A DNA stretch of 64,000 nt, taken from contig NZ_CP035130.1 in NCBI RefSeq assembly GCF_004101785.1, positions 372,001-436,000 on the forward strand. Direction: 5' to 3'. The notes below the pieces were generated by a model. That model saw only the letters and a list, made by a program, of their open reading frames with translations, ran no database searches and was not told the DNA's origin. Position 1 is the first letter of the stretch, and each line of letters opens with the position of its first letter. This document shows, one piece after another, positions 1 through 64,000 of this stretch. This DNA comes from Gudongella oleilytica. GTDB taxonomy: Bacteria > Bacillota > Clostridia > Tissierellales > Tissierellaceae. Made by a program: the position numbers and the translations under genes.

Positions 1-1
1 C

Positions 2-370
2 GGAGGTGGTGGAGGAGCACCTTACGTTTCTCCAAGACTTACCAGTGCATCACTTAATGGGACTGAAGCAGTTATCTCTGGTGATAGTATAAATGTTCCT
101 TTCTCGTTCAACGATGAACATTCTTATACGATATCTGCACAATTCAACAAAGCCGTTAGGATTAAGAGCGTTAGTGTCGATAATTGGGATTTAATTCAGC
201 CAAATGTTGATGTTCCAACTGCTTATAGTAATCCTGTAGAAGCTATTATAGAGCATCCGATCACACTCGATCATTTTGTAAAATTTGGCAACGATGTAAC
301 TGTGGTCGTAACAGATGGTACTACCGATCTGGTTTTCAATATCACGTTAAATGTACCAGGATATAATTAA
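2..370 (+). CDS. C-terminal end of a secreted or surface protein (partial, unrecognised)
   Basis: The frame is open from the window edge to TAA at 368-370, giving about 122 residues; the start lies outside. The visible part opens with a glycine linker (GGGG) followed by a threonine-, serine- and asparagine-rich beta-type sequence without cysteines or membrane segments, ending in NVPGYN. This looks like an extracellular domain behind a flexible linker, as in S-layer-type or adhesin-like proteins of Gram-positive bacteria. No family is recognised. It is followed by a perfect hairpin and then the exopolysaccharide genes, so it probably ends its own transcript. Confidence 0.6.
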   Translation, partial: GGGGGAPYVSPRLTSASLNGTEAVISGDSINVPFSFNDEHSYTISAQFNKAVRIKSVSVDNWDLIQPNVDVPTAYSNPVEAIIEHPITLDHFVKFGNDVTVVVTDGTTDLVFNITLNVPGYN

Positions 371-406
371 TAATAGATATAGTATTTAATTGAGATAATG
401 TTATTA

Positions 407-434
407 TACAAGTCCGGGGCAACCCGGACTTGTA
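407..434 (+). terminator. Strong hairpin after the secreted protein gene
   Basis: A 12-bp perfect stem (407-418 with 423-434) closes a GCAA tetraloop and lies 37 bases after the stop at 370. No T-run follows, so it is either a U-poor intrinsic terminator or an mRNA 3' stabilising hairpin. Confidence 0.5.
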
Positions 435-471
435 CAAAGTTAATAATATTTAGATCAGGAAGTGAATGAAT

Positions 472-2316
472 ATGAAAACCAGGCGGATATTTTTTCTGGT
501 TGCCTTAGACGCTCTATTGATAAGTGCTGCTTTTTTTGCTACTGTTTATTTTAGACACGATACCACCTTGCATCCTACATACCTTAACCAGTACTTTGGT
601 ACAGTTCTTATTGTTACCGTTATCAAGCTGTTTATATTTTACCTATTCAACTTTTACAAAAGCCTTTGGGAATATGCAAGTATTGACGAATTAATAGAAA
701 TTGCTTTAGGCGTTACGATATCTAATGCTATTATTTTTATTCTTTTTACAATTACAGGGAATGCGATACCATTCGCTATGCATCTTCAAATTACTATTTT
801 AGAGATAACATTTATTGGGTCCTCAAGATTTTTTTATAGAAGCCTCAGAAGACTTAGAAATGGTATTGAAGCCGACAAGACACAAACCAGAGTTCTTATT
901 ATAGGAGCTGGTGCTGCTGGAGTTATGATTCTTAAAGAGTTGAGAAATCATAACAGCCTTAACCTAAAGCCTGTAGCATTTATAGATGACGATCCAAACA
1001 AAATAGGTAAAGTGATCAATGGTATAAAGGTAATCGGCAACAGAGATTGTATCAGGAATTCTGTGGAGAAAAATGATATAGATGAAATTATAATTGCACT
1101 TCCATCAGCTGAGCCTTCAGTACGAAGAGAGATAGTAAGATTATGCAAGGAAACCTCTGTAAAAACAAGAATATTGCCTGGGATGTATGAGCTTATCGGT
1201 GGAAGTATCAACATAAATCAAATAAGGGATGTACAAATAGAGGATTTACTGGGCAGAGATGAGATAAAACTTGATCTGAAGGACATTGATGAGTTTATAT
1301 CAGAAAAAACTGTTATGATAACAGGCGGTGGGGGATCAATCGGTAGTGAACTGGCAAGACAAGTCGCGAGATGTAGACCAAAGTTGATTGTGCTGATAGA
1401 TGTTTATGAGAACAACTTATATGATATACAAAATGAACTTTTTAGGAAATATGAAAATATCAAGGTCGTGACATTGATTGCTTCTGTTAGAGATAAAAGA
1501 TCCATAAGGAAACTAATTGATAAATATAGGCCGGAAATAATTTTTCATGCAGCTGCACATAAGCATGTACCCTTAATGGAATCAAACCCAAGTGAAGCTG
1601 TCAAGAATAATATTTTTGGAACTTTAAATTTGGTTCAGGCAGCAGATGAATTCAGAGTAAAGAAGTTCGTACTGATATCGACGGACAAAGCTGTTAATCC
1701 CACAAACGTTATGGGTGCAACAAAAAGAGTGGCAGAAAAGATCATTATGTCCTATAATGGATTAAGTGAAACAGAATTTGTTGCTGTTAGGTTTGGAAAT
1801 GTGTTAGGAAGCAATGGAAGTGTAATACCTCTTTTTAAGAAGCAGATAGCTGAGGGTGGGCCTGTAACCGTCACAGACGAAAGAGTGATAAGGTACTTTA
1901 TGACCATACCTGAAGCTTGCCAGTTAGTATTGCAGGCAGGATCAATGGCTACCGGCGGAGAGATATTTGTTCTTGATATGGGTGAACCTATTAAAATCAT
2001 TGACTTGGCAAAGGATCTTATAAAGCTTTCTGGATTTGAACCATACGTTGATATACCCATAAAAATAGTGGGTTTAAGACCTGGGGAGAAGCTATATGAA
2101 GAGCTGCTTATAAAAGGTCCAAAACTTACCAGCACAAAGAACAGCAAGATATTTATTGAAGAACCTGAGGAGCATAACTTTTATGAGTTGCTTGTAAATC
2201 TTGAAAAATTAAAAGAATACCTCGATATGGAGGATAATATGCCCTTAAAGCTTGAATTGACAAATTTGGTTGAGGGATATACACCTTTTGAGGATTCCTT
2301 TGAGAACCATGCTTAA
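472..2316 (+). CDS. Membrane-anchored nucleotide-sugar 4,6-dehydratase/epimerase (CapD/PglF/FlaA1 type)
   Basis: Polysaccharide biosynthesis protein of about 614 residues, the full length of the large, membrane-bound SDR dehydratases that convert UDP-GlcNAc to a 4-keto-6-deoxy sugar. In order: four hydrophobic segments within the first ~125 residues; a first Rossmann domain (LIIGAGAAG near residue 145); and the catalytic SDR domain with TGGGGSIG near 285 and STDKAVNPTNVMGATK near 405, where Met replaces the classical Tyr, as is normal in this subfamily. The ATG at 472 sits 9 nt after AGGAAG; the in-frame ATG at 466 is too close to it. It leads a four-gene exopolysaccharide module. The exact sugar product is not decided by sequence. 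Confidence 0.88.
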   Translation: MKTRRIFFLVALDALLISAAFFATVYFRHDTTLHPTYLNQYFGTVLIVTVIKLFIFYLFNFYKSLWEYASIDELIEIALGVTISNAIIFILFTITGNAIPFAMHLQITILEITFIGSSRFFYRSLRRLRNGIEADKTQTRVLIIGAGAAGVMILKELRNHNSLNLKPVAFIDDDPNKIGKVINGIKVIGNRDCIRNSVEKNDIDEIIIALPSAEPSVRREIVRLCKETSVKTRILPGMYELIGGSININQIRDVQIEDLLGRDEIKLDLKDIDEFISEKTVMITGGGGSIGSELARQVARCRPKLIVLIDVYENNLYDIQNELFRKYENIKVVTLIASVRDKRSIRKLIDKYRPEIIFHAAAHKHVPLMESNPSEAVKNNIFGTLNLVQAADEFRVKKFVLISTDKAVNPTNVMGATKRVAEKIIMSYNGLSETEFVAVRFGNVLGSNGSVIPLFKKQIAEGGPVTVTDERVIRYFMTIPEACQLVLQAGSMATGGEIFVLDMGEPIKIIDLAKDLIKLSGFEPYVDIPIKIVGLRPGEKLYEELLIKGPKLTSTKNSKIFIEEPEEHNFYELLVNLEKLKEYLDMEDNMPLKLELTNLVEGYTPFEDSFENHA

Positions 2317-2332
2317 TTAAGGAGGAAGTTTC

Positions 2333-3007
2333 TTGGAAGAAATTAGTTTACGGGAGATATTTTTTATCCTTAGGAAGCACGTGAAGCTCATAGTGCTTTT
2401 ATTAGTGTTGTCGGTGGCAATTAGCTCAGTCGTAACATTTTTCATATTGGATAAAGAATACAGCGCTTTCACAACTCTTATGGTTGGGAAACCAAAGGAT
2501 TATATTAATGAGAATAAAATTGAGTATAATGAGCTGTTGCTAAATCAAAAACTTGTATCTACTTATGGCGAGCTTATAAAAACAAGGATAGTATCTGAGA
2601 AGGTTATCTCGAACTTAGGTTTAGACCTTAGTTACAATACCTTCAGAAGCAAGGTCAATGTAAGTCTTGTCAAAGATACTGAGATAATCGGAATAACTGT
2701 TACAGATACTGACCCGGTGCTTGCAGCTGAGATAGCAAATGAAACTGCTTCTGTATTCATGGATACCGTTCAGGAAATAATGAAGGTAGAGAACGTCCAG
2801 GTAATAGATAGGGCTGAACCATCATATACACCGGTAAGCCCAAGACCAATATTGAATTTGGCTATCGCTGGTATTCTAGGTTTGATGTTGGGAGTTTTCC
2901 TCGCATTTCTTATTGAAATGCTTGATAATACCATTAAGACCCCTGAGGATGTTGAAAAATACCTTGGGCTACCTGTGATTGGGTCAATACCAAACGTGGA
3001 GGATTGA
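2333..3007 (+). CDS. Wzz/YwqC-type polysaccharide co-polymerase (chain length/kinase activator)
   Basis: A 224-residue protein with a TM segment near residues 16-38, an extracellular stretch and a second TM segment near 177-200 after a PxxP region (SPRPILN), the classic Wzz topology. In Gram-positive bacteria this protein sets polymer length and activates the separate cytoplasmic BY-kinase, which is the next gene. The start is TTG at 2333 behind GGAGGA at 2321; no ATG fits. It begins 17 nt after the dehydratase gene and ends next to the kinase start, so co-translation is likely. Confidence 0.85.
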   Translation: MEEISLREIFFILRKHVKLIVLLLVLSVAISSVVTFFILDKEYSAFTTLMVGKPKDYINENKIEYNELLLNQKLVSTYGELIKTRIVSEKVISNLGLDLSYNTFRSKVNVSLVKDTEIIGITVTDTDPVLAAEIANETASVFMDTVQEIMKVENVQVIDRAEPSYTPVSPRPILNLAIAGILGLMLGVFLAFLIEMLDNTIKTPEDVEKYLGLPVIGSIPNVED

Positions 3008-3009
3008 TC

Positions 3010-3759
3010 ATGAAAAAGGAAAGCAGACAAGCTAGACTATTCACTATGGATAACCCTAAATCTGTTGTTTCTGAGGCCTTCAGGACTCTTAGGACAAATA
3101 TCCAATTTGCTGATATTGACAAGAACAAGAAGGTATTGGTATTTACCTCGCCAAGACAGAGGGAGGGGAAGTCCACGGTTAGCTGCAACCTTGCGTATCT
3201 TGTGGCTGAATCTGGAAAGAAAATATTATCCGTAGATTGTGATATGAGAAAACCTAGGGTTCATAAAATATTTGGATTTAGCAACCTATCAGGTCTTACC
3301 AATATATTGATTGGAGAAAATGAGCTGGAGGATGTAGTTCATTCACATCCAACACAAAAGAATCTTCATATTCTTACCAGCGGCCCAATTCCTCCTAACC
3401 CTGCGGAACTCTTAGGCTCCAACAGGATGAAGAATTTTATAGACTCAATAAGGGATAAGTACGAGATGATAATTATTGACAGTCCACCGATTGGACTTGT
3501 TACTGACAGCGCGATACTTTCAACTATAGCGGATGGTACTATACTCGTTCTCGAAGCTGGAGAAACAGAGATCGAAATTGCAATACATGCTGTGGAACAA
3601 CTTAGGAAAGTAAATGCAAATATTTTAGGTACTGTTTTGAACAGGATACCCACTAGTGGCAATAAATACTATGGTTATGCCTATTATCAATATGAACAAT
3701 ACTATGGTGATGACGAGTTGCCTAAAAAGAGAAAATCCGGAAAGAGGAAAGACAAATGA
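3010..3759 (+). CDS. ywqD: Bacterial tyrosine kinase (YwqD/CpsD family)
   Basis: Cytoplasmic BY-kinase of 249 residues. It has a Walker A (SPRQREGKST, about 47-56), a Walker A' (LSVDCDMRKP, about 74-83), a Walker B (MIIIDSPP, about 152-159) and a tyrosine-rich autophosphorylation tail (YYGYAYYQYEQYY) followed by lysines. It works with the Wzz-like activator just upstream to control exopolysaccharide assembly. The ATG at 3010 lies 7 nt after GGAGG; a TTG at 3004 in frame is too close to that site. Its stop overlaps the phosphatase start by ATGA. Confidence 0.93.
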   Translation: MKKESRQARLFTMDNPKSVVSEAFRTLRTNIQFADIDKNKKVLVFTSPRQREGKSTVSCNLAYLVAESGKKILSVDCDMRKPRVHKIFGFSNLSGLTNILIGENELEDVVHSHPTQKNLHILTSGPIPPNPAELLGSNRMKNFIDSIRDKYEMIIIDSPPIGLVTDSAILSTIADGTILVLEAGETEIEIAIHAVEQLRKVNANILGTVLNRIPTSGNKYYGYAYYQYEQYYGDDELPKKRKSGKRKDK

Positions 3760-4538
3760 TAGATCTACACTCTCATATCCTTCCAGGTGTTGATGATGGG
3801 GCAGTTGATTTGGATATGTCACTTCGCATTGCGCGGATATATGTGGATAACGGATATGAAAAGGTTATAGCTACTCCTCATTTCATCGACGGAACAAAGA
3901 AATACTCAAGATATGAACTTCTGGAAAAGCTTGAGGAGCTCAATGCTGCCATACAATTAGAAGGAATAGATTTGGAAGTGCTGCCTGGAAATGAGATATA
4001 TATATCACCTTCAACAGCAGCCGACGTTGTGACCGGCAAGGCTTTGACCCTAAACAACAGCCGCTATGTTCTAATTGAGCTCCCATCTAATGACATACCA
4101 AAGTATACAGATACTGTGATTTATGAACTTCAGATAAAGGGATACCTTCCAATAATTTCTCATCCTGAGAGGAATTCTAAGATCATAGAGAATCCCAATA
4201 TGCTTTACTCTATGCTGGAGAAGGGGGCATTAACCCAGATGAACCTTCAAAGTCTTGAAGGGATGTATGGGAAATCTGCCAAAGAAACTGCATTAGTTCT
4301 ATTAAGACACAATATGATCCATTTTGCTGCTTCAGACACCCACTCGGATGGTAGAAGATCTCCTGAAACAAGGAGGATGCTAAAACTTCTTGAAAATAAA
4401 ATAGGCAAAGAAAACTATTGGAGAATAGTCTACGAGAATCCTGAAAAGGTTATTATCAACAAGCCTATTACCTACAGATATGCAGAGAAGGTAAAAAAGA
4501 GCAATGGAATACTAAATATACTTAGCAGTTTGATTTGA
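3756..4538 (+). CDS. ywqE: PHP-domain protein-tyrosine phosphatase (YwqE/CpsB family)
   Basis: Metal-dependent phosphatase of 260 residues that reverses BY-kinase phosphorylation. The N-terminus MIDLHSHILPGVDDG is the PHP metal-binding signature, ATPHF and SHPERN supply further ligands, and AASDTHS near the C-terminus closes the site. It overlaps ywqD by 4 nt (ATGA). A U-rich terminator follows, so this gene ends the visible transcript; sugar transferase and flippase genes expected in an exopolysaccharide cluster are not in this direction, which suggests a split cluster or genes elsewhere. Confidence 0.93.
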   Translation: MIDLHSHILPGVDDGAVDLDMSLRIARIYVDNGYEKVIATPHFIDGTKKYSRYELLEKLEELNAAIQLEGIDLEVLPGNEIYISPSTAADVVTGKALTLNNSRYVLIELPSNDIPKYTDTVIYELQIKGYLPIISHPERNSKIIENPNMLYSMLEKGALTQMNLQSLEGMYGKSAKETALVLLRHNMIHFAASDTHSDGRRSPETRRMLKLLENKIGKENYWRIVYENPEKVIINKPITYRYAEKVKKSNGILNILSSLI

Positions 4539-4545
4539 TACTTTG

Positions 4546-4571
4546 GAGCTGATTTTTTCAGCTCTTTTTTT
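4546..4571 (+). terminator. Intrinsic terminator after ywqE
   Basis: The stem GAGCTGA (4546-4552) pairs with TCAGCTC (4558-4564) and is followed directly by seven T. It ends the exopolysaccharide transcript. Confidence 0.9.
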
Positions 4572-4603
4572 AACCCCTTCTTAACCCCTTTGTCACCCTT
4601 CTG

Positions 4604-4634
4604 TTACCAATTGTCTCTCATAGGTTGATATAAT
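4604..4634 (+). promoter_or_regulatory. Candidate promoter for the secreted copper-amine-oxidase-N protein
   Basis: A perfect TATAAT lies at 4629-4634. The best -35 match is TTACCA at 4604-4609 with a long 19-bp spacer, so the -10 is convincing and the -35 weak. Confidence 0.5.
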
Positions 4635-4663
4635 GACCATATAACAAAGGAGGAGGAAATGAC

Positions 4664-5638
4664 ATGAATAAGATGATAAGAACGATAGCGTTTGCCTTAA
4701 GTGCCTTGATGCTTACACTAAGCCCTATGGCAGCTTTTGGAAAGGAGCTTGAGGCAGTGCCTGTTTCAGCACCTATTGAAGAGCAACCCTTTGAGTATAT
4801 AAAAATGAAAGGTATAGTAGAGGAGATCGAGAATGGGGACGATTTCTTCAGGATCCTTGTGAGAAATGATTCCGGTGAAGGACTCGACGTACTATGGGCA
4901 TACATCAACGATGAGATGCTTCTATTGAGCGACAAGACCATGAGTCCTGCCCAGACTGATGCCATTAAGAAGGGTATGGGTGTGACAGTTTACTATCATA
5001 AGAATACAGTTATGGCTATGAGCTATCCAGGTCAAATGAAGCCGGATGTAATTATTCTTCACGACGGCGGCGAGGGAGCAAATTTAGTTATGGTAGAGCT
5101 TTTCGATAATGAGCTCTTAAGTGCAGATGGATCGATGATAATAAGACCTGGTGAAGAGACTGTCATAGTTGACTTTGAAGGCAAAGCTGCTACAGTAGAG
5201 ATGATAAAAGACAGGGAGCTGGTGATCTTTTACGATATCGTACTTGAGAGCTATCCAATGCAAACAAGTCCTTTGAAGATCATAATACTTCCGGAAAGGG
5301 AGAAATTGGAGGAGCCGGCAGGTCTTATCCTTGATGAAGAGCTGCAAAGGCTTGAGGATGGAATTGTTTTGATCCCATTAAGACAAGTGGCAGAATATCT
5401 GGGCTATGAGGTCAAGTGGGACGGCTTGGAGAGAAGTGTTGAGCTTACAAAAGGTCCGCTTTGGACAAAGGTATATATTGACAGAAACACCTACAGCTTT
5501 GCCAAGATGCTTATAAGGCTTGAGGTTGCGCCTGTAATATATAGTGACAGAACCTATGTGCCGGTATCATTTGCTGAGCAGGTGCTAAAGGCCAATGTAG
5601 AGGTTTTGCCTGAAGGTGCAATTAGAATATTGGAATAA
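4664..5638 (+). CDS. Secreted protein with C-terminal copper amine oxidase N-like domain
   Basis: A 324-residue exported protein. It has a signal peptide (MNKMIRTIAFALSALMLTLS, cleavage near AFG), a middle region of beta-type repeats about residues 40-205 without known catalytic motifs, and a C-terminal Copper_amine_oxidase_N-like domain (about 225-320) recognised by IPLRQVAEYLGYEVKWD and DRTYVPVSFAEQVLKA. In Bacillota this domain is a common non-catalytic wall-associated module, often called stalk domain. It is monocistronic, with its own -10, an excellent AAGGAGGAGG site and a terminator. Substrate or partner cannot be stated. Confidence 0.8.
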   Translation: MNKMIRTIAFALSALMLTLSPMAAFGKELEAVPVSAPIEEQPFEYIKMKGIVEEIENGDDFFRILVRNDSGEGLDVLWAYINDEMLLLSDKTMSPAQTDAIKKGMGVTVYYHKNTVMAMSYPGQMKPDVIILHDGGEGANLVMVELFDNELLSADGSMIIRPGEETVIVDFEGKAATVEMIKDRELVIFYDIVLESYPMQTSPLKIIILPEREKLEEPAGLILDEELQRLEDGIVLIPLRQVAEYLGYEVKWDGLERSVELTKGPLWTKVYIDRNTYSFAKMLIRLEVAPVIYSDRTYVPVSFAEQVLKANVEVLPEGAIRILE

Positions 5639-5646
5639 GATAAGAG

Positions 5647-5692
5647 AGACCTGCCCGGATAGCGTCAGTTATTTAAGCAGGTCTTTTATTTT
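5647..5692 (+). terminator. Intrinsic terminator
   Basis: AGACCTGC (5647-5654) pairs with GCAGGTCT (5677-5684) and is followed by a T-rich tract to 5692. Confidence 0.85.
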
Positions 5693-5775
5693 TATGTGAC
5701 AAAACCGGATATTTCTGGTAAATTAATTCATATAAGGGGTATATCGTAATACAAGGTTAAAGGAGGTATGGATAA

Positions 5776-6333
5776 ATGGATAACTCTCAAGATGGCTTGC
5801 TTAAAGTGATAGAGGATTTGAAGGAAGAGAACCGACGTTTGAAGGAAAAGCTGGCGGAGTTACATCCGATCGATCAGTTGACAGGGCTATACAACAGGAA
5901 GGCTCTTTATGACAGGCTGGAATATGAAGTACTTAGAGCTGAGAGGAACCAGACCTTCTTAAGTCTGTTGATGCTTAGGATCTCTGAATACGAAGAGATG
6001 CTGCAAAAAAACGGCAGGGACATGATGGAGGTAGTAGAAAAACTAATGGCTAATTCCCTTAAGTCCTCGGTAAGAGCAGTCGATATCCTCGGGCGCTACG
6101 GAGATGGGTCGTTCCTGATCCTTCTGCCGGACATCCATGCCAATAAAGGTCCTGTTGTTGCCGAACGTCTTAAAAAGCTTATTGAGAAGGAGCTGCAGTC
6201 TACCGGAGTCAAGGTCAAATTCAGCAGCGGAGCAAAGCTATATGAGGGTCAGCCAGTTTATGAGCTACTTGAAGAAGTTGAAAAACTAACAACACTTTCT
6301 GAAAGGGAAGGGATGGGGAGAACGCATAGGTAA
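5776..6333 (+). CDS. GGDEF-like domain protein with degenerate active site
   Basis: A 185-residue soluble protein. Residues 5-30 form a charged coiled coil (DLKEENRRLKEKLAEL). A GGDEF fold follows, with the N-terminal signature DQLTGLYNRKALYDRLEYE and downstream GRYGDGSFLILLPD near residue 106. The catalytic GGDEF motif reads GDGSF, so the metal/substrate residues are lost and diguanylate cyclase activity is not expected; it may bind nucleotide or act as a protein interaction domain. There is no TM or sensory domain. Start ATG follows AAAGGAGGT. It stands alone and is followed by repeat DNA. Confidence 0.8.
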   Translation: MDNSQDGLLKVIEDLKEENRRLKEKLAELHPIDQLTGLYNRKALYDRLEYEVLRAERNQTFLSLLMLRISEYEEMLQKNGRDMMEVVEKLMANSLKSSVRAVDILGRYGDGSFLILLPDIHANKGPVVAERLKKLIEKELQSTGVKVKFSSGAKLYEGQPVYELLEEVEKLTTLSEREGMGRTHR

Positions 6334-6334
6334 C

Positions 6335-6495
6335 CAATTCACAATGCACAGTTCACAATGCACAATTGTTCGTCATCCCGACGTAGTGGAGGGATCTCAA
6401 TGAACAATAAACAATGAACAATAGAAAAGATCCTTACTGACCTCAGGAATGACTAATTTTAGCTTGTCATCCCGAACGAAAGTGAAGGATCTTTT
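6335..6495 (+). repeat. Composite repeat: 7-nt units plus REP-like palindromes
   Basis: Imperfect 7-nt units (ACAATTC, ACAATGC, ACAATGA types) at 6335-6366 and 6400-6423 flank a REP-like unit at 6372-6398 (ATCCC...GGGAT). A second, head-to-head pair follows: a reverse copy at about 6425-6453 and a forward copy at 6464-6495. A near-identical copy in the opposite orientation lies at 7674-7740, beyond the SLH-CAP gene. Confidence 0.75.
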
Positions 6496-6547
6496 AGTTT
6501 GTCTTTTTTTTAAATTGTCCATTGTCAACTGTCCATGGTCAATTGAC

Positions 6548-7555
6548 TTAGTCCGCAAACATCTGCGTCCAATAAACGCTGTCGCCGAAGTAAACGCCTA
6601 TACCTATCCTTCCGAAAGCCTCGTTAAGAATATTTGCTTTGTGTCCGGGAGAATTCATCCAGCCATTCATAACGGTTTCAGCTGTTCTGAAGCCAAAGGC
6701 AATATTTTCGCCTGCTGCCCTGTAGGTTATCCCGAATTCCTTCATCATATCAAAGGGTGATCCATAGTTAGGTGAAATATGGTCGAAATATCCTGAAACA
6801 GCCATGTCCTTTGATTTCTCTGTGGCAACATAAGACAACTTGGCATCCAATACGAGCGGCTTTGATCCAGCTTTTGTTCTTTCTGCATTCACAAGCTCCA
6901 GGACCTGCTGTGCATATACCGTCGAGTAGTCTACTATTGCAGGAACCACTCTCATGTCCTTATCAGCCAGACGTATCAGTACAGATGCTGCCTCTCCCCT
7001 TGTAAGGGTCCTTGATCCGCTGAAGGTTCCATCAGGATATCCTGTTATAATGCCATTCGCATAGGAATGGAGTACTGCTGTCTTAAGGTCGTCGCCTGAT
7101 ATAGCAGGTATTTTGTTTAGATCTTTTATCTGCCTGCTGTATTGCAACAGGGTATTGTCAGGCAACAGATTCTGGTACGCCAGTACATGGGAGGATATCC
7201 TGGCCATATCGTACCTTGTTATGTAACTATCCAGATCATTTGTCATATCTGAACATAGTATCTTTAGTTTCAATGCCTTGTCCACGTATCCGCTGGCCCA
7301 GTGATTTCTCGTGGGTGCAATATCATCGTAGCCCAGAAGCGACACCGTCGCTTTGATGAATTCAGCCCTTGTCATTGTCTGAGAGGGCTTAAAGGTACCG
7401 TCAGGGTATCCGCTGAAGCCTCCAAGATGGACAAGCCTTGATATATCTTCATAATACCAGTCGTTTGCTGCAACGTCTCTAAAGCCGGCCGCCTCCAGCT
7501 GAATAGGCTGTAGCATTAGTAAAATGGCCAACAAGAGACCCATAAATCTTCTCAT
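6548..7555 (-). CDS. S-layer-homology protein with C-terminal CAP/SCP (YkwD-like) domain
   Basis: A 335-residue surface protein. It has a signal peptide (MRRFMGLLLAILLMLQPIQL), then SLH units with GYPDGTFKPSQTMTRAEF (about residues 53-70) and GYPDGTFSGSRTLTRGEA (about 175-192), which bind the secondary cell wall polymer, then a CAP domain (about 210-335) with LELVNAERTKAGSKPL, GYFDHISP, AGENIAFG and WMNSPGHKANIL. CAP domains of this type are widespread in spore-formers, with unsettled activity. The ATG follows AGGAGTG. The gene is bracketed by inverted copies of a composite repeat. Confidence 0.9.
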   Translation of the reverse strand: MRRFMGLLLAILLMLQPIQLEAAGFRDVAANDWYYEDISRLVHLGGFSGYPDGTFKPSQTMTRAEFIKATVSLLGYDDIAPTRNHWASGYVDKALKLKILCSDMTNDLDSYITRYDMARISSHVLAYQNLLPDNTLLQYSRQIKDLNKIPAISGDDLKTAVLHSYANGIITGYPDGTFSGSRTLTRGEAASVLIRLADKDMRVVPAIVDYSTVYAQQVLELVNAERTKAGSKPLVLDAKLSYVATEKSKDMAVSGYFDHISPNYGSPFDMMKEFGITYRAAGENIAFGFRTAETVMNGWMNSPGHKANILNEAFGRIGIGVYFGDSVYWTQMFAD

Positions 7556-7616
7556 TCTTAATCACACTCCTGGGAAGATTATATCATTGGATCTAAATAT
7601 TTCAACCAAAAAAATG

Positions 7617-7673
7617 ATCCCTCTCTACGCTCGGCTCGGCAAATGTGTTATCGATGAGAACGGAGAGAGGGAT
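7617..7673 (-). terminator. Terminator for the RocB-like gene (minus strand)
   Basis: A 10-bp stem, ATCCCTCTCT (7617-7626) with AGAGAGGGAT (7664-7673), is followed on the minus strand by a run of T (A-run at 7608-7614). It belongs to transcripts coming from 9405 leftwards. Confidence 0.6.
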
Positions 7674-7740
7674 ATTTTTGAGATCCCTCCACTACGGTCG
7701 GGATGACACTACAATTGTGAACTGTGCATTGTGAATTGTG
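7674..7740 (-). repeat. Composite repeat, inverted copy
   Basis: Read on the minus strand this contains 7-nt units (7711-7740) then a REP-like unit at 7680-7707, in the same order and nearly the same sequence as 6335-6398. The two copies face each other across the SLH-CAP gene. Confidence 0.75.
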
Positions 7741-7749
7741 ATTTGATAA

Positions 7750-9405
7750 CTACCCAAGTATCGTCCTGATAGTGTTATACGTCATATTAGGTACGTTCTC
7801 GAAGGTGTACTTTATATGGACTCTCTCAGTAAGTGAGTGCCCGTCCTTGCCGAAGGTTCCAATATTTACGACAGGTACGTTTATCTTCAATATATCCTCT
7901 ATGGGGTGGTTGTACTTTGTTCCCCAGCTTGGCATGTTCTTTTCAAGTGCTACCAGTTCATCCGGATCATCAGAAAGCGCCATAAAGCTTGAGTCGGAGA
8001 TGTATGGATAGAACATCTTTACGACTATCGGTTTTTCTGAGTGCTCCTGAACCAGCGCTATCGAATCCTTGACTGCATCAAGCAAAGCCTTCTCCATCTC
8101 AGTCTTTCCCCTCATCTCAATCCTGGATGAGAACAGGGATGAATAGTAGATTATTACGACAGGTGACTTATCCACTGACCACTTCCATGCTTCCTGGATG
8201 ACTGCAACTGAGAAGTCTCTAAGATCCATGGATGGATTGGTCTTATTAAGGTCTGCTGCAAAGTTGTGCAGATAATGCCTGAACTTGTCGCCATGGATGG
8301 TAACAAGTTCATTGTAGAATTCCTCCCAGGTATAGACTCTCTTTCTGTATGGAAGGGGAGTATAGGTGTGCTTGCCCATCTCACAATATTTTCTGTATTC
8401 CCCGTCCATATATTCAAGAAGATCGTCAAAGGCTTCCTCGGCCTTGCCCTTAACCTTCTCTATGACCTCCTTGGGGCTCATGCTGTGCGTAAAGAAATTA
8501 TAGTAGCTGTAGGCTGCAAGTGGAGTCTGTACTGTATAACCAACCTTGGTGTCGGTTTGCTTTAGGCTTGTTGGCGGTACTGTAACCTCACCCTGGGCTT
8601 CATCGCAAAGCTCTGAATTAAGATCTATCTTTCTGTTTATCTCGGCAATCAGGCTGTTTGGATTAAATCCCCCGAAGGAGTTGCCAACGTGCGTCTCCTT
8701 ACCTGTCACATAGAAGGATGGCAAAAGCTTCCCTATGGTTCCAAAGTATACATACTGATTGTTGTCCAATGGATGATACGGGGTCGAGTAATCGGCATTT
8801 ATTGCAGCCACGTACTCAAGACCATATTGCTCTTTCCATTTCAAGAGGACCTTCAGTGCTGATATGATGCCGTGAGAGTTGTCTTCCTCATCACACTCTG
8901 CTATTGCTATAACATTTCCGTTCAATTCCTCAGGATGCTTCGAAAAGTATTCGATCATATACATATGACCTGCAACTCCGCCCTTCATATCGAGAGCCCC
9001 TCTGCCAAACATATACTCACCGGACTCGATATCCTTCATGACTTCCTCAGATACGTTCAGGGATTTAAGTACCTCCGGAAGCTTATCGGGGTCAAAGGCA
9101 GCCTCTCTGTTTACTCCAAAATCGTCGACACCTACTGTGTCCAGATGACCCATAAGGACAATAGTCCTATTCGAGTCACCCTTTGTGCCTCTTACCATAG
9201 CAATGGCGTTGTGTCTTTCGATCTCGTCATTTATAGTCTCCTGAAGCACTACCTGCTCAGGGTATTGTTTGAAGTATTCAAGACCCAGATAATAATTGTA
9301 GATCCATCTTGCCACGTCGCTTTCGCCACTGGTTTTCACTATGCTCGGGATCCTCACCAGCTCTTTTGTAAGGTCTTTTACTGTCTCTAAACAATCAAGA
9401 TACAT
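7750..9405 (-). CDS. RocB-like M20 family metallopeptidase
   Basis: A 551-residue cytoplasmic zinc hydrolase of the M20 clan. The N-terminal TKELVRIPSIVKTSGE, the first metal motif VLMGHLDTVGVDDFG (about residue 84), GRGALDMKGGVAGHMYMIEY (about 134) and ECDEEDNSHG supply the usual ligands. The length and the long central insertion match the RocB group named after the arginine utilisation gene of Bacillus; the true substrate is not established. The start ATG lies behind GGAGGTG and a good promoter (9437-9465, minus). It is divergent from the alanine/glycine symporter, which fits an amino acid or peptide catabolic role. Confidence 0.82.
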   Translation of the reverse strand: MYLDCLETVKDLTKELVRIPSIVKTSGESDVARWIYNYYLGLEYFKQYPEQVVLQETINDEIERHNAIAMVRGTKGDSNRTIVLMGHLDTVGVDDFGVNREAAFDPDKLPEVLKSLNVSEEVMKDIESGEYMFGRGALDMKGGVAGHMYMIEYFSKHPEELNGNVIAIAECDEEDNSHGIISALKVLLKWKEQYGLEYVAAINADYSTPYHPLDNNQYVYFGTIGKLLPSFYVTGKETHVGNSFGGFNPNSLIAEINRKIDLNSELCDEAQGEVTVPPTSLKQTDTKVGYTVQTPLAAYSYYNFFTHSMSPKEVIEKVKGKAEEAFDDLLEYMDGEYRKYCEMGKHTYTPLPYRKRVYTWEEFYNELVTIHGDKFRHYLHNFAADLNKTNPSMDLRDFSVAVIQEAWKWSVDKSPVVIIYYSSLFSSRIEMRGKTEMEKALLDAVKDSIALVQEHSEKPIVVKMFYPYISDSSFMALSDDPDELVALEKNMPSWGTKYNHPIEDILKINVPVVNIGTFGKDGHSLTERVHIKYTFENVPNMTYNTIRTILG

Positions 9406-9436
9406 TTATCGCACCTCCGTTAACATTTCCACCTTC

Positions 9437-9465
9437 ATTATGTCACAGCACCTGATAAAAGGCAA
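9437..9465 (-). promoter_or_regulatory. Promoter of the RocB-like gene
   Basis: On the minus strand TTGCCT (9465-9460) and CATAAT (9442-9437) are separated by exactly 17 bp, about 30 nt ahead of the start codon. Confidence 0.6.
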
Positions 9466-9535
9466 TGGAGAAAAAGTATGCAAAAATCGAGCCAAGTTGA
9501 CCTGTTATCCCTTTAATTCGTGAAATATTTTTTTC

Positions 9536-9564
9536 TTTACAGAATGGCTCATTTCCGATAAAAT
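9536..9564 (+). promoter_or_regulatory. Promoter of the alanine/glycine symporter gene
   Basis: TTTACA (9536-9541) and TAAAAT (9559-9564) are separated by 17 bp in an AT-rich region ahead of the symporter gene. Confidence 0.6.
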
Positions 9565-9620
9565 GAAAAATATTAGTTATAATTTTCTAATTTATTAAAA
9601 AACGAAAGGGAGGTATTTGT

Positions 9621-11054
9621 ATGGCATTTGTTGAGACGCTGGTTGGTTGGATCTGGGGAGTGTCCCTATTGGTAGCCATCCTGGGTATCGGTCTTTACCT
9701 AACCTTTGCATCAGGGTTCTTCCAATTTGTGAAATTTGGTCACATTATGAAAGAGACCTTTGGCAAACTGGTAGTAAGACACAAAGGCGAAGAGGGAGCC
9801 GCAGGTATACTTTCACCCTTCGAGGCAGTATCATCAGCGATCGGAGGATCAGTTGGAGTTGGTAACATCGCCGGTGTAGCAACAGCAATCGCTGTTGGAG
9901 GACCTGGAGCATTAATGTGGATGTGGGTTGCAGCACTTGTTGGTATGCTGATCAAGATGTGTGAAGTTTCTCTTGCTGTATACTACAGAGAGAAGGACGA
10001 GAAAGGCAATCCTTACGGAGGCCCTACATACTACATGCAAAATGGTATGGGTAAAGAGAGAAACATGGGCTGGTGGAAGATCCTTGCTGTATTGTTTGGC
10101 TTAGGTATCTTTACGTCTCTGTTCCTTACTATGCAAAACTACTCAGTATCTGAGGCTGTTGCAAACACATTTAGCATCCCATTGCTGGCTGTTGGTATTG
10201 TTTATACTATTTTGGTATATGTCATCACAGCAGGCGGGATCCCGTCCCTTGGAAAATGGGCAGGCAGATTGGTTCCTTTCATGACATTGTTCTATGTATT
10301 AGCCGGACTTTTCATTATTCTTAAAAATGCAGGACAGATCCCACACGCATTTGCACTTATATTTGGCGGCGGAGTATCAGGAACTGCAGCAGTAGGCGGA
10401 TTTGCCGGAGCAGCAGCTGGAAAGGCTATCCAAATGGGTATCGCTCGTGCGGTTTATTCAAACGAAGCTGGTTGGGGAACATCACCAATGATCCACTCAA
10501 CAGCCAGGACCGATCACCCCATAAGACAAGGTATGTGGGGAGCATTTGAAGTATTCGTTGACACTTTGATAGTATGTACAATAACTGCACTTGTAATAGT
10601 AACAACTGGTGAGTGGCAGTCAGGAGTTGCCGGAGCAACTCTGACTCTTAATGCATTCCAGAGTGAGATCGGAACTGTTGGAAGAGTAGTAATCTCAATA
10701 TCGATCTTCCTGTTCGGACTTACAACTACAACCGGATGGTATGCATACTATGAGATACTTCTCAGACATTTGTTCGGTAAAGATTCAAAGACAAAAGAAT
10801 CTATTCTTACATTCTACAAGTGGTTCTATCCTATACCAGGTCTTGCAATGACAGCTTATGCAGTATATGGAGGACAAACTCCCGCTACTCTTTGGTTGTT
10901 TGCTGACCTTACAACAGGAATACCTACATTCCTTAACATTATCGCTCTTATAATCCTGAGCCCAGTCTTCATTAGACTGTTGAAGGACTACAAAGCAAGA
11001 CATCTTGGAATTGGTACTGTTGACCCGAACTTCAAGGTATTCTACGAGGACTAA
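9621..11054 (+). CDS. Sodium:alanine/glycine symporter (AGCS family)
   Basis: An integral membrane transporter of 477 residues with about 11 hydrophobic segments. It is recognised by the family core SPFEAVSSAIGGSVGVGNIA (about residues 65-84), GGPGALMWMW, GGPTYYMQNG and ARAVYSNEAGWGTSPM. AGCS carriers import alanine or glycine with Na+. The start follows GGGAGGT. It has its own promoter and a 13-bp terminator, so it is a single-gene unit. Uptake of small amino acids fits the amino-acid-fermenting character of the window. Confidence 0.93.
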   Translation: MAFVETLVGWIWGVSLLVAILGIGLYLTFASGFFQFVKFGHIMKETFGKLVVRHKGEEGAAGILSPFEAVSSAIGGSVGVGNIAGVATAIAVGGPGALMWMWVAALVGMLIKMCEVSLAVYYREKDEKGNPYGGPTYYMQNGMGKERNMGWWKILAVLFGLGIFTSLFLTMQNYSVSEAVANTFSIPLLAVGIVYTILVYVITAGGIPSLGKWAGRLVPFMTLFYVLAGLFIILKNAGQIPHAFALIFGGGVSGTAAVGGFAGAAAGKAIQMGIARAVYSNEAGWGTSPMIHSTARTDHPIRQGMWGAFEVFVDTLIVCTITALVIVTTGEWQSGVAGATLTLNAFQSEIGTVGRVVISISIFLFGLTTTTGWYAYYEILLRHLFGKDSKTKESILTFYKWFYPIPGLAMTAYAVYGGQTPATLWLFADLTTGIPTFLNIIALIILSPVFIRLLKDYKARHLGIGTVDPNFKVFYED

Positions 11055-11068
11055 AATCAATTGAACTT

Positions 11069-11098
11069 AAAATGCCCCGGGTTATCCCGGGGCATTTT
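11069..11098 (+). terminator. Terminator after the AGCS symporter gene
   Basis: A 13-bp perfect stem (11069-11081 with 11086-11098) has a TTAT loop, with the four T of the 3' arm acting as U-tract. It lies only about 20 nt before the next start codon. Confidence 0.85.
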
Positions 11099-11117
11099 CT
11101 ACGAGGAGGGTTTGTAA

Positions 11118-12734
11118 ATGGATTTGATTTTTATCAATGGAGTGGTCCATACGATGGACAAAGATGGCACAACTGCCCAGGCGGTATCTGTAAAAGGAGA
11201 CCGGATCCAGGCCGTTGGAACAAATGATGAGATCATGAAGCTTAAGACAGAAGACACTAAAGTAATTGACCTTGAAGGGAAAACAATGGTCCCAGGCTTT
11301 AACGACAGCCACATGCACTTGTTGAACTACGGCTACAGCCTTACCCAGGTGGATCTTATAGGGACCAGATCTCTCGAGGAGGTCCTTGAGAGGACTAGAG
11401 AATTCATCAAAGAGAATGATATCGCTGCAGGAAAGTGGGTAAGAGGCAGAGGCTGGAATCAGGATTATTTCTCTGGTGACAAGGTGTTCCCCACCAGGTA
11501 CGACTTAGACAGGATATCCAGGGACCACCCGATCTGCGTCACAAGGACATGTGGTCACGTGTCGGTAGTAAACTCAAAGGCTCTGGAAATGCTTGGGATA
11601 AACAGGAATACTCCGCAGGTAGAGGGTGGACACTTTGACCTGGATGAAAATGGAGAACCAGTTGGTATTTTCAGAGAGGATGCACTTAAACTGGTATATG
11701 ATTCGATACCAACACCAAATCTCGATGAGATCAAGAGCATGATGCTTGCAGCATATAAGGATCTCAATGCCTGTGGTATCACCTCCGTTGGAACAGATGA
11801 CTTCGGAGCGCTTCCGCAAAGCGATTATGAGAACGTCATCAAAGCTTACCGTGAGCTAATAGCTGAAGGCAAGAATACAGTAAGGATCTATGAGCAATGT
11901 CTGCTTCCGGTCAAGGAAAAATTTCAGGGCTTCCTAGATAAGGGCTATAAGACCGGCTGGGGTGACGAGAGCTTTAAGATAGGTCCATTGAAGCTGCTTC
12001 AGGATGGATCGTTGGGAGCAAGGACTGCAGCACTTATGGAGGATTATGAGGATGAGCCTGGAACAACAGGCATTATAACTGCCACCCAGGATTATCTCAA
12101 TGACCTGGTAATGAAGGCACATAAGGCAGACTGTCAGATCGCCATCCACGGCATAGGCGACAAGGGGATGTATATGGCCTTCGATGCTATTGAGAAGGCT
12201 CTGTCTGAATATCCCAAAAAAGACCACAGACATGGCATAGTTCATGCCCAGATAACTGACGAGTATCTTCTCGATAAGTTTAAGGAGCTTGATGCAATAG
12301 CATATATCCAGCCAATATTCCTTGATTATGACTGGAAGATGGTTAGGGCAAGAGTAGGAGCTGAAAGAGAGAAGACATCCTACAACTGGAAGAGTCTTCT
12401 GGATCGTGGAGTCCACATACCCTGCGGTTCAGATGCTCCTGTTGAGACCTTCAATGTAATGTATGGAATATATGAGGCAGTTACAAGAAAAGACCTTGAG
12501 GGCAATCCTGAGGGAGGCTGGCTGCCTGAGCAAGCACTGACTCCTTATGAAGCTCTTCGTGCCTATACTATGGAGGGAGCATATGCATCCTTCGAGGAGG
12601 ATTTGAAGGGATCGATCGAGCCAGGAAAGCTTGCTGATATGGTCGTGCTTTCAAGCGATATATTGTCAATAGACCCTCATGAGATAAAGGATGTAAAGGT
12701 TGAATCAACGATATTTGGGGGCAGAGTGCTTTAG
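11118..12734 (+). CDS. YtcJ-like amidohydrolase (Amidohydro_3 family)
   Basis: A 538-residue metal-dependent hydrolase. The N-terminal beta-sandwich starts LIFINGVVHTMDKDG; the HxH metal motif is GFNDSHMHL (about residue 60); further metal or active-site regions are IAIHGIGDKG, HGIVHAQ and GSDAPVETF near residue 440, with the C-terminal GSIEPGKLADMVVLS closing the sandwich. Members act on N-substituted amides or formamides, but most have no known substrate. It starts 7 nt after GGAGGG and follows the symporter terminator. Its neighbours are amino acid transporters, so an amide or N-acyl amino acid substrate is plausible but unproven. Confidence 0.85.
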   Translation: MDLIFINGVVHTMDKDGTTAQAVSVKGDRIQAVGTNDEIMKLKTEDTKVIDLEGKTMVPGFNDSHMHLLNYGYSLTQVDLIGTRSLEEVLERTREFIKENDIAAGKWVRGRGWNQDYFSGDKVFPTRYDLDRISRDHPICVTRTCGHVSVVNSKALEMLGINRNTPQVEGGHFDLDENGEPVGIFREDALKLVYDSIPTPNLDEIKSMMLAAYKDLNACGITSVGTDDFGALPQSDYENVIKAYRELIAEGKNTVRIYEQCLLPVKEKFQGFLDKGYKTGWGDESFKIGPLKLLQDGSLGARTAALMEDYEDEPGTTGIITATQDYLNDLVMKAHKADCQIAIHGIGDKGMYMAFDAIEKALSEYPKKDHRHGIVHAQITDEYLLDKFKELDAIAYIQPIFLDYDWKMVRARVGAEREKTSYNWKSLLDRGVHIPCGSDAPVETFNVMYGIYEAVTRKDLEGNPEGGWLPEQALTPYEALRAYTMEGAYASFEEDLKGSIEPGKLADMVVLSSDILSIDPHEIKDVKVESTIFGGRVL

Positions 12735-12742
12735 AGGAAATA

Positions 12743-12771
12743 TTGACATAAGAGGCATCTGGATATATACT
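12743..12771 (+). promoter_or_regulatory. Strong sigma-A promoter of the liv operon
   Basis: A perfect TTGACA (12743-12748) and TATACT (12766-12771) have a 17-bp spacer. Transcription would begin near 12778, leaving a leader of about 115 nt before livK. Confidence 0.85.
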
Positions 12772-12788
12772 AATAAATGATTGAAACT

Positions 12789-12853
12789 TGCTAAAGAGGT
12801 ACAATTCTACCTGTTTAGCATAATACCCTTGGAAGGGAGTCTTCCAGTTTTTT
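12789..12853 (+). promoter_or_regulatory. Attenuator-like leader of livK
   Basis: Two hairpins lie between promoter and gene. The first is a 13-bp stem with one mismatch (12789-12801 with 12808-12820). The second, TGGAAG (12830-12835) with CTTCCA (12841-12846), is followed by six T at 12848-12853 and looks like a terminator. An alternative stem, CCCT (12826-12829) with AGGG (12834-12837), would break the second. The arrangement resembles transcription attenuation; no T-box motif is present. Confidence 0.5.
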
Positions 12854-12895
12854 AGGGCTAAATATCAGAATATTCATTAAAAGGGGGAAGAATCA

Positions 12896-14044
12896 ATGAA
12901 GAAAACATTGGTACTTATGCTGTCAGTGGTAATGGCCTTGAGCCTTTTGGCTGGCTGTGGCGGCGGAGGAGCACCTGCAGAGTCCGACGTGATCAAGATA
13001 GGCGTATTCGAGCCTATGACCGGAGCCAATGCAGCCGGTGGAGAAATGACAGTTGAGGGGATCCAGCTGGCTAATGAAAAGATGCCTGAGATCCTTGGCA
13101 AAAAGGTTGAACTTGTAATAGTTGACAACAAGTCAGATAAGGTTGAGGCAGCCAACGCAGCCAACAAGCTTATTGAGCAGGACAAGGTAGTTGCAATAAT
13201 CGGAAGCTATGGTTCATCATTGTCAATGGCAGCCGGAGACATCGTGAAGACCGCTCAGGTGCCTGCAGTAGGATGTTCACCGACTAACCCGCTTGTAACG
13301 CTTAACAATGACTTCTATTTCAGAGTTTGCTTCATTGACCCGTTCCAGGGAACAGTTATGGCAAACTACGCATTCAACGAGCTTGGAGCAAGAACCGCAG
13401 CAATAATCCAGGACGTACAACAGGACTACTCTGTAGGACTTAGCAAGTACTTTGTCGACGCATTCACAGAGTTGACAGGCGATCCAAACAGCATAGTTGC
13501 AACAGTTTCCTATAATACCGGAGACCAGGACTTCTCAGCTCAATTGACAAGCGTAAAGGGTTTGAATCCGGACGTAATATTCGCACCTGGAAACTACGGC
13601 GAATCAGCACTTTTGATAAAACAAGCAAGAGACCTTGGAATGGACACTCCGATCCTTGGAGGAGACACATGGGAAGCTCCTGAGTTCCTTTCAATCGGTG
13701 GCGCAGCTGTTGAAGGAGCAGTATTCTCGACCCACTTTACATCTGAGGCTCCTGTTACTGAGGTTTCAGAGGTATTCCTTGCTGACTACCAGGCTAAATA
13801 CGGTAAGGCAGCTAATGCTTTCGCAGCACTTGGTTACGATGCATACATGGTAATCCTTGATGCGATCGAAAGAGCCGGCTCAGCTGACTCTGTAGCCATT
13901 CAGCAGGCACTTGCAGAAACAGAAGGCTTTGTGGGAGCAACCGGAAATATTACTCTTGATGAAAACGGCGACGCCGTAAAATCAGCAGTAATCAACAAGG
14001 TCGAGGGCGGAAAATTCGTATATCTTACAACTGTAGAGCCTTAA
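12896..14044 (+). CDS. livK: Branched-chain amino acid ABC transporter, substrate-binding lipoprotein
   Basis: A 382-residue periplasmic-binding-type receptor anchored as a lipoprotein: signal peptide with lipobox LLAGC (Cys near residue 21) and a GGGG linker. The mature protein begins IKIGVFEPMTGANAAGGE, the hallmark of the Leu/Ile/Val-binding (Peripla_BP_6) family, with IIGSYGSSLSMAAG lining the pocket. It captures amino acids outside the cell for LivHMGF. A weak GC-rich terminator separates it from livH, which would allow excess receptor over permease, as is usual in such operons. Confidence 0.93.
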   Translation: MKKTLVLMLSVVMALSLLAGCGGGGAPAESDVIKIGVFEPMTGANAAGGEMTVEGIQLANEKMPEILGKKVELVIVDNKSDKVEAANAANKLIEQDKVVAIIGSYGSSLSMAAGDIVKTAQVPAVGCSPTNPLVTLNNDFYFRVCFIDPFQGTVMANYAFNELGARTAAIIQDVQQDYSVGLSKYFVDAFTELTGDPNSIVATVSYNTGDQDFSAQLTSVKGLNPDVIFAPGNYGESALLIKQARDLGMDTPILGGDTWEAPEFLSIGGAAVEGAVFSTHFTSEAPVTEVSEVFLADYQAKYGKAANAFAALGYDAYMVILDAIERAGSADSVAIQQALAETEGFVGATGNITLDENGDAVKSAVINKVEGGKFVYLTTVEP

Positions 14045-14051
14045 ATATCAG

Positions 14052-14076
14052 GCCCTCCTCCTGAAGGGAGGAGGGC
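14052..14076 (+). terminator. Intra-operon hairpin between livK and livH
   Basis: A 10-bp GC-rich stem (14052-14061 with 14067-14076) is followed by a weak T-rich stretch (TGTTTGATCTTT). It is a likely partial terminator or mRNA-stabilising element that sets the livK:livH ratio. Confidence 0.65.
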
Positions 14077-14115
14077 TGTTTGATCTTTAGTCGGAATTTG
14101 TTAGGGGGAAAACTT

Positions 14116-15009
14116 ATGAGCATACAGGAATTCATGCAGCACCTGGTCAACGGCACCTCCCTCGGCAGCCTATATGCCCTTATTGCCATCGGCTATACCA
14201 TGGTCTACGGTATACTCCGTCTGATCAACTTCGCCCATGGTGATATTTTTATGCTGGGAGCATATATCACCTATTATGGAATAGCATATACACCGATTCC
14301 ATGGTGGCTTGTATTTATTCTATCGGCTGTAATTACGGGAGTGTTCGGTATGGTGCTTGAGAAGCTGGCTTACAAGCCGCTCAGAAGCGCACCCAGGATC
14401 ACCATAATGATCTCTGCCATCGGTGCGTCGTTTTTACTGCAAAACCTTGGAGTACTTGTATTTGGAGGAAGACCAAAGGCATTTCCCATTCCCGACGTCT
14501 TGAGCAAGACCCTTGTAGTCGGTGGTGTATCTGTTGCAATCGTTTCCGTAGTCATACCAATTATCACTATTCTTCTTCTGATGGGACTTACCTTCATCAT
14601 TCAAAAGACAAAAACAGGAATGGCAATGAGAGCCCTGTCAAAGGACTACGAGGCTGCCAGCCTGATGGGGATAGATATAAACAGAGTAATCTCATTCACT
14701 TTCTTTATAGGCTCCTTCCTTGCAGCTGTCGGCGGGATCCTTTGGGGAACAAAATATCCACAGCTGATGCCTTTAATGGGAGTAATGCCGGGGCTTAAGT
14801 GCTTTATAGCTGCTGTAATAGGAGGTATAGGCAACATCACAGGTGCAGTAATCGGCGGCTTTATTCTGGGCCTTGGCGAGATAATGCTTATAGCCTTCCT
14901 GCCCACCTTGACTGGCTACAGGGATGCATTTTCATTTATTCTTTTGATAGTCATACTTCTCGTCAAGCCTACAGGGCTCATGGGTGAGAAGATGACGGAG
15001 AAGGTGTAG
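14116..15009 (+). CDS. livH: Branched-chain amino acid ABC transporter permease LivH
   Basis: A 297-residue inner membrane permease with about eight TM helices. The family signature LYALIAIGYTMVYGILRLIN lies in the first 40 residues, and the EAA-type cytoplasmic loop around MRALSKDYEAASLMGIDIN is near residue 180. The ATG at 14116 lies 7 nt after AGGGGG; an in-frame TTG at 14080 falls in the preceding hairpin tail and is rejected. It pairs with LivM to form the channel. The next gene starts 2 nt after its stop. Confidence 0.93.
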   Translation: MSIQEFMQHLVNGTSLGSLYALIAIGYTMVYGILRLINFAHGDIFMLGAYITYYGIAYTPIPWWLVFILSAVITGVFGMVLEKLAYKPLRSAPRITIMISAIGASFLLQNLGVLVFGGRPKAFPIPDVLSKTLVVGGVSVAIVSVVIPIITILLLMGLTFIIQKTKTGMAMRALSKDYEAASLMGIDINRVISFTFFIGSFLAAVGGILWGTKYPQLMPLMGVMPGLKCFIAAVIGGIGNITGAVIGGFILGLGEIMLIAFLPTLTGYRDAFSFILLIVILLVKPTGLMGEKMTEKV

Positions 15010-15011
15010 CT

Positions 15012-16085
15012 ATGAAAAAAATACTCGATAGAAACCAAACAAAGCAACTGATTCTGACAGCAATTGCCCTCGTTGGCTTGGTAGTACTTAACCTTACCCT
15101 GGACAGCTACAAGATAAGGGTTGTAAATCTATGTCTTATCTACATTATTTTGGGACTTAGCATGAACCTTATAAACGGCTTCACTGGATTGTTCTCACTT
15201 GGACATGCAGGCTTTATGGCAATAGGGGCATACACTGTGGCACTTCTTACCATACCACCTGAGATGAAGGAAATGAATTTCTACATGAAGCCCATCCTTC
15301 CAGCTCTATTGAACCTTAATATGCCGTTTATCTTTGCGCTTCTTATGGGAGGGATAATGGCGGCAATATTCGGATTCCTTATTGGAGCTCCGGTACTAAA
15401 GCTTACTGACGATTACCTTGCAATTGCAACTCTGGGTTTTTCAGAGATAATCAGAGTCGTGATAATTAACATGCAGACTATCACCAATGGAGCATTGGGG
15501 CTGAAGGGGATCCCTCAGCATACCAATGATGCTATTGCTGGTCTGTTCGGGGTGGCACCAAAGACCAATCTTCTCTGGGCTGGAGTGGCAGCCATTCTGA
15601 CCATATTTGTCATGATACGTCTTATGGAGGGAAGCTACGGAAAGGCCTTCAAGGCAATCAGAGAGGACGAGGTCGCAGCAAGGTCAATGGGGATAAACCT
15701 TTTCAGGCATAAGGTAATGAGCTTTACAATAGGCTCATTTATGGCTGGAGTTGGTGGCGGACTTCTGGCGGTTTCCCTTGGAACAATAGACCCGACCCTG
15801 TTCAAATTTGCACTTACCTTTAACATCCTTCTAATAGTAGTTCTTGGGGGTATGGGAAATATCAAGGGCACGGTCATATCTGCAATAGTAGTTACAATCG
15901 CAATGGAGGGCTTGAGATTCCTGGATGCGGCAATAAACCTGGGCTTTATGACAACCCCTGCACTCCCGGGACTTAGAATGGTAGTATTCTCATTGATCCT
16001 TATGATTGTCATCATCTTCAAGAAGGACAACATATTCCTTACGACATATATGAAAGTGAGGGCTCGATATGCTAAGAATCAATAA
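15012..16085 (+). CDS. livM: Branched-chain amino acid ABC transporter permease LivM
   Basis: A 357-residue membrane protein with about ten hydrophobic segments. The family motifs are LGLSMNLINGFTGLFSLGHA (about residues 48-67) and the cytoplasmic loop KAIREDEVAARSMGINLFRH (about residues 214-233). It is the heterodimer partner of LivH. Its 3' end overlaps livG by 17 nt, indicating translational coupling in the order livK-H-M-G-F. Confidence 0.93.
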   Translation: MKKILDRNQTKQLILTAIALVGLVVLNLTLDSYKIRVVNLCLIYIILGLSMNLINGFTGLFSLGHAGFMAIGAYTVALLTIPPEMKEMNFYMKPILPALLNLNMPFIFALLMGGIMAAIFGFLIGAPVLKLTDDYLAIATLGFSEIIRVVIINMQTITNGALGLKGIPQHTNDAIAGLFGVAPKTNLLWAGVAAILTIFVMIRLMEGSYGKAFKAIREDEVAARSMGINLFRHKVMSFTIGSFMAGVGGGLLAVSLGTIDPTLFKFALTFNILLIVVLGGMGNIKGTVISAIVVTIAMEGLRFLDAAINLGFMTTPALPGLRMVVFSLILMIVIIFKKDNIFLTTYMKVRARYAKNQ

Positions 16086-16836
16086 TGTGACCATGAGATT
16101 CGGCGGCGTGGTTGCAGTAAACAGCTTCGACGCCCATATAGACAAGGGAGAGATAGTAGGACTGATTGGACCCAATGGTGCAGGAAAAACAACCGTTTTC
16201 AACATGGTCACAGGTGTTTACAGGCCTACTGAGGGGACGATTTCCTATCTTCCCGAAGGCAAGGAAATGGACATAACCGGTATGAGACCTGACAGGATAG
16301 CTGATATAGGCATATGCAGGACTTTTCAGAACATCAGACTTTTCAAGGACCTTCCCGTGGAGGACAACGTGTTTATTGGAAGCCACTTAAGGCTAAAAAG
16401 CGGTGTATTGTCATCTATCGTAAGATCCTCAGGCTATGTCAAGGAGGAGAAGACCATGATGGAGAAGGCACATTATCTTCTTGAAAAGGTTGGGCTCTAT
16501 GACCAGAGGAAGGAAAAAGCATATTCTCTGGCGTATGGCATGCAGAGAAGGCTTGAGATAGCAAGAGCACTTGCCACAGACCCAAAGCTTCTGCTTCTTG
16601 ATGAGCCGGCAGCGGGAATGAATCCTCAGGAGACTCAGGACCTTATGGACTTTATCAGGGACATAAAGGATGAATTCGGCCTGACCATATTCCTCATCGA
16701 GCACCACATGGAGGTCGTTATGGGGATATGCGACAGGATATATGTTCTTGACCATGGTATAAACATTGCTGAAGGAAACCCTGCGGATATCCAAAACAAT
16801 CCGAAGGTAATAGAAGCTTATCTGGGGGTGGAGTGA
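16069..16836 (+). CDS. livG: Branched-chain amino acid ABC transporter ATPase LivG
   Basis: A 255-residue ATPase. Walker A is GPNGAGKTT (about residues 35-43), the Q-loop region is CRTFQNIRLF, and Walker B is LLLLDEPAAGMNP (about residue 177) followed by the H-loop IEHHMEVV. The signature motif reads LAYGMQRRLEIARAL, where YGMQR replaces canonical LSGGQ; LivG proteins commonly carry a variant here. It couples ATP hydrolysis to LivHM transport together with LivF. Confidence 0.93.
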   Translation: MLRINNVTMRFGGVVAVNSFDAHIDKGEIVGLIGPNGAGKTTVFNMVTGVYRPTEGTISYLPEGKEMDITGMRPDRIADIGICRTFQNIRLFKDLPVEDNVFIGSHLRLKSGVLSSIVRSSGYVKEEKTMMEKAHYLLEKVGLYDQRKEKAYSLAYGMQRRLEIARALATDPKLLLLDEPAAGMNPQETQDLMDFIRDIKDEFGLTIFLIEHHMEVVMGICDRIYVLDHGINIAEGNPADIQNNPKVIEAYLGVE

Positions 16837-17546
16837 TGCTTTCCATTAAGGATCTTTACGTAAGCTACGGGGGTATTAAGGCTCTCAGAGGAATAAATAT
16901 AGATATTGAAGATAACAAGATAGTGACTCTTATAGGTGCCAATGGGGCCGGAAAGTCATCTACACTCAGGGCTATAATGAATCTGGTAAAGAAGGAATCA
17001 GGGACAGTCACTTACAATGGTGAGGACTTCACGAATCTCAGGACCATGGATATCGTTAAGAAGGGTATAGTTCTTTCGCCTGAGGGAAGAAGGGTATTCG
17101 CAAACCTTACAGTTGAAGAGAACCTCATACTCGGGGCATATACGGTGAACGACAAGGCAGCCATAGACAAAGAGATGAAAAAGGTGTATGAGCTTTTTCC
17201 AAGGCTCAAAGAGAGAAGCTGGCAGAAATCAGGCACATTGTCCGGTGGCGAGCAGCAGATGCTTGCCGTAGGCAGGGCGCTTATGGTAAAGCCTAAGGTC
17301 CTGATGCTTGATGAGCCTTCCCTTGGGCTGGCACCGCTGTTGGTAAAGGACATTTTTGAGATAATAAAGGAGCTCCACAGACAGGGCAACACAATTCTGC
17401 TTGTAGAACAGAACGCTAAGAAAGCCCTTGAGATTGCGGATTATGCCTATGTTCTCGAAACAGGTCAGCTGACACTGCAGGGTGAAGGCAAAGAGCTGTT
17501 GAATGACGAAAAGGTAAAGGCAGCATATCTGGGAGAGGCGAAGTAA
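16836..17546 (+). CDS. livF: Branched-chain amino acid ABC transporter ATPase LivF
   Basis: A 236-residue ATPase. Walker A GANGAGKSS is near residue 35, the signature LSGGEQQMLAVGRAL near residue 133, Walker B VLMLDEPSLGLAPL near residue 155 and the H-loop LLVEQNAKKALE. The ATG at 16836 shares its A with the livG TGA; an in-frame GTG at 16833 is an alternative start. This is the last liv gene; downstream DNA is a long 7-nt repeat array rather than a recognisable terminator. Confidence 0.93.
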   Translation: MLSIKDLYVSYGGIKALRGINIDIEDNKIVTLIGANGAGKSSTLRAIMNLVKKESGTVTYNGEDFTNLRTMDIVKKGIVLSPEGRRVFANLTVEENLILGAYTVNDKAAIDKEMKKVYELFPRLKERSWQKSGTLSGGEQQMLAVGRALMVKPKVLMLDEPSLGLAPLLVKDIFEIIKELHRQGNTILLVEQNAKKALEIADYAYVLETGQLTLQGEGKELLNDEKVKAAYLGEAK

Positions 17547-17561
17547 ACCAGTGCACAATGC

Positions 17562-17685
17562 ACAATGAACAATGAACAATGAACAATGAACAATGAACAA
17601 TGAACAATGAACAATGAACAATGAACAATGAACAATGAACAATGAACAATGAACAATGAACAATGAACAATGAACAATGAACAAT
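17562..17685 (+). repeat. Tandem array of the 7-nt unit ACAATGA (17 perfect copies)
   Basis: Seventeen uninterrupted ACAATGA copies occupy 17562-17680, with a partial copy to 17685. Because the unit is 7 nt long, all three frames of one strand read the same seven-residue repeat (FIVHCSL), which creates false ORFs on the minus strand. Short AGCTAAG repeats follow at 17687-17710. Confidence 0.95.
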
Positions 17686-17758
17686 AAGCTAAGAGCTAAG
17701 AGCTAAGAGTTAAGAAGATGGCTGTTAGTTATCAGTAGGTAGTAGTCAGCAAAACCTT

Positions 17759-17823
17759 AGATTCTTCAGCAAGCCTTATAATGACAACACTCTTGTCATC
17801 CCGACCGTAGTGGAGGGATCTCT
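17759..17823 (+). repeat. Head-to-head REP-like pair
   Basis: A reverse copy (about 17759-17784, ending ATAATGAC) and a forward copy (17793-17823, starting TTGTCATCCC) face each other across about 8 nt. Together with the array this accounts for most of the 372-bp gap between livF and the next gene; a short CGCCTA/AACGCTT duplication at 17825-17851 is also present. Confidence 0.7.
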
Positions 17824-17924
17824 AACGCCTATCGCCTAGCGCTTAACGCTTTGTAATATTACTGTAACCATAATTCCCCCAACCTTGGGTATAAACCTAC
17901 CATAAGGAAGGGGGATCATTGTAT

Positions 17925-18773
17925 ATGAGACGAAAACTACTATTATCATTAGTTCTAATATTTGCTCTCTCGCTTGGGAGCATGACCTTTGCCCAACTGG
18001 AGAGCAAGCTTGAGGGGCATTGGGCCAGGAATGAAATCGATAAGACCTTCATGGCTTACTATTTTCCGTATATGGCAAAGAACAGCTTCGAAGGCTTCGA
18101 ACCGAATACAGGAACCACCAAGCAGGATTTTACACTGTCACTTATATCCTTGTTCAGGGACAGGGGCTATGAGGTCTCAGGACTTGGCGACCCGGGTATC
18201 CTGACCAGAAGAGATATGGCCTCCATCATTGGCTCAAGGCTTGTCGAAACCGGCTTTGCAATTGATGGCAGCCACCAGCTTCCATTTACAGACATTAGCT
18301 CAATGAGTGAGGCAGAGAAGGGTTATCTGTCCCTGTTGCATCAGCTTGGGATAGTAAAGGGTGAAAGCAACTCTGTATTCAATCCCATCAGACGGCTTTC
18401 ACAGGTAGAGGCGGTCGTCCTGGTTCAGAGACTGGATGGGGTACTGAAGAAGCAGAATGAGATATCCTTCCAGGTAACCAACAATGAACAAAGCTATGAC
18501 AAACAGGAAGAAATGGCCACCATGATCGGAGAGGACAAGGTCACGTTAATAATAACCAAGGAATTTCCCACACCGGGATATTCTCTTGAGATAGAAAAGA
18601 TCGTTAGAGAAAACGAACTGTTCAGGATCCACTTCAGGATCGATCAGCCTGACCCTGACATGATTTACCCCCAGGTCATAACCTATCAGACGCTGACTGT
18701 TGAAATTCCTAAGGCGGAGCTTGGAGAACCACCCTACAACTTTGTTGTCGAGGGGTTCAGAATTACCGACTAG
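17925..18773 (+). CDS. Secreted SLH-like protein with C-terminal PrcB-like domain
   Basis: A 282-residue exported protein. It has a signal peptide (LLLSLVLIFALSLGSMTFAQ), degenerate S-layer-homology units (GHWARNEID at the mature N-terminus; FTDISSMSEAEKGYLSLLHQ and GIVKGESNSVFNPIRRLSQV in the middle), and a C-terminal domain with EFPTPGYSLEIEKIVREN and a terminal VEIPKAEL strand that resembles the PrcB_C module of surface protease complexes. An ATG at 17925 and a TTG at 17919 are both compatible with the GGGGG site; the ATG is preferred. It is monocistronic with a terminator. Confidence 0.75.
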   Translation: MRRKLLLSLVLIFALSLGSMTFAQLESKLEGHWARNEIDKTFMAYYFPYMAKNSFEGFEPNTGTTKQDFTLSLISLFRDRGYEVSGLGDPGILTRRDMASIIGSRLVETGFAIDGSHQLPFTDISSMSEAEKGYLSLLHQLGIVKGESNSVFNPIRRLSQVEAVVLVQRLDGVLKKQNEISFQVTNNEQSYDKQEEMATMIGEDKVTLIITKEFPTPGYSLEIEKIVRENELFRIHFRIDQPDPDMIYPQVITYQTLTVEIPKAELGEPPYNFVVEGFRITD

Positions 18774-18797
18774 CTAAGGCGGAATAAACGAGAGCAG

Positions 18798-18829
18798 GGC
18801 TGTTGCAGTTTGCAACGGCCTTTATTTTT
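18798..18829 (+). terminator. Terminator before proB
   Basis: A 10-bp stem (18798-18807 with 18811-18820, one G-T pair) is followed by TTTATTTTT. Confidence 0.85.
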
Positions 18830-18837
18830 GCTATAAT
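18809..18837 (+). promoter_or_regulatory. Candidate proB promoter overlapping the terminator
   Basis: TATAAT at 18832-18837 has TTTGCA 17 bp upstream (18809-18814), inside the terminator loop and 3' arm. The -10 is perfect, the -35 weak. Confidence 0.45.
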
Positions 18838-18896
18838 ATATCCAAACAGTAACGACTTATGAAACGATCGACCAGATAAAATGGAGGGGGGATAAT

Positions 18897-19694
18897 ATGG
18901 AGGCTACTATTGCAAGGGATGCAAAGAAAATAGTAATAAAAATCGGAAGCAGCACGCTGACAAGCCCGGACGGCAGTATCGACAAGGGCTTTCTGGACAG
19001 CTTTGCCTCTCAGGTGAAGGAGCTTATGGATCAGGGCAGGAAGGTCATACTTGTTTCCTCAGGTGCAGGCGCGGCCGGTGCAAACACAATAGGGAAGTGG
19101 TCCAGAAAGGGAGACCTCCATTACAAGCAGGCATTGTGCGCTATCGGCCAGGTGGAGCTTATGGACTCCTACAGAAGGACCTTTGATCAGTATGGTATCC
19201 ATATAGCCCAGATACTCCTTACCAAGGAGGATTTTGACTCCAGTCAGAGAACTATGAATATACGAAACACCCTTTTTACCCTTATGGACGAAGGCGTCAT
19301 CCCAATTGTCAACGAAAACGACACAGTCAGCACCGACGAGATCAAAATTGGAGACAACGACATTCTTGCTGCAAATACCGCTGTTGTTTGGGGAGCAGAC
19401 CTCCTTGTACTTCTAAGCCGGATAGAGGGGATCTACGACAGCAATCCAAGCACACATGGCGACGCCCATATAATACCGATGATCGAGGATATAGATTCTC
19501 TTGAGGAGAAGCTCTCCCTGGCAGATCCTGAATCAACCAAAGCTGGCGGCATCAAGACGAAGCTTAAGGCGGCAAAGCTTGCCAACAAGTACGGGATCCC
19601 GATGATAGTAGTCAACGGGAAGATCGAGAACGTTATAAAGAGAATAGCAGAAGGAGATATAGAGGGCACCTTGTTCGCACCACATTCAAAATAA
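18897..19694 (+). CDS. proB: Glutamate 5-kinase, short form without PUA domain
   Basis: A 265-residue amino acid kinase that phosphorylates glutamate as the first step of proline synthesis. The motifs are VIKIGSSTLTSPDG (about residues 13-26), LVSSGAGAAG (about 51-60), VNENDTVSTDEIKIGDND and LSRIEGIYDSNP. It ends right after the kinase domain, so the C-terminal PUA domain of the E. coli-type 367-residue enzyme is absent; short ProB forms are known. The start lies after GGAGGGGGG. No proA is adjacent, unlike the usual proBA arrangement. Confidence 0.9.
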   Translation: MEATIARDAKKIVIKIGSSTLTSPDGSIDKGFLDSFASQVKELMDQGRKVILVSSGAGAAGANTIGKWSRKGDLHYKQALCAIGQVELMDSYRRTFDQYGIHIAQILLTKEDFDSSQRTMNIRNTLFTLMDEGVIPIVNENDTVSTDEIKIGDNDILAANTAVVWGADLLVLLSRIEGIYDSNPSTHGDAHIIPMIEDIDSLEEKLSLADPESTKAGGIKTKLKAAKLANKYGIPMIVVNGKIENVIKRIAEGDIEGTLFAPHSK

Positions 19695-20050
19695 AGCAGA
19701 CCAACAAATGGGGTATCGGCTATGATGTCACATTTAATACCATAAGAAAACAGACACAGGATATCATATCCTTTGGCATAGGTTCAAGGCTTTTGAATTT
19801 CCTCGCCGCTTTTTATGGGATATGGAAGCTGAACAAGCTATATGGCTTTCTGACTTGGGCTGAGATCGGCATGAAGGGGGTGAAGCGCTTCATGGCAGGG
19901 ATCGTAATGCCCTCGATCCTGGTCCTTTTGACCGGCAGCTTCGGTGAGCTTGCCCAAGGCAGCTTTACTGGTACATTAGTCCTTATGGTGGTATCAGGAG
20001 CAATAGGGATAGGATCGTTTCTTTCCATTGTTTTCGTTACACGAGCTTAG
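19695..20050 (+). pseudogene. Remnant of a membrane protein gene (no start codon)
   Basis: Directly after the proB stop, a different frame is open for 118 codons to the TAG at 20048-20050. It reads KQTNKWGIGYDVTFN, then an amphipathic stretch and two hydrophobic segments (about MAGIVMPSILVLLTGSFG and LVLMVVSGAIGIGSFLSIVF). No ATG with a ribosome binding site exists; only a TTG at 19793 could start an 85-residue product and has no Shine-Dalgarno. The open, protein-like sequence without a beginning suggests a decayed C-terminal fragment. The family is not recognised. Confidence 0.45.
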
Positions 20051-20051
20051 A

Positions 20052-20090
20052 ACACAAACCATTGTGTCCAGGAGGTATTAGGGATATAAT
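20052..20090 (+). promoter_or_regulatory. Promoter with inverted repeat over the -35 (aminotransferase gene)
   Basis: TTGTGT (20062-20067) and TATAAT (20085-20090) are separated by 17 bp. The -35 is the right arm of a perfect 6-bp inverted repeat, ACACAA-ACCA-TTGTGT (20052-20067), a possible operator. Confidence 0.65.
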
Positions 20091-20125
20091 GGTTTTTAAT
20101 ATATTTTATTAAAGAGGTGGTACTT

Positions 20126-21286
20126 ATGAAGAATCCTTATATAGCAAAGAGATACTGGAAATCAGCCAGCAGCGAGCTGGCCAAAAGCGCGGACAAGGCA
20201 AGTGCAGCGAAGGATCTGATCAATTTTACCCTTGGCGATCCCGACGTTATCACTGATGAGAGGGTAATCAGGGCTGCCTTTGAAGATGCTCTCAAAGGGT
20301 ACACAAGATACTCCGAATCTGTTGGGATGAAAGAGCTGCGTGAGGAAATATCGAAATACTACCTGGAGGAATATGGACACGAGGTCAAGCTTGAGAAGCT
20401 ACTGATAACCACCAGTGCTTGTCAGGCGATGTGGCTTGTTATGGAGGCAATACTGGATCCCGGAGACGAGGTCATAATACCTAGTCCCCACTTCCCGCCA
20501 TATCCCGATCAGGTGAAGCTTGCAGGCGGAATGCCGGTTTTTGTTGAGCTCCTTGAGGAAGAGGACTACCAGCTTAAGGTTGACAGGCTTGACAGGTCGA
20601 TAACCGAAAGAACAAAGGCGATCATTATAAACACTCCGAACAATCCCATTGGCAGCTGTCTTACAAAGGAAACTCTCGAAAAAATCGGTGAGGTTGCGAA
20701 AAAGCACGACTTGTTGATAATAGCTGATGATATATATACTCTTTACAGCTATGAAGCACCCTTTGTCCCTATGTCGACTCTTCCAGGCCTTGAGGAAAGG
20801 ACGATAACCATTGGAAGTTTCTCCAAGGATTACGCAATGACGGGCTGGAGAATTGGATACATCAAGGCTGAGAGCCACTTCATTGAAACCATGAAGGCAA
20901 TTAATGAAAACAATGTATACTCTGCACCATCCGTATCCCAAAGGGCAGCTATACACGCTATCAGGATGAGAAAGGATATCCAGCCCGGTCTGTTAGAGGA
21001 ATTCAAAAAAAGAAGCTACTACGCTTGGGAAAGGCTAAACAGGCTTAATGGTGTGCATGTGATGGAGCCTAAGGGTACCTTCTACCTGTTCCCTAATATT
21101 AAGGCTACAGGCCTGTCATCAGCAGAGGTTGCCGAAAGAATGCTTGAGGAGGCTCATGTTGCAGTGGTTCCGGGGAGCGCCTTCGGAAAGTCAGGGGAAG
21201 GGTATCTGAGACTGGCTGTGACCTTAAGCTGCGAGAAAATGGGTGAAGCCTTTGACAGACTGGAGAAGATGGATATATTTAAGTAA
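20126..21286 (+). CDS. PLP-dependent class I/II aminotransferase
   Basis: A 386-residue fold-type I aminotransferase (AspC/PatA-like). It shows FTLGDPDVITDE near the N-terminus, NTPNNPIGS (about residue 170), DDIYTLYSYE and the lysine region SFSKDYAMTGWRIGY (about residues 232-246), where K forms the Schiff base and R binds the substrate carboxylate. Amino donor and keto acid are not predictable. The ATG at 20126 lies behind AGAGGTGG; the GTG at 20117 is within that site. The next gene, a 2-hydroxyacid dehydrogenase, starts about 20 nt downstream, so the two may convert an amino acid via its keto acid to a hydroxy acid. Confidence 0.88.
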   Translation: MKNPYIAKRYWKSASSELAKSADKASAAKDLINFTLGDPDVITDERVIRAAFEDALKGYTRYSESVGMKELREEISKYYLEEYGHEVKLEKLLITTSACQAMWLVMEAILDPGDEVIIPSPHFPPYPDQVKLAGGMPVFVELLEEEDYQLKVDRLDRSITERTKAIIINTPNNPIGSCLTKETLEKIGEVAKKHDLLIIADDIYTLYSYEAPFVPMSTLPGLEERTITIGSFSKDYAMTGWRIGYIKAESHFIETMKAINENNVYSAPSVSQRAAIHAIRMRKDIQPGLLEEFKKRSYYAWERLNRLNGVHVMEPKGTFYLFPNIKATGLSSAEVAERMLEEAHVAVVPGSAFGKSGEGYLRLAVTLSCEKMGEAFDRLEKMDIFK

Positions 21287-21307
21287 AAATTGTCTGGAGG
21301 GATACAT

Positions 21308-22291
21308 TTGAGTAAAGTAGTACTTGTAGGAGTTCCTGGAATGAATGACCAGGAGGTTGAAGCTATAGAGAAATTTATAAGAGAAGAGGCTCCGGGAGTG
21401 GAATACGAGTTCCTTGGAAAGCCTGTTTTGTCTGATGATAAGCTTGTGGGAAAAGCAGCAGGTGCTGATATAATAGTGACATGGAACCAACAGATGAGCA
21501 ATGAGTTGTATTCAAGACTCAAGCTTAAGGCTTTTTGCTGTGCCAGCACGGGATTCGATGCTGCGGATGTACCCTCTGCAACCAGACACGGGGTAATGGT
21601 TACCAACGCGAAGGATTACTGTGTGGATGAAGTATCTGCTCACGCTGTGATGCTTATACTGACTATGGCAAGAAAGCTTTGGCATGTAGCTGAAAATGCC
21701 AGGGAGGACAGATGGTCGGTCGACGGGATAGGTAGTGTAAAAAGACTATCCGATTCCACCGTAGGAATATTTGCCTTTGGGTCTATAGGGCGTGGGGTGG
21801 CAGAAAAATTAAAGGGCTTTGGAGTAAGGATGATATCCTACGACCCTTATGTTGAAAATGATGAAATGGATGCTTACGGAGTGACAAAGACGGGTTTCCA
21901 TGAGCTTTTACGGGAGTCTGATTATATTACTATCCACGCACCTCTAACTGAAGAAACCAGTGGGATATTCTCAAAGGAAGCACTTGCAATGATGAAGCCT
22001 TCAGCGTATATTATAAACACTGCCAGGGGAAGGATAATCGACCAGGAGGCACTTTACGAAGCATTGGCGGAAGGAAGACTTGCAGGAGCGGGATTGGACG
22101 TACTATGGAATGAACCGCCAATGGAGATTGATAAGAAGCTTTTCGAGCTTAAAAATGTAATAATAACACCGCACAGTGCTTATTATTCAGATGAGGCACA
22201 GGAGCAGCAGCTAAGAATAACTGCAAGAGATGTCGGAAGGATCCTGAGGGGCGAAAGACCGATTAACCTGAGGAATCAAATTGACAATTGA
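21308..22291 (+). CDS. D-isomer-specific 2-hydroxyacid dehydrogenase (SerA/CtBP-like)
   Basis: A 327-residue NAD-dependent dehydrogenase. The cofactor motif FAFGSIGRGVAEKL lies near residue 154, the catalytic Arg is in INTARGRIID (about residue 240), the Glu in LWNEPPME and the His in ITPHSAYYS (about residue 286). It interconverts a 2-keto acid and a D-2-hydroxy acid. The TTG at 21308 lies 7 nt after GGAGG and is preferred over a TTG at 21290. It follows the aminotransferase closely, suggesting a shared keto acid intermediate. Two other paralogues lie at 41.5-43.5 kb. Confidence 0.87.
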   Translation: MSKVVLVGVPGMNDQEVEAIEKFIREEAPGVEYEFLGKPVLSDDKLVGKAAGADIIVTWNQQMSNELYSRLKLKAFCCASTGFDAADVPSATRHGVMVTNAKDYCVDEVSAHAVMLILTMARKLWHVAENAREDRWSVDGIGSVKRLSDSTVGIFAFGSIGRGVAEKLKGFGVRMISYDPYVENDEMDAYGVTKTGFHELLRESDYITIHAPLTEETSGIFSKEALAMMKPSAYIINTARGRIIDQEALYEALAEGRLAGAGLDVLWNEPPMEIDKKLFELKNVIITPHSAYYSDEAQEQQLRITARDVGRILRGERPINLRNQIDN

Positions 22292-22309
22292 CAGTTGACA
22301 ATGAAATTC

Positions 22310-22446
22310 ACAATTCACAATTCACAATTCACAATTCACAATTCACAATTCACAAATCACAATTCACAATTCACAATTCACAAATCACAATTCACAATTC
22401 ACAATTCACAATGGTCTGTCATCCCGACAGAAGCGGAGGGATCTCG
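22310..22446 (+). repeat. Tandem array of ACAATTC (about 14 copies) plus REP-like unit
   Basis: The 7-nt unit ACAATTC, with two ACAAATC variants, runs from 22310 to 22407, then ACAATGG, then a REP-like unit at 22418-22446 (ATCCC...GGGAT). The array starts within about 20 nt of the hydroxyacid dehydrogenase stop. Confidence 0.93.
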
Positions 22447-22489
22447 TTTTTAGTTGGAAAGTTGGAATGTTGATAGAAAGGATGATCAT

Positions 22490-23497
22490 ATGCAAAAAAG
22501 ACTACTAGGTCGAACAGGCTATGAGGTTTCAGTCGTGGGCTTTGGAGGGATACCTATCCAAAGGGTTGACAAGGATACAGCAACTGCAATGCTCAAGGAG
22601 GCTCTTAACCAAGGTATAAATTTCATAGATACAGCAAGAGGATACCTTGTGAGCGAGGAGCTGATCGGAGAGGCTCTTAAGGAGATTGGGAGGGATAGAT
22701 TCATCCTGGCAACAAAGTCAATGAACAGGACCTACGAGGGAATCAAGGCTGAGCTTGCAATCTCAATGAAGAACCTTAAGACTGACTACATAGATCTCTA
22801 CCAGTTCCACAACGTCAGAAGCTTTGAGGACTATGAAAGGCTGATGTCGGAGGATGGTGCATATAAATACGCAATTGAAGCCAGGGAAAAGGGACTTATA
22901 AAGCATATGGGAATTAGCAGTCATAGTGCTGATGTACTTAAGACAGCTGTCGAGACCGACTATTTCGAGACTATCCAGTTCCCGTATAACGCCGTGGAAA
23001 GACAGGGAGAGGACGTCTTCAAAAGGGCGAAGGAGCGAAATATCGGAGTTATAATCATGAAGCCCTTAGCCGGTGGAGCCATAAGCAAGGGCGAGCTTGC
23101 AATAAGGTTTATTCTGGAGAATCCAAATGTTTCAGTCGTTATCCCCGGGATGGATTCAGTGGAGCAGGTCGTTGAGAACGCCCAGCCTGGAAAGGATGGC
23201 AGAGGCCTTTCAGATGAAGAGAGAGCCCAGGTGGAGAGGGAAGCCAGCGAGCTTGGAACACAGTTTTGCAGGCGCTGCGGATATTGTGCGCCCTGCACAG
23301 TAGGGATCGATATCCCGACTCAATTCGTCCTGGACAGCTATTACACGAGATACAACCTCCAGCAATGGGCAACCGACAGGTACAACGCTCAGGCTGTAAG
23401 CGCTGCAGACTGTATAGACTGCGGCATGTGCGAAACAAGATGTCCCTATGATCTGCCAATAAGAGATATGCTGAAAAAGGTAGCGAGCCACTATTAA
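22490..23497 (+). CDS. Aldo/keto reductase with C-terminal ferredoxin-like iron-sulfur domain
   Basis: A 335-residue protein. The N-terminal AKR barrel shows RTGYEVSVVGFGGIPIQR, NFIDTARGYLVSEELIGEAL (the Asp and Tyr of the catalytic tetrad) and DYIDLYQFHNVRS. The C-terminal part carries cysteine motifs CRRCGYCAPC (about residue 260) and CIDCGMCETRCPYDLPI (about residue 305) for Fe-S clusters. This fusion is common in anaerobic Clostridia and suggests electron exchange with ferredoxin; the substrate is unknown. The ATG at 22490 lies after GAAAGGA; an upstream in-frame ATG at 22454 has no good site. Confidence 0.85.
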   Translation: MQKRLLGRTGYEVSVVGFGGIPIQRVDKDTATAMLKEALNQGINFIDTARGYLVSEELIGEALKEIGRDRFILATKSMNRTYEGIKAELAISMKNLKTDYIDLYQFHNVRSFEDYERLMSEDGAYKYAIEAREKGLIKHMGISSHSADVLKTAVETDYFETIQFPYNAVERQGEDVFKRAKERNIGVIIMKPLAGGAISKGELAIRFILENPNVSVVIPGMDSVEQVVENAQPGKDGRGLSDEERAQVEREASELGTQFCRRCGYCAPCTVGIDIPTQFVLDSYYTRYNLQQWATDRYNAQAVSAADCIDCGMCETRCPYDLPIRDMLKKVASHY

Positions 23498-23517
23498 GCA
23501 GTGGATGAGTAAAAGTG

Positions 23518-23705
23518 GACAATTGACAATGGATATTCGTTCTTGTAATTCCGAGCGAAAGTCGAGGAATCTCAATAAGTTGGAAAGTTGGAATGCTGGA
23601 AAGGGAAAGATTTTGCAGTTCGCTATTAGCTGTTAGCTAAAAGAATTTAGATTCTTTAATGCTTTAATTATAATTGTGCATTGTGATCTGTGAATTGTGA
23701 ATTGA
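23518..23705 (+). repeat. Decayed composite repeat region
   Basis: It contains a REP-like unit with substitutions at 23543-23573 (TTGTAATTCCGAGCG), GTTGGAAAGTTGGAATG-type short repeats also seen at 22452-22470, a TAGCTGTTAGCTAA stretch, and inverted 7-nt units (ATTGTGCATTGTGA...) at 23674-23703. No gene is visible in this 224-bp gap. Confidence 0.6.
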
Positions 23706-23721
23706 ATTCGGAGGTGTTTCC

Positions 23722-24969
23722 ATGGATTTAATAAACGAACTTAAGCTTATGAGAGAGGTAATGTGGTCCAACCCTGGCTACATGGGCTTCAAGGATTACT
23801 GTGATACAATACCTGTAACCGAAGATGATGTAAGGGACGCCGAAGCACGTCTTAAGAGATTCGCGCCATATATCAGCAAGGTCTTTCCGGAGGTTGTGGA
23901 CGGGATAATAGAATCCCCGATCTCATACATTCCAAATATGAGGGAGTGGCTGGTTGAATACTCAGGTGGCCCGGTTCCAGGTTTGCTGTATTTAAAACGT
24001 GACGATCTTCTTAATATCGCTGGTTCCATAAAAGCCCGTGGCGGGATATATGAGGTATTAAAGCATGCTGAGACCCTTGCCATAAAAGGAGGACTCCTTT
24101 CAGAGGAGGATGATTACTCAGTGCTTGACAGCGACCCGTTCAGAGAGTTCTTCGGCAGACATACGATCCAGGTAGGGAGCACAGGTAACCTGGGTCTTAG
24201 CATAGGAATAATGAGCGCATGTCTTGGCTTCAAGGTAATAGTACATATGTCGTCTGATGCCAGGGCTTGGAAGAAAGCCATGCTGAGAAGCAAGGGGGTC
24301 ACTGTAGTCGAGTACCCCTATGATTACTCCATTGCAGTCGAAGAAGGAAGGAAGAACTCTGACCTCGACCCATTGAGCCATTTTGTCGACGATGAAAACT
24401 CAAAGGACCTGTTCCTGGGATATGCTGTGGGAGGCGTAAGGGTCAAAGCGCAGCTTGATTCCATGGGAATAGTCATAGACGAAGAGCATCCGTTAGCAGT
24501 ATACCTGCCCTGCGGAGTTGGAGGAGGTCCGGGAGGTGTAGCTTATGGTCTTAAGCTTGTATATGGCGATAATGTCCACTGCTATTTTGCAGAGCCTACT
24601 CATTCGCCATGCATGCTGCTTGGACTTGCTACAGGCAAGCACGATCAAATAGCCGTTGAGGACATAGGTCTGGACAATAAGACTGAGGCTGACGGATTGG
24701 CTGTCGGAAGACCATCGTCATTTGTTGGAAGGATCATGGAACATCTTCTAAGCGGAGCATTTACCATTGACGACAAAAGGCTGTTTCAATATTTGAAGGC
24801 TCTGTACGAAAGAGAAGGAATATTCATTGAACCTTCTGCAACAGCAGGGTTCAGTGGTCCGATTTTTACAAGGGACCAGTACAAGGGCAAGGAGCCTGTC
24901 CAGTTGGTTTGGGCAACTGGGGGAAGTCTCGTGCCACAGGAGGAGAGAAAATTCTTTTTAAACAAATAA
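23722..24969 (+). CDS. dsdA: D-serine dehydratase (DsdA family)
   Basis: A 415-residue PLP enzyme of fold type II that converts D-serine to pyruvate and ammonia. It shows [20 protein letters not shown], with the PLP lysine in GSIKARGG near residue 101, the phosphate-binding loop [11 protein letters not shown] (about residue 152) and [14 protein letters not shown] (about residue 264). The length is slightly below E. coli DsdA (442). The ATG follows GGAGGTG. It is flanked by repeat DNA and a terminator, so it is a single-gene unit. It provides pyruvate from D-serine of wall turnover or the environment. Confidence 0.9.
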
Positions 24970-24975
24970 TATCCG

Positions 24976-25009
24976 GGCTGCAGTATTTAACAGGGCTGCA
25001 GCCTTATTT
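24976..25009 (+). terminator. Terminator after dsdA
   Basis: GGCTGCAG (24976-24983) pairs with CTGCAGCC (24996-25003), followed by TTATTT. Confidence 0.75.
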
Positions 25010-25015
25010 ACCGCC

Positions 25016-25044
25016 TTGACATCGAACATGTGTTCTGCTATATT
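25016..25044 (+). promoter_or_regulatory. Strong promoter of the ComK-like gene
   Basis: A perfect TTGACA (25016-25021) and TATATT (25039-25044) have a 17-bp spacer. The spacer is almost entirely filled by a LexA-type box. Confidence 0.85.
25023..25036 (+). promoter_or_regulatory. SOS (LexA) box within the promoter spacer
   Basis: CGAACATGTGTTCT matches the Gram-positive LexA consensus CGAACRNRYGTTYC at 13 of 14 positions, missing only the last base. Its place between -35 and -10 is a classical repression position. The half-sites GAACA and TGTTC are perfectly inverted around TG. Confidence 0.75.
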
Positions 25045-25117
25045 TAACATATATAATACCGGGGTATCATGAATACTTGATAGTCGCGCCACAGACTGTC
25101 AGCAGGAGGTTGAATAA

Positions 25118-25687
25118 ATGGAATGGATCGAACAGGATATTCTGGCCATTCTTCCAACCTACAGGGGTGACAAGGGCAATTGCACGCTCATTCTGGTGGA
25201 GGATGGTCAGCAAATCATTGAAAGAACTGTAAAAACCGTGATAAAGAAAATCTGTAAGCATAACCACATAGACCTTAAAGCAGCCAATGAAACCTATGGA
25301 GGCCTGCTGAACCTTAAGACCAATATCCCTTTGGTCATCTCGCCAGAGAGGATATTTATACAGCTTAAGGCAAGGGAGCCTGTGGGAAAGGACGATGGAG
25401 CTATGGGATATTTCAAGCTGGGAGGTATAGATGAGGTAATAGAAAGAGAAGGAGGAGCGATAATTCGGTTCAAAAACAAAACCGAGATAGACTGTCTCTG
25501 TTCAGCTGACAATGCGAGAAATCAGATTTCCAAGGGAAAGCTGGCCAAAGAGCTCTACGGAACCGTAAGGACACAATCAGTCCAGGAAAGCCTTGAATAC
25601 TACCACAGCAAGGACGGGCCTGCTATGAAATCTGACATAGCGAGACTCTACATGAAGCTTGATGACCTGCTTCTAAAGCTTGGATAA
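25118..25687 (+). CDS. ComK-like putative transcription factor
   Basis: A 189-residue soluble protein without TM segments. The order of features parallels ComK: a short N-terminal strand region (ILPTYRGDKGNCTLILVEDG), a conserved-type turn ETYGGLLNLK (ComK proteins have SSYAGRKAGT there), PLVISPERIFIQL (ComK PIMVDPSNQIFLFP), a hydrophobic MGYFKLGGIDEV (ComK CGWISHVHV) and IIRFKNKTEIDCLCSADNARNQISK (ComK VTFSNGKTMELPISYNSFENQV; shown in parts, not aligned by program). Family length is about 190. If correct, it is a minor-groove DNA-binding activator. It has its own promoter with an SOS box and a terminator. The assignment rests on pattern memory, so it is moderate. Confidence 0.5.
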   Translation: MEWIEQDILAILPTYRGDKGNCTLILVEDGQQIIERTVKTVIKKICKHNHIDLKAANETYGGLLNLKTNIPLVISPERIFIQLKAREPVGKDDGAMGYFKLGGIDEVIEREGGAIIRFKNKTEIDCLCSADNARNQISKGKLAKELYGTVRTQSVQESLEYYHSKDGPAMKSDIARLYMKLDDLLLKLG

Positions 25688-25701
25688 GACCAGGTCGGCA
25701 A

Positions 25702-25730
25702 CCCAGCAATTACTGCTGGGCTTTTTTATT
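25702..25730 (+). terminator. Terminator after the ComK-like gene
   Basis: CCCAGCA (25702-25708) pairs with TGCTGGG (25714-25720) and is followed by CTTTTTTATTT. Confidence 0.88.
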
Positions 25731-25781
25731 TCTGCAGGGTTTGTTGTATCATTGCCTTACCGGTAATTCAAGGGAAGGCGC

Positions 25782-25798
25782 CTCTCCCAAAGGGAGAG
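25782..25798 (+). promoter_or_regulatory. Hairpin that covers the ribosome binding site of the sigma factor gene
   Basis: CTCTCCC (25782-25788) pairs perfectly with GGGAGAG (25792-25798) over an AAA loop. The 3' arm is the Shine-Dalgarno of the sigma factor gene (ATG at 25804), so translation should be low unless the hairpin is opened. Confidence 0.55.
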
Positions 25799-25803
25799 TA
25801 AAT

Positions 25804-26367
25804 ATGGTAAAAGAAGTAGAGCAGTTGGCAGATGAGGCAAGATCAGGAAAAATGGAGAGCCTGGAGGAGCTGATAGACAGGATGTACCCGCTGCTTTCAT
25901 CCTGTATAAGAAAGGGCGGCTGGAATCCGCAGGAAAGAGAGGATCTGCTTCAGGAGGGAAGACTTAGACTGATGGAGGCACTAAAGGAGTACGATCCTGA
26001 AAAAGGAGTTCCTGTGCTTGGATTTTTAAGCTCAAGGCTAAGGTACCTTTATCTTGGTATGAAGCGACCACAGGCCGTAATGTCTCTAAATGAAAGCTAT
26101 GGTGAGGATGAGGATGAGTTTCTGGATCTTTTGGAGTCGGATATTGACATCCTTGAGGATATAATTGGAGACGAAACCATAAGAGAAGTAAGAAAAGCGG
26201 TTTCATCCCTTCCGGAGGTCCAGCAAAGAGTCATAGTGGATCTTTTCTACAACGGCTTGTCTCTTTCAGAGACAGCGAGTATCAACGGCGTTGCCTACAG
26301 GACAGTCGTAAACACTCGTACAGCCGCGCTTAAAAATCTAAGGAATATATTGGGGGATGTAAGATGA
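25804..26367 (+). CDS. Sigma-70 family sigma factor (alternative, regions 2 and 4)
   Basis: A 187-residue sigma factor. Region 2 spans about residues 18-80 with REDLLQEGRLRLMEALKEYD (core binding), and region 4 spans about 130-185 with SLPEVQQRVIVDLFYNGLSL and the helix-turn-helix ETASINGVAYRTVVNTRTAA. Between them is an acidic linker (GEDEDEFLDLLESD). This two-region layout suits ECF-like, competence SigH-like or UviA/BotR-like factors; which group is undecided. The ATG at 25804 lies after GGGAGAG. Its stop overlaps the amidase start (ATGA), so the two are co-translated. No anti-sigma gene is adjacent. Confidence 0.82.
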   Translation: MVKEVEQLADEARSGKMESLEELIDRMYPLLSSCIRKGGWNPQEREDLLQEGRLRLMEALKEYDPEKGVPVLGFLSSRLRYLYLGMKRPQAVMSLNESYGEDEDEFLDLLESDIDILEDIIGDETIREVRKAVSSLPEVQQRVIVDLFYNGLSLSETASINGVAYRTVVNTRTAALKNLRNILGDVR

Positions 26368-26834
26368 TAACCAAGAAGCTTATAGGATATAACTACTCAG
26401 GCAGAAATGGGGAAGCCATAAAGTATATAGTAGTGCATGACACAGGGAATCCCTCAAGGGGAGCCGGAGCGGAGAATCATTGCCTGTATTTCAATAAACC
26501 GGGCAGAAATGCTTCAGCCCATTACCTTGTGGACAGCAGGGAGACACTTCAGCTTGTCGAGGACCATAACTCGGCATGGCACTGTGGGGACGGAAAAGGA
26601 AGATTCGGGATCACCAATAGAAATTCCATTGGTATCGAGCTGTGCATAAATATAGATGGAGACTGGGAGCTTACTAAGAAGCGTGGAATAGACCTGATCC
26701 GTTATTTGCTTATGAAGCATGATCTTCCAAAGGACAGGGTAGTCAGGCACTATGATGCAAGTCTCAAGAATTGTCCCGGGAAAATGTCGGCAATGGGCTG
26801 GAGGGAATGGACCAGATTCTATGATGAAATCTGA
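26364..26834 (+). CDS. N-acetylmuramoyl-L-alanine amidase (Amidase_2, endolysin type)
   Basis: A 156-residue zinc amidase cleaving the MurNAc-L-Ala bond of peptidoglycan. It shows KYIVVHDTGNPSRGAG (first His ligand, about residue 25), SAHYLVDSRETLQLV, AWHCGDGKGRFGITNRNSIG (about 71-90) and RHYDASLKNCPGKM (last His and Cys ligands, near residue 130). There is no signal peptide and no cell-wall-binding domain, so it resembles a bare phage endolysin that would act after lysis or through a holin. It overlaps the sigma factor gene by 4 nt. No holin or other phage gene is adjacent. Confidence 0.88.
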   Translation: MITKKLIGYNYSGRNGEAIKYIVVHDTGNPSRGAGAENHCLYFNKPGRNASAHYLVDSRETLQLVEDHNSAWHCGDGKGRFGITNRNSIGIELCINIDGDWELTKKRGIDLIRYLLMKHDLPKDRVVRHYDASLKNCPGKMSAMGWREWTRFYDEI

Positions 26835-26892
26835 ATTAAAACGACCTCCTTGGGTATATAAATCAAAGACCAAGCAAAAGGAGGAAGATCGG

Positions 26893-27360
26893 ATGGACAT
26901 AAACGAAGTGATCAAGGATATAGCCGAGAATCACCATGGGTATCTCAAGCAGGAGATGCCGGTGATAAAGGAGATGGCCAACAAGATACTGAAGGTACAT
27001 TATAAGGATTGCCACGAGGAGCTTATCAAGGTCCACAGAGCATACGGAAAAGTAGAGAATGAACTTGAGCTTCAATTAGTCAAGAAGCAGCTCGTAGTTT
27101 TGCCGCTGATCCGGGAATACAACAAAAATGGAGACAGAGCTTTACTGGATGAAATAAGGCTTGCAGTCGAGGATGTTGAAAAGGACAATGATATCCTGCT
27201 GGAAGCCTTCGATGAGCTAAGAAGTGCAACTAATAATTACACCATGCCGCCAAGCGGCTGCCAGACATACAATACAACCTACAGGAAGATGGAAAAGCTG
27301 GAGGAGGAATCAAAAGCATATCTCGAGCTTGAAAGAAAAATGTATAAGGAAATACTCTAA
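26893..27360 (+). CDS. RIC/YtfE/ScdA-like hemerythrin-fold protein with lost metal ligands
   Basis: A 155-residue helical protein that follows the RIC (di-iron iron-sulfur cluster repair) pattern: ENHHGYLKQEMPVIKEMANK, KILKVHYKDCHEEL, LQLVKKQLVVLPLI and LRSATNNYTMPPSGCQTYN all align by eye with YtfE/ScdA. However, the ligand positions expected as His-Leu-x-Lys-Glu are Gln61-Leu-Val-Lys-Lys65, the Glu-His-Asp region has Asn99, and the last ligand pair has Tyr143 instead of His (Glu147 kept). Only the first two His sites (H14/H15, H36) remain. It also lacks the N-terminal ScdA_N domain. A di-iron centre is therefore unlikely. The ATG at 26893 follows AAGGAGG. Confidence 0.65.
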   Translation: MDINEVIKDIAENHHGYLKQEMPVIKEMANKILKVHYKDCHEELIKVHRAYGKVENELELQLVKKQLVVLPLIREYNKNGDRALLDEIRLAVEDVEKDNDILLEAFDELRSATNNYTMPPSGCQTYNTTYRKMEKLEEESKAYLELERKMYKEIL

Positions 27361-27385
27361 TGAGCGTACATCGCTCATTTTTTTT
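27360..27385 (+). terminator. Terminator after the RIC-like gene
   Basis: ATGAGCG (27360-27366, sharing the last base of the stop codon) pairs with CGCTCAT (27372-27378), followed by a run of T. Confidence 0.9.
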
Positions 27386-27421
27386 GCTATAATTCAATGT
27401 ATAGCAAAGGAGATGACTCAA

Positions 27422-28303
27422 TTGGGCATAATAATAATCCTTGCATCGGGGCTTTTCTTCACATTAAGCTCATTCTTCGGCAAGCTGGTCACAACTACAA
27501 CTGACATGAATTCAATAGTCACAAGCTTCTTCAGGTTTTTCATCGGAGCGATCCTTATTTCCATCTACATGAAGTATAAAGGAGCAACATTTAAAGCCAA
27601 CAAGCCAAAGCCTGTTATAATAAGAGCCGTGTTGAACGCATTTGGAATAATCCTGTTCACGATTTCTATAAACTATACAACGATAACCAATACCAACATG
27701 CTTAATCTTACATATCCGGTTTTTGTACTTATACTCGCTCCTTTTGTGACCGGTGAGAGGATAAGACCGTCAAGCTTTGTATACCTTATTGTTATAATGT
27801 TTGGAGTATACCTCGTTTCTCAACCCTCATTCGATCATATAAATACTGGAGACCTAATAGCTTTCTCATCAGCAGGGATAACCGGTCTTGGAACCCTATA
27901 TCTCACCGAGGCGAGGAAGCACGACACTGGAGATACAATTATCCTTTATATTATGTATATCGGGCTTATAATAAACACTCCTTTGGCATTTAATGAGCTC
28001 ATGAATTTTGATAATGCAGCCTTGCCATATATTTTGGCATCCGCCTTGCTTGGCATACTGGGTCAGGTATTTCTGACCTGGGGATACAAATATGTGGATT
28101 CAGCTACTGGTTCCCTGGTGTCTACCACCAGGATACTTATGGCAGCGCTCATAGGTGTACTTTTTCTTGGCGAGCCTTTTACTGACAATATCAAGCTGGG
28201 AATAATAATAATTTTTGGCGCGGTTGCCGGCTTAAGCGGGTATTTCCAGCGTCTGTTCAACAAGGTAAGGTCATCTGGGATAGGACATTGGGGCGGAGAA
28301 TGA
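27422..28303 (+). CDS. EamA/DMT family transporter
   Basis: A 293-residue membrane protein with ten hydrophobic segments in two EamA repeats. The first repeat ends near FVTGERIRPSSFVYLIVIMF and the second near GEPFTDNIKLGIIIIFGAVAG, both showing the typical G-E-x-pattern before the last helix. Such drug/metabolite transporters export amino acids or other small metabolites; the substrate is unknown. The TTG at 27422 lies 9 nt after AAAGGAG; an ATG at 27413 is directly against that site and is less likely. A TATAAT at 27388-27393 may serve as its -10. Confidence 0.85.
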   Translation: MGIIIILASGLFFTLSSFFGKLVTTTTDMNSIVTSFFRFFIGAILISIYMKYKGATFKANKPKPVIIRAVLNAFGIILFTISINYTTITNTNMLNLTYPVFVLILAPFVTGERIRPSSFVYLIVIMFGVYLVSQPSFDHINTGDLIAFSSAGITGLGTLYLTEARKHDTGDTIILYIMYIGLIINTPLAFNELMNFDNAALPYILASALLGILGQVFLTWGYKYVDSATGSLVSTTRILMAALIGVLFLGEPFTDNIKLGIIIIFGAVAGLSGYFQRLFNKVRSSGIGHWGGE

Positions 28304-28325
28304 TTCAATATAGGAGGTATAATTT

Positions 28326-29444
28326 ATGAAAATCGTGATTGCATCGGATTCCTTTAAGGGATCATTAAGCTCCACAGAGGTGGCAGACAGTCTTGAGACT
28401 GGTATAAGAAGGATATATCCGGGAGCTGAGATATTAAAGCTGCCAGTGGCTGATGGCGGAGAAGGGACAGTGGATACCTTAGTGACAGGCCTGGGAGGAA
28501 GACTGATAACCGCTGAGGTTGTAGGACCCTCAGGAAACCTTATTACATCAAGCTTTGGCGTCCTGCCGGGAGGAGAGGCTATAATCGAGATGGCAGCTGC
28601 ATCAGGACTGACACTGGTTAAGGATGGAAAGCTTGATCCGATGAACACAACGACCTTCGGAACAGGACAGCTGATCCTTAAGGCTCTCAGGATGGGCTGC
28701 AGAAGGATTTATATTGGCATTGGAGGCTCAGCAACCAACGACGGGGGAGTGGGGATGGCTCAGGCGCTGGGGGTGTCTTTTAAGGACTTAAGTGGCAATG
28801 AGATAGTCTTTGGCGGAGGCGCCCTTAAATACCTTGAGACTATAGATATCTCAGGAAGGACTGAGTTGCTGGATGGGGCAGAGGTTATCATAATGTCTGA
28901 TGTAACCAATCCTCTATGTGGAGTTAAGGGCGCTTCACGAGTCTATGGGCCACAGAAGGGAGCGGATCCTGAAATGGTTGAGATGCTTGACAGCAATCTT
29001 CTCAGGTATGGAGAAAAGATAAAAGAAACACTGGGGTTGGATATTATCGATATGCCGGGTAGTGGAGCAGCTGGTGGACTTGGTGCCGGTCTTGTGGCAT
29101 TTTGCAATGGAAGGCTTGAACGAGGTATAGAGATGATCCTTGATCTACTCCAATTTGAGAGTAAGCTTGAGGGAGCAGATCTCGTAATAACTGGAGAAGG
29201 CAGGATCGACAGTCAGTCCGCCTATGGAAAGGTACCATCAGGGGTTGCAAGTAGGGCTATGACACAGGGAGTACCAGTAATAGCAATTGCAGGTGGTCTG
29301 GGAGAGGGCTATGAAAAACTTTATGAGACCGGAGTAAAGCTTATACTGCCGGTTATCGACAGGCCAATGACGCTTGAGGAAGCCATGAAAGATGCCAGGA
29401 GATTAGTTGCTGATACAGGAGAACGCATCGCAAGAATGATTTAG
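28326..29444 (+). CDS. glxK: Glycerate kinase (GarK/GlxK type)
   Basis: A 372-residue kinase that phosphorylates D-glycerate (this family usually to 2-phosphoglycerate). It shows IASDSFKGSLSSTEVADSLE at the N-terminus, PVADGGEGTVDTLV (about residue 39), GIGGSATNDGGVGMAQALG (about residue 131), and ITGEGRIDSQSAYGKVPSGV (about residue 285). It starts behind AGGAGGTATAATTT, 22 nt after the DMT transporter gene, so both may form one transcript. It could use glycerate formed by the hydroxyacid dehydrogenases of this region, which is inference. Confidence 0.93.
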   Translation: MKIVIASDSFKGSLSSTEVADSLETGIRRIYPGAEILKLPVADGGEGTVDTLVTGLGGRLITAEVVGPSGNLITSSFGVLPGGEAIIEMAAASGLTLVKDGKLDPMNTTTFGTGQLILKALRMGCRRIYIGIGGSATNDGGVGMAQALGVSFKDLSGNEIVFGGGALKYLETIDISGRTELLDGAEVIIMSDVTNPLCGVKGASRVYGPQKGADPEMVEMLDSNLLRYGEKIKETLGLDIIDMPGSGAAGGLGAGLVAFCNGRLERGIEMILDLLQFESKLEGADLVITGEGRIDSQSAYGKVPSGVASRAMTQGVPVIAIAGGLGEGYEKLYETGVKLILPVIDRPMTLEEAMKDARRLVADTGERIARMI

Positions 29445-29526
29445 GGACATCGGGGACGGTTCTTTTTGTCCCAGATTATTACGGAAAAGTAACAATTCGA
29501 GACAAAAAGGACCGTCCCCGGTGTCC
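29445..29526. repeat. Long inverted repeat between convergent genes (bidirectional terminator)
   Basis: Two 26-nt arms (29445-29470 and 29501-29526) pair with only two G-T type differences, and each arm carries a T5/A5 tract. It separates glycerate kinase from the oppositely oriented TraB/GumN gene. The core GGGGACGGTTCTTTTTGTC resembles a dispersed repeat often seen in Clostridia genomes. Confidence 0.8.
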
Positions 29527-29529
29527 TGA

Positions 29530-30909
29530 TTATTTGGCTATATACTGAACATTATACCCTGAAGCCTTCAGTCTGTCGATAATTGAGTTCTCAACAGTGA
29601 AGTGTCCCGCTCCGACAACCAGGAAGTAGGTAGCTTCTCCTTGTGCATCGAGCAGCTCCATTATTTTATTTGCCATATTCTCATCTCTTTCGCCAAACAA
29701 CATCATGGCAAGCTCCCTGGAGATTTCATCCTCTTCCTCCATTGAGTCCGCGTAGCTCTCAGTGAAGCTCTCGTAGTCACCCTTCTGCCACTGGATCAAC
29801 CATTCTTTCAGAAGATCCTGTTCCTCATCGCCTTCATCAGTAGGATCAAGTATTGCATCAACAATGCTTTCCAGGTACATTACCTGAACCTTCTTTGACA
29901 GTCCATCGAACATATCAGCCTGGAAGGCTATTCCCTCGAGCTCAACTATCGGCATTCCCATAAGCATTGCCTTGGTCATGAAATATAAGTCTATGCCAAG
30001 CATAGCCGCTTGTTGGCCATCCTCAAGGCTGTCTGAGTTTGAGGTATGGATCGCGTTTAGATTGTTTGCAAGACTCCACGGTTTAAAGGTTGAATAAGCC
30101 TCATATGGTATTCCATACAACTCAAGAGCCTTGATCACTTTTTCATGAAGCTCAGCCGGTATATGATCCCTTATTGAGGTTCCATCCTGGTACATGGACT
30201 TCTCCATGAAATACTCCATCCCACCTGACTGGTCGAATAGATTTGCCTCAACATACAGAGCTTGTGATTCTCCAAAGGCCTCCTTTATAGAATTATCGAC
30301 CGGATATACCAGATTATCACCAATGTGTATGGAGCCAAGAAGGTAGACCTTATTACCTCCCTTTTCCGCCAACCACATAAATCCTCTTGATCCTGCATCT
30401 TGCTCGTTGTAAACTGCTTCAACGAGCCTTGTTCCAAAAATTACGCCATGCTCCGATGTACAGGGTGCATCCAAGGCATTTCCGGTACCAGTGCCTCTAA
30501 GAACTCCCATCTTGGTGAAATATTCCTCAGGTGTCCCATCAAGCTCCAACCCGAACTTTTCCAAAATATTATAAAGCTGTGTCAGAAATTCTCCCCTTGC
30601 CAAAGGCATCTCGGGGATCAAATAAGTTTCGACTGCAGTTCTTTCATAACCTAATGCCTCAAGTCTTTCTTCAATTCCGCTTAGTATCATATCGGCTCTT
30701 TCGGTAGTTATCTGATCCCGGAATCCGTCATAATACCACGAAGGATCAAACAGTCCATATCTTTCACCTTCGTTAAGATCCTCTAGTGCCCACGGACTGA
30801 AATCAGGAATCGGTGCTTCATTCGCCCAAACTGATGTGAAGGATGAAAACACCAGAAGTAATGCCAGAAGAAGAACGTGAAATTTCTTATTCGATACATG
30901 ATTTTTCAT
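29530..30909 (-). CDS. TraB/GumN (TIKI-like) family exported protein
   Basis: A 459-residue protein with a signal peptide (VLLLALLLVFSSFTSVWANE after a basic start) and an N-terminal ~150-residue part resembling degenerate SLH units (residues about 60-150). The TraB/GumN domain follows with WLAEKGGNKVYLLGSIHIGD (about residue 182), YVEANLFD, and the C-terminal VVGAGHFTVENSIIDRLKAS. The GxxH and E motifs match the putative metallopeptidase family that includes animal TIKI proteins; bacterial functions are poorly known. The start lies after AAGGGGA, with promoter at 30944-30972. Confidence 0.85.
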   Translation of the reverse strand: MKNHVSNKKFHVLLLALLLVFSSFTSVWANEAPIPDFSPWALEDLNEGERYGLFDPSWYYDGFRDQITTERADMILSGIEERLEALGYERTAVETYLIPEMPLARGEFLTQLYNILEKFGLELDGTPEEYFTKMGVLRGTGTGNALDAPCTSEHGVIFGTRLVEAVYNEQDAGSRGFMWLAEKGGNKVYLLGSIHIGDNLVYPVDNSIKEAFGESQALYVEANLFDQSGGMEYFMEKSMYQDGTSIRDHIPAELHEKVIKALELYGIPYEAYSTFKPWSLANNLNAIHTSNSDSLEDGQQAAMLGIDLYFMTKAMLMGMPIVELEGIAFQADMFDGLSKKVQVMYLESIVDAILDPTDEGDEEQDLLKEWLIQWQKGDYESFTESYADSMEEEDEISRELAMMLFGERDENMANKIMELLDAQGEATYFLVVGAGHFTVENSIIDRLKASGYNVQYIAK

Positions 30910-30943
30910 TGCCAGGTCATCCCCTTTCTTTGGTTACATATTA

Positions 30944-30972
30944 ATTATCCCCTATTGCGAACTATATGTCAA
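30944..30972 (-). promoter_or_regulatory. Promoter of the TraB/GumN gene
   Basis: On the minus strand a perfect TTGACA (30972-30967) and GATAAT (30949-30944) are separated by 17 bp, about 35 nt before the start codon. Confidence 0.8.
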
Positions 30973-31082
30973 AAAATGGAGAGCATAATAGTGGCTTTTC
31001 CCTGCCCTTTGCTGTATCAATATGGACATCGCAGGGGTATAATGAAGCTAACTAAGTTGTATCTTCAGTGAGGAGGATTAGG

Positions 31083-32105
31083 ATGAGGATTGGAATAATA
31101 GGGCTTGGCGGGGTAGGAAGAGCATTAATATCGCTACTGATCGAAAAAAGTGACGAGCTTATTACGATGGGGGTAAAGCCGAAAATAGTATTTGTGCTAA
31201 ACAGCAGCTCCGGATGCTATAGAGAAGAAGGAATCGATCTAAGGGAGCTCCTCGATCATCTGGAAACATCCAGGGACCTTTCTCTTCTTGATGGAGGCTT
31301 CCAGGGAGGAGATATCCACGGTCTTCTTGATGTTGCAAATCTGGATTTTCTTATTGAAGCGACTCCAACTGACAAGACTACCGGTGAGCCTGCACTAGGC
31401 CATATCCTGTCTGCACTTGGAAGGGGAGTAAATGTAGTCACGGCAAATAAGGGCCCTGTAATGCTTTACTATAGAAGACTTAAGGACCTTGCGGATACTA
31501 TGGGAGTGAGCCTTGGTATCGGCTGTACGGCAGGTGGTGCGCTCCCTACCATAAGCAGCGGGCAGTATGATCTTTTGGGGGCACGGGTAACAGGAATACG
31601 AGGAGTGCTTAATGGAACAACCAACTACATATTGACCTTGATGGAGGAGGAAGGCCTGGAATATATCGAAGCTCTTGGTAAGGCCCAGAAGGAGGGTATA
31701 GCAGAGACGGATCCCGCCATGGACGTCGAGGGCTGGGATACGGCAATAAAGCTTATAATAATTACAAATGCCCTTATGGGTTCAAATTTAAAGCTTCAGG
31801 ATGCCAGCATCGAGGGCATACAAAATCTAAAACTTGAAGACGTAAATAAAGCTATTGCACAAGGCAAGAAGATTAAGCTTATTGGGAAGGTGCAAAGGGA
31901 AGGAAATAGCTGGAATTTAGTTGTTGCTCCGGAGGCTGTCGACAAAAATGATATCTTCTTTGGTGTCAACGGGAAGAATAAGGGGATCCAATATTTGACC
32001 GATACCCTGGGAGAGGTTGCGGTCCTTGGTGGAGCATCCAATTTAAAAGGAGCCGCTGCTTCCTTACTGAGGGATTTGCTGCAGATATGGAGCAAAATCA
32101 AATGA
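31083..32105 (+). CDS. hom: Homoserine dehydrogenase (no ACT domain)
   Basis: A 340-residue enzyme that reduces aspartate semialdehyde to homoserine for threonine, methionine and isoleucine synthesis. It shows IGIIGLGGVGRALI at the N-terminus (NAD(P) binding), NVVTANKGPVM (about residue 119), GALPTISSG and GVLNGTTNYILTLMEEEGL (about residues 178-196), and ETDPAMDVEGWDTAIKLIII (about residue 208). The C-terminal regulatory ACT domain of many Hom proteins is missing, so feedback by threonine may be absent. The ATG at 31083 lies 6 nt after GGAGGA. A TATAAT at 31038-31043 lacks a good -35. It is followed by the ilv operon, which shares isoleucine as end product. Confidence 0.9.
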   Translation: MRIGIIGLGGVGRALISLLIEKSDELITMGVKPKIVFVLNSSSGCYREEGIDLRELLDHLETSRDLSLLDGGFQGGDIHGLLDVANLDFLIEATPTDKTTGEPALGHILSALGRGVNVVTANKGPVMLYYRRLKDLADTMGVSLGIGCTAGGALPTISSGQYDLLGARVTGIRGVLNGTTNYILTLMEEEGLEYIEALGKAQKEGIAETDPAMDVEGWDTAIKLIIITNALMGSNLKLQDASIEGIQNLKLEDVNKAIAQGKKIKLIGKVQREGNSWNLVVAPEAVDKNDIFFGVNGKNKGIQYLTDTLGEVAVLGGASNLKGAAASLLRDLLQIWSKIK

Positions 32106-32162
32106 AATAAAAATGAAAACAATTGAATCATTCAAAAAAATTATAATTTTTTAAAAAAGGTG

Positions 32163-32191
32163 TTGACTCTTTTCAGAAAAGAGTATAGAAT
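32163..32191 (+). promoter_or_regulatory. ilv operon promoter
   Basis: TTGACT (32163-32168) and TAGAAT (32186-32191) have a 17-bp spacer, just upstream of the T-box leader. Confidence 0.8.
32166..32184 (+). promoter_or_regulatory. CodY-like operator in the ilv promoter
   Basis: ACTCTTTTCAGAAAAGAGT is a perfect 8-bp inverted repeat around CAG. Its core TTTTCAGAAAA equals the centre of the CodY consensus AATTTTCWGAAAATT; 11 of 15 positions match. It overlaps the -35 and fills the spacer, where a bound CodY would block RNA polymerase when branched-chain amino acids and GTP are high. Confidence 0.6.
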
Positions 32192-32212
32192 CAATTTTAA
32201 TTTAACATACTG

Positions 32213-32516
32213 AAGCAGCAATGATGGAGACAAGACTGTAATAGCTTTGATAACAGAGAACCGGCACAGGGTGAGAGCCGGGATCAAGGTGTACAGGGAT
32301 AATCACTCCTGAGCTTTCGAGGCGAAATGAGAAAAGTAGCCGAGACCGGGAATCCTGAGAAACAGGATGTGCCACCGTTATATGGCTAGGGCTAAAAGCA
32401 ATGCTTTGGGCCTGATGAGTCAGCCCTCGCGAGAGTGCTGGAAAATAGGGTGGTACCGCGAATAGACCTTCGTCCCTGAGACACGTTTAGTGTTTCAGTG
32501 ACGGAGGTTTTTTATT
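32213..32516 (+). promoter_or_regulatory. T-box riboswitch, isoleucine type (ATC specifier)
   Basis: The leader carries the hallmark T-box sequence AGGGTGGTACCGCG at 32447-32460 and a long terminator (stem within 32467-32507, T-run to 32513). The Stem I region has GAACCGGC...GTGAGAGCCGG (32256-32280), and the candidate specifier ATC at 32302-32304 precedes ACTCCTGAG in the usual position, which reads isoleucine. Uncharged tRNA-Ile should favour the antiterminator and allow ilv expression. The 5' edge is approximate. Confidence 0.9.
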
Positions 32517-32538
32517 TATTAAAAGGAGGAAGAAGAAA

Positions 32539-32913
32539 ATGACAAAGACACTGCATGCAATGGTTAAAAACGGACCAGAATCGCTAATGAGAATAACAGG
32601 ACTTATGAAAAGAAGAGGCTGTGAAGTCAAGAGCCTTAGCCTGGAGCTTGATGAGGATTCCTCAATGTCGACTCTTGTCATTACACTTGGTGCAAATGAT
32701 GATGAAATGGACAACATAATAATGCAGATGAGAAGATTTCAAGACGTATTTCAATTAATTGAAAAATATGGTTGTAGTGTCAAAACAGCCGATTTTAAGC
32801 CCACAATCTTACAAAATGTTGAGTTGAAAACATTGTTTCCCAAATGTCTTGAATATTTGTCAAGATATCCGGAAGAAAACGGTCCTGTCTTACCTTTTTC
32901 AACACTCTTTTAA
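32539..32913 (+). CDS. ilvN: Acetolactate synthase small subunit with 3' end replaced by an insertion element
   Basis: The first 79 codons encode a complete-looking ACT domain (LHAMVKNGPESLMRITGLMK, then LSLELDEDSSMSTLVITLGA, ending QLIEKYGC), the short regulatory subunit type of about 85 residues that gives valine sensitivity to IlvB. At 32777 the sequence enters an IS element, so the present frame continues for 45 foreign residues to a stop at 32911-32913. Joining 32776 to 34622 restores a natural end (T-K-P-K-Y-N-stop) 17 nt before ilvC. The protein may still fold because the ACT core is intact. Confidence 0.8.
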   Translation: MTKTLHAMVKNGPESLMRITGLMKRRGCEVKSLSLELDEDSSMSTLVITLGANDDEMDNIIMQMRRFQDVFQLIEKYGCSVKTADFKPTILQNVELKTLFPKCLEYLSRYPEENGPVLPFSTLF

Positions 32914-34621
32914 CGTTGATTGCTGTAATTTTAAACCCAAACCACATTTTTGAGCGCAGATAACCCCGGACAGGCATTTGATCAACATGGTGCTTGCGCC
33001 TAAGGACGGAGGGTATGCCTTCCACTCCGTTTCGTATTCTTGCCAGTTCCTGGTATTTTGGCAGAGAATACTTTTGTAGATATTCGGCCCGTTGAACCGT
33101 TTTTTCGGTAATCATCACGTAGTTGGATTTCTTTTGGGGTTTCATGCCACATTGATTTCGTAGCGGACAATCCTGGCAGGCGCTCAGTGTAAAAGAGGCC
33201 CGATAGATTCCTGTCTGTTGGTAATAGCAAGTTTTGTATGGTTTTTTCCCAGCTGGGCATTTTAACACCTTATGATTCTCGGTATCGAGTTTGAAATGGG
33301 CTTGTACTTCATTTGGGGCTTTTCCCAAGAGGGAGGTGGTCACCAGATCTATGTTGTTGGCTTCTGCCATTAAGGTGTTCTCGGTACTGGCATAGGCTCC
33401 GTCAGCTACCAGGGTGGTCTTCTCTTTCTGAGGGCCCATCTCTTCGATGGTTTTTCGACAAAACTCATTGTCGCTGTGGGTGTTGGGCTGATATTCGTAG
33501 GCGGTGATCATACTGCCTTCTTTACCTGTGGTTTCAACGACATGTGCCACATAGCCTTTATGGTTCTGGCCGCTTTTCCAGCGGAAGGTGGCGTCTGGGT
33601 CGGAGGGGTTTTGCATACTCTGGGTCGAGATATCTTTTTTCGGCTTAGCTATGGTCGTTCCTGTGTCATCGGTGTGGGTTTGTTCTTCCATCACTCGGAC
33701 CAGGTGGTGATAAGCTTCTGTTTGTTGGCTTATTACCGGCACCAGGTCCATCAGGTGTTTCGCATCCTGGATAACAGCATTCAGGCGTTGGTCCAGGTCT
33801 TCATGGCGCTGGTGGTAGATGATCTGGTTTCGGTGTTCTTCTTTCAGGTAGGTCTGCAGGGGTTGCACCAATGTTGTTTCACCGTTTTTATGAAGCTGCT
33901 TTACCAAGTTGGCAACACAGGTGTACAAAATTTCAAGGCGGCTCATCTTCTTGCTGCCAGAGGCCACCATCAGGCTGTCCATTCGTTTTAAAGTGGGTTC
34001 GATGTTTAGGTACTTTCGAAAGGCTTCGGCCAGATCAACCATTTCTTCTTTTAGTAAATCTTCGCCGGTGTTCAGTTCGTGATAGTACAATCGTTCACGA
34101 AATCGGCTGAAGGTGCGGTCGCTGAAGGGTTGTTCCTTGAAACTGGTGGTGCGTAGTGCTACTTGAAACCGTACGTCGCACAGGATGGATTCCAGCAGGT
34201 CTTCGTCAGTTAGGCTAAACAGTTCTTTAATGATCAACGCACCGATGATGGCATTGACAGGCGTGTTGGGTCGGGTAGCCGGATTGTCACTGTACAAGAC
34301 CGCGAACCGTTTTTCGTTAATCTGTGGAAAAATGATCTCTGAAAAACCGGCGGACCATGATTTCTCAACAAATTTCTTAACACGTGGCGGGAGGTTAAGC
34401 AGCGCATCTTCCATGTTGATTTGTTGGACAGCATTGGGTTTAAAAGCCATAATATCCACCTTTCCGAATTACCTGTGATACCTTTATTATATCACAAATA
34501 GGTCGGAAAATGTTAATATTGCAATGCTTCTAAGGCGTTTTTCAGTTACATTAATGGTCGTTGCTGTTAGTTGGACAAGATTTTTATGATTGTACTTGGG
34601 TGTGAAAAGTACTTTTGACAC
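32777..34621 (-). mobile_element. IS1182-type insertion sequence in ilvN
   Basis: A 1845-bp element bounded by GTGTCAAAA (32777-32785) and its inverted copy TTTTGACAC (34613-34621), with weaker similarity continuing inwards (CAATC about 25 nt in). It carries one intact transposase gene on the minus strand, opposite to the ilv operon. No target duplication is evident: left flank ends TTGTA, right flank starts CTAAA. Base and codon use of the transposase differ from the flanking ilv genes. Confidence 0.88.
32795..34450 (-). CDS. IS1182 family transposase
   Basis: A 551-residue DDE transposase. The N-terminal domain shows MAFKPNAVQQ, NPATRPNTPVNAIIGALIIK and SDRTFSRFRERLYYHE, typical of IS1182/IS1380-like enzymes with DUF772; the catalytic core includes VADGAYASTENTL near residue 340 and a C-terminal cysteine cluster (CQDCPLRNQCG) with GVEGIPSVLRRKHHVDQMPV, the region of the catalytic Glu. 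The ATG at 34450 is 5 nt after AAAGGTGG; a GTG at 34459 lies inside that site. The frame is intact, so the element may be active. Confidence 0.92.
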   Translation of the reverse strand: MAFKPNAVQQINMEDALLNLPPRVKKFVEKSWSAGFSEIIFPQINEKRFAVLYSDNPATRPNTPVNAIIGALIIKELFSLTDEDLLESILCDVRFQVALRTTSFKEQPFSDRTFSRFRERLYYHELNTGEDLLKEEMVDLAEAFRKYLNIEPTLKRMDSLMVASGSKKMSRLEILYTCVANLVKQLHKNGETTLVQPLQTYLKEEHRNQIIYHQRHEDLDQRLNAVIQDAKHLMDLVPVISQQTEAYHHLVRVMEEQTHTDDTGTTIAKPKKDISTQSMQNPSDPDATFRWKSGQNHKGYVAHVVETTGKEGSMITAYEYQPNTHSDNEFCRKTIEEMGPQKEKTTLVADGAYASTENTLMAEANNIDLVTTSLLGKAPNEVQAHFKLDTENHKVLKCPAGKKPYKTCYYQQTGIYRASFTLSACQDCPLRNQCGMKPQKKSNYVMITEKTVQRAEYLQKYSLPKYQELARIRNGVEGIPSVLRRKHHVDQMPVRGYLRSKMWFGFKITAINVKRVLKKVRQDRFLPDILTNIQDIWETMFSTQHFVRLWA

Positions 34622-34657
34622 CTAAACCAAAATATAATTAAAAAAGGGAGAGGTAAA

Positions 34658-35650
34658 ATGGCGAAGCTTTATTATGAAAATGATTGTAATCTGCAGGTAC
34701 TTAGCGGCAAGAAGGTAGCGGTAATAGGCTATGGAAGCCAGGGACATGCACATGCCCTCAATCTTACTGAATCCGGAGTGGAGGTCATGGTAGGACTTTA
34801 TGAGGGGAGCAGATCATGGCAGAAGGCTGAGGAGGTCGGACTAAAGGTTACAACCTCCGGAGATGCTGCTGAGTGGGCAGATATCGTAATGCTTCTTGTC
34901 AACGATGAAAAGCAGGTAGAGCTCTATGAAAAGAGTATTAAGAAAGCACTTAGGCCAGGAAAGTATCTTGCTTTCGCTCATGGCTTCAACATACATTACG
35001 GTCAAATAGTTCCTCCTGAGGATGTCAATGTGTTCATGGTTGCTCCAAAGGGACCTGGGCATACGGTAAGAAGCCAGTATCAGGAAGGAAAGGGAGTTCC
35101 TTGTCTTGTCACTACATATCAGGATCCAAGCGGTGACACAATGGATGTAGCGCTTGCATATGCAGCCGGGATCGGTGGAGCAAGAGCTGGAGTGCTTAAG
35201 ACGACTTTCAAGGAAGAGACTGAAACAGACCTGTTCGGAGAGCAGGCAGTTCTTTGCGGCGGAGTAACTGCACTTATGAAGGCAGGCTTTGAGGTGTTGG
35301 TTGAAGCGGGCTATGAGCCGGAGAGCGCATATTTTGAGTGCCTTCATGAGATGAAGCTTATAATAGACCTGGTTAATCAGGGCGGTCTTAGCTACATGAG
35401 ACATTCAATAAGCGATACAGCTGAATACGGAGATTATGTTACTGGAAGCAGAATAATAACTGAAGACACCAAAAATGAGATGAGAAAGGTACTTAAAGAG
35501 GTTCAGAATGGAACCTTCGCAAAGAACTGGATCCTTGAGAATAAAGCAAACAGACCTTACTTCAACGCCATGAGAAGGATCGAAAAAGATCATCCCATGG
35601 AGGTAGTAGGAAGAGAGCTCAGAAAGATGATGAGCTGGCTTAAGAAATAG
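34658..35650 (+). CDS. ilvC: Ketol-acid reductoisomerase
   Basis: A 330-residue class I KARI that isomerises and reduces acetolactate or acetohydroxybutyrate. It shows [20 protein letters not shown] (about residues 19-38, nucleotide binding), [14 protein letters not shown] (about 102-115) and [20 protein letters not shown] (about 125-144), followed by the knotted domain with [20 protein letters not shown] and HEMKLIIDL metal-site residues. It lies 17 nt after the ancestral ilvN end, but the IS now sits between T-box/ilvN and this gene, so its expression may depend on read-through or on a promoter at the IS edge. Confidence 0.95.
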
Positions 35651-35669
35651 GAAGGGGCGGTAAATCAAT

Positions 35670-37328
35670 ATGAGGAGCAATAGTGTAAAATCTGGGGTTG
35701 AGAAGGCCCCTCACAGATCATTGATGAAGGCTCTTGGACTGACGATTGAGGAGATTGAAAAGCCTCTTATCGGTGTTGTAAATACCTTTAATGAGATCGT
35801 CCCTGGTCATAAGCACCTGAGAGAGGTTGCAGAGGCAGTTAAAAGAGGCGTACTAATGAGCGGCGGCACGCCGCTTGAATTCCCGGCTATTGCAGTATGC
35901 GACGGGATTGCCATGAATCACCAGGGGATGAAGTATTCTCTGGTAAGCAGGGAGCTTATTGCTGACAGCGTGGAGGTAATGGCTATGGCACATGGGCTAG
36001 ACGGACTTGTTATGATTCCCAATTGTGACAAGGTCGTGCCAGCGATGCTTATGGTTGCAGCAAGGCTCAACATCCCAACGATTATTGTCAGCGGAGGCCC
36101 GATGCTTGCAGGAAAACACCGGGGAAGGTACATAGATCTAAGCAGTATGTTTGAAGCTGTAGGAGCTGTAAAAGCAGGAAACATGAGCGAGGAAGAGCTC
36201 CTTGAGATGGAGGATTCCGCTTGTCCTGGCTGCGGCTCATGTGCTGGGATGTTTACGGCAAACTCCATGAACTGCATGACAGAGGCTCTCGGGCTTGCAC
36301 TTCCCGGAAATGGTACCATACCAGCAGTTTACGGGGAGCGGATGAGACTTGCCAAATACTCAGGGATGAAGATCATGGAGCTGGTCGAAAAAGATGTAAG
36401 ACCAAAGGACATAATGACTGAGGACGCATTCCACAACGCACTGGTAGTTGATATGGCTCTTGGCTGCTCTACAAACACAGTTTTGCACCTGTCAGCCATA
36501 GCATATGAAGCAGGGGTCCCAATCAACCTTGATATTATAAATGATATAAGTATGGCAACTCCTAATCTCTGCAGACTGAGTCCTGCAGGACCTGACCATA
36601 TTGAAGATCTTTACGAGGCTGGCGGGATACCAAGGGTAATGAAGGAGCTTAGCAAAAAGAATCTTCTTAAGCTGGATGTAAAGAACGTTACCTGCAGAAG
36701 CCTTGACGATGTCCTTAAGGAAGTAAAGGAGCTGCCTCAAACGGTTATTGCGCCAATAGACAAGCCATATAGTGAAACTGGCGGGATAGCGGTACTTAGA
36801 GGGAACCTTGCACCAGACGGAGCTGTAGTCAAGAAGTCAGCGGTAGCACCTGAAATGCTCGTACACTCAGGACCTGCCAGGGTATTCGACAGCGAAGAGG
36901 AAGCAGTGGATGCAATACTTGGCAGAAGGATAAATAAGGGCGAGGTTTTGGTAATAAGGTATGAAGGACCGAAGGGTGGTCCTGGTATGAGGGAGATGCT
37001 CTCACCAACTGCAGCACTTGCAGGAATGGGTCTTGACAAGGATGTAGCCCTGATAACAGACGGCAGGTTCTCCGGAGCCACAAGGGGAGCATCGATCGGT
37101 CACGTGTCGCCTGAAGCGGCGCTTGGCGGAACCATAGCCTTGGTAAAAGAGGGAGACAGGATAAATATAGACATGATGAAGGGCTCACTGGACCTTGAGG
37201 TATCAGATGATGAGCTTGCAATAAGAAAACAGGATTGGAATTACGTTCCTAATGAGGTATTCGGATATCTTAAAAAGTATGAAAAAATAGTCAAGTCTGC
37301 TTCAACAGGGGCGGTGTGTATACCATAG
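35670..37328 (+). CDS. ilvD: Dihydroxy-acid dehydratase
   Basis: A 552-residue Fe-S dehydratase that makes 2-keto-isovalerate and 2-keto-3-methylvalerate. It shows [20 protein letters not shown] (about residues 32-51), a Cys in [11 protein letters not shown] (about residue 119), [20 protein letters not shown] (about 182-201) and [20 protein letters not shown] near residue 460. Length and motifs agree with bacterial IlvD. It is in operon between ilvC (19 nt) and ilvB (25 nt). Confidence 0.95.
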
Positions 37329-37353
37329 AATATTAGAAGGCGGAGATGGAGAT

Positions 37354-39012
37354 ATGAGACTGAAGGGTTCAGAAATAGTGATGGAAAGTCTTTTGAGAGA
37401 GGGTGTGGATACTATCTTCGGCTATCCGGGAGGTGCAGTGATCCCTCTTTATGATGCATATACAAAGTATAGAGAAAGGATCCGGCACATACTTACCAGC
37501 CACGAGCAGGGTGCCTCACACGCTGCAGACGGCTATGCTAGGTCCAGCGGGAGAGTAGGCGTATGCATAGCTACATCCGGACCAGGGGCTACCAATACTG
37601 TTACAGGGATCGCAACTGCCTATGCCGACTCAGTCCCGATGGTTATTATAACCGGGCAGGTAGCTTCGTCGCTTCTCGGAAGAGACTCCTTCCAGGAGGT
37701 GGACATAACCGCAATAACCATGCCCATAACCAAGCACAACTATCAGGTAAAGGGAGTAGTTGAGATCGCTCCTACTATCCACGATGCCTTCAGGATAGCA
37801 AATTCCGGCAGGAAGGGACCGGTCCTTGTAGATATTCCAAAGGATATTATGATGGCTGAGTCAGAGTATGTCACTCAGGATGATGATATTGACTGTAGAG
37901 GGCCTAACAATGAAGGAGACCTCAATGAGCTTGCAAGAATGATCGATGCATCTGAAAAACCGGTTATTTACAGCGGCGGTGGAGTAATATCCTCTGGAGC
38001 GGCGGAAGAGCTCTTAAGGCTATCAGAAAAAGGCGATATTCCCGTCGCAAACAGCCTGATGGGTCTTGGAGGATTTCCAAGGGACCATAGGCTTTCACTG
38101 GGACTTGTGGGTATGCATGGATTCAGGGAGACAAATCTGGCAATGTGTCATGCAGATCTTATAATCGCGATCGGAGCAAGATTCAGCGACAGGGTGATAG
38201 GTAAGGCGGAAGCCTTTGGTCCAAAGGCAAAGGTAATTCAGCTGGATATAGACGGAGCAGAGATAGGCAAGAACAAGGCAGTGGATGGCTACGCCGTAGG
38301 AGATCTGAAGGAAATTTTGTCCGTTATTTCAGATAGTATAGAAAAAAAAGACCGCTCCATGTGGCATAATGATATAATAAAGCTAAAGGATCAAAAAACT
38401 CCCTTTGACGGTGCATGGAGTGCAGTAAGTGCCCTTAAGCACGCCAACGAGCACTTTAAGGACTCCATAGTTGTAACAGATGTCGGTCAGCACCAGATGT
38501 GGACCGCTCAGCACTGGAGCTTCAAAAGACCAAGAACCTGGCTTTCATCCGGAGGCCTTGGAACGATGGGCTATGGGCTTGGAGCTGCAATCGGTGCCCA
38601 GACTGCAAATCCTCAAAAAGAAGTGGTACTCGTCACAGGCGACGGGAGCTTCAGGATGAACTGCAACGAGCTGGGCACTGTATCCAAATATGGACTTCCG
38701 ATAACGATCCTTTTGTTCAACAACAACACACTTGGAATGGTCAGACAATGGCAGGGAATGTTCTGCAACGACAATTTTTCAGAAACTGATTTGGGAGATG
38801 AGGTCGACTTCATGGCCCTTGGAGAAGCCTATGGCATCAAGGGAAGAAGAGTGGTTGATCACGAGGAGCTTGAAAGTGCCTTGAAGTGGGCAAAGCAAGA
38901 GAGGAGACCTGTTATAATAGAATGCAAATTCCCCATGGATCAATGGGTTTATCCTATCGTTCCTGCAGGGAGAGCAATAAATGAAATGATATATGAGAAA
39001 GGGAGAGTGTAA
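37354..39012 (+). CDS. ilvB: Acetolactate synthase, large (catalytic) subunit
   Basis: A 552-residue ThDP enzyme that condenses pyruvate with pyruvate or 2-ketobutyrate. It shows VDTIFGYPGGAVIPLYDAYT (about residues 18-37), the catalytic Glu in THE-like TSHEQGASHAADGYARSSGR (about 49-68), an FAD-binding middle domain, and the ThDP/Mg motif VTGDGSFRMNCNELGTVSKY...NNNTLGMVRQ (about 428-466). The regulatory subunit is the IS-truncated ilvN upstream. The anabolic type is supported by the operon. Confidence 0.95.
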   Translation: MRLKGSEIVMESLLREGVDTIFGYPGGAVIPLYDAYTKYRERIRHILTSHEQGASHAADGYARSSGRVGVCIATSGPGATNTVTGIATAYADSVPMVIITGQVASSLLGRDSFQEVDITAITMPITKHNYQVKGVVEIAPTIHDAFRIANSGRKGPVLVDIPKDIMMAESEYVTQDDDIDCRGPNNEGDLNELARMIDASEKPVIYSGGGVISSGAAEELLRLSEKGDIPVANSLMGLGGFPRDHRLSLGLVGMHGFRETNLAMCHADLIIAIGARFSDRVIGKAEAFGPKAKVIQLDIDGAEIGKNKAVDGYAVGDLKEILSVISDSIEKKDRSMWHNDIIKLKDQKTPFDGAWSAVSALKHANEHFKDSIVVTDVGQHQMWTAQHWSFKRPRTWLSSGGLGTMGYGLGAAIGAQTANPQKEVVLVTGDGSFRMNCNELGTVSKYGLPITILLFNNNTLGMVRQWQGMFCNDNFSETDLGDEVDFMALGEAYGIKGRRVVDHEELESALKWAKQERRPVIIECKFPMDQWVYPIVPAGRAINEMIYEKGRV

Positions 39013-39014
39013 AT

Positions 39015-39926
39015 ATGACAAGTTGGGTATTTTATCAGGGCAAAATCGTTCCTGAGGAAGAGGTAAGCATAAGCATAAGGTGTAAAGCCTTCAACTATGG
39101 ACTTGGGTGTTTTGAAGGTATAAGGGCTTATTGGGACGAAGAGGGACAACAGCTTTACGGATTCAGACTCAAGGAGCACTATGAAAGACTTTTGGAGTCC
39201 TGCAAGGCACTTTATATGGACATTCCTTACACAGTACAGGAGCTATGCGATTTCACGGTTGAGCTTTTAAGGAAGAATAATTTTAAAACTACGACATACA
39301 TAAGACCAGTGGTTTACAAGGGTTCAAACAGCCTTACACCGACCCTTAAAGATGAAGACAATAGACTTGTTATCTACTGCCAGCCATTGGGAAGCTATTC
39401 AGGAAAAACGGAACTGAAAGTTGCAGTCTCAAGCTGGAGAAGGATCACAGACAATATGATCCCTCCAAGAACAAAGGCGACTGGTGGTTATCTTAACTCA
39501 GCACTTGCATCTCTCGAGGTACTGCAAAATGGATTCGATGAGGCAATATTCCTGACTCAGGACGGCAAAGTATGCGAGGGCCCTGGTGAAAATATTTTCC
39601 TTGTCAAGAAAGGCAAACTTGTAACACCACCACTTTCAGATGATATCCTCGAGGGAATAACAAGAGATACAGTAATGACCCTTGCTCGTGAGGAGCTGGG
39701 AATGGAGGTAGTGGAGAGAAGTGTTTCAAGGACTGAGCTATACAATGCTCAGGAGGTATTCTTCAGCGGCACTGCAATGGAGGTAACAGCTGTAGTCGAG
39801 GTGGACAGAAGGAAGGTCGGTACAGGCAAAGAAGGAGAAGTCTGCAAGAAGCTCCGCGATATGTTCTTTGATGTGGCAACCGGTAAGAATGAGAAGTACA
39901 AAGGGTATGGGACAGCGGTCTATTAA
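39015..39926 (+). CDS. ilvE: Branched-chain amino acid aminotransferase
   Basis: A 303-residue fold-type IV PLP enzyme for the last step of Val/Leu/Ile synthesis. It shows YGLGCFEGIRAYWDEEG (about residues 27-43), YIRPVVYKGS, the PLP lysine in PRTKATGGYLNSALASLEV (about 152-170), and CEGPGENIFLVKKGKLVTPP with ILEGITRDTVMTLARE behind it. It starts 2 nt after ilvB and ends the ilv operon; a repeat array rather than a clear terminator follows. Confidence 0.93.
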   Translation: MTSWVFYQGKIVPEEEVSISIRCKAFNYGLGCFEGIRAYWDEEGQQLYGFRLKEHYERLLESCKALYMDIPYTVQELCDFTVELLRKNNFKTTTYIRPVVYKGSNSLTPTLKDEDNRLVIYCQPLGSYSGKTELKVAVSSWRRITDNMIPPRTKATGGYLNSALASLEVLQNGFDEAIFLTQDGKVCEGPGENIFLVKKGKLVTPPLSDDILEGITRDTVMTLAREELGMEVVERSVSRTELYNAQEVFFSGTAMEVTAVVEVDRRKVGTGKEGEVCKKLRDMFFDVATGKNEKYKGYGTAVY

Positions 39927-39949
39927 GGCAGTGAATAGTGAACAATTGA

Positions 39950-40148
39950 CAATTCACGATTCACAATTCACAATTCACGATTCACGATTCACAATTCACG
40001 ATTCACAATTCACGATTCACAATTCACAATTCACAATGAATAATGAATAATAGGGATAATCATTGGTCGCCAGTTAAGACTCAAGATTCTTCGCTGAAGC
40101 TCAGAATGACAACATTTCTGTCATCCTGAACGAAGTGAAGGATCTTTT
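39950..40148 (+). repeat. 7-nt array (ACAATTC/ACGATTC) with head-to-head REP-like pair
   Basis: About 12 tandem copies of ACAATTC mixed with ACGATTC run from 39950 to 40033, ending with ACAATGA. A CATTGGTCGCCAG element follows (40062-40074; also at 43534-43548). Then a reverse REP-like copy (about 40084-40110) faces a forward copy (40117-40148). The rest of the 375-bp gap up to 40301 is AT-rich with no gene; inverted TTGTCCATTGTCAATTG lies at 40186-40202. Confidence 0.85.
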
Positions 40149-40301
40149 CTTAGTTCTTCACTCTTAGTTCTTAGCTTATTTATTGATTGTCCATTGTCAA
40201 TTGCTTTCTAATTTCCCACTTATTGAACATTTTCAATGTATAAATTTTTGGTTTTATGGTATCATTAGGTATACGAAATACATACAAAAGGAGCAGAATA
40301 A

Positions 40302-41528
40302 ATGAATCAGCTACTTATTACACTGGCATCATTTGCACTCATACCAATTTTGATCAAGAAAAAAATGAAATTGAGCAATACCATATTTGTAGTGACCATA
40401 ATAATATCCTTACTCTCTGGGATAGGTATTGATGGATTGGCCAAGACAGTTATTAAAATATTTACTAATCCAAATTCCCTGGATACTATAATTACAGTAG
40501 CAATGGTCGGCATGCTTGGCAGCCTGATGAAGCACTACGGGATTCTGGATGGAATAGTAAATACTATGCTCAAGGTAATATCCAACAAGAAGATTGTAAT
40601 GATGCTCATACCCTCAATGATAGGTGTTCTGGTGGTGCCGGGTGGAGCAGTTCTATCTGCCCCGTTTATTAACAGCCTTGGTGAGGAAATGAATATCGAG
40701 CCCCCAAAAAGAGCTGCCATAAATCTGATTTTCAGACATATATCCATGTTTCTTCTGCCATTCTCGACTGTCCTTTTGTTTGTAAAGGCTTCTATCCCGG
40801 AGATAAACATATACAAGGTCATAGCTTTCAGTATACCTTTTTTAGCAGGTATTATGGCTATTGCGTACTACCTTTATCTTAGAGGATCGGGGAATGGCAA
40901 GGAGGTCAAAAGTACTGACCGGGGCAGGAGTATTCTAAAGCTTCTAATTTTGACTATTCCTATCTATATATCAGTAGTTATCAACGTCATAACCGGACTG
41001 CCATTTTTTATTTCCATGCTTGGAAGCATTATTGCAGTTTACTTTTTAGGAAATAAGAAAGATTTTATGAGAACAGTTATAAAGTCATTCAATCTACACA
41101 CCGTGCTTATGGTTTTGTCCATATTGATACTAAAGGATGTAATCCTTCAGCTTGGAGACATGCTTTCATTGGTTGAAGGAGCACTTTCAGGAATGGGTAG
41201 TGGCATAGGTGTAATGATCGTGTTCACAATTGTATCCATCTTTTTCGGATATATAACTGGATATCCTACATCAGCTCTTGCGATAACTCTTCCGCTTCTG
41301 AGCATGATGGAAATGAGCATGAATTCGATCCATATATATGTCTACTTTTTATTGACCGCATCCTTTGCGGGCTACTTTTACTCACCGCTGCACCTATGCC
41401 AGGTTTTGACTCTAGGAGAAATGAAGGTGGGAACCCTTGAGCTTTATAAGGAATACAGGCTGTATGCGATTCTGCAGCTACTGTTGATCTATGGGACCAC
41501 GCTGCTGTTATTGATGCTATTTGCTTAG
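40302..41528 (+). CDS. DUF401 family integral membrane protein (putative permease)
   Basis: A 408-residue membrane protein with about ten to eleven hydrophobic segments. It shows MLGSLMKHYGILDGI (about residue 71), IPSMIGVLVVPGGAVLSAPF (about residues 103-122), AINLIFRHISMFLLPFSTVL and a second half with ITGYPTSALAITLPLLSM, patterns of the DUF401 branch of ion-transporter-like permeases. Substrate unknown. It sits 12 nt before two 2-hydroxyacid dehydrogenase genes, so it may carry a hydroxy acid or keto acid, which is inference from context. Confidence 0.8.
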   Translation: MNQLLITLASFALIPILIKKKMKLSNTIFVVTIIISLLSGIGIDGLAKTVIKIFTNPNSLDTIITVAMVGMLGSLMKHYGILDGIVNTMLKVISNKKIVMMLIPSMIGVLVVPGGAVLSAPFINSLGEEMNIEPPKRAAINLIFRHISMFLLPFSTVLLFVKASIPEINIYKVIAFSIPFLAGIMAIAYYLYLRGSGNGKEVKSTDRGRSILKLLILTIPIYISVVINVITGLPFFISMLGSIIAVYFLGNKKDFMRTVIKSFNLHTVLMVLSILILKDVILQLGDMLSLVEGALSGMGSGIGVMIVFTIVSIFFGYITGYPTSALAITLPLLSMMEMSMNSIHIYVYFLLTASFAGYFYSPLHLCQVLTLGEMKVGTLELYKEYRLYAILQLLLIYGTTLLLLMLFA

Positions 41529-41540
41529 GAGGTAGATGTT

Positions 41541-42512
41541 ATGGAAAAACCGAAGATTTTCATTGCAAACCCTGTTCCTGAAGATGTAGAGGAGTTTTTG
41601 AAGGGATCCTGTGAATGTGTCAAATGGGATTTCAGATATCCAAAGACTCTGGAGGGTATTCTTGAGAACATCAGGGACGTGGATGGAGTAATCCAGGTTG
41701 GTATGAAGATCGATGACAGGATCCTTGATAGTGCACCAAGACTTAAGGTGGTAAGCAATATATCAGTCGGCTACAACAACTATGATCTTGATGCAATGAA
41801 AAGAAGGGGGATCATAGGAACCAACACTCCGGGAGTTCTTGATAACACTGTTTCCGATCTGATACTTGGGTTGATTTTAAACTCAGCAAGGAGGATACCG
41901 GAGCTAAATCGATTCACAAAGTCAGGATCCTGGGTAAAGGCTGACAATTCTGATCTGTTTGGAAAGGATATACATGGCAGTTCTCTGGGGATAATCGGAA
42001 TGGGAAGGATCGGGGAGAAGGTGGCCAGAAGGGCAAAGCTTGGCTTCGGCATGGATGTCAGCTATTATAACAGAGGCAGAAAGCTTGAGGTTGAAGAGGA
42101 GCTCGGGATAGTATACAGACCCATGGAAGAAATATTAAAAATATCAGACTTTGTCCTCCTTATGACTCCATTGACTCCTGAGACGACACATCTGGTGGGG
42201 GAAAAGGAACTTAAACTGATGAAAGCATCGGCATTTCTCATAAATGCATCAAGAGGTCAGGTGGTGGATGAAAAGGCCCTGATCAAAGCTCTTGAGGAGG
42301 GCTGGATAGCTGGAGCTGGCCTGGATGTGTATGAAAAGGAGCCGATAGATGCTGATAATCCTCTATTAAGGCTTCAAAATGCTGTAACCGTTCCTCACAT
42401 AGGCTCCGCAACAACAAAGACCAGGGATGAAATGGCCTGGGCAGCTGCAAAGGCTTTAGTAGATGAATTATATGGTAAGAATTCTGGCATGAGAGTGCCA
42501 GAACTTTCGTAG
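41541..42512 (+). CDS. D-isomer-specific 2-hydroxyacid dehydrogenase (paralogue 1 of 2)
   Basis: A 323-residue NAD(P)-dependent dehydrogenase of the glyoxylate/hydroxypyruvate reductase-like group. It shows ISVGYNNYDLDAMKRRG (about residues 73-89), the cofactor motif LGIIGMGRIGEKVARRAKLG (about 148-167), the catalytic Arg in NASRGQVVDE, Glu in YEKEPID and His in TVPHIGSATT (about residue 288). It lies 12 nt after the DUF401 gene and 12 nt before a close paralogue, forming a three-gene operon. Confidence 0.9.
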   Translation: MEKPKIFIANPVPEDVEEFLKGSCECVKWDFRYPKTLEGILENIRDVDGVIQVGMKIDDRILDSAPRLKVVSNISVGYNNYDLDAMKRRGIIGTNTPGVLDNTVSDLILGLILNSARRIPELNRFTKSGSWVKADNSDLFGKDIHGSSLGIIGMGRIGEKVARRAKLGFGMDVSYYNRGRKLEVEEELGIVYRPMEEILKISDFVLLMTPLTPETTHLVGEKELKLMKASAFLINASRGQVVDEKALIKALEEGWIAGAGLDVYEKEPIDADNPLLRLQNAVTVPHIGSATTKTRDEMAWAAAKALVDELYGKNSGMRVPELS

Positions 42513-42524
42513 GAGGTGCAGAAT

Positions 42525-43496
42525 ATGAGTAAACCTAAAGCTGTAATAGCATATCCGGTACCGGAAGACGTAGTCGAATTTGTAAGAGAACACTGTGATT
42601 TAAAGGTACTCGATTTTTCAAAGCCTGTGAATCTGGAGACCATAAAGGATAAGATCAGGGACGCAGAGGGGATGGTCATTCTTGGATTAAGGATCGACGA
42701 CCAGCTCCTTGATCATGCTCCCAAACTGAAGGTGGCAAGCAATATAACAGTCGGCTACAACAATTGTGATGTGGAGGCAATGAAAAAGAGAAGTGTCTTA
42801 TGCACCCATTCTCCCGGAGTCCTCGATGAGACAGTTGCTGACTTTGTAATGGGTCTTATGATATCCGCCGCAAGAAGACTTCCGGAGCTTGATACTTTCA
42901 CCAAAGAGGGAAAATGGGTAAAGGGTGATATGTCTGAGCTGTTTGGAAGAGATGTTCATCACAGCACCTTAGGGATCATAGGTATGGGAAGGATCGGTGA
43001 AGCTGTTGCAAGAAGAGCAAAATTCGGTTTTGAAATGGATGTCATCTACTATAACAGAAGCAGGAAGGAAGCTGTTGAGAAGGAGCTTGGAATAACTTAC
43101 AAGCCCATGGATGAGCTTCTGGCGGAGGCTGATTTTCTTGTGACACTTACACCTCTAACTGCTGAGACTGCCCATTTGATAGGGGAAAGAGAGCTTGACT
43201 TGATGAAGGAAGGCTCGTTTGTTATCAATGCCTCCAGGGGTCCGGTCATTGACGAGGAGGCTCTTATTAAAGCACTTCAATCAGGGAAGCTTGCAGGTGC
43301 AGGTCTTGATGTGTTCGAGAAGGAACCACTGCCAAAGGACAGTCCACTGCTTTCAATGAAGAATGTGGTGACCACACCTCATATAGCAGCAGGGACTCAT
43401 CAGACGATGGCAAATCTTGCGTGGACTGCTGCCAGATCAATGGTAGAGGTCCTCGAAACCGGAACAAGTAAAAATATTGTGCCGGAAATGAAGTAA
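42525..43496 (+). CDS. D-isomer-specific 2-hydroxyacid dehydrogenase (paralogue 2 of 2)
   Basis: A 323-residue protein aligning end to end with the gene before it, at roughly half identity by eye. It keeps LGIIGMGRIGEAVARRAKFG, the catalytic NASRGPVIDE, FEKEPLP and TTPHIAAGTH, so both copies look catalytically competent. Differences cluster near the substrate loop (SVGYNNYDL versus TVGYNNCDV) and around the His (GSATTKTRDE versus AAGTHQTMAN), suggesting different substrates. The ATG at 42525 lies after GGAGGTG; the GTG at 42516 is part of that site. Confidence 0.9.
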   Translation: MSKPKAVIAYPVPEDVVEFVREHCDLKVLDFSKPVNLETIKDKIRDAEGMVILGLRIDDQLLDHAPKLKVASNITVGYNNCDVEAMKKRSVLCTHSPGVLDETVADFVMGLMISAARRLPELDTFTKEGKWVKGDMSELFGRDVHHSTLGIIGMGRIGEAVARRAKFGFEMDVIYYNRSRKEAVEKELGITYKPMDELLAEADFLVTLTPLTAETAHLIGERELDLMKEGSFVINASRGPVIDEEALIKALQSGKLAGAGLDVFEKEPLPKDSPLLSMKNVVTTPHIAAGTHQTMANLAWTAARSMVEVLETGTSKNIVPEMK

Positions 43497-43597
43497 TCAG
43501 TGAATAAGTAATAGTGAATAGTTGTAGGGGCGACCATTGGTCGCCAGCTAATTTCCCCTTTCAACTTTTGTCTATACAATAACTATCATTTGAACAA

Positions 43598-43626
43598 AAA
43601 AACAGCACTTCGTGAGTGCTGTTTTT
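43598..43626. terminator. Bidirectional terminator between hydroxyacid dehydrogenase and nhaC genes
   Basis: A 12-bp stem, A5-CAGCACT (43598-43609) with AGTGCTG-T5 (43615-43626), has a TCGTG loop. The A and T tails make it work on both strands between convergent genes. Confidence 0.9.
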
Positions 43627-43638
43627 GAATGCCTGAAT

Positions 43639-45027
43639 TTACTTCGCTGTTGAAGGTTTCTTGATGGTGATTCCTGTGTAACCGTAGAATACCGCTACAA
43701 TTGGGTTAATAATGTTCAGGAAAGCATATGGTGCATAGGCCAGTGGCGATACCAGAAGAACGCTTTGCATGTAAGCTCCACAGGTATTCCATGGGATCAA
43801 CGATGAAGTAAGTGTACCTGCGTCCTCAAGTGTTCTGGAGAGAAGTCTTGGTTCGAGTCCTCTTTCGTCATAGGTTGCCTTGTACATTCTTCCAGGGATA
43901 ACTATGGCCAGGTATTGGTCAGCCGCGAGTATGTTTATTGCTATACTTGTAAGTACAGTTGCAAGAACAAGTGATCCAGTGCTTTTAGCCATTTTCAGGA
44001 TAACAGCTGCTATTGCATGCAGCATTCCTGTTCTCTCCATGATACCGCCAAATACCATCGCAAGTAATATCAAGGAAACGGTCCACATCATGCTGTCGAG
44101 GCCACCTCTGTTCAGAAGCTCGTCTACCATAGCAACTCCACTCTCTATCTCAAAGCCGTAGTGAGCCGTGTTAAGGATATCACCAAAGCTCGATCCCTGG
44201 AATATTGCTGCAAACAATCCTCCAAGGATTGTACCGAACAGAAGACCTGGAAGCGCAGGCATCTTCATAATTACCATAACAATAACTACAAGCGGTGGAA
44301 TGAATAGCAAAGGTGAAATATTGAAGTTAGCAGCTATACCATCCATAATTATCTGGATATTTGAGGTATCAAGCTGGTTTCCTGCGTATCTGGAGCCAAT
44401 AATTGCGTATAATACCATTGCTATCAAGTAGCTTGGCACTGTAGTATAGAGCATGTATTTGATGTGTTCGAACAGTGTTGAGCCAGCCATTGCGGGTGCA
44501 AGGTTAGTTGTATCTGACAATGGGGATATCTTGTCGCCGAAGTATGCTCCGGAAACGATTGCTCCGGCAACGATTGCTGGAGGCATCCCAAGACCTTGCC
44601 CTACTCCCATCAGTGCAATACCTACTGTTCCAGCGGTAGTCCATGAGCTTCCTGTTGCCAATGAAACGATGGAGCAGATGATCAATGTAGCCACAAGGAA
44701 TATTCCTGGAGATAAAATCTTCAATCCGTAATAGATCATTGCTGGTACTGTACCTGCCAAGATCCAGGTTCCTACTACAGTACCAATTACCATCAGGATA
44801 AGTATAGCCTGCATGGACATCTGGATAGTTTCGATGGCACCCTTTTCAATTTCAGACCATTCAAAACCAAGCGCGAAAATCCCAACACTAGCTGCTACTA
44901 TAATAGCAATCAGAATTGGCATATGAGCATCCGTACCCAGATAGACTATACCAACAAATAGGGAAACGATAAGTACTAAAATTGGTATCAGTGCTAAACC
45001 TATTGTTGCTTGCTTCTTTTCTTTCAT
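43639..45027 (-). CDS. nhaC: Na+/H+ antiporter of the NhaC family
   Basis: A 462-residue membrane protein with about 11-12 TM helices. It shows MVIGTVVGTWILAGTVPAMI (about residues 78-97), SLATGSSWTTAGTVGIALMG (about 121-140) and SGAYFGDKISPLSDTTNLAP (about 159-178), the core of NhaC-type antiporters; some members exchange malate/lactate or arginine/ornithine, so sodium/proton exchange is the default but not proven call. The start follows GGGGGG at 45036-45041 on the minus strand. Two inverted repeats lie in the leader. Confidence 0.9.
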   Translation of the reverse strand: MKEKKQATIGLALIPILVLIVSLFVGIVYLGTDAHMPILIAIIVAASVGIFALGFEWSEIEKGAIETIQMSMQAILILMVIGTVVGTWILAGTVPAMIYYGLKILSPGIFLVATLIICSIVSLATGSSWTTAGTVGIALMGVGQGLGMPPAIVAGAIVSGAYFGDKISPLSDTTNLAPAMAGSTLFEHIKYMLYTTVPSYLIAMVLYAIIGSRYAGNQLDTSNIQIIMDGIAANFNISPLLFIPPLVVIVMVIMKMPALPGLLFGTILGGLFAAIFQGSSFGDILNTAHYGFEIESGVAMVDELLNRGGLDSMMWTVSLILLAMVFGGIMERTGMLHAIAAVILKMAKSTGSLVLATVLTSIAINILAADQYLAIVIPGRMYKATYDERGLEPRLLSRTLEDAGTLTSSLIPWNTCGAYMQSVLLVSPLAYAPYAFLNIINPIVAVFYGYTGITIKKPSTAK

Positions 45028-45054
45028 ATGTACCCCCCTATAATAAATTTAGTT

Positions 45055-45095
45055 CCTGAAAACGTATTTCAGGTGATAACAACTATTATTGTTAT
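45055..45095 (-). promoter_or_regulatory. Two inverted repeats in the nhaC leader
   Basis: CCTGAAA (45055-45061) with TTTCAGG (45067-45073), and ATAACAA (45076-45082) with TTGTTAT (45089-45095), are both perfect 7-bp repeats between the gene and a candidate TTGACA/TATACT pair (45122-45097, minus strand) whose 14-bp spacer is short. They could be operators or leader hairpins. Confidence 0.4.
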
Positions 45096-45173
45096 GAGTA
45101 TAGATTACACTATTTTTGTCAAGCTTTCAACCATTATCTGAAAATTCCGTCACACTAAAGCATTAGCGCAAAA

Positions 45174-45202
45174 CAAAAAAGCGACCCTGCTTTGAACAGG
45201 GC
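45174..45202 (-). terminator. Terminator of the first universal stress protein gene
   Basis: On the minus strand GCCCTG (45202-45197) pairs with CAGGG (45189-45185), followed by TCGC and six T (45180-45175). Confidence 0.6.
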
Positions 45203-45211
45203 TTTTCTAAG

Positions 45212-45625
45212 CTATTTAACTATCATCACTGTCGTTTTCGCGTGCTGGATAACCTTATGGGAGACACTGCCCAGGATCGTCCTTGAAAATACCCCTAAAC
45301 CTCTGCTTCCCATTACGATCAGGTCATAGCTGCCGTTTTCTGCATACCTTATGATCTCCTCAGCAACGTCTCCTATAATATGAGCTGTATCCACATTTCC
45401 TGCATAGCCCTCGAACATTTTCTTTGACTGCTCAAGGAGCTGCTTACTTAAGTCGATGCCGTCTCTGACAACGTCGAATTTGTAATCCATATCCAGATAC
45501 CTTATGCTGTCAATGACTGTTAGGATCGTTACATCTGCAAGAAATGCTTCTGCAATCTCCCTGGCTTTAAGCAATGCCCTAGTGGACCACTCAGAGCCAT
45601 CGATTGGAACAAGTATTTTTTTCAT
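45212..45625 (-). CDS. Universal stress protein (UspA family), copy 1
   Basis: A 137-residue single-domain Usp. It starts MKKILVPIDGSEWSTRALLK and ends with the ATP-binding motif VMGSRGLGVFSRTILGSVSHKVIQHA (shown from about residue 106; G-x2-G-x9-G-S), so it is of the ATP-binding type. The start lies after AGGGGGTG. It has a near relative in the same orientation at 48946-49356. Usp proteins are induced by starvation or stress; the partner here may be the adjacent transporter, which is only context. Confidence 0.9.
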   Translation of the reverse strand: MKKILVPIDGSEWSTRALLKAREIAEAFLADVTILTVIDSIRYLDMDYKFDVVRDGIDLSKQLLEQSKKMFEGYAGNVDTAHIIGDVAEEIIRYAENGSYDLIVMGSRGLGVFSRTILGSVSHKVIQHAKTTVMIVK

Positions 45626-45779
45626 AAATACACCCCCTGTTTTTGCGGTTCTACTTACTACTAATATACCCTGTTTGTTTTTAAAACTATTATTTTCGGA
45701 ATAAATATACTCCTAAAGTACTGTACCAGTCTGCAGTGATTTGCTATTATTATACTAAACAACAAAACAGGAGGGCTAT

Positions 45780-46163
45780 ATGAACTATAAGATCAGGCAC
45801 ACATGTATAAGGGTCAACGACCTGGATGCCTCAGTTGATTTCTATAAGTCGGCACTGGGATTGATAGAGACAGGGAGAAAGGAATATCCCGAGGACTTTA
45901 CCCTGGTATTTCTTGCAGATGAAAAAAGAGATGTTGAGATCGAACTTACCTGGAACTATGGTAGGGAGGTTTCATATGTTATTGGAGACGGCTTCAGCCA
46001 TATGGCTTTTTCAGTTGAAAACCTTGAGGAATCCCACAGAAAGCACACTGAAATGGGACTGGAGGTTACTGAGCTTATGGGACTACCTGGAGACCCTCCG
46101 GGATATTACTTTATAACAGATCCAAATGGCTACGATATCGAAATCGTAAGAGAAAGGCAATAA
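45780..46163 (+). CDS. Glyoxalase/VOC family protein (lactoylglutathione lyase-like)
   Basis: A 127-residue VOC-fold protein. The four metal-ligand positions of glyoxalase I are visible: His in IRHTCIRV (residue 7), Glu in EIELTWNYG (near 57), His in FSHMAFSV (near 75) and Glu in YDIEIVRE (near 122). It would detoxify methylglyoxal as a thiol adduct, although clostridial homologues can have other substrates. It is followed 38 nt later by an M20 hydrolase gene. Confidence 0.85.
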   Translation: MNYKIRHTCIRVNDLDASVDFYKSALGLIETGRKEYPEDFTLVFLADEKRDVEIELTWNYGREVSYVIGDGFSHMAFSVENLEESHRKHTEMGLEVTELMGLPGDPPGYYFITDPNGYDIEIVRERQ

Positions 46164-46201
46164 TCCATATTTGGAAACAACCACTGGGATGGAGGTGGAG
46201 C

Positions 46202-47341
46202 ATGAGGGAGTTAATTGAGAGTTTTAAGGATGAGGTATTGTCATTAAATGATTTTATGGCAAGGAATCCTGAGATCGGGGGAGGGGAATATAAGTCCTCA
46301 GGTGCCATGGTAAGACTGCTTTCAAAGCATGGCATAAAGGTGGAATACCCATTTGCCGGTATGGAGACCGCTTTTAGGGGAGTCATCAACGAAGGAAAAG
46401 TAAGGAAAGCAGCTATTCTTGCGGAATACGATGCTTTGCGGGGGATAGGACATGGCTGCGGGCATTGCGCCAGCGGATCTATAAGTATATTGGCTGCTTT
46501 GGTTTTGAATAAGATAAAAGATCAGATTCCTGCAGAAATCCATATAATCGGAACTCCAGACGAAGAAATGAGAGGCGGAAAGGTGACCATGGCCAATAAT
46601 GGCTTTTTTGACGGTTACGATTTTGCCATAATGATTCACATGAGCAATAAGAACGCACTTTATTCAGGGTTTTTGGCACTCGATGCCTATGAATTCAGCT
46701 TTCACGGCAAACCTGCCCATGCCGCCAGCATTCCCTGGGAGGGAAGAAATGCTCTGAATGCCGCCAGACTATTTATGGATGCGACAGATATGATGAGACA
46801 GCATGTAAGGGAAGACGTGAGGATCCATGGTTACATCAAAAATGGCGGAGATGCATCAAACACGGTGCCTCATCTGGCAGTCGTTGAGATGCTCGTCAGG
46901 GCAAAGGACAGAAAATATGTGGACGAGCTGAGTCAGTGGGTAATGGACTGTGCCAAGGCAGCATCTATCGCCACCAGGACGAGCTACTCTGTTGAGCAGC
47001 TTGGTGAGAAGTTTGACGGTATGAGAAGGATAAAATCAGGAGAGAAGATCCTTGAAGATATTTATAGGGATATGAAGCTTCCTGTAGTTGATTTAGGCGA
47101 TCTAACAGGAGGGTCCTCAGATATAGGCAACGTAAGCAGTATTTGTCCCTCATTCCATCCATATATCAGCATAGGGGAGGAGTTTAACGGGCATACTGTA
47201 GAATTTGCAAGGGCTATGACCGAAGACAGGACCCATAAGGCGATTCTTGATGGAGGAGAGATAATAGCAAGATTTGTAAAGGCCGTTTACGGCACTCCCG
47301 GAGCATTGGAGGATCTGTGGAAGGAGTTTAGGGGAGAATAA
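46202..47341 (+). CDS. M20 family amidohydrolase (AbgB/M20D-like)
   Basis: A 379-residue metal-dependent amidohydrolase. It shows LAEYDALRGIGHGCGHCASG (about residues 80-99), with Asp and the HGCGH metal site, GTPDEEMRGGKVTMANNG (catalytic Glu, about 120), a dimerisation domain with FHGKPAHAASIPWEGRNALN (about residues 167-186), and SDIGNVS near residue 305. The family removes acyl or glutamyl groups from small amides, e.g. aminobenzoyl-glutamate. It precedes an Atz/Trz-type amidohydrolase by 17 nt, forming an operon for degradation of an amide or amine compound. Confidence 0.87.
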   Translation: MRELIESFKDEVLSLNDFMARNPEIGGGEYKSSGAMVRLLSKHGIKVEYPFAGMETAFRGVINEGKVRKAAILAEYDALRGIGHGCGHCASGSISILAALVLNKIKDQIPAEIHIIGTPDEEMRGGKVTMANNGFFDGYDFAIMIHMSNKNALYSGFLALDAYEFSFHGKPAHAASIPWEGRNALNAARLFMDATDMMRQHVREDVRIHGYIKNGGDASNTVPHLAVVEMLVRAKDRKYVDELSQWVMDCAKAASIATRTSYSVEQLGEKFDGMRRIKSGEKILEDIYRDMKLPVVDLGDLTGGSSDIGNVSSICPSFHPYISIGEEFNGHTVEFARAMTEDRTHKAILDGGEIIARFVKAVYGTPGALEDLWKEFRGE

Positions 47342-47358
47342 AAACAAGGAGGGGTAGT

Positions 47359-48783
47359 GTGAAAAAAGTAGATATGATTGTGAAAGCACCCCATTTTTAC
47401 ACAATGGCAGGCGACGGTGTCGGCTATGCGGAAGGGGTTGCAATGGTAGTTGACTCAGGCAGGATAGTGGCAATCGAGAGTGAGGAGGATATATTCTCCC
47501 AATACTCTGCTGAAGAGACGCTTGAAATGGATCATCATGCCATATTCCCGGGCTTTATTGATGCCCATATGCACACAGGCTATGCAATAATGAGGGGTCT
47601 TGCCCAGGACACCAACAATTGGATGATGTTCGGGCTTCAGCCATTTGACAATGTTGCCACGATATATGAAAGAAATCTTGGAAGCAAGCTTGCCATAATT
47701 GAAGCCATAAGGGCAGGTACTACAACCATTGGCGACTATGAAAGAAACATGGACGACGTATGCTCCTTCTTAGATCGGGTCGGTGCAAGGGGTAATATAA
47801 CCTTTACTGTGCGCGAAGCCTTAAGAAGAGTGTACAAACCAGGGGAGCTCTATGAATATGATGAGGATATGGGTAGAAAGAGTCTGGAGGAAAACCTTGA
47901 GCTTTTCGACAAATGGCATAATAAGAGAGATGGAAGATTCAAAATCTTATTCGGACCTCAAGGACCTGACTTCGTAAGCAAGGAGCTGCTTCTTAAGATC
48001 CAGAAGCTGGCTAAGGAGAGAAACACCAAGATACATCTGCACACTCAGCAGGGCGACAGAGAGACGTATCAAATAGTAAAAAGATATGGCAAGAGGCCAA
48101 TAGAGTGGCTTCAGGAGATAGGCTACCTGGATGAGACTCTGATTGCAGTACATCTGACGGATGCCAGGGACGACGAGGCTGAGGTTGTTGCCAGGAGTGG
48201 AGCCTCCATGATCCTTTGTCCGGGATCGATAGGAATAATAGACGGTGTAGTTCCACCATCAATGGCATTCCAGGCGGCAGGAGGCAATGTTGCACTTGGA
48301 TCGGATCAGGCACCGGGGAACAACTGTCATAATATAATAAATGAGATGAAGCTGGTTGCCTTATTCAATAAGATCAAATACACAAACCCTGAGGTAATGC
48401 CTGCCTGGAAGGCACTTAGGATGGCAACTATTGAAGGAGCGAGAGCTGTGGGCCTTGGTGAGGAGATAGGATCTCTTGAGGTTGGCAAGAGAGCAGACTT
48501 TATTGCAATAGACCTTGGCAAGCCTTCTATGTATCCTGTTTACACCTACCCGATGAGAAATATCGTGCCTAACCTTGTTTACAGTGCCAGGGGAGATGAG
48601 GTCGTTTTATCAGTTGTCGATGGCAGGGTGATCTACAGAGATGGAGAGCTGGTAAATGTCGATCAGAAGGAAATCATGGAGGAGATAGCTCAGTACCCTG
48701 AGGGCATCGGTAAAAGGGCAGCCAGAGAATTCTTCGAAATAAAAGGAACCAACGCTCGGTTTATGGAGGAGAACAAGTTATAA
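47359..48783 (+). CDS. Amidohydrolase of the Atz/Trz (MtaD/SsnA-like) group
   Basis: A 474-residue metal-dependent hydrolase. It shows FPGFIDAHMHTGYAIMRGLA (HxH motif, about residues 55-74), IHLHTQQGD (metal His, near 225), VHLTDAR (near 258), and GSDQAPGNNCHNIINEMKLV (metal Asp, about 314-333), ending with GSLEVGKRADFIAIDL. Known relatives deaminate or dechlorinate rings and nucleoside-like compounds; the substrate is not determined. The start is GTG at 47359 after GGAGGGG. A long inverted repeat begins at its stop codon. Confidence 0.85.
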   Translation: MKKVDMIVKAPHFYTMAGDGVGYAEGVAMVVDSGRIVAIESEEDIFSQYSAEETLEMDHHAIFPGFIDAHMHTGYAIMRGLAQDTNNWMMFGLQPFDNVATIYERNLGSKLAIIEAIRAGTTTIGDYERNMDDVCSFLDRVGARGNITFTVREALRRVYKPGELYEYDEDMGRKSLEENLELFDKWHNKRDGRFKILFGPQGPDFVSKELLLKIQKLAKERNTKIHLHTQQGDRETYQIVKRYGKRPIEWLQEIGYLDETLIAVHLTDARDDEAEVVARSGASMILCPGSIGIIDGVVPPSMAFQAAGGNVALGSDQAPGNNCHNIINEMKLVALFNKIKYTNPEVMPAWKALRMATIEGARAVGLGEEIGSLEVGKRADFIAIDLGKPSMYPVYTYPMRNIVPNLVYSARGDEVVLSVVDGRVIYRDGELVNVDQKEIMEEIAQYPEGIGKRAAREFFEIKGTNARFMEENKL

Positions 48784-48784
48784 A

Positions 48785-48864
48785 AATCGGAGGCTAATCG
48801 TTTTGAGGACATTTCCTTGCCAAGCGGCCGAGAGCGGTCCGATAAAACGACTTAGCCTCCGATT
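48785..48864. repeat. Long imperfect inverted repeat (about 20 bp arms)
   Basis: The arm at 48785-48804 pairs with 48844-48864 with one bulged base. On the minus strand the distal arm runs into TTTTT, so it can act as a second terminator for the minus-strand Usp gene. The 39-nt interior is GC-rich and may fold further (GCGGCCGAGAGCGG). Confidence 0.75.
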
Positions 48865-48897
48865 ATTGAGCAGACAAAAAAATAAACGTATAAATAA

Positions 48898-48933
48898 AGC
48901 TGCAAACCCCCGATTACTCAGGGGCTTGCGGCT
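48898..48933 (-). terminator. Terminator of the second universal stress protein gene
   Basis: A 13-bp stem with one or two mismatches (48898-48910 with 48921-48933) is followed on the minus strand by TTTATTTAT. It is close behind the Usp stop at 48946. Confidence 0.8.
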
Positions 48934-48945
48934 GTTGTTTTGAAC

Positions 48946-49356
48946 CTATTTAACTACGAAAACCGATGTATTCACATGTGTTACGACCTTGTGGGACACG
49001 CCTCCCAAAAGTGCTCTTGTGAACACTCCCAGACCTCTGCTCCCCATAACTACAAGGTCAAACTTGTTGTCCTCTGCCATTGCAATGATCTCATTTGCTA
49101 TGTCGCCCATCCTGTATGTGGTTTTAACTCCGTGGGGGTAACCCTCAAGAGTCAGCGCAGACTTGTGCAGTAGCTCCTGCCCCGCTTCAATGCTTGCGTT
49201 GATCATGTCCTGCTTGAAATCTACGCTTACAAAGCGACCGCTGTCAATTACTGTTAGAAGTGTAAGCTCTGCCTTGTAAAATTCACCAAGCTCTTTTGCT
49301 TTTTGTAGAGCCTTCATTGAATAATCTGATCCGTCAACTGGAACCAGGATTTTCAT
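48946..49356 (-). CDS. Universal stress protein (UspA family), copy 2
   Basis: A 136-residue Usp starting MKILVPVDGSDYSMKALQKA and carrying VMGSRGLGVFTRALLGGVSH near the C-terminus, the ATP-binding G-x2-G-x9-G pattern. It is clearly paralogous to 45212-45625. The ATG at 49356 lies 8 nt after AGGAGG; a GTG at 49365 overlaps that site. The two copies bracket the glyoxalase/M20/amidohydrolase genes and face the same way. Confidence 0.9.
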   Translation of the reverse strand: MKILVPVDGSDYSMKALQKAKELGEFYKAELTLLTVIDSGRFVSVDFKQDMINASIEAGQELLHKSALTLEGYPHGVKTTYRMGDIANEIIAMAEDNKFDLVVMGSRGLGVFTRALLGGVSHKVVTHVNTSVFVVK

Positions 49357-49477
49357 ATTTCGCACCTCCTGTACTTAAAATACATTTACAGCATTAGCCT
49401 TTTCTTAATAATCATATACCCATAAAATGCCTTTCAAACGTTATTTAAATCAAATTTTTCACAAAAAAAGGAGGGGG

Positions 49478-49506
49478 TTCACTTAATTGGATCAATGGAG
49501 TATGAT
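49478..49506 (+). promoter_or_regulatory. Promoter of the LacI-type regulator and nucleoside operon
   Basis: TTCACT (49478-49483) and TATGAT (49501-49506) have a 17-bp spacer. The operator lies just downstream. Confidence 0.6.
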
Positions 49507-49514
49507 AATGTTTA

Positions 49515-49528
49515 GGTAATCGTTTACC
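49515..49528 (+). promoter_or_regulatory. LacI-family operator
   Basis: GGTAATCGTTTACC is palindromic at 12 of 14 positions around a central CG, as expected of LacI/PurR-family sites. It covers the predicted transcription start, which fits autorepression and control of the genes behind it. Confidence 0.7.
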
Positions 49529-49582
49529 CTTGGAATAATCGGGGTAATATATTTAACAAAATTAACAATGGGGGCTTATGAT

Positions 49583-50569
49583 ATGACCACCATACGAGAA
49601 ATCGCAGAGATTGCAGGAGTATCCAGTGCTACGGTATCCAAGGTGCTAAATGGGAAGGATCAGAATATCAGCAGCGAGACAAGGACCCGAATACTGAATA
49701 TAGCAGAAAAAAAGGGTTATATCCCCAATGGGATTGCAAAGAGCCTCAGGATAAGAAACACCAAAACTCTCGGCCTTATCATTCCCGATGTTACTAATCT
49801 GTTTTTCTCGGAGGTAGCTAAGGGAATCGAGGATGCCGCTGCCAACCATGGGTATTCTCTGATACTTTGCAATAGTGATAACAAGGAGATTAAGGAAAGA
49901 ACGTATATCAAGATACTTCAGGAGAAGAAGGTGGACGGCCTTATTATAACAGCTTCCCACAGCAATCTTGGAGATAAGCTGGACTCAGTAACTACACCAG
50001 TAGTACTTGTGGACAGGGATGTGAAAATCATAAAAAAAGTCGGAAGAGTTACTGTGGATAACGTTACTGGAGGCAGGCTAGCAGCAGAAAGGCTTATAAA
50101 GAGCGGCTGCAGCAGTATAGTCCATATTACTGCAGAGCTTGATAATAAGCCAGCCGCAGAAAGGTATCAGGGATTTACATCGATCCTTGCAGAGAGAGGT
50201 ATACCGCTTGATAAGTCAGGACTACATACAGGTTATTTTAATGTGGAAACAGGGTATCAAGGAATCATGGAGTTATCAAAGAAGCTGGAGTTTGATGGAG
50301 TCTTCTGTGGGAATGATCTCATTGCAATTGGAGCAATCAAGGCTTTAAGAGAGCTTGGGAAAAATGTTCCTGCGGATGTTTCAGTGATAGGCTTTGACGA
50401 CATAGCACTTTCGAAATATATCGATCCGCCGCTTACGACTATAAGACAGCCCATATATAAGCTTGGTGGAAGTGCTGTGATGGTGCTCCTTGGAATGATC
50501 GAAGGAGGCACGACTGAGCAGTCAGTGGTGCTTCAGCCGGAGTTGATTGAAAGGATGAGTTGCCGATGA
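49583..50569 (+). CDS. LacI family transcriptional regulator of the nucleoside operon
   Basis: A 328-residue repressor. The N-terminal helix-turn-helix and hinge show TIREIAEIAGVSSATVSKVL (residues 2-21) and YIPNGIAKSLR; the sugar-binding-type effector domain shows LGLIIPDVTNLFFSEVAKGI (about 60-79), DGVFCGNDLIAIGAIKALRE (about 239-258) and VSVIGFDDIALSKYIDPPLT. The ATG at 49583 follows GGGGG by 8 nt. It overlaps the next gene by ATGA, so it is first in the operon. The likely inducer is a nucleoside or ribose derivative, judged from its neighbours. Confidence 0.9.
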   Translation: MTTIREIAEIAGVSSATVSKVLNGKDQNISSETRTRILNIAEKKGYIPNGIAKSLRIRNTKTLGLIIPDVTNLFFSEVAKGIEDAAANHGYSLILCNSDNKEIKERTYIKILQEKKVDGLIITASHSNLGDKLDSVTTPVVLVDRDVKIIKKVGRVTVDNVTGGRLAAERLIKSGCSSIVHITAELDNKPAAERYQGFTSILAERGIPLDKSGLHTGYFNVETGYQGIMELSKKLEFDGVFCGNDLIAIGAIKALRELGKNVPADVSVIGFDDIALSKYIDPPLTTIRQPIYKLGGSAVMVLLGMIEGGTTEQSVVLQPELIERMSCR

Positions 50570-51849
50570 ATAGAATTGTACTGAAGAATCCCTCGATCAT
50601 ACACAGTGATGGTCAGGTATCTGAGGCTAAGGCTATCGTTGTTGAAAATGGAAGGATAAAAGCAATCGATCCGGACATATGGTCAGCCGATATCGAGGTG
50701 GATTGTGCCGGGAAGTACGTTTCGCCTTCCTTTGCGAACCTGCATACTCATTCACCGATGAATATTTTCAAGGGCTTTGCTGAGGATGTAACAATAGACA
50801 GGTGGTTCAATGAATTGATCTGGCCTTATGAGAACCGGCTTACCCCGGAGGATGCGTACCACGGATCGAGGGTAGCTATTGCCGAGATGCAGAACAATGG
50901 AGTGACAGTCTTTGCTGACCATTATATGTTTGCGGAAGAAATAGTAAAGGCTGCTCTGGAGATGGACATGGGCCTTGACATAGCTCCAACTCTCTTTTCT
51001 CTTGACGGCAGATTTCATGAGGGCTTAATAAAGACCATAGAGCTTTCGGAGACATACAGGGACTTTGACAGGGTGGTTGTAAGTCTTGGCCCCCATTCAC
51101 CCTATACCTGTTCCATGGAGGATCTTAGATCCCTTGCTGAAATCCAGGTAAAAAGCGGATTAAAGGTCCATATACATGCTGCTGAGACCAAGGATCAGGT
51201 GATAAGGTCAAAGATCGAAACCGGAAAAACGCCCTTTGAATTCCTCAGCAAGTCAGGAGTCCTTATGGGAAGGACTATAGTAGCACATGGTCTCTACGTT
51301 GAGGAGGGAGACTTGTTGTTCCTCAATGAAAACACAACCTTTGCAATAAGTCCAAAAACCTATTACAAGCTGAACATGGGCTTCGGAAATGTTCCTTTCC
51401 TCAAGGACAGGATCAAAATAGCGATAGGGACCGACGGAGCCGCCAGCAGCAATACCCTGGATCCTTTGGAGCAGGCAAGACTTCTTGCTCTGATGGGCAA
51501 ATACCTGATGAAGGACAGCACCTCTTTCCCTTTAAGAGAGGTATGGGGATATCTGATGGAAGGGCATCGGGCACTTGAATTTGATACTGGCGAGATAAGG
51601 GAAGGATTCAGCGCAGACCTCATCATATGGGATCTGGACAAGCCATCGACCGCAGTTGCATCCGATCCTTTAGCCGCAATAATTTTCAGTGCAACATCAG
51701 AAAATATTGACACTGTAATATCCAAGGGAGTATTCGTCAAGAGAGAAGGAAGACTTAAGCACGACGTATCCAAAGATATCAGCTACCTTAAGAACAGGAT
51801 GATTGAACTGGGCGAATCCAAGGAGGGAGAGACCAGCCTTAGTTACTAA
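50566..51849 (+). CDS. Amidohydrolase, MTA/SAH or adenosine deaminase-like (MtaD group)
   Basis: A 427-residue metal-dependent deaminase. It shows VSPSFANLHTHSPMNIFKGF (HxH, about residues 51-70; first letters approximate), VHIHAAETKDQV (metal His, near 203), VAHGLYVEEGDL (near 242) and GTDGAASSNTLDPLEQARLL (metal Asp, near 289), the pattern of 5-methylthioadenosine/S-adenosylhomocysteine deaminases. In this operon an amino-purine nucleoside or base such as adenosine or guanine is the likely substrate. It overlaps the lacI-type gene by 4 nt. Confidence 0.82.
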   Translation: MNRIVLKNPSIIHSDGQVSEAKAIVVENGRIKAIDPDIWSADIEVDCAGKYVSPSFANLHTHSPMNIFKGFAEDVTIDRWFNELIWPYENRLTPEDAYHGSRVAIAEMQNNGVTVFADHYMFAEEIVKAALEMDMGLDIAPTLFSLDGRFHEGLIKTIELSETYRDFDRVVVSLGPHSPYTCSMEDLRSLAEIQVKSGLKVHIHAAETKDQVIRSKIETGKTPFEFLSKSGVLMGRTIVAHGLYVEEGDLLFLNENTTFAISPKTYYKLNMGFGNVPFLKDRIKIAIGTDGAASSNTLDPLEQARLLALMGKYLMKDSTSFPLREVWGYLMEGHRALEFDTGEIREGFSADLIIWDLDKPSTAVASDPLAAIIFSATSENIDTVISKGVFVKREGRLKHDVSKDISYLKNRMIELGESKEGETSLSY

Positions 51850-51869
51850 AAAATACGAGGAGTGATAAG

Positions 51870-52571
51870 ATGACAACACCACACAACAGTGCAGTCAGGG
51901 GAGATATAGCGGAAACCATATTATTGCCGGGAGACCCATTGAGAGCGAAATTTATTGCGGAGAATTTCTTTGAGGATCCGGTTCAGTTCAACACAGTAAG
52001 AAATATGTTCGGCTACACAGGGACCTATAAAGGGAAGAAAATCTCGGTAATGGGAACAGGCATGGGAGTTCCTTCGATCGGGATATATTCCTATGAGCTG
52101 ATCCATTTCTATGGAGTTAAGAACCTTATAAGGGTAGGCTCCTGTGGTGCATTGCAGGGAAATCTGAAGCTTTATGACGTAATAATTGGAATGGGGGCAA
52201 GTACAAACTCCAGCTATGCACATCAGTATGGCTTGCCTGGGACGTACTCAGCTACAGCATCCTGGGATCTGATGTACAAGGCAGTAAAAGTAGCCGAGGA
52301 AAAGGGGATCCCGGTACATGTGGGGAACATCCTTACCAGCGATACCTTCTATTCAGCAGATACGGATTCGATCGCAAAATGGCAGAGTATGAACATTCTG
52401 GCGGTTGAGATGGAATCATTTGCCCTATACTGCAATGCTGCACATGCAGGGGTAAATGCCCTTACAATACTGACTGTAAGCGACTCTATCGTGAACAAGG
52501 AGGAGACTACTCCTGAGGAGAGGGAGAAGAGCTTCACCAGGATGATGGAGATTGCACTGGAGCTGGCCTGA
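51870..52571 (+). CDS. deoD: Purine nucleoside phosphorylase (DeoD type)
   Basis: A 233-residue hexameric-type PNP that splits purine nucleosides with phosphate to base and ribose-1-phosphate. It shows ILLPGDPLRAKFIAENFFED (about residues 17-36), VMGTGMGVPSIGIYSYELIH (about 65-84), IRVGSCGAL and AVEMESFALYCNAA (about 176-189), with the catalytic Asp in TVSDSIV. It directly follows the deaminase and shares its last base with the next gene (TGATG). Confidence 0.95.
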   Translation: MTTPHNSAVRGDIAETILLPGDPLRAKFIAENFFEDPVQFNTVRNMFGYTGTYKGKKISVMGTGMGVPSIGIYSYELIHFYGVKNLIRVGSCGALQGNLKLYDVIIGMGASTNSSYAHQYGLPGTYSATASWDLMYKAVKVAEEKGIPVHVGNILTSDTFYSADTDSIAKWQSMNILAVEMESFALYCNAAHAGVNALTILTVSDSIVNKEETTPEEREKSFTRMMEIALELA

Positions 52572-53950
52572 TGAAGGCCTGGGAAATGGCTTCCCGGCTG
52601 TATAGAAATGCCAAGCCCGTCATACTGGGCGAGGAGGAGCAAACCTGGGAGGTCATGAAAAGTGTATCAGGCTTTTATGATCAGCTTGCAGGTCTGGACT
52701 GGAAGAGCAATGTTCCAGGCTCGGGAGCACCTGAGACCATAATGGTTGCTGCAGTTCAGGCGTTAGAGAACAGAGGCTATATCGTTGAGGATTCTGAGGA
52801 ACTTCTCATGGAGGGTCTGAGGGCTTATGATGACAAGGACTTCATAAGACTTCATCAGATATCCGCTCTAATGAGAAAGCGCCTTCTCGAGGCTAAGAAG
52901 AATCCTGATTCACCCTATTGGAGTTATAAGTACTACCATAACTTTGAGGAATATGAAAAAAATGTCAACTTCCCTGACCCAATAAAGCTACAAGATTTAA
53001 ACGACGACTTCAGAGACAGGATAAAGGCAGCATGGCTGTCCCAATTGATCGGAGCAGCAATGGGAACTCAGCTTGAGGGCTATACAAGAGAAAGCCTGAG
53101 GGAAGCTTTCGGTGATTTCGACTATTACCTTAGAGAACCTAACACCTATAATGACGATTTGACGTTCCAGCTGGCGTTTCTTGAAGCCTTCAATGAAAAA
53201 GGTGCTGATATTACTTCAAAGGAGATAGCTCTTAAATGGGCTGGACTGGTTCCAGCCGGCTGGTCTGCTGAAGAGTTTGCACTAAGAAACATCAAGCAGG
53301 GTGTATTCCCGCCTGAGAGTGGAAGGTGGAACAATCCGTTCAACGAATGGATAGGTGCTCAGATGCGAGGGGCTATATGCGGTATGGTTGCTCCCGGAGA
53401 TCCGGGGCTTGCCGCCAGGTTAGCATGGACAGACGGAGAGGTGTCCCATGCCAACAACGGCATACTTGGCGAGGTTTTCAATGCAGTTATGTTATCATTG
53501 GCCTTTGTTGAGAAGGACACAAGGAAGGTGCTTCTATCTGCCATTGAACTGATCCCAAAGGACAGTGAGTATCGGTCAGTACTTGATTTTGCACTCCATT
53601 CCTGCAGAAACAGTGAAAATTGGGAAGCTGCCATGGAGGCATGCGAGGAGAAGTATATCCGATACAATTGGATACACTCCTATCCCAATGCATGTGCGGA
53701 GGTAATAGCTTTGTACTTTGGGGAGGGTGATTTTACCAAGACCCTTAAGATCATATCTCAGGCGGGAGTTGACGTGGACTGCAACGCAGCACAGATAATG
53801 CCTGTAATCGGCATCCGGGAGGGAACCTCAGGGATACCTGAGAGGTATATGCACGAGGCCTTCCTTGATATAAAAACCTATATGCGATATCCGAGGCATT
53901 TGACCTTGGATGAGCTTGTGGATGCAACGGTAAAAAATGCAGTCAGATAA
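52571..53950 (+). CDS. ADP-ribosylglycohydrolase (DraG)-fold protein
   Basis: A 459-residue protein. The first ~135 residues are helical and unrecognised (ETIMVAAVQALENRGYIVED). The rest resembles the ADP-ribosylglycohydrolase family: AAWLSQLIGAAMGTQLEGYT (about residues 152-171), NTYNDDLTFQLAFLEAFNEK (Asp pair for metal, about 192-211), RGAICGMVAPGDPGLAARLA and AGVDVDCNAAQIMPVIG near residue 400 (second metal Asp). DraG-type enzymes cleave N- or O-glycosidic bonds to ADP-ribose. Being in a nucleoside operon, it may hydrolyse a free (ADP-)ribosyl compound instead of protein; this is inference. Confidence 0.8.
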   Translation: MKAWEMASRLYRNAKPVILGEEEQTWEVMKSVSGFYDQLAGLDWKSNVPGSGAPETIMVAAVQALENRGYIVEDSEELLMEGLRAYDDKDFIRLHQISALMRKRLLEAKKNPDSPYWSYKYYHNFEEYEKNVNFPDPIKLQDLNDDFRDRIKAAWLSQLIGAAMGTQLEGYTRESLREAFGDFDYYLREPNTYNDDLTFQLAFLEAFNEKGADITSKEIALKWAGLVPAGWSAEEFALRNIKQGVFPPESGRWNNPFNEWIGAQMRGAICGMVAPGDPGLAARLAWTDGEVSHANNGILGEVFNAVMLSLAFVEKDTRKVLLSAIELIPKDSEYRSVLDFALHSCRNSENWEAAMEACEEKYIRYNWIHSYPNACAEVIALYFGEGDFTKTLKIISQAGVDVDCNAAQIMPVIGIREGTSGIPERYMHEAFLDIKTYMRYPRHLTLDELVDATVKNAVR

Positions 53951-53967
53951 GAAATAGGAGGGAAACT

Positions 53968-55053
53968 ATGAAAAAAGCTTTGGCACTACTGTTGATCATT
54001 ACCATGGCCATAGGTCTTGCGGCCTGTGGAACGACCGCACCTGAACAACCGGCAGGTGCAGGAGATGAGCCTTTGAGAGTTGCTTTGCTTCTTAACGGGA
54101 CATTGGGCGACAAGTCCTTCTTCGATTCAGCGGACAGAGGTCTGCAAATGGCGAAGGAGAAGTATGGAGACAGATTTGAGTACGCAACGGTCGAGATGAC
54201 CACAGACGAGACAAAATGGCTTCCCACATTGTATGACTATGCAGATGACGGAACCTGGGACATCATAATCGTCGGAACCTGGCAGATGGCTGAGCCTTTG
54301 GCGGAGGTAGCACCTCAGTATCCGGACCAAAAATTCTTTATTTTTGACCAGGATGTGGATTATACAGCTGGTGACTTTGGAAACATTTATTCAATATTAT
54401 ATAAGCAAAACGAGGGTTCTTTCCTTGCCGGAGCCATTGCTGCAAGACTAAGCGAGACCAAGACCATAGGATTCCTTGGCGGAGCTGAAAACCCTGTTAT
54501 CAACGACTTCCTTCTCGGATATATCCAGGGGGCGAAGTACGTCGAGGAAAATATCAAGGTGGTAGTATCCTTCGTAGGCAACTTCTACGACACACCAAAG
54601 GGCAAGGATCTTGCGCTTTCACAATATCAGCAAAACGGGGTGGATGTAGGATTTAACGTTGCTGGATTAGCCGGGCTTGGGCAAATAGACGCGGCTCAGG
54701 AGGTGGGGAAATTTGCAATAGGGGTTGACTCAGACCAGGCGCTTATCCTGGGAGAGCCTGCAGCTAATTTCATACCAACATCTATGCTTAAGAATGTTGA
54801 TCAGTCGATCTTAAGAGCAATCGATCTTGAGTATGAAGGCAAAGTCCCATACGGCCAGGCTGAAACTTTAGGTATAGCTGAGAATGGAGTAGGTATCGCA
54901 GACAATGAATATTATCAGAAGCTTGTACCCCAGGAGATAAGGGATGAGGTAACTGAGCTGTCAGAGAAAATTCTAAGCGGCGAGATCATCGTTGACACCG
55001 CATTCGGCAAGACAAATGAAGAGATCCAGGCAATAAAGGACTCAGTAAAATAA
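53968..55053 (+). CDS. BMP family nucleoside-binding lipoprotein (ABC receptor)
   Basis: A 361-residue receptor with lipobox LAACG (Cys near residue 19) and a mature part starting LRVALLLNGTLGDKSFFDSA (about residues 36-55), typical of the BMP/PnrA (purine nucleoside receptor A) family. It further shows KFFIFDQDVDYTAGDFGNIY, GSFLAGAIAARLSETKTIGF and GVDSDQALILGEPAA. It binds nucleosides outside the membrane for the ABC system encoded next. A weak hairpin separates it from the ATPase gene. Confidence 0.9.
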   Translation: MKKALALLLIITMAIGLAACGTTAPEQPAGAGDEPLRVALLLNGTLGDKSFFDSADRGLQMAKEKYGDRFEYATVEMTTDETKWLPTLYDYADDGTWDIIIVGTWQMAEPLAEVAPQYPDQKFFIFDQDVDYTAGDFGNIYSILYKQNEGSFLAGAIAARLSETKTIGFLGGAENPVINDFLLGYIQGAKYVEENIKVVVSFVGNFYDTPKGKDLALSQYQQNGVDVGFNVAGLAGLGQIDAAQEVGKFAIGVDSDQALILGEPAANFIPTSMLKNVDQSILRAIDLEYEGKVPYGQAETLGIAENGVGIADNEYYQKLVPQEIRDEVTELSEKILSGEIIVDTAFGKTNEEIQAIKDSVK

Positions 55054-55064
55054 TACCTCTGGTG

Positions 55065-55089
55065 GGAGGAATGGCTAAGCTGTTCCTCC
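55065..55089 (+). terminator. Weak hairpin between nucleoside receptor and ATPase genes
   Basis: GGAGGAA (55065-55071) pairs with TTCCTCC (55083-55089), with GC pairs inside, followed by a loose T-rich stretch. It could reduce expression of the permease genes relative to the receptor. Confidence 0.45.
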
Positions 55090-55157
55090 TTCCTTTAAAT
55101 TTACAGCCAAATACAATAGTAACAGGCTGCTTTTGAAAGGAAGAAGGCGGTGACAAA

Positions 55158-56705
55158 ATGGCAGATACAATACTTGAGATGAAAAATATCGTTAAGATAT
55201 ACTCTAATGGAGTGGTGGCCAACGACAATATAAGTTTGTCTCTGAAAAAGGGAGAGATACATGCTCTTCTTGGTGAGAATGGAGCAGGAAAGAGCACCCT
55301 TATGAAGATCCTCTTTGGGATAGAAACGCCTGAATCAGGGGAGATCATCCTCAATGGGAAGTCCGTAGCAATAAGGAATCCTCTCGAGGCGATAAAACTT
55401 GGGATCGGCATGGTACACCAACACTTTATGCTGGTGCCAAGCTTTACCATAGCAGAAAATATAATACTGGGAGTTGAGCCTAGGAAGGGCATTTTCACAG
55501 ATATGGACAAGGCAGAGGAGCTTTCAAGAAGGATTTCCGATGAATATAATTTCAAACTGGATGTCGGGGAGAAGGTTGAGAACCTTCCTGTCGGAATAAA
55601 GCAAAAGGTGGAGATTTTAAAGGCTCTCTTCAGAGGAGCAGAAATACTAATACTGGATGAGCCAACGGCAGTACTCACTCCACAGGAAACAGAGGAGCTT
55701 TTCATCCAGTTGAGAAGACTTAAGGAGAAGGGACATACAATAATATTCATTTCCCACAAGCTTGATGAGATCAAACAGATATGCGACCGCCTGACTATAA
55801 TGAGAAACGGTAAGAACATGGGGACCTATGAGACCACTGACCTCACCACAAAGGAGATATCCAGGCTGATGGTAGGCAGGGATGTCGTAACAAAGTTTGA
55901 CAAGGCGGCATTGAACCTAAGGGAAACGGCTGTTAGCATAAGAAAACTTGAGGTATGGAACACTGCAGGCACAAAGAAGGTGAACGGACTTGACTTCGAT
56001 GTCAAGGAAGGTGAGATTTTTGGTATTGCCGGCGTGGAGGGAAATGGGCAGAGCGAGCTTGCACAGGTCCTGGCCGGTCTTATAGAGAACTACAAAGGGG
56101 AATACCGCATCTTTGGAGAAACTGCAAAGGGCTTAAGCATAAAGGATCTCCGAAGGAAGGGGATGTCCTATATACCCGAGGATCGCATGACCTATGGAAT
56201 AGCTGAGAATATGGATCTATTGAGCAACCTGTTTGCAAACCAGTACGACAAGGAAAAGTATTCAGGAAGGATATTTCTTAAGAAAAAGCCTATGGAACAG
56301 GCAGCTAAGGATCTTATCAGCCAGTTTCTAATAAAGGCCGGTTCATTCAAGACCAAGGTGGGGATGCTTTCTGGTGGCAACATCCAGAAGGTGGTGGTAG
56401 CCAGGGAGTTTTCAGACGATCCAAAGGTAATAATCGCAAATCAGCCCACGAGAGGTATCGACGTAGGGGCTGCTGAGTTCATAAGAAAGAAGCTTCTTGA
56501 GCTTCGTGATAAAGGCTGCGCTGTAATATTGATATCAGCAGATCTTAATGAGGTAATGGAGTTGTCAGACAGGCTTGCGGTAATGTATAAGGGAGAATTC
56601 TCGGGAGTTTTCAAAGATGTATCTGCTCTGACTGAAGAAGAGCTTGGGAGGTACATGCTGGGGATAGATAAGGACGAGGGACTGGAGGGGATAGTGTATG
56701 CTTAA
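55158..56705 (+). CDS. Nucleoside ABC transporter ATPase (two fused nucleotide-binding domains)
   Basis: A 515-residue duplicated ATPase as in YufO/NupA and RbsA. The first domain has Walker A GENGAGKST (about residues 38-46) and a variant signature VENLPVGIKQKVEILKALFR, with Walker B ILILDEPTAVLTP near 163. The second has GVEGNGQSEL in place of canonical Walker A (near 292), LSGGNIQKVVVAREF (near 406) and VIIANQPTRGIDVGA. The degenerate second site is usual for sugar/nucleoside importers. It overlaps the next permease gene by 8 nt. Confidence 0.92.
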   Translation: MADTILEMKNIVKIYSNGVVANDNISLSLKKGEIHALLGENGAGKSTLMKILFGIETPESGEIILNGKSVAIRNPLEAIKLGIGMVHQHFMLVPSFTIAENIILGVEPRKGIFTDMDKAEELSRRISDEYNFKLDVGEKVENLPVGIKQKVEILKALFRGAEILILDEPTAVLTPQETEELFIQLRRLKEKGHTIIFISHKLDEIKQICDRLTIMRNGKNMGTYETTDLTTKEISRLMVGRDVVTKFDKAALNLRETAVSIRKLEVWNTAGTKKVNGLDFDVKEGEIFGIAGVEGNGQSELAQVLAGLIENYKGEYRIFGETAKGLSIKDLRRKGMSYIPEDRMTYGIAENMDLLSNLFANQYDKEKYSGRIFLKKKPMEQAAKDLISQFLIKAGSFKTKVGMLSGGNIQKVVVAREFSDDPKVIIANQPTRGIDVGAAEFIRKKLLELRDKGCAVILISADLNEVMELSDRLAVMYKGEFSGVFKDVSALTEEELGRYMLGIDKDEGLEGIVYA

Positions 56706-57765
56706 GAGCTCACAATTCAACACATTCAGAACGGCACTATCCATAGCTATAGCACTTATTCTGTCATTCCTGGTAATTTTTCTTGTAAGCGATCAGCCAG
56801 TAGAGGCAATAATGAGGATGATAACAGGGCCTTTATCCAGCAAGAGGCTATTCGCAAATGTGATCGAGCTGATGATACCACTCATATTCACCGGAGTATC
56901 CGTAAGCATTATGTTCTCGGCAAACCAGATCAACCTTGGAGCTGAGGGAAGCTTTCATCTGGGAGGGCTTGTTGCCGCAGTTGTAGGTCTGATGGTACCA
57001 ATGTCACAAGGGGTGCATCCGATAGCCGCAATACTTCTGGGAGGGCTTACAGGTGCGGTATTTGCGGCGATCCCTGCGATCTTAAAGATTTTTACAACAG
57101 CAAGTGAACTCGTTTCTTCCCTGATGCTAAACTATATAGCGCTTTTCCTGGGGAACTATATACTGAGCTATTACCTAAGGGACACAACTGCAGGAGCCCT
57201 GACCTCACATCTTTTGCCCGAGTCAGTCAAGCTTCAAAGCATAGTGTCCGGCACCAATATCCATATAGGACTTTTCATAGCACTACTGACGGCAGTGTTT
57301 GGATATCTTTTCCTGTTCAAGTCCAAGCTTGGATATATGCTTAGGATATCAGGAGAAAATGAAAAATTTGCGAAGTACTCTGGAATGAACATAGTTACAG
57401 TGATCCTTATATCTCAGCTTCTTGGGGGCTTCATAGCCGGCGTTGGTGGAAGCGTACAGCTTCTGGGGATGTACAGGAGATTTTCATGGGCAGCTCTTCT
57501 TGGCTACGGATGGGATGCGATCATAGTTACTACGCTTTCAAAGAAGAATCCCCTGTTTGTTCCTCTGGCAGCATTCTTCCTGGCCTATATAAGGATCGGA
57601 GCAGACATAATGTCGCGATCCACGGATGTATCTCCTGAAATAGTGGCAATTACGCAAGGCATCATAATAATCCTTATAGTAGCCGAGCAATTCCTGTCCG
57701 GGTATAAACACAAGCTTGTGGCACGCGAGGCCAGACTACAGATGGAAACGGAAGGAGCTGAGTGA
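56698..57765 (+). CDS. Nucleoside ABC transporter permease (YufP/NupB-like)
   Basis: A 355-residue permease of the BPD_transp_2 family with about nine to ten TM segments. It shows LIFTGVSVSIMFSANQINLG (about residues 62-81), AEGSFHLGGLVAAVVGLM, LVSSLMLNYIALFLGNYILS (about 139-158) and the coupling region LRISGENEKFAKYSGMNI (about 214-231). It pairs with the next permease. Its start is inside the end of the ATPase gene, showing tight coupling. Confidence 0.9.
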   Translation: MLKSSQFNTFRTALSIAIALILSFLVIFLVSDQPVEAIMRMITGPLSSKRLFANVIELMIPLIFTGVSVSIMFSANQINLGAEGSFHLGGLVAAVVGLMVPMSQGVHPIAAILLGGLTGAVFAAIPAILKIFTTASELVSSLMLNYIALFLGNYILSYYLRDTTAGALTSHLLPESVKLQSIVSGTNIHIGLFIALLTAVFGYLFLFKSKLGYMLRISGENEKFAKYSGMNIVTVILISQLLGGFIAGVGGSVQLLGMYRRFSWAALLGYGWDAIIVTTLSKKNPLFVPLAAFFLAYIRIGADIMSRSTDVSPEIVAITQGIIIILIVAEQFLSGYKHKLVAREARLQMETEGAE

Positions 57766-57766
57766 T

Positions 57767-58693
57767 ATGAGTATAACTGAAATTCTGCTTTCACCGGACT
57801 TCCTGTTCGTTGTCCTAAGAGTTACAACACCTATATTGTTCGCCACCCTTGCAGTTACCATAGCTGCAAGATCCGGGGTTTTCAACATAGCCATAGAGGG
57901 GATAATGCTTATTGCAGCACTGGTGGGTGTAATTTTTTCAGCAAAGCTTCAGAACCCATGGCTGGGATTGTTGGCAGCACTCATAGCTGGAGGGGCAATT
58001 GGCCTGCTTTTGGGAGTTCTGGTATTAAGGCTGAAGACGGATGCCATTCTTGCAGGTGTTGCAATCAATCTAATGGCATCGGGAGGAACCATATTCCTTC
58101 TTTACCTTGTATCCGGGGACAGGGGAGTATCATCATCTCTTAAGAGTTTAAGCCTGCCTAACATCGCAATACCAGTCATAGAGCAGATACCGTTCCTCGG
58201 GACTGTTCTTTCAAGACACAACATACTGACGTATCTCGTCTTCATAATGGTTGTAATTGTACACTTGATGCTTTACAAAACACCACTTGGCTTAAAAATA
58301 AGATCAGTAGGGGAGAATCCGCATGCAGCAGAGTCGGTAGGCATAAATGTCCACAAGATCCAATATATCGCCTTGGCTATGAGTGGAGTTCTGGCAGCAT
58401 TCGGAGGAGCATTTCTATCCATGGGGTACCTGTCCTGGTTCACAAATGGCATGACTGCAGGAAGAGGCTATATAGGACTTGCCGCTAATGCAATGGGTGG
58501 CAGTACTCCCATCGGAGGGCTGATAGTTTCCCTTATATTTGGAATTGCAGACGCCATGGCCAACGTGTTCCAGACCGGAGCCAGCCTCCCGTATGAGCTG
58601 GTGCAGATGATCCCATATATAACTACAATAGCAGGTCTTGCAGTATACAGCCTTAACAGGAAGAAGAGACAGGAAAGGATCATTAATAAATAG
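57767..58693 (+). CDS. Nucleoside ABC transporter permease (YufQ/NupC-like)
   Basis: A 308-residue permease with about eight TM helices. It shows TPILFATLAVTIAARSGVFN (about residues 22-41), IAIEGIMLIAALVGVIFSAK (about 42-61) and the coupling loop IRSVGENPHAAESVGINVHK (about 184-203). The ATG at 57767 lies 9 nt after AAGGAG and 1 nt after the previous stop. Upstream in-frame codons lie within the preceding gene and are rejected. Confidence 0.9.
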   Translation: MSITEILLSPDFLFVVLRVTTPILFATLAVTIAARSGVFNIAIEGIMLIAALVGVIFSAKLQNPWLGLLAALIAGGAIGLLLGVLVLRLKTDAILAGVAINLMASGGTIFLLYLVSGDRGVSSSLKSLSLPNIAIPVIEQIPFLGTVLSRHNILTYLVFIMVVIVHLMLYKTPLGLKIRSVGENPHAAESVGINVHKIQYIALAMSGVLAAFGGAFLSMGYLSWFTNGMTAGRGYIGLAANAMGGSTPIGGLIVSLIFGIADAMANVFQTGASLPYELVQMIPYITTIAGLAVYSLNRKKRQERIINK

Positions 58694-58702
58694 GGGGAAG
58701 GT

Positions 58703-59650
58703 ATGGAAAAGAGAGATATAATCATAGACTGTGATCCGGGGCATGACGATGTAATGGCACTATTGCTTGCACTTGCCAATCAGGATGAGCTTAATATCCT
58801 CGGGGTAACAACAGTGGCAGGCAATCAGACACTTGAAAAGGTAACATATAATTTAAGGAGACTATACGCTTACCTGGGGATGAGGACCCCAGCTGCAAGC
58901 GGGGCTTCAAAACCAATAATCAGGAAGCTCCAGCTCGGTGATGATGTGCACGGAGTGACAGGATTGGACGGCTGGGAGTTTCCGGAGCCTGATTTTCAGT
59001 TGGATTCCACAAATGCTGTGACCTTTATGAGGGATAAGATAATGGCTGCTAAGGGCAAGGTGACTCTTGTGCCTGTGGGTCCTTTGACCAATATTGGGCT
59101 TCTTTTATCCGTATTTCCTGAGGTAAAGGATAAGATAGAGCTGATTTCACTTATGGGAGGATCCATTTATGCCGGGAACAGGACACCTCATGCTGAATTC
59201 AACATATTTGTAGATCCTGAGGCTGCCAAGGTCGTCTTTGATTCGGGGATACCCATAGTGATGAGCGGTCTGGAGGTGACCCATGAGGCAGCAATAACCG
59301 ATTCCGAGATCCAGGAGCTAAGGGAAAGTGACGGGAGAGTTTCAAAAATGTGTGGTGAGCTTCTGTACTTTTATACCAGATATCACAGCAGGGAGGGATA
59401 TAGCTCTTACCCGCTTCATGACGTTTGCAGCGTGATGTATCTGTTAAGGCCTGAAATATTCAAATGGAAGGATCTTCAGGTGGATATAGACGTATCTGAA
59501 GGCCCTCACAGAGGAAGAACTGCTGCTGATAACAGGGAATGGATGCGATATGACAGACCGAATACCAGGGTACTCCTTCACGTTGACAGGGAGGAGTTCA
59601 TGAAGATATTGAGAAAGGCATTTGAGAAGCTTGACGAATTGACCGCTTAA
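58703..59650 (+). CDS. Inosine-uridine-type nucleoside hydrolase
   Basis: A 315-residue N-ribohydrolase that splits nucleosides into base and ribose. It carries the calcium-binding signature IIDCDPGHDDVMALLLALAN (about residues 6-25), VPVGPLTNIGLLLSVFP (about 116-132), SLMGGSIYAGNRTPHAEFNI and NIFVDPEAAKVVFDSG (about 167-182), and the final metal region YPLHDVCSVMYLL (near 240). Preference for purines or pyrimidines cannot be read. It follows the permease gene by 9 nt. The free ribose it makes suits the ribokinase two genes on. Confidence 0.92.
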   Translation: MEKRDIIIDCDPGHDDVMALLLALANQDELNILGVTTVAGNQTLEKVTYNLRRLYAYLGMRTPAASGASKPIIRKLQLGDDVHGVTGLDGWEFPEPDFQLDSTNAVTFMRDKIMAAKGKVTLVPVGPLTNIGLLLSVFPEVKDKIELISLMGGSIYAGNRTPHAEFNIFVDPEAAKVVFDSGIPIVMSGLEVTHEAAITDSEIQELRESDGRVSKMCGELLYFYTRYHSREGYSSYPLHDVCSVMYLLRPEIFKWKDLQVDIDVSEGPHRGRTAADNREWMRYDRPNTRVLLHVDREEFMKILRKAFEKLDELTA

Positions 59651-59674
59651 AGAGATGTTTAGGAGGGTGGTATT

Positions 59675-60961
59675 ATGACGGACGGGATAAACGGGCTTCT
59701 TGAAAAAAACAAGGAAGAAATTATTGGCCTTGGACGAAGATTATTTGAAACTCCAGAGCTTGGATACAAGGAATATAAGACCAGAGAGATTTTGCTAAGC
59801 TATATAAAAGACATTGAGCTGACTGACTTTGAACCCTATGCTATAACAGGCTTTAAGGCTACTATAGGTGAGGGCAGTCCCCATATCGCACTTCTTTTCG
59901 ACATGGATGCCCTGCCCACAAAGGGTCACAAGCTTGCTGCAAATGAGGATCTGGCTGCACATTCCTGTGGACACAATGCACAGATGGCTCTTATGGCAGC
60001 TGCCTTCAAGGCAATTTATGAAAGTGGGCTTCTTAAGGAAACTGGGGGAGCACTGTCGCTTATGGCAGCTCCCGCAGAGGAGTTCGTTGATTTTGACTAC
60101 AGAAAAAACCTTATCAAGGAGAGAAAGATCAGGACCTTTTCTGGAAAGCAGAATATGATAGCAGCAGGAGCCTTCGACAATGTTGATCTTGTAATAGGGA
60201 GCCACGGCAATGGACTTCCGGGAGCAGTCATAGAAACTGGGACTGCATCAAACGGCTTTATTGCAAAGACCGCCATATTTAAGGGAGTGTCAGCTCACAG
60301 CGGGGCATACCCTCACCTTGGGAAAAATGCGCTGAACGCTGCTATACTTGCCATCCAGGCCGTCGGACTGTTAAGAGAGACCTTCCGGGATGACCACCAT
60401 ATAAGGTTCCATCCAGTGATAAAGGAAGGTGGAGATGCGGTAAATACAGTCCCTCACCGGGTAAAGGTCGAGACATATGTGAGGGGAAGTACAGTAGCAG
60501 CGATCAATGATGCCAACGACAGGATAAATAATGCCTTCATTTATTCGGCGAAGGCTCTGGGCTGCGAATGCGAAATAGAGGATATTCCAGGATACCTCCC
60601 AAGCAATTACTTTGAAGGTGCAGATGGATATTTTCACAAGAGAGCTCTGGAATACTTAGGGAGAGAAGACCTGCTGACCGGAGGAAGGACATTTGCGTCA
60701 GATGACGTTGCAGATGTTTCAAATATCAAGCCGGTGCTGCATTTTGGATTCAGCGGCTTTGGAGGCAGCTTTCATGGAGCGGATTTCCATATACTCGACG
60801 AGGAAAAGGCCTATTTGGCTCCTGCAAAGCTTGTAGCATCGACAGTGGCAGACATGCTTACCGATAGTGAAAATCTGACTGCAGCCATTAAAAAATTCAA
60901 ACCGACCATGACCAAGGAAGCCTATGTCAAGAGTTGGCTGGGTCTTAAGGTGGAGGTATAG
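59675..60961 (+). CDS. M20 family amidohydrolase (AbgB-like)
   Basis: A 428-residue M20D-type hydrolase. It shows FDMDALPTKGHKLAANEDLA (about residues 74-93), AHSCGHNAQMALMAAAFKAI (metal site, about 94-113), APAEEFVDFDYRKNL (catalytic Glu, near 134), KTAIFKGVSAHSGAYPHLGK (about 198-217) and FGGSFHGADFHILDEEKAYL (last His, about 368-387). Family members remove acyl or glutamate groups. Its place between a nucleoside hydrolase and ribokinase is unusual and points to a modified nucleoside, e.g. an N-acylated one, as possible substrate; that is inference. Confidence 0.85.
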   Translation: MTDGINGLLEKNKEEIIGLGRRLFETPELGYKEYKTREILLSYIKDIELTDFEPYAITGFKATIGEGSPHIALLFDMDALPTKGHKLAANEDLAAHSCGHNAQMALMAAAFKAIYESGLLKETGGALSLMAAPAEEFVDFDYRKNLIKERKIRTFSGKQNMIAAGAFDNVDLVIGSHGNGLPGAVIETGTASNGFIAKTAIFKGVSAHSGAYPHLGKNALNAAILAIQAVGLLRETFRDDHHIRFHPVIKEGGDAVNTVPHRVKVETYVRGSTVAAINDANDRINNAFIYSAKALGCECEIEDIPGYLPSNYFEGADGYFHKRALEYLGREDLLTGGRTFASDDVADVSNIKPVLHFGFSGFGGSFHGADFHILDEEKAYLAPAKLVASTVADMLTDSENLTAAIKKFKPTMTKEAYVKSWLGLKVEV

Positions 60962-60963
60962 CA

Positions 60964-61839
60964 ATGTACGATATCCTTGTGATCGGAAGTATCAACGCAG
61001 ATTTGGTCTTCCATACAGACAAAAGACCTGAGGTAGGAGAAACTGTCCTGGGTAACAGCTTTATTACGGTTCCCGGGGGTAAAGGAGCCAATCAGGCGGT
61101 GGCTGCTGCAAGATTGGGAGCTAAGGTGGGCTTTATCGGTTGCGTAGGTGATGATGCCAACGGGAGGGTCATGCTGGAAAATCTTCAAGGACAGGGAGTA
61201 GACCTCCAGGGTATCAGCATTCTTAGGGGCATGTCCACCGGAGTAGCGGGGATCGTCCTATCTGGTGGAGAGAACAGCATCATAGTAATACCTGGCGCAA
61301 ACCACCTGGTATCAAAGGCGATCATTGACGAACACATTGAAATGATATCAAGCTCCAGGATGGTCGTTCTTCAGTTGGAGATACCGATTGAAACTGTGGA
61401 GTACGTGCTCGATCTTTGCAGCAAAAAAAATGTACCGGTTATCCTGAATCCGGCTCCGGCTGCTGATATGGAGGCTGACTCAATCCTTAAGGCGACATAT
61501 ATTACACCGAACGAAACTGAGGTGATTCATCTGTTTGGAAACAGGAAAGTAGAGGATATCCTTAAGGAGTATCCCAACAAGCTTATCCTGACTCAAGGAA
61601 AGAAAGGGGCTTCATTTCATGACGGTGATAAACTAATACACGTTGAGGGTCATCCGGTCAAGACAGTCGACACGACAGGTGCAGGGGATACCTTCAATGG
61701 AGCCCTTGCAGTTGCTTTTGCTGAGGGGAAGGATATTATAAAGGCAGTCGAATTTGCCAACAAGGCAGCTGCAATAAGCGTGACAAAGCTTGGAGCCCAG
61801 GGAGGTATGCCGCGGAGGGAAGATCTCAACAATTCATGA
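60964..61839 (+). CDS. rbsK: Ribokinase
   Basis: A 291-residue PfkB-family kinase making ribose-5-phosphate. It shows ILVIGSINADLVFHTDKRPE (about residues 4-23), VPGGKGANQAVAAARLGAKV (about 36-55), the PfkB signature VDTTGAGDTFNGALAVAFAE (about 236-255) with the catalytic Asp, and KAAAISVTKLGAQGGMPRRE at the C-terminus. It follows the M20 gene by 2 nt and ends the nucleoside operon; repeat DNA follows. Confidence 0.93.
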   Translation: MYDILVIGSINADLVFHTDKRPEVGETVLGNSFITVPGGKGANQAVAAARLGAKVGFIGCVGDDANGRVMLENLQGQGVDLQGISILRGMSTGVAGIVLSGGENSIIVIPGANHLVSKAIIDEHIEMISSSRMVVLQLEIPIETVEYVLDLCSKKNVPVILNPAPAADMEADSILKATYITPNETEVIHLFGNRKVEDILKEYPNKLILTQGKKGASFHDGDKLIHVEGHPVKTVDTTGAGDTFNGALAVAFAEGKDIIKAVEFANKAAAISVTKLGAQGGMPRREDLNNS

Positions 61840-62055
61840 TTCACAGAGCACAATGCACAATGTATTGTCATCCCGAGCGAAGTCGAGGGATATCAATGAA
61901 CAATGAACAATGAACAATGAACAATGAACAATGAACAATGAACAGTGAACAGTGAACAATGAACAATGAACAATGTATAATGAACAACGAAGGATCCTTC
62001 CTTAACGCTTGGAATGACTGCATTTTGTCATCCTGAACGATAGTGAGGGATCTAT
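61840..62055 (+). repeat. Composite repeat: REP-like unit, ACAATGA array, head-to-head REP-like pair
   Basis: Short units at 61840-61860 precede a REP-like unit at 61866-61893, then ten copies of ACAATGA (two are ACAGTGA) at 61900-61969. A reverse REP-like copy (about 61988-62014) faces a forward copy (62026-62052). The rest of the 441-bp gap (62056-62280) holds the nrd promoter region. Confidence 0.85.
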
Positions 62056-62163
62056 CTGCTTTTCTTCGAGCTCATCAGCCAGCTCTTTATTATTCCTCCT
62101 TTTGCGGATCCTCTTTAGCATAAGTACCCCAAAATATCAATAACAAAATTGCCTTTTTTCATA

Positions 62164-62192
62164 TTGAATATGGAGTAATAATATGGTAAATT
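62164..62192 (+). promoter_or_regulatory. Candidate nrd promoter
   Basis: TTGAAT (62164-62169) and TAAATT (62187-62192) have a 17-bp spacer, upstream of the NrdR box. Confidence 0.5.
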
Positions 62193-62223
62193 GTATATAT
62201 GTTGTATATGGTGCATCAACCAC

Positions 62224-62239
62224 ACACAATATATAGTTG
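62224..62239 (+). promoter_or_regulatory. NrdR box
   Basis: ACACAATATATAGTTG matches the NrdR consensus ACACWATATATWGTGT at 14 of 16 positions. A weaker 11/16 candidate lies at 62190-62205, 34 bp upstream. The strong box sits in the loop of an 8-bp inverted repeat, GCATCAAC (62213-62220) and GTTGATGC (62239-62246). Confidence 0.75.
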
Positions 62240-62280
62240 TTGATGCTGGATATAGAGAACAAGCCAAGGGGGTAAATGCA

Positions 62281-64000
62281 ATGTTGAAGGTGGAGAAGCG
62301 TAACGGCCAGATAGTGGAATTTCATGGAGAAAAAATCGAAATTGCCGTCAAGAAGGCTATGAATGAGACAGAAAAAGGTATTGACGAGGTTCTCGCCAGG
62401 GAAATAGCAGACAAGGCAATGGATGAGTTTGCCAGTCACGAAAAGGTAAATATCGAGCAGATCCAGGACTTCGTAGAAATCGAATTGATGAAGACAAGAC
62501 CTGAGGTTGCCAGAAAATACATCATATATCGTGAAGAAAGAGCAAAGCTTAGGGAACAGGGCTGGAACATGACTGACCTGCAGAGGGATATTTACGAAAA
62601 GAAATATCGCTTCGATTCAGAGACCTTCGACGAATTTCTTGACAGGGTCAGCGGTGGAAACAACCCGATCAAAAAGGCCATAAAGGACAAGAAATTCATG
62701 CCGGCAGGCAGGATCCTTGCCGGAAGAGGCCTTGATAAATACGGCAGGAAAATCACTTTGAGCAACTGCTACGTTATGCCCAAGGTTGAAGACAATATTG
62801 AATCTATCTTTGATACAGCCAAGTATCTTGCAAGGACTTATTCCTATGGCGGAGGAGTTGGGCTGACACTTTCAAAGCTCAGACCAAAGGGCTCCAAGGT
62901 CAACAACGCTGCCAGCACAACAACTGGAGCAGTAAGCTTTATGGACCTTTACTCAATGGTAACAGGACTTATCGGGATGAGAGGAAGAAGGGGAGCACTG
63001 ATGCTCAATCTTGATTGTATCCACCCTGACATAGAGGACTTCATAAACGTCAAGAATGACCTTAAGAAGGTAACCTATGCAAATATATCAGTCAACGTCG
63101 ACGATGAGTTTATGACAGCAGTTAAAGAAGACAGGGACTACACTCTCTACTTCAAGGTAGAATCCACGGGAGAAGAGATATCCAAAACAATAAGGGCGAG
63201 AGACCTGTTTAAAAAGCTGGCCTACAACAACTGGAATATGGCAGAGCCAGGTATACTATACAAAAACAGGATAGACTCCTGGCACATGATGAGCCATGAC
63301 GAGACCTTTGAGTTCGCAGGAGTCAATCCCTGTGCCGAAGAAACACTTCCGGCATTTGGCAGCTGCAATCTGGCATCAATAAATTTAAGCGAATTTGTCA
63401 AGCACCCATTTACTAAGTACGCCCGCTTTGAGTTTGAGAAATTTGGAGAAATGGTCAGGAACGGAGTCATTTACCTAAACGAGGTCCTCGATGAGAATAT
63501 GAACCTCCATCCATTGGAGCAGCAAAGGGAAATGTCCAGAGATCTTCGTCAAATAGGACTAGGAATAATGGGTCTTGCGGATATGTTCATAAAGATGGGC
63601 ATTAAATATGGAAGCAGCGAATCCATATCCCTCATCCACCAGGTAGGAAGGATCATGATAAACGAAGCATTGAGACAGTCTGCAATGATGGCACAGGTCG
63701 ACGGTCCTTTCCCAAGGTTCAACCTTGATGCTATACTTGCATCACCATTTGTCCAGGAAAATGCCGATGAGGACGTTTTGGAGCTTATCAAGGAGCACGG
63801 CCTAAGGAACAGCCAGCTTCTTACAATACCTCCAACAGGAAGCATTTCGACGCTCGTAGGCTGCAGCAATGGAGTAGAGCCAATATTCCAGGTATCATAT
63901 ACCAGAAAGTCCGAGTCGCTGCACCATGAAGACACCTACTACAAGGTATTAACCCCTATAGTTAAGGATTATATGGATACCAATGGTCTTTCCTACGAGG
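62281..64000 (+). CDS. nrdJ: Ribonucleotide reductase large subunit, probably class II (B12-dependent), 3' end outside window
   Basis: At least 573 residues are visible. It starts with an ATP-cone (VEKRNGQIVEFHGEKIEIAV, residues 4-23; RKYIIYREERAKLREQ near 80), then the reductase barrel: FMPAGRILAGRGLDKYG (about 139-155), a redox Cys in LSNCYVMPK (near 163), GGGVGLTLSKLRPKGSKVNN (about 196-215), the active-site NPCAEE (349-354, radical Cys 351) and GSISTLVGCSNGVEP (near 521). The NPCAEETLPAFGSCNLASIN pattern favours adenosylcobalamin-dependent NrdJ over NrdA. The ATG at 62281 follows AAGGGGGT. NrdR control fits this function; no cobalamin riboswitch was seen. Confidence 0.82.
   Translation, partial: MLKVEKRNGQIVEFHGEKIEIAVKKAMNETEKGIDEVLAREIADKAMDEFASHEKVNIEQIQDFVEIELMKTRPEVARKYIIYREERAKLREQGWNMTDLQRDIYEKKYRFDSETFDEFLDRVSGGNNPIKKAIKDKKFMPAGRILAGRGLDKYGRKITLSNCYVMPKVEDNIESIFDTAKYLARTYSYGGGVGLTLSKLRPKGSKVNNAASTTTGAVSFMDLYSMVTGLIGMRGRRGALMLNLDCIHPDIEDFINVKNDLKKVTYANISVNVDDEFMTAVKEDRDYTLYFKVESTGEEISKTIRARDLFKKLAYNNWNMAEPGILYKNRIDSWHMMSHDETFEFAGVNPCAEETLPAFGSCNLASINLSEFVKHPFTKYARFEFEKFGEMVRNGVIYLNEVLDENMNLHPLEQQREMSRDLRQIGLGIMGLADMFIKMGIKYGSSESISLIHQVGRIMINEALRQSAMMAQVDGPFPRFNLDAILASPFVQENADEDVLELIKEHGLRNSQLLTIPPTGSISTLVGCSNGVEPIFQVSYTRKSESLHHEDTYYKVLTPIVKDYMDTNGLSYE

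Follow-up and report, generated by a model that had tools for sequence, protein, structure and literature searches.

A single-domain RIC-type protein of Gudongella oleilytica with four of the six di-iron ligands replaced

On the forward strand of the window (the whole 64,000-nt stretch of DNA that was analysed), a short gene that follows genes for a ComK-like regulator, a sigma factor and an amidase encodes a hemerythrin-like protein, which we refer to as pseudo-RIC. The genes and signals at the locus are:

25118-25687, forward strand: ComK-like regulator (context gene)
25804-26367, forward strand: sigma-70-family factor, 187 aa, overlapping the amidase gene by 4 nt
26364-26834, forward strand: Amidase_2 peptidoglycan amidase, 156 aa, upstream of pseudo-RIC throughout the genus (4/4 genomes)
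26852-26857, forward strand: GGGTAT upstream element, a possible -10 of a sigma-B-type promoter
26880-26884, forward strand: ribosome binding site GGAGG (from the sequence)
26893-27360, forward strand: pseudo-RIC coding sequence, 155 aa, a single hemerythrin-like domain without ScdA_N (by homology and AlphaFold/Foldseek)
27359-27379, forward strand: intrinsic terminator, directly 3' of the pseudo-RIC stop codon

The reading frame at 26893-27360 is a real gene. It starts with ATG downstream of the GGAGG, and in three congeners (L033, L034 and L035) the gene is likewise preceded by AGGAGG or AAGGAG and followed by a hairpin with T-rich stretches. The Rfam search gave no RNA element, and the pseudo-RIC protein had no match in PADLOC or PHROGs.

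Nothing in the neighbouring genes suggests a partner. The sigma-amidase pair precedes pseudo-RIC in every genome of the genus. We considered pseudo-RIC as a partner, e.g. an anti-sigma factor, of the adjacent sigma-amidase pair, but this link is weak because the ComK-like/sigma/amidase block occurs without pseudo-RIC in genus g11, because the short RICs of genera g4 and g9 sit elsewhere, and because pseudo-RIC has its own upstream element. The block has several features of its own. A LexA-type box, GAACATGTGTTCT (25024-25036; region 25016-25044), lies between the -35 TTGACA and the -10 TATATT of the ComK-like gene and is kept in 7/7 genomes of g1 and g11 examined; the same motif is also found 5' of uvrB and of a Y-family polymerase gene in this genome. 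An SOS-controlled ComK-like regulator looks unusual. A terminator-like hairpin (25702-25720) separates the ComK-like gene from the sigma gene, and the spacer 5' of the latter (25741-25803) carries a conserved ACCTAGGAATAA-like sequence, present at the same place in L034, L035 and L140-L142, and after it a short palindrome (either GGCGCC or AGAGCGCTCT); this spacer is possibly an autoregulatory promoter or operator. Of the 28 genomes of the family, 23 have the ComK-like regulator and 27 a related sigma factor, often side by side (window 25118-26367; L140-L150), and in two genera a phage-endolysin-like amidase (phrog_670) accompanies them. At another locus (L162, G000:C1:501000-503500), frames 5' of a metK-like gene contain repeated GSPPRVRGT, ITPACAGNT and DHPRVCGEH peptides, a pattern characteristic of a CRISPR array translated as if it were coding sequence.

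The initial annotation described the protein as RIC/YtfE-like, and our searches agree. TIGR03652 (FeS_repair_RIC) matches it with E 2.2e-26 over model positions 67-208, at 93 bits and thus under the equivalog cut-off of 204.7, and phmmer finds the solved structures of YtfE and ScdA across the whole hemerythrin domain (E 3e-7 to 8e-6); the Hemerythrin HHE domain (PF01814) scores 17.6 bits, below its gathering cut-off of 25.3. The ScdA_N domain with its CC motif, which most bacterial RICs possess, is missing, the TIGR03652 match beginning only at model position 67. This domain is not strictly defining for RICs, since the RIC of Neisseria gonorrhoeae lacks it too and yet holds two irons (PMC9268430). 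The AlphaFold model, for which an alignment of the window and locus sequences served as input, consists of four long helices (pLDDT 95.1, pTM 0.89). Foldseek against the PDB gives the S. aureus RIC/ScdA structure 9r7j as the best match (TM 0.91, rmsd 1.5 A), TM values of 0.82-0.88 to YtfE entries and, at E<0.001, no fold other than RIC structures. A RIC-type four-helix bundle is predicted to be kept, in agreement with the earlier view that the protein retained its frame, and membership of another helical family finds no counterpart among these matches. A Pfam match to the IraP anti-adaptor (E 0.012) was judged to be coiled-coil noise.

In YtfE, H84 and H204 bind Fe1, H129 and H160 bind Fe2, and E133 and E208 form the bridges (PMC9268430; PMC8117158), with the spacing H84(x44)H129(x3)E133(x26)H160(x43)H204(x3)E208 (PMC8117158); a stable, working centre reportedly depends on all six of them (PMC8117158 citing Nobre 2015). 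Aligned to YtfE, the window protein keeps two of these six ligands, H15 and E147. The relevant codons are:

26935-26937, forward strand: His15, equivalent to YtfE H84, Fe1 ligand, retained
26998-27000, forward strand: His36, equivalent to H105, second shell, kept
27073-27075, forward strand: Gln61, equivalent to H129, Fe2 ligand, lost; Gln, Ser or Ala across the genus
27085-27087, forward strand: Lys65, equivalent to E133, bridging ligand, lost; all four genomes of the genus have Lys here
27187-27189, forward strand: Asn99, equivalent to H160, Fe2 ligand, lost; the sister genera have lost H160 too
27319-27321, forward strand: Tyr143, equivalent to H204, Fe1 ligand, lost; Tyr in 4/4, convergent in three proteins of family f6
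27331-27333, forward strand: Glu147, equivalent to E208, bridging ligand, retained

The four substituted positions are exactly those named in the initial annotation. The ligands are not merely shifted: order and spacing follow YtfE, small loop indels aside, and the genus alignment contains no conserved new His or Glu one turn from any lost ligand. As read from the alignment, the Fe2 site lacks both its His ligands and one bridge, and the Fe1 site lacks one His and the same bridge. Superposition combined with the alignment places the substituted residues along the former metal pocket of the model. Other YtfE-equivalent residues are kept (E125, K132 and the conserved P...GC.TY loop). Judged by its sequence, the protein is a RIC descendant without the defining set of six ligands, and a di-iron repair annotation should therefore be avoided for it.

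Among the four genomes of the genus, the ligand strings are HQKNYE (window), HSKNYE, HAKNYE and HAKNYE, i.e. the three orthologues (60-67% identity) carry Ser, Ala and Ala at the H129 position, and K65, N99 and Y143 are fixed in all four; HHEHHE, by comparison, is found in 61/61 full-length RICs sampled. Recurrence of the pattern in four genomes, against intact ligands in all these full-length RICs, rules out chance or sequencing error. The genus orthologues share 76/155 invariant residues at 60-78% identity, and dN/dS amounts to 0.03 and 0.08 in the only two comparisons giving values, dS being saturated in all; these comparisons indicate that pseudo-RIC is under purifying selection in the genus. 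H36, P119, C123 and E147 are invariant in alignment A1 (66 sequences), and H15 is kept in >90% of it. Considering only positions at which at least 80% of other RICs have one residue, all four genus proteins are changed at 61, 65, 66 and 143, and also at 50, 133, 150-152 and 154; many of these changes thus fall at the former metal site. The single-contig genome of the window and each of the three congeners contain one RIC match only, and a search of the window genome for a canonical RIC paralogue found none. Descent from RICs, a preserved fold, purifying selection and the replacement of four of the six ligands together argue for a function without the normal di-iron centre, and, since related bacteria share the changes, for a protein that is probably working but repurposed.

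In the tree, the short proteins without ScdA_N from the window's family (genera g1, g4 and g9) group as one clade (support 100), next to a canonical RIC of family f9. The short RICs of g4 and g9 have lost H160 alone (replaced by N, A or T), and in the window's genus H129, E133 and H204 have been lost on a long branch of about 0.9-1.1 changes per site. The tree and the ligand patterns show a stepwise loss: within the RIC (YtfE/ScdA) lineage, ScdA_N and H160 went first, in common with the sister genera, and H129, E133 and H204 later, in the window's genus. A second clade of short RICs is found in family f6, where every member has lost H160 and the other ligands are lost variably. A single origin of all ligand-poor short RICs was rejected (p-AU 0.006, ligand columns excluded). 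In the 22 full-length short proteins of both clades, H160 is present in none (0/22) and E208 in all (22/22), and H204 has changed to Tyr in both clades. The f6 proteins (L042-L046, L049, L050, L080-L087) show independent ligand losses, e.g. HREEYE, NHEIKE and HIKYNE. Absence of ScdA_N is not by itself enough to account for the missing ligands, because the short RICs of L092 and L093 and one in L094 keep all six ligands and the N. gonorrhoeae RIC keeps its irons. At L095 (G144:C1:1599402-1600019), a second RIC copy with two in-frame stops lies near an intact copy and is apparently a pseudogene.

GGGTAT precedes 11/11 short RIC genes of the window's family, 36-78 nt 5' of the start codon and in differing gene neighbourhoods; shuffling gave an expectation of 0.8 and a maximum of 4 in 500 shuffles, compared with the 11 observed. 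It agrees in 5/6 bases with the -10 of the C. difficile sigma-B consensus WGWTT-N13-17-(G/T)GGTWA (PMC7494833), and in g4 and g9 most of the elements have a GRNTAA-like hexamer 13 nt before them, an arrangement that resembles sigma-B promoters; in the window's genus the -35 box is weak. The window genome also encodes, in a row, a STAS protein, a 122-aa RsbW-like protein (assigned by position; no Pfam match) and a sigma factor. Sigma-B control of the pseudo-RIC gene is nevertheless stated as tentative, because GTTT-N15-GGGTAT was not enriched in a genome scan (5 matches versus 8 in the control). The window contains 46 GGGTAT in total, mostly intragenic; two on the reverse strand (45671 and 49421) lie just 5' of universal stress protein genes (45212-45625 and 48946-49365). 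An FNR/HcpR-like palindrome, TTGAYNNNNRTCA (box consensus from PMC1274295), was found upstream of 15/15 f6 short RIC genes and 22/61 canonical RIC genes, but of 0/11 short RIC genes in the window's family. The parallel f6 family, likewise ligand-poor, thus retains a box characteristic of genes for nitrosative stress, and some redox function may have survived, a point against the reading favoured below.

Taken together, we favour, with a probability of roughly 60%, the reading that pseudo-RIC is made under stress, is incapable of di-iron assembly and acts as a metal-free bundle via protein contacts. The successive losses would leave no bridged di-iron centre, which is needed for iron donation or nitrite reduction, and the four-helix bundle would persist without metals. 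Homology suggests that Lys65, at the place of the old bridging Glu, pairs with Glu147 inside the old pocket, and that H15, Y143, N99 and Q61 line the pocket around this pair. Expression under general stress would start from the gene's own GGGTAT promoter, possibly under sigma-B, and the protein, rather than being an enzyme, would serve proteins that were once partners of RIC as their adaptor or regulator. The regulatory role proposed in the initial annotation is plausible, as a candidate only.

The earlier statement that the metal centre was lost holds for the di-iron site, of which four of six ligands are gone, and less firmly for a single ion. In the E159L variant, YtfE holds one iron on H84, H204 and E208 (PMC8117158), and H15, Y143 and E147 are the counterparts of this set, so one metal ion could still be bound. 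We regard as rather unlikely the resulting alternative, the main rival, in which one Fe or Zn sits on H15/Y143/E147, with Lys65 replacing the second iron, and the protein serves in sensing or handling metal or redox state. At the H204 position, Tyr, which could act as a metal ligand, is fixed in 4/4 genomes and arose independently in f6 (HREEYE: L045, L049, L083), each gain being accompanied by a basic residue where a ligand used to be, and the strong conservation of E147 and H15 in alignment A1 also fits bound metal. Lys65, however, would adjoin E147 and could neutralise it, and H84 is also lost in several f6 relatives (N or Y). Moreover, Tyr binds Fe3+ well but Fe2+ poorly, and the gene content of the relatives suggests anaerobes. 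Equally doubtful to us is the idea that the pocket of single-domain RICs was rebuilt twice, independently, into a stress sensor, the Fe2 half being dismantled and given a basic residue (Lys at E133 in the window's genus, Arg at H129 in part of f6) and the Fe1 half becoming His-Tyr-Glu, with either one metal bound or a Lys/Tyr site that is free of metal, in the manner of class Ie R2.

That the gene is simply decaying, its constraint relaxed once RIC was unneeded and caught before its loss, seems very improbable. The long branch to the genus, the successive loss of ligands and the relatives in other families that are broken or split by stops (the second copy in G144; G124) would fit such decay, but the reading frame, ribosome binding site, GGGTAT and terminator are kept in 4/4 genomes, dN/dS is low where estimable, and the substituted residues are themselves fixed. 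Hardly credible is a di-iron site with alternative ligands (Asn99, Gln61 and the nearby Asp98, Glu57 and Glu59), for although E57 (=E125) and D98 (=E159) are genus-invariant and sit where the iron exit channel used to be, a Lys occupies the bridging position, three His are lost and YtfE reportedly needs its full ligand set (PMC8117158 citing Nobre 2015).

RICs are textbook examples of di-iron proteins, and it is debated whether they truly act as iron donors or as nitrite reductases. The ordered loss of ligands, twice, with fold, upstream element and constraint kept, suggests that part of RIC function is iron-independent, and natural separation-of-function variants are on offer, from loss of H160 only to loss of four ligands. 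It also calls for caution, as the products of genes with a di-iron repair annotation in these bacteria may be unable to bind iron.

Our literature search for ligand-less hemerythrin-like proteins found no papers, and the closest known systems are the following. With E. coli YtfE and S. aureus ScdA the window protein shares the RIC-type four-helix bundle (TM 0.87-0.91 to most entries) and the residues at H84, H105, E208, E125, K132 and the P...GC.TY loop; it differs from them in lacking ScdA_N, in its four replaced ligands, in its low identity (18-22% in the structural alignment) and in having GGGTAT upstream instead of an FNR/HcpR-like box. The RIC of N. gonorrhoeae, or DnrN (NF041614), is likewise a single-domain RIC without ScdA_N but, unlike the window protein, still has its two irons. 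Class Ie ribonucleotide reductase R2 (QSK/VPK) is a helical di-metal protein that lost its metals through Gln, Ser or Lys at ligand positions and is still functional (PMC11846895); it belongs to an unrelated family and is a catalytic radical protein, so that the likeness is one of analogy only. Trichomonas vaginalis RIC2 was isolated iron-free, binds DNA and is in part nuclear (PMC9268430). It carries a signal peptide and a leucine zipper, and a normal RIC1 occurs alongside it, whereas the window protein has no added domain and no canonical RIC beside it in the genome searched; as a RIC paralogue isolated without iron, however, RIC2 is a precedent for an iron-free RIC, of which the window protein may, by analogy, be another variant.
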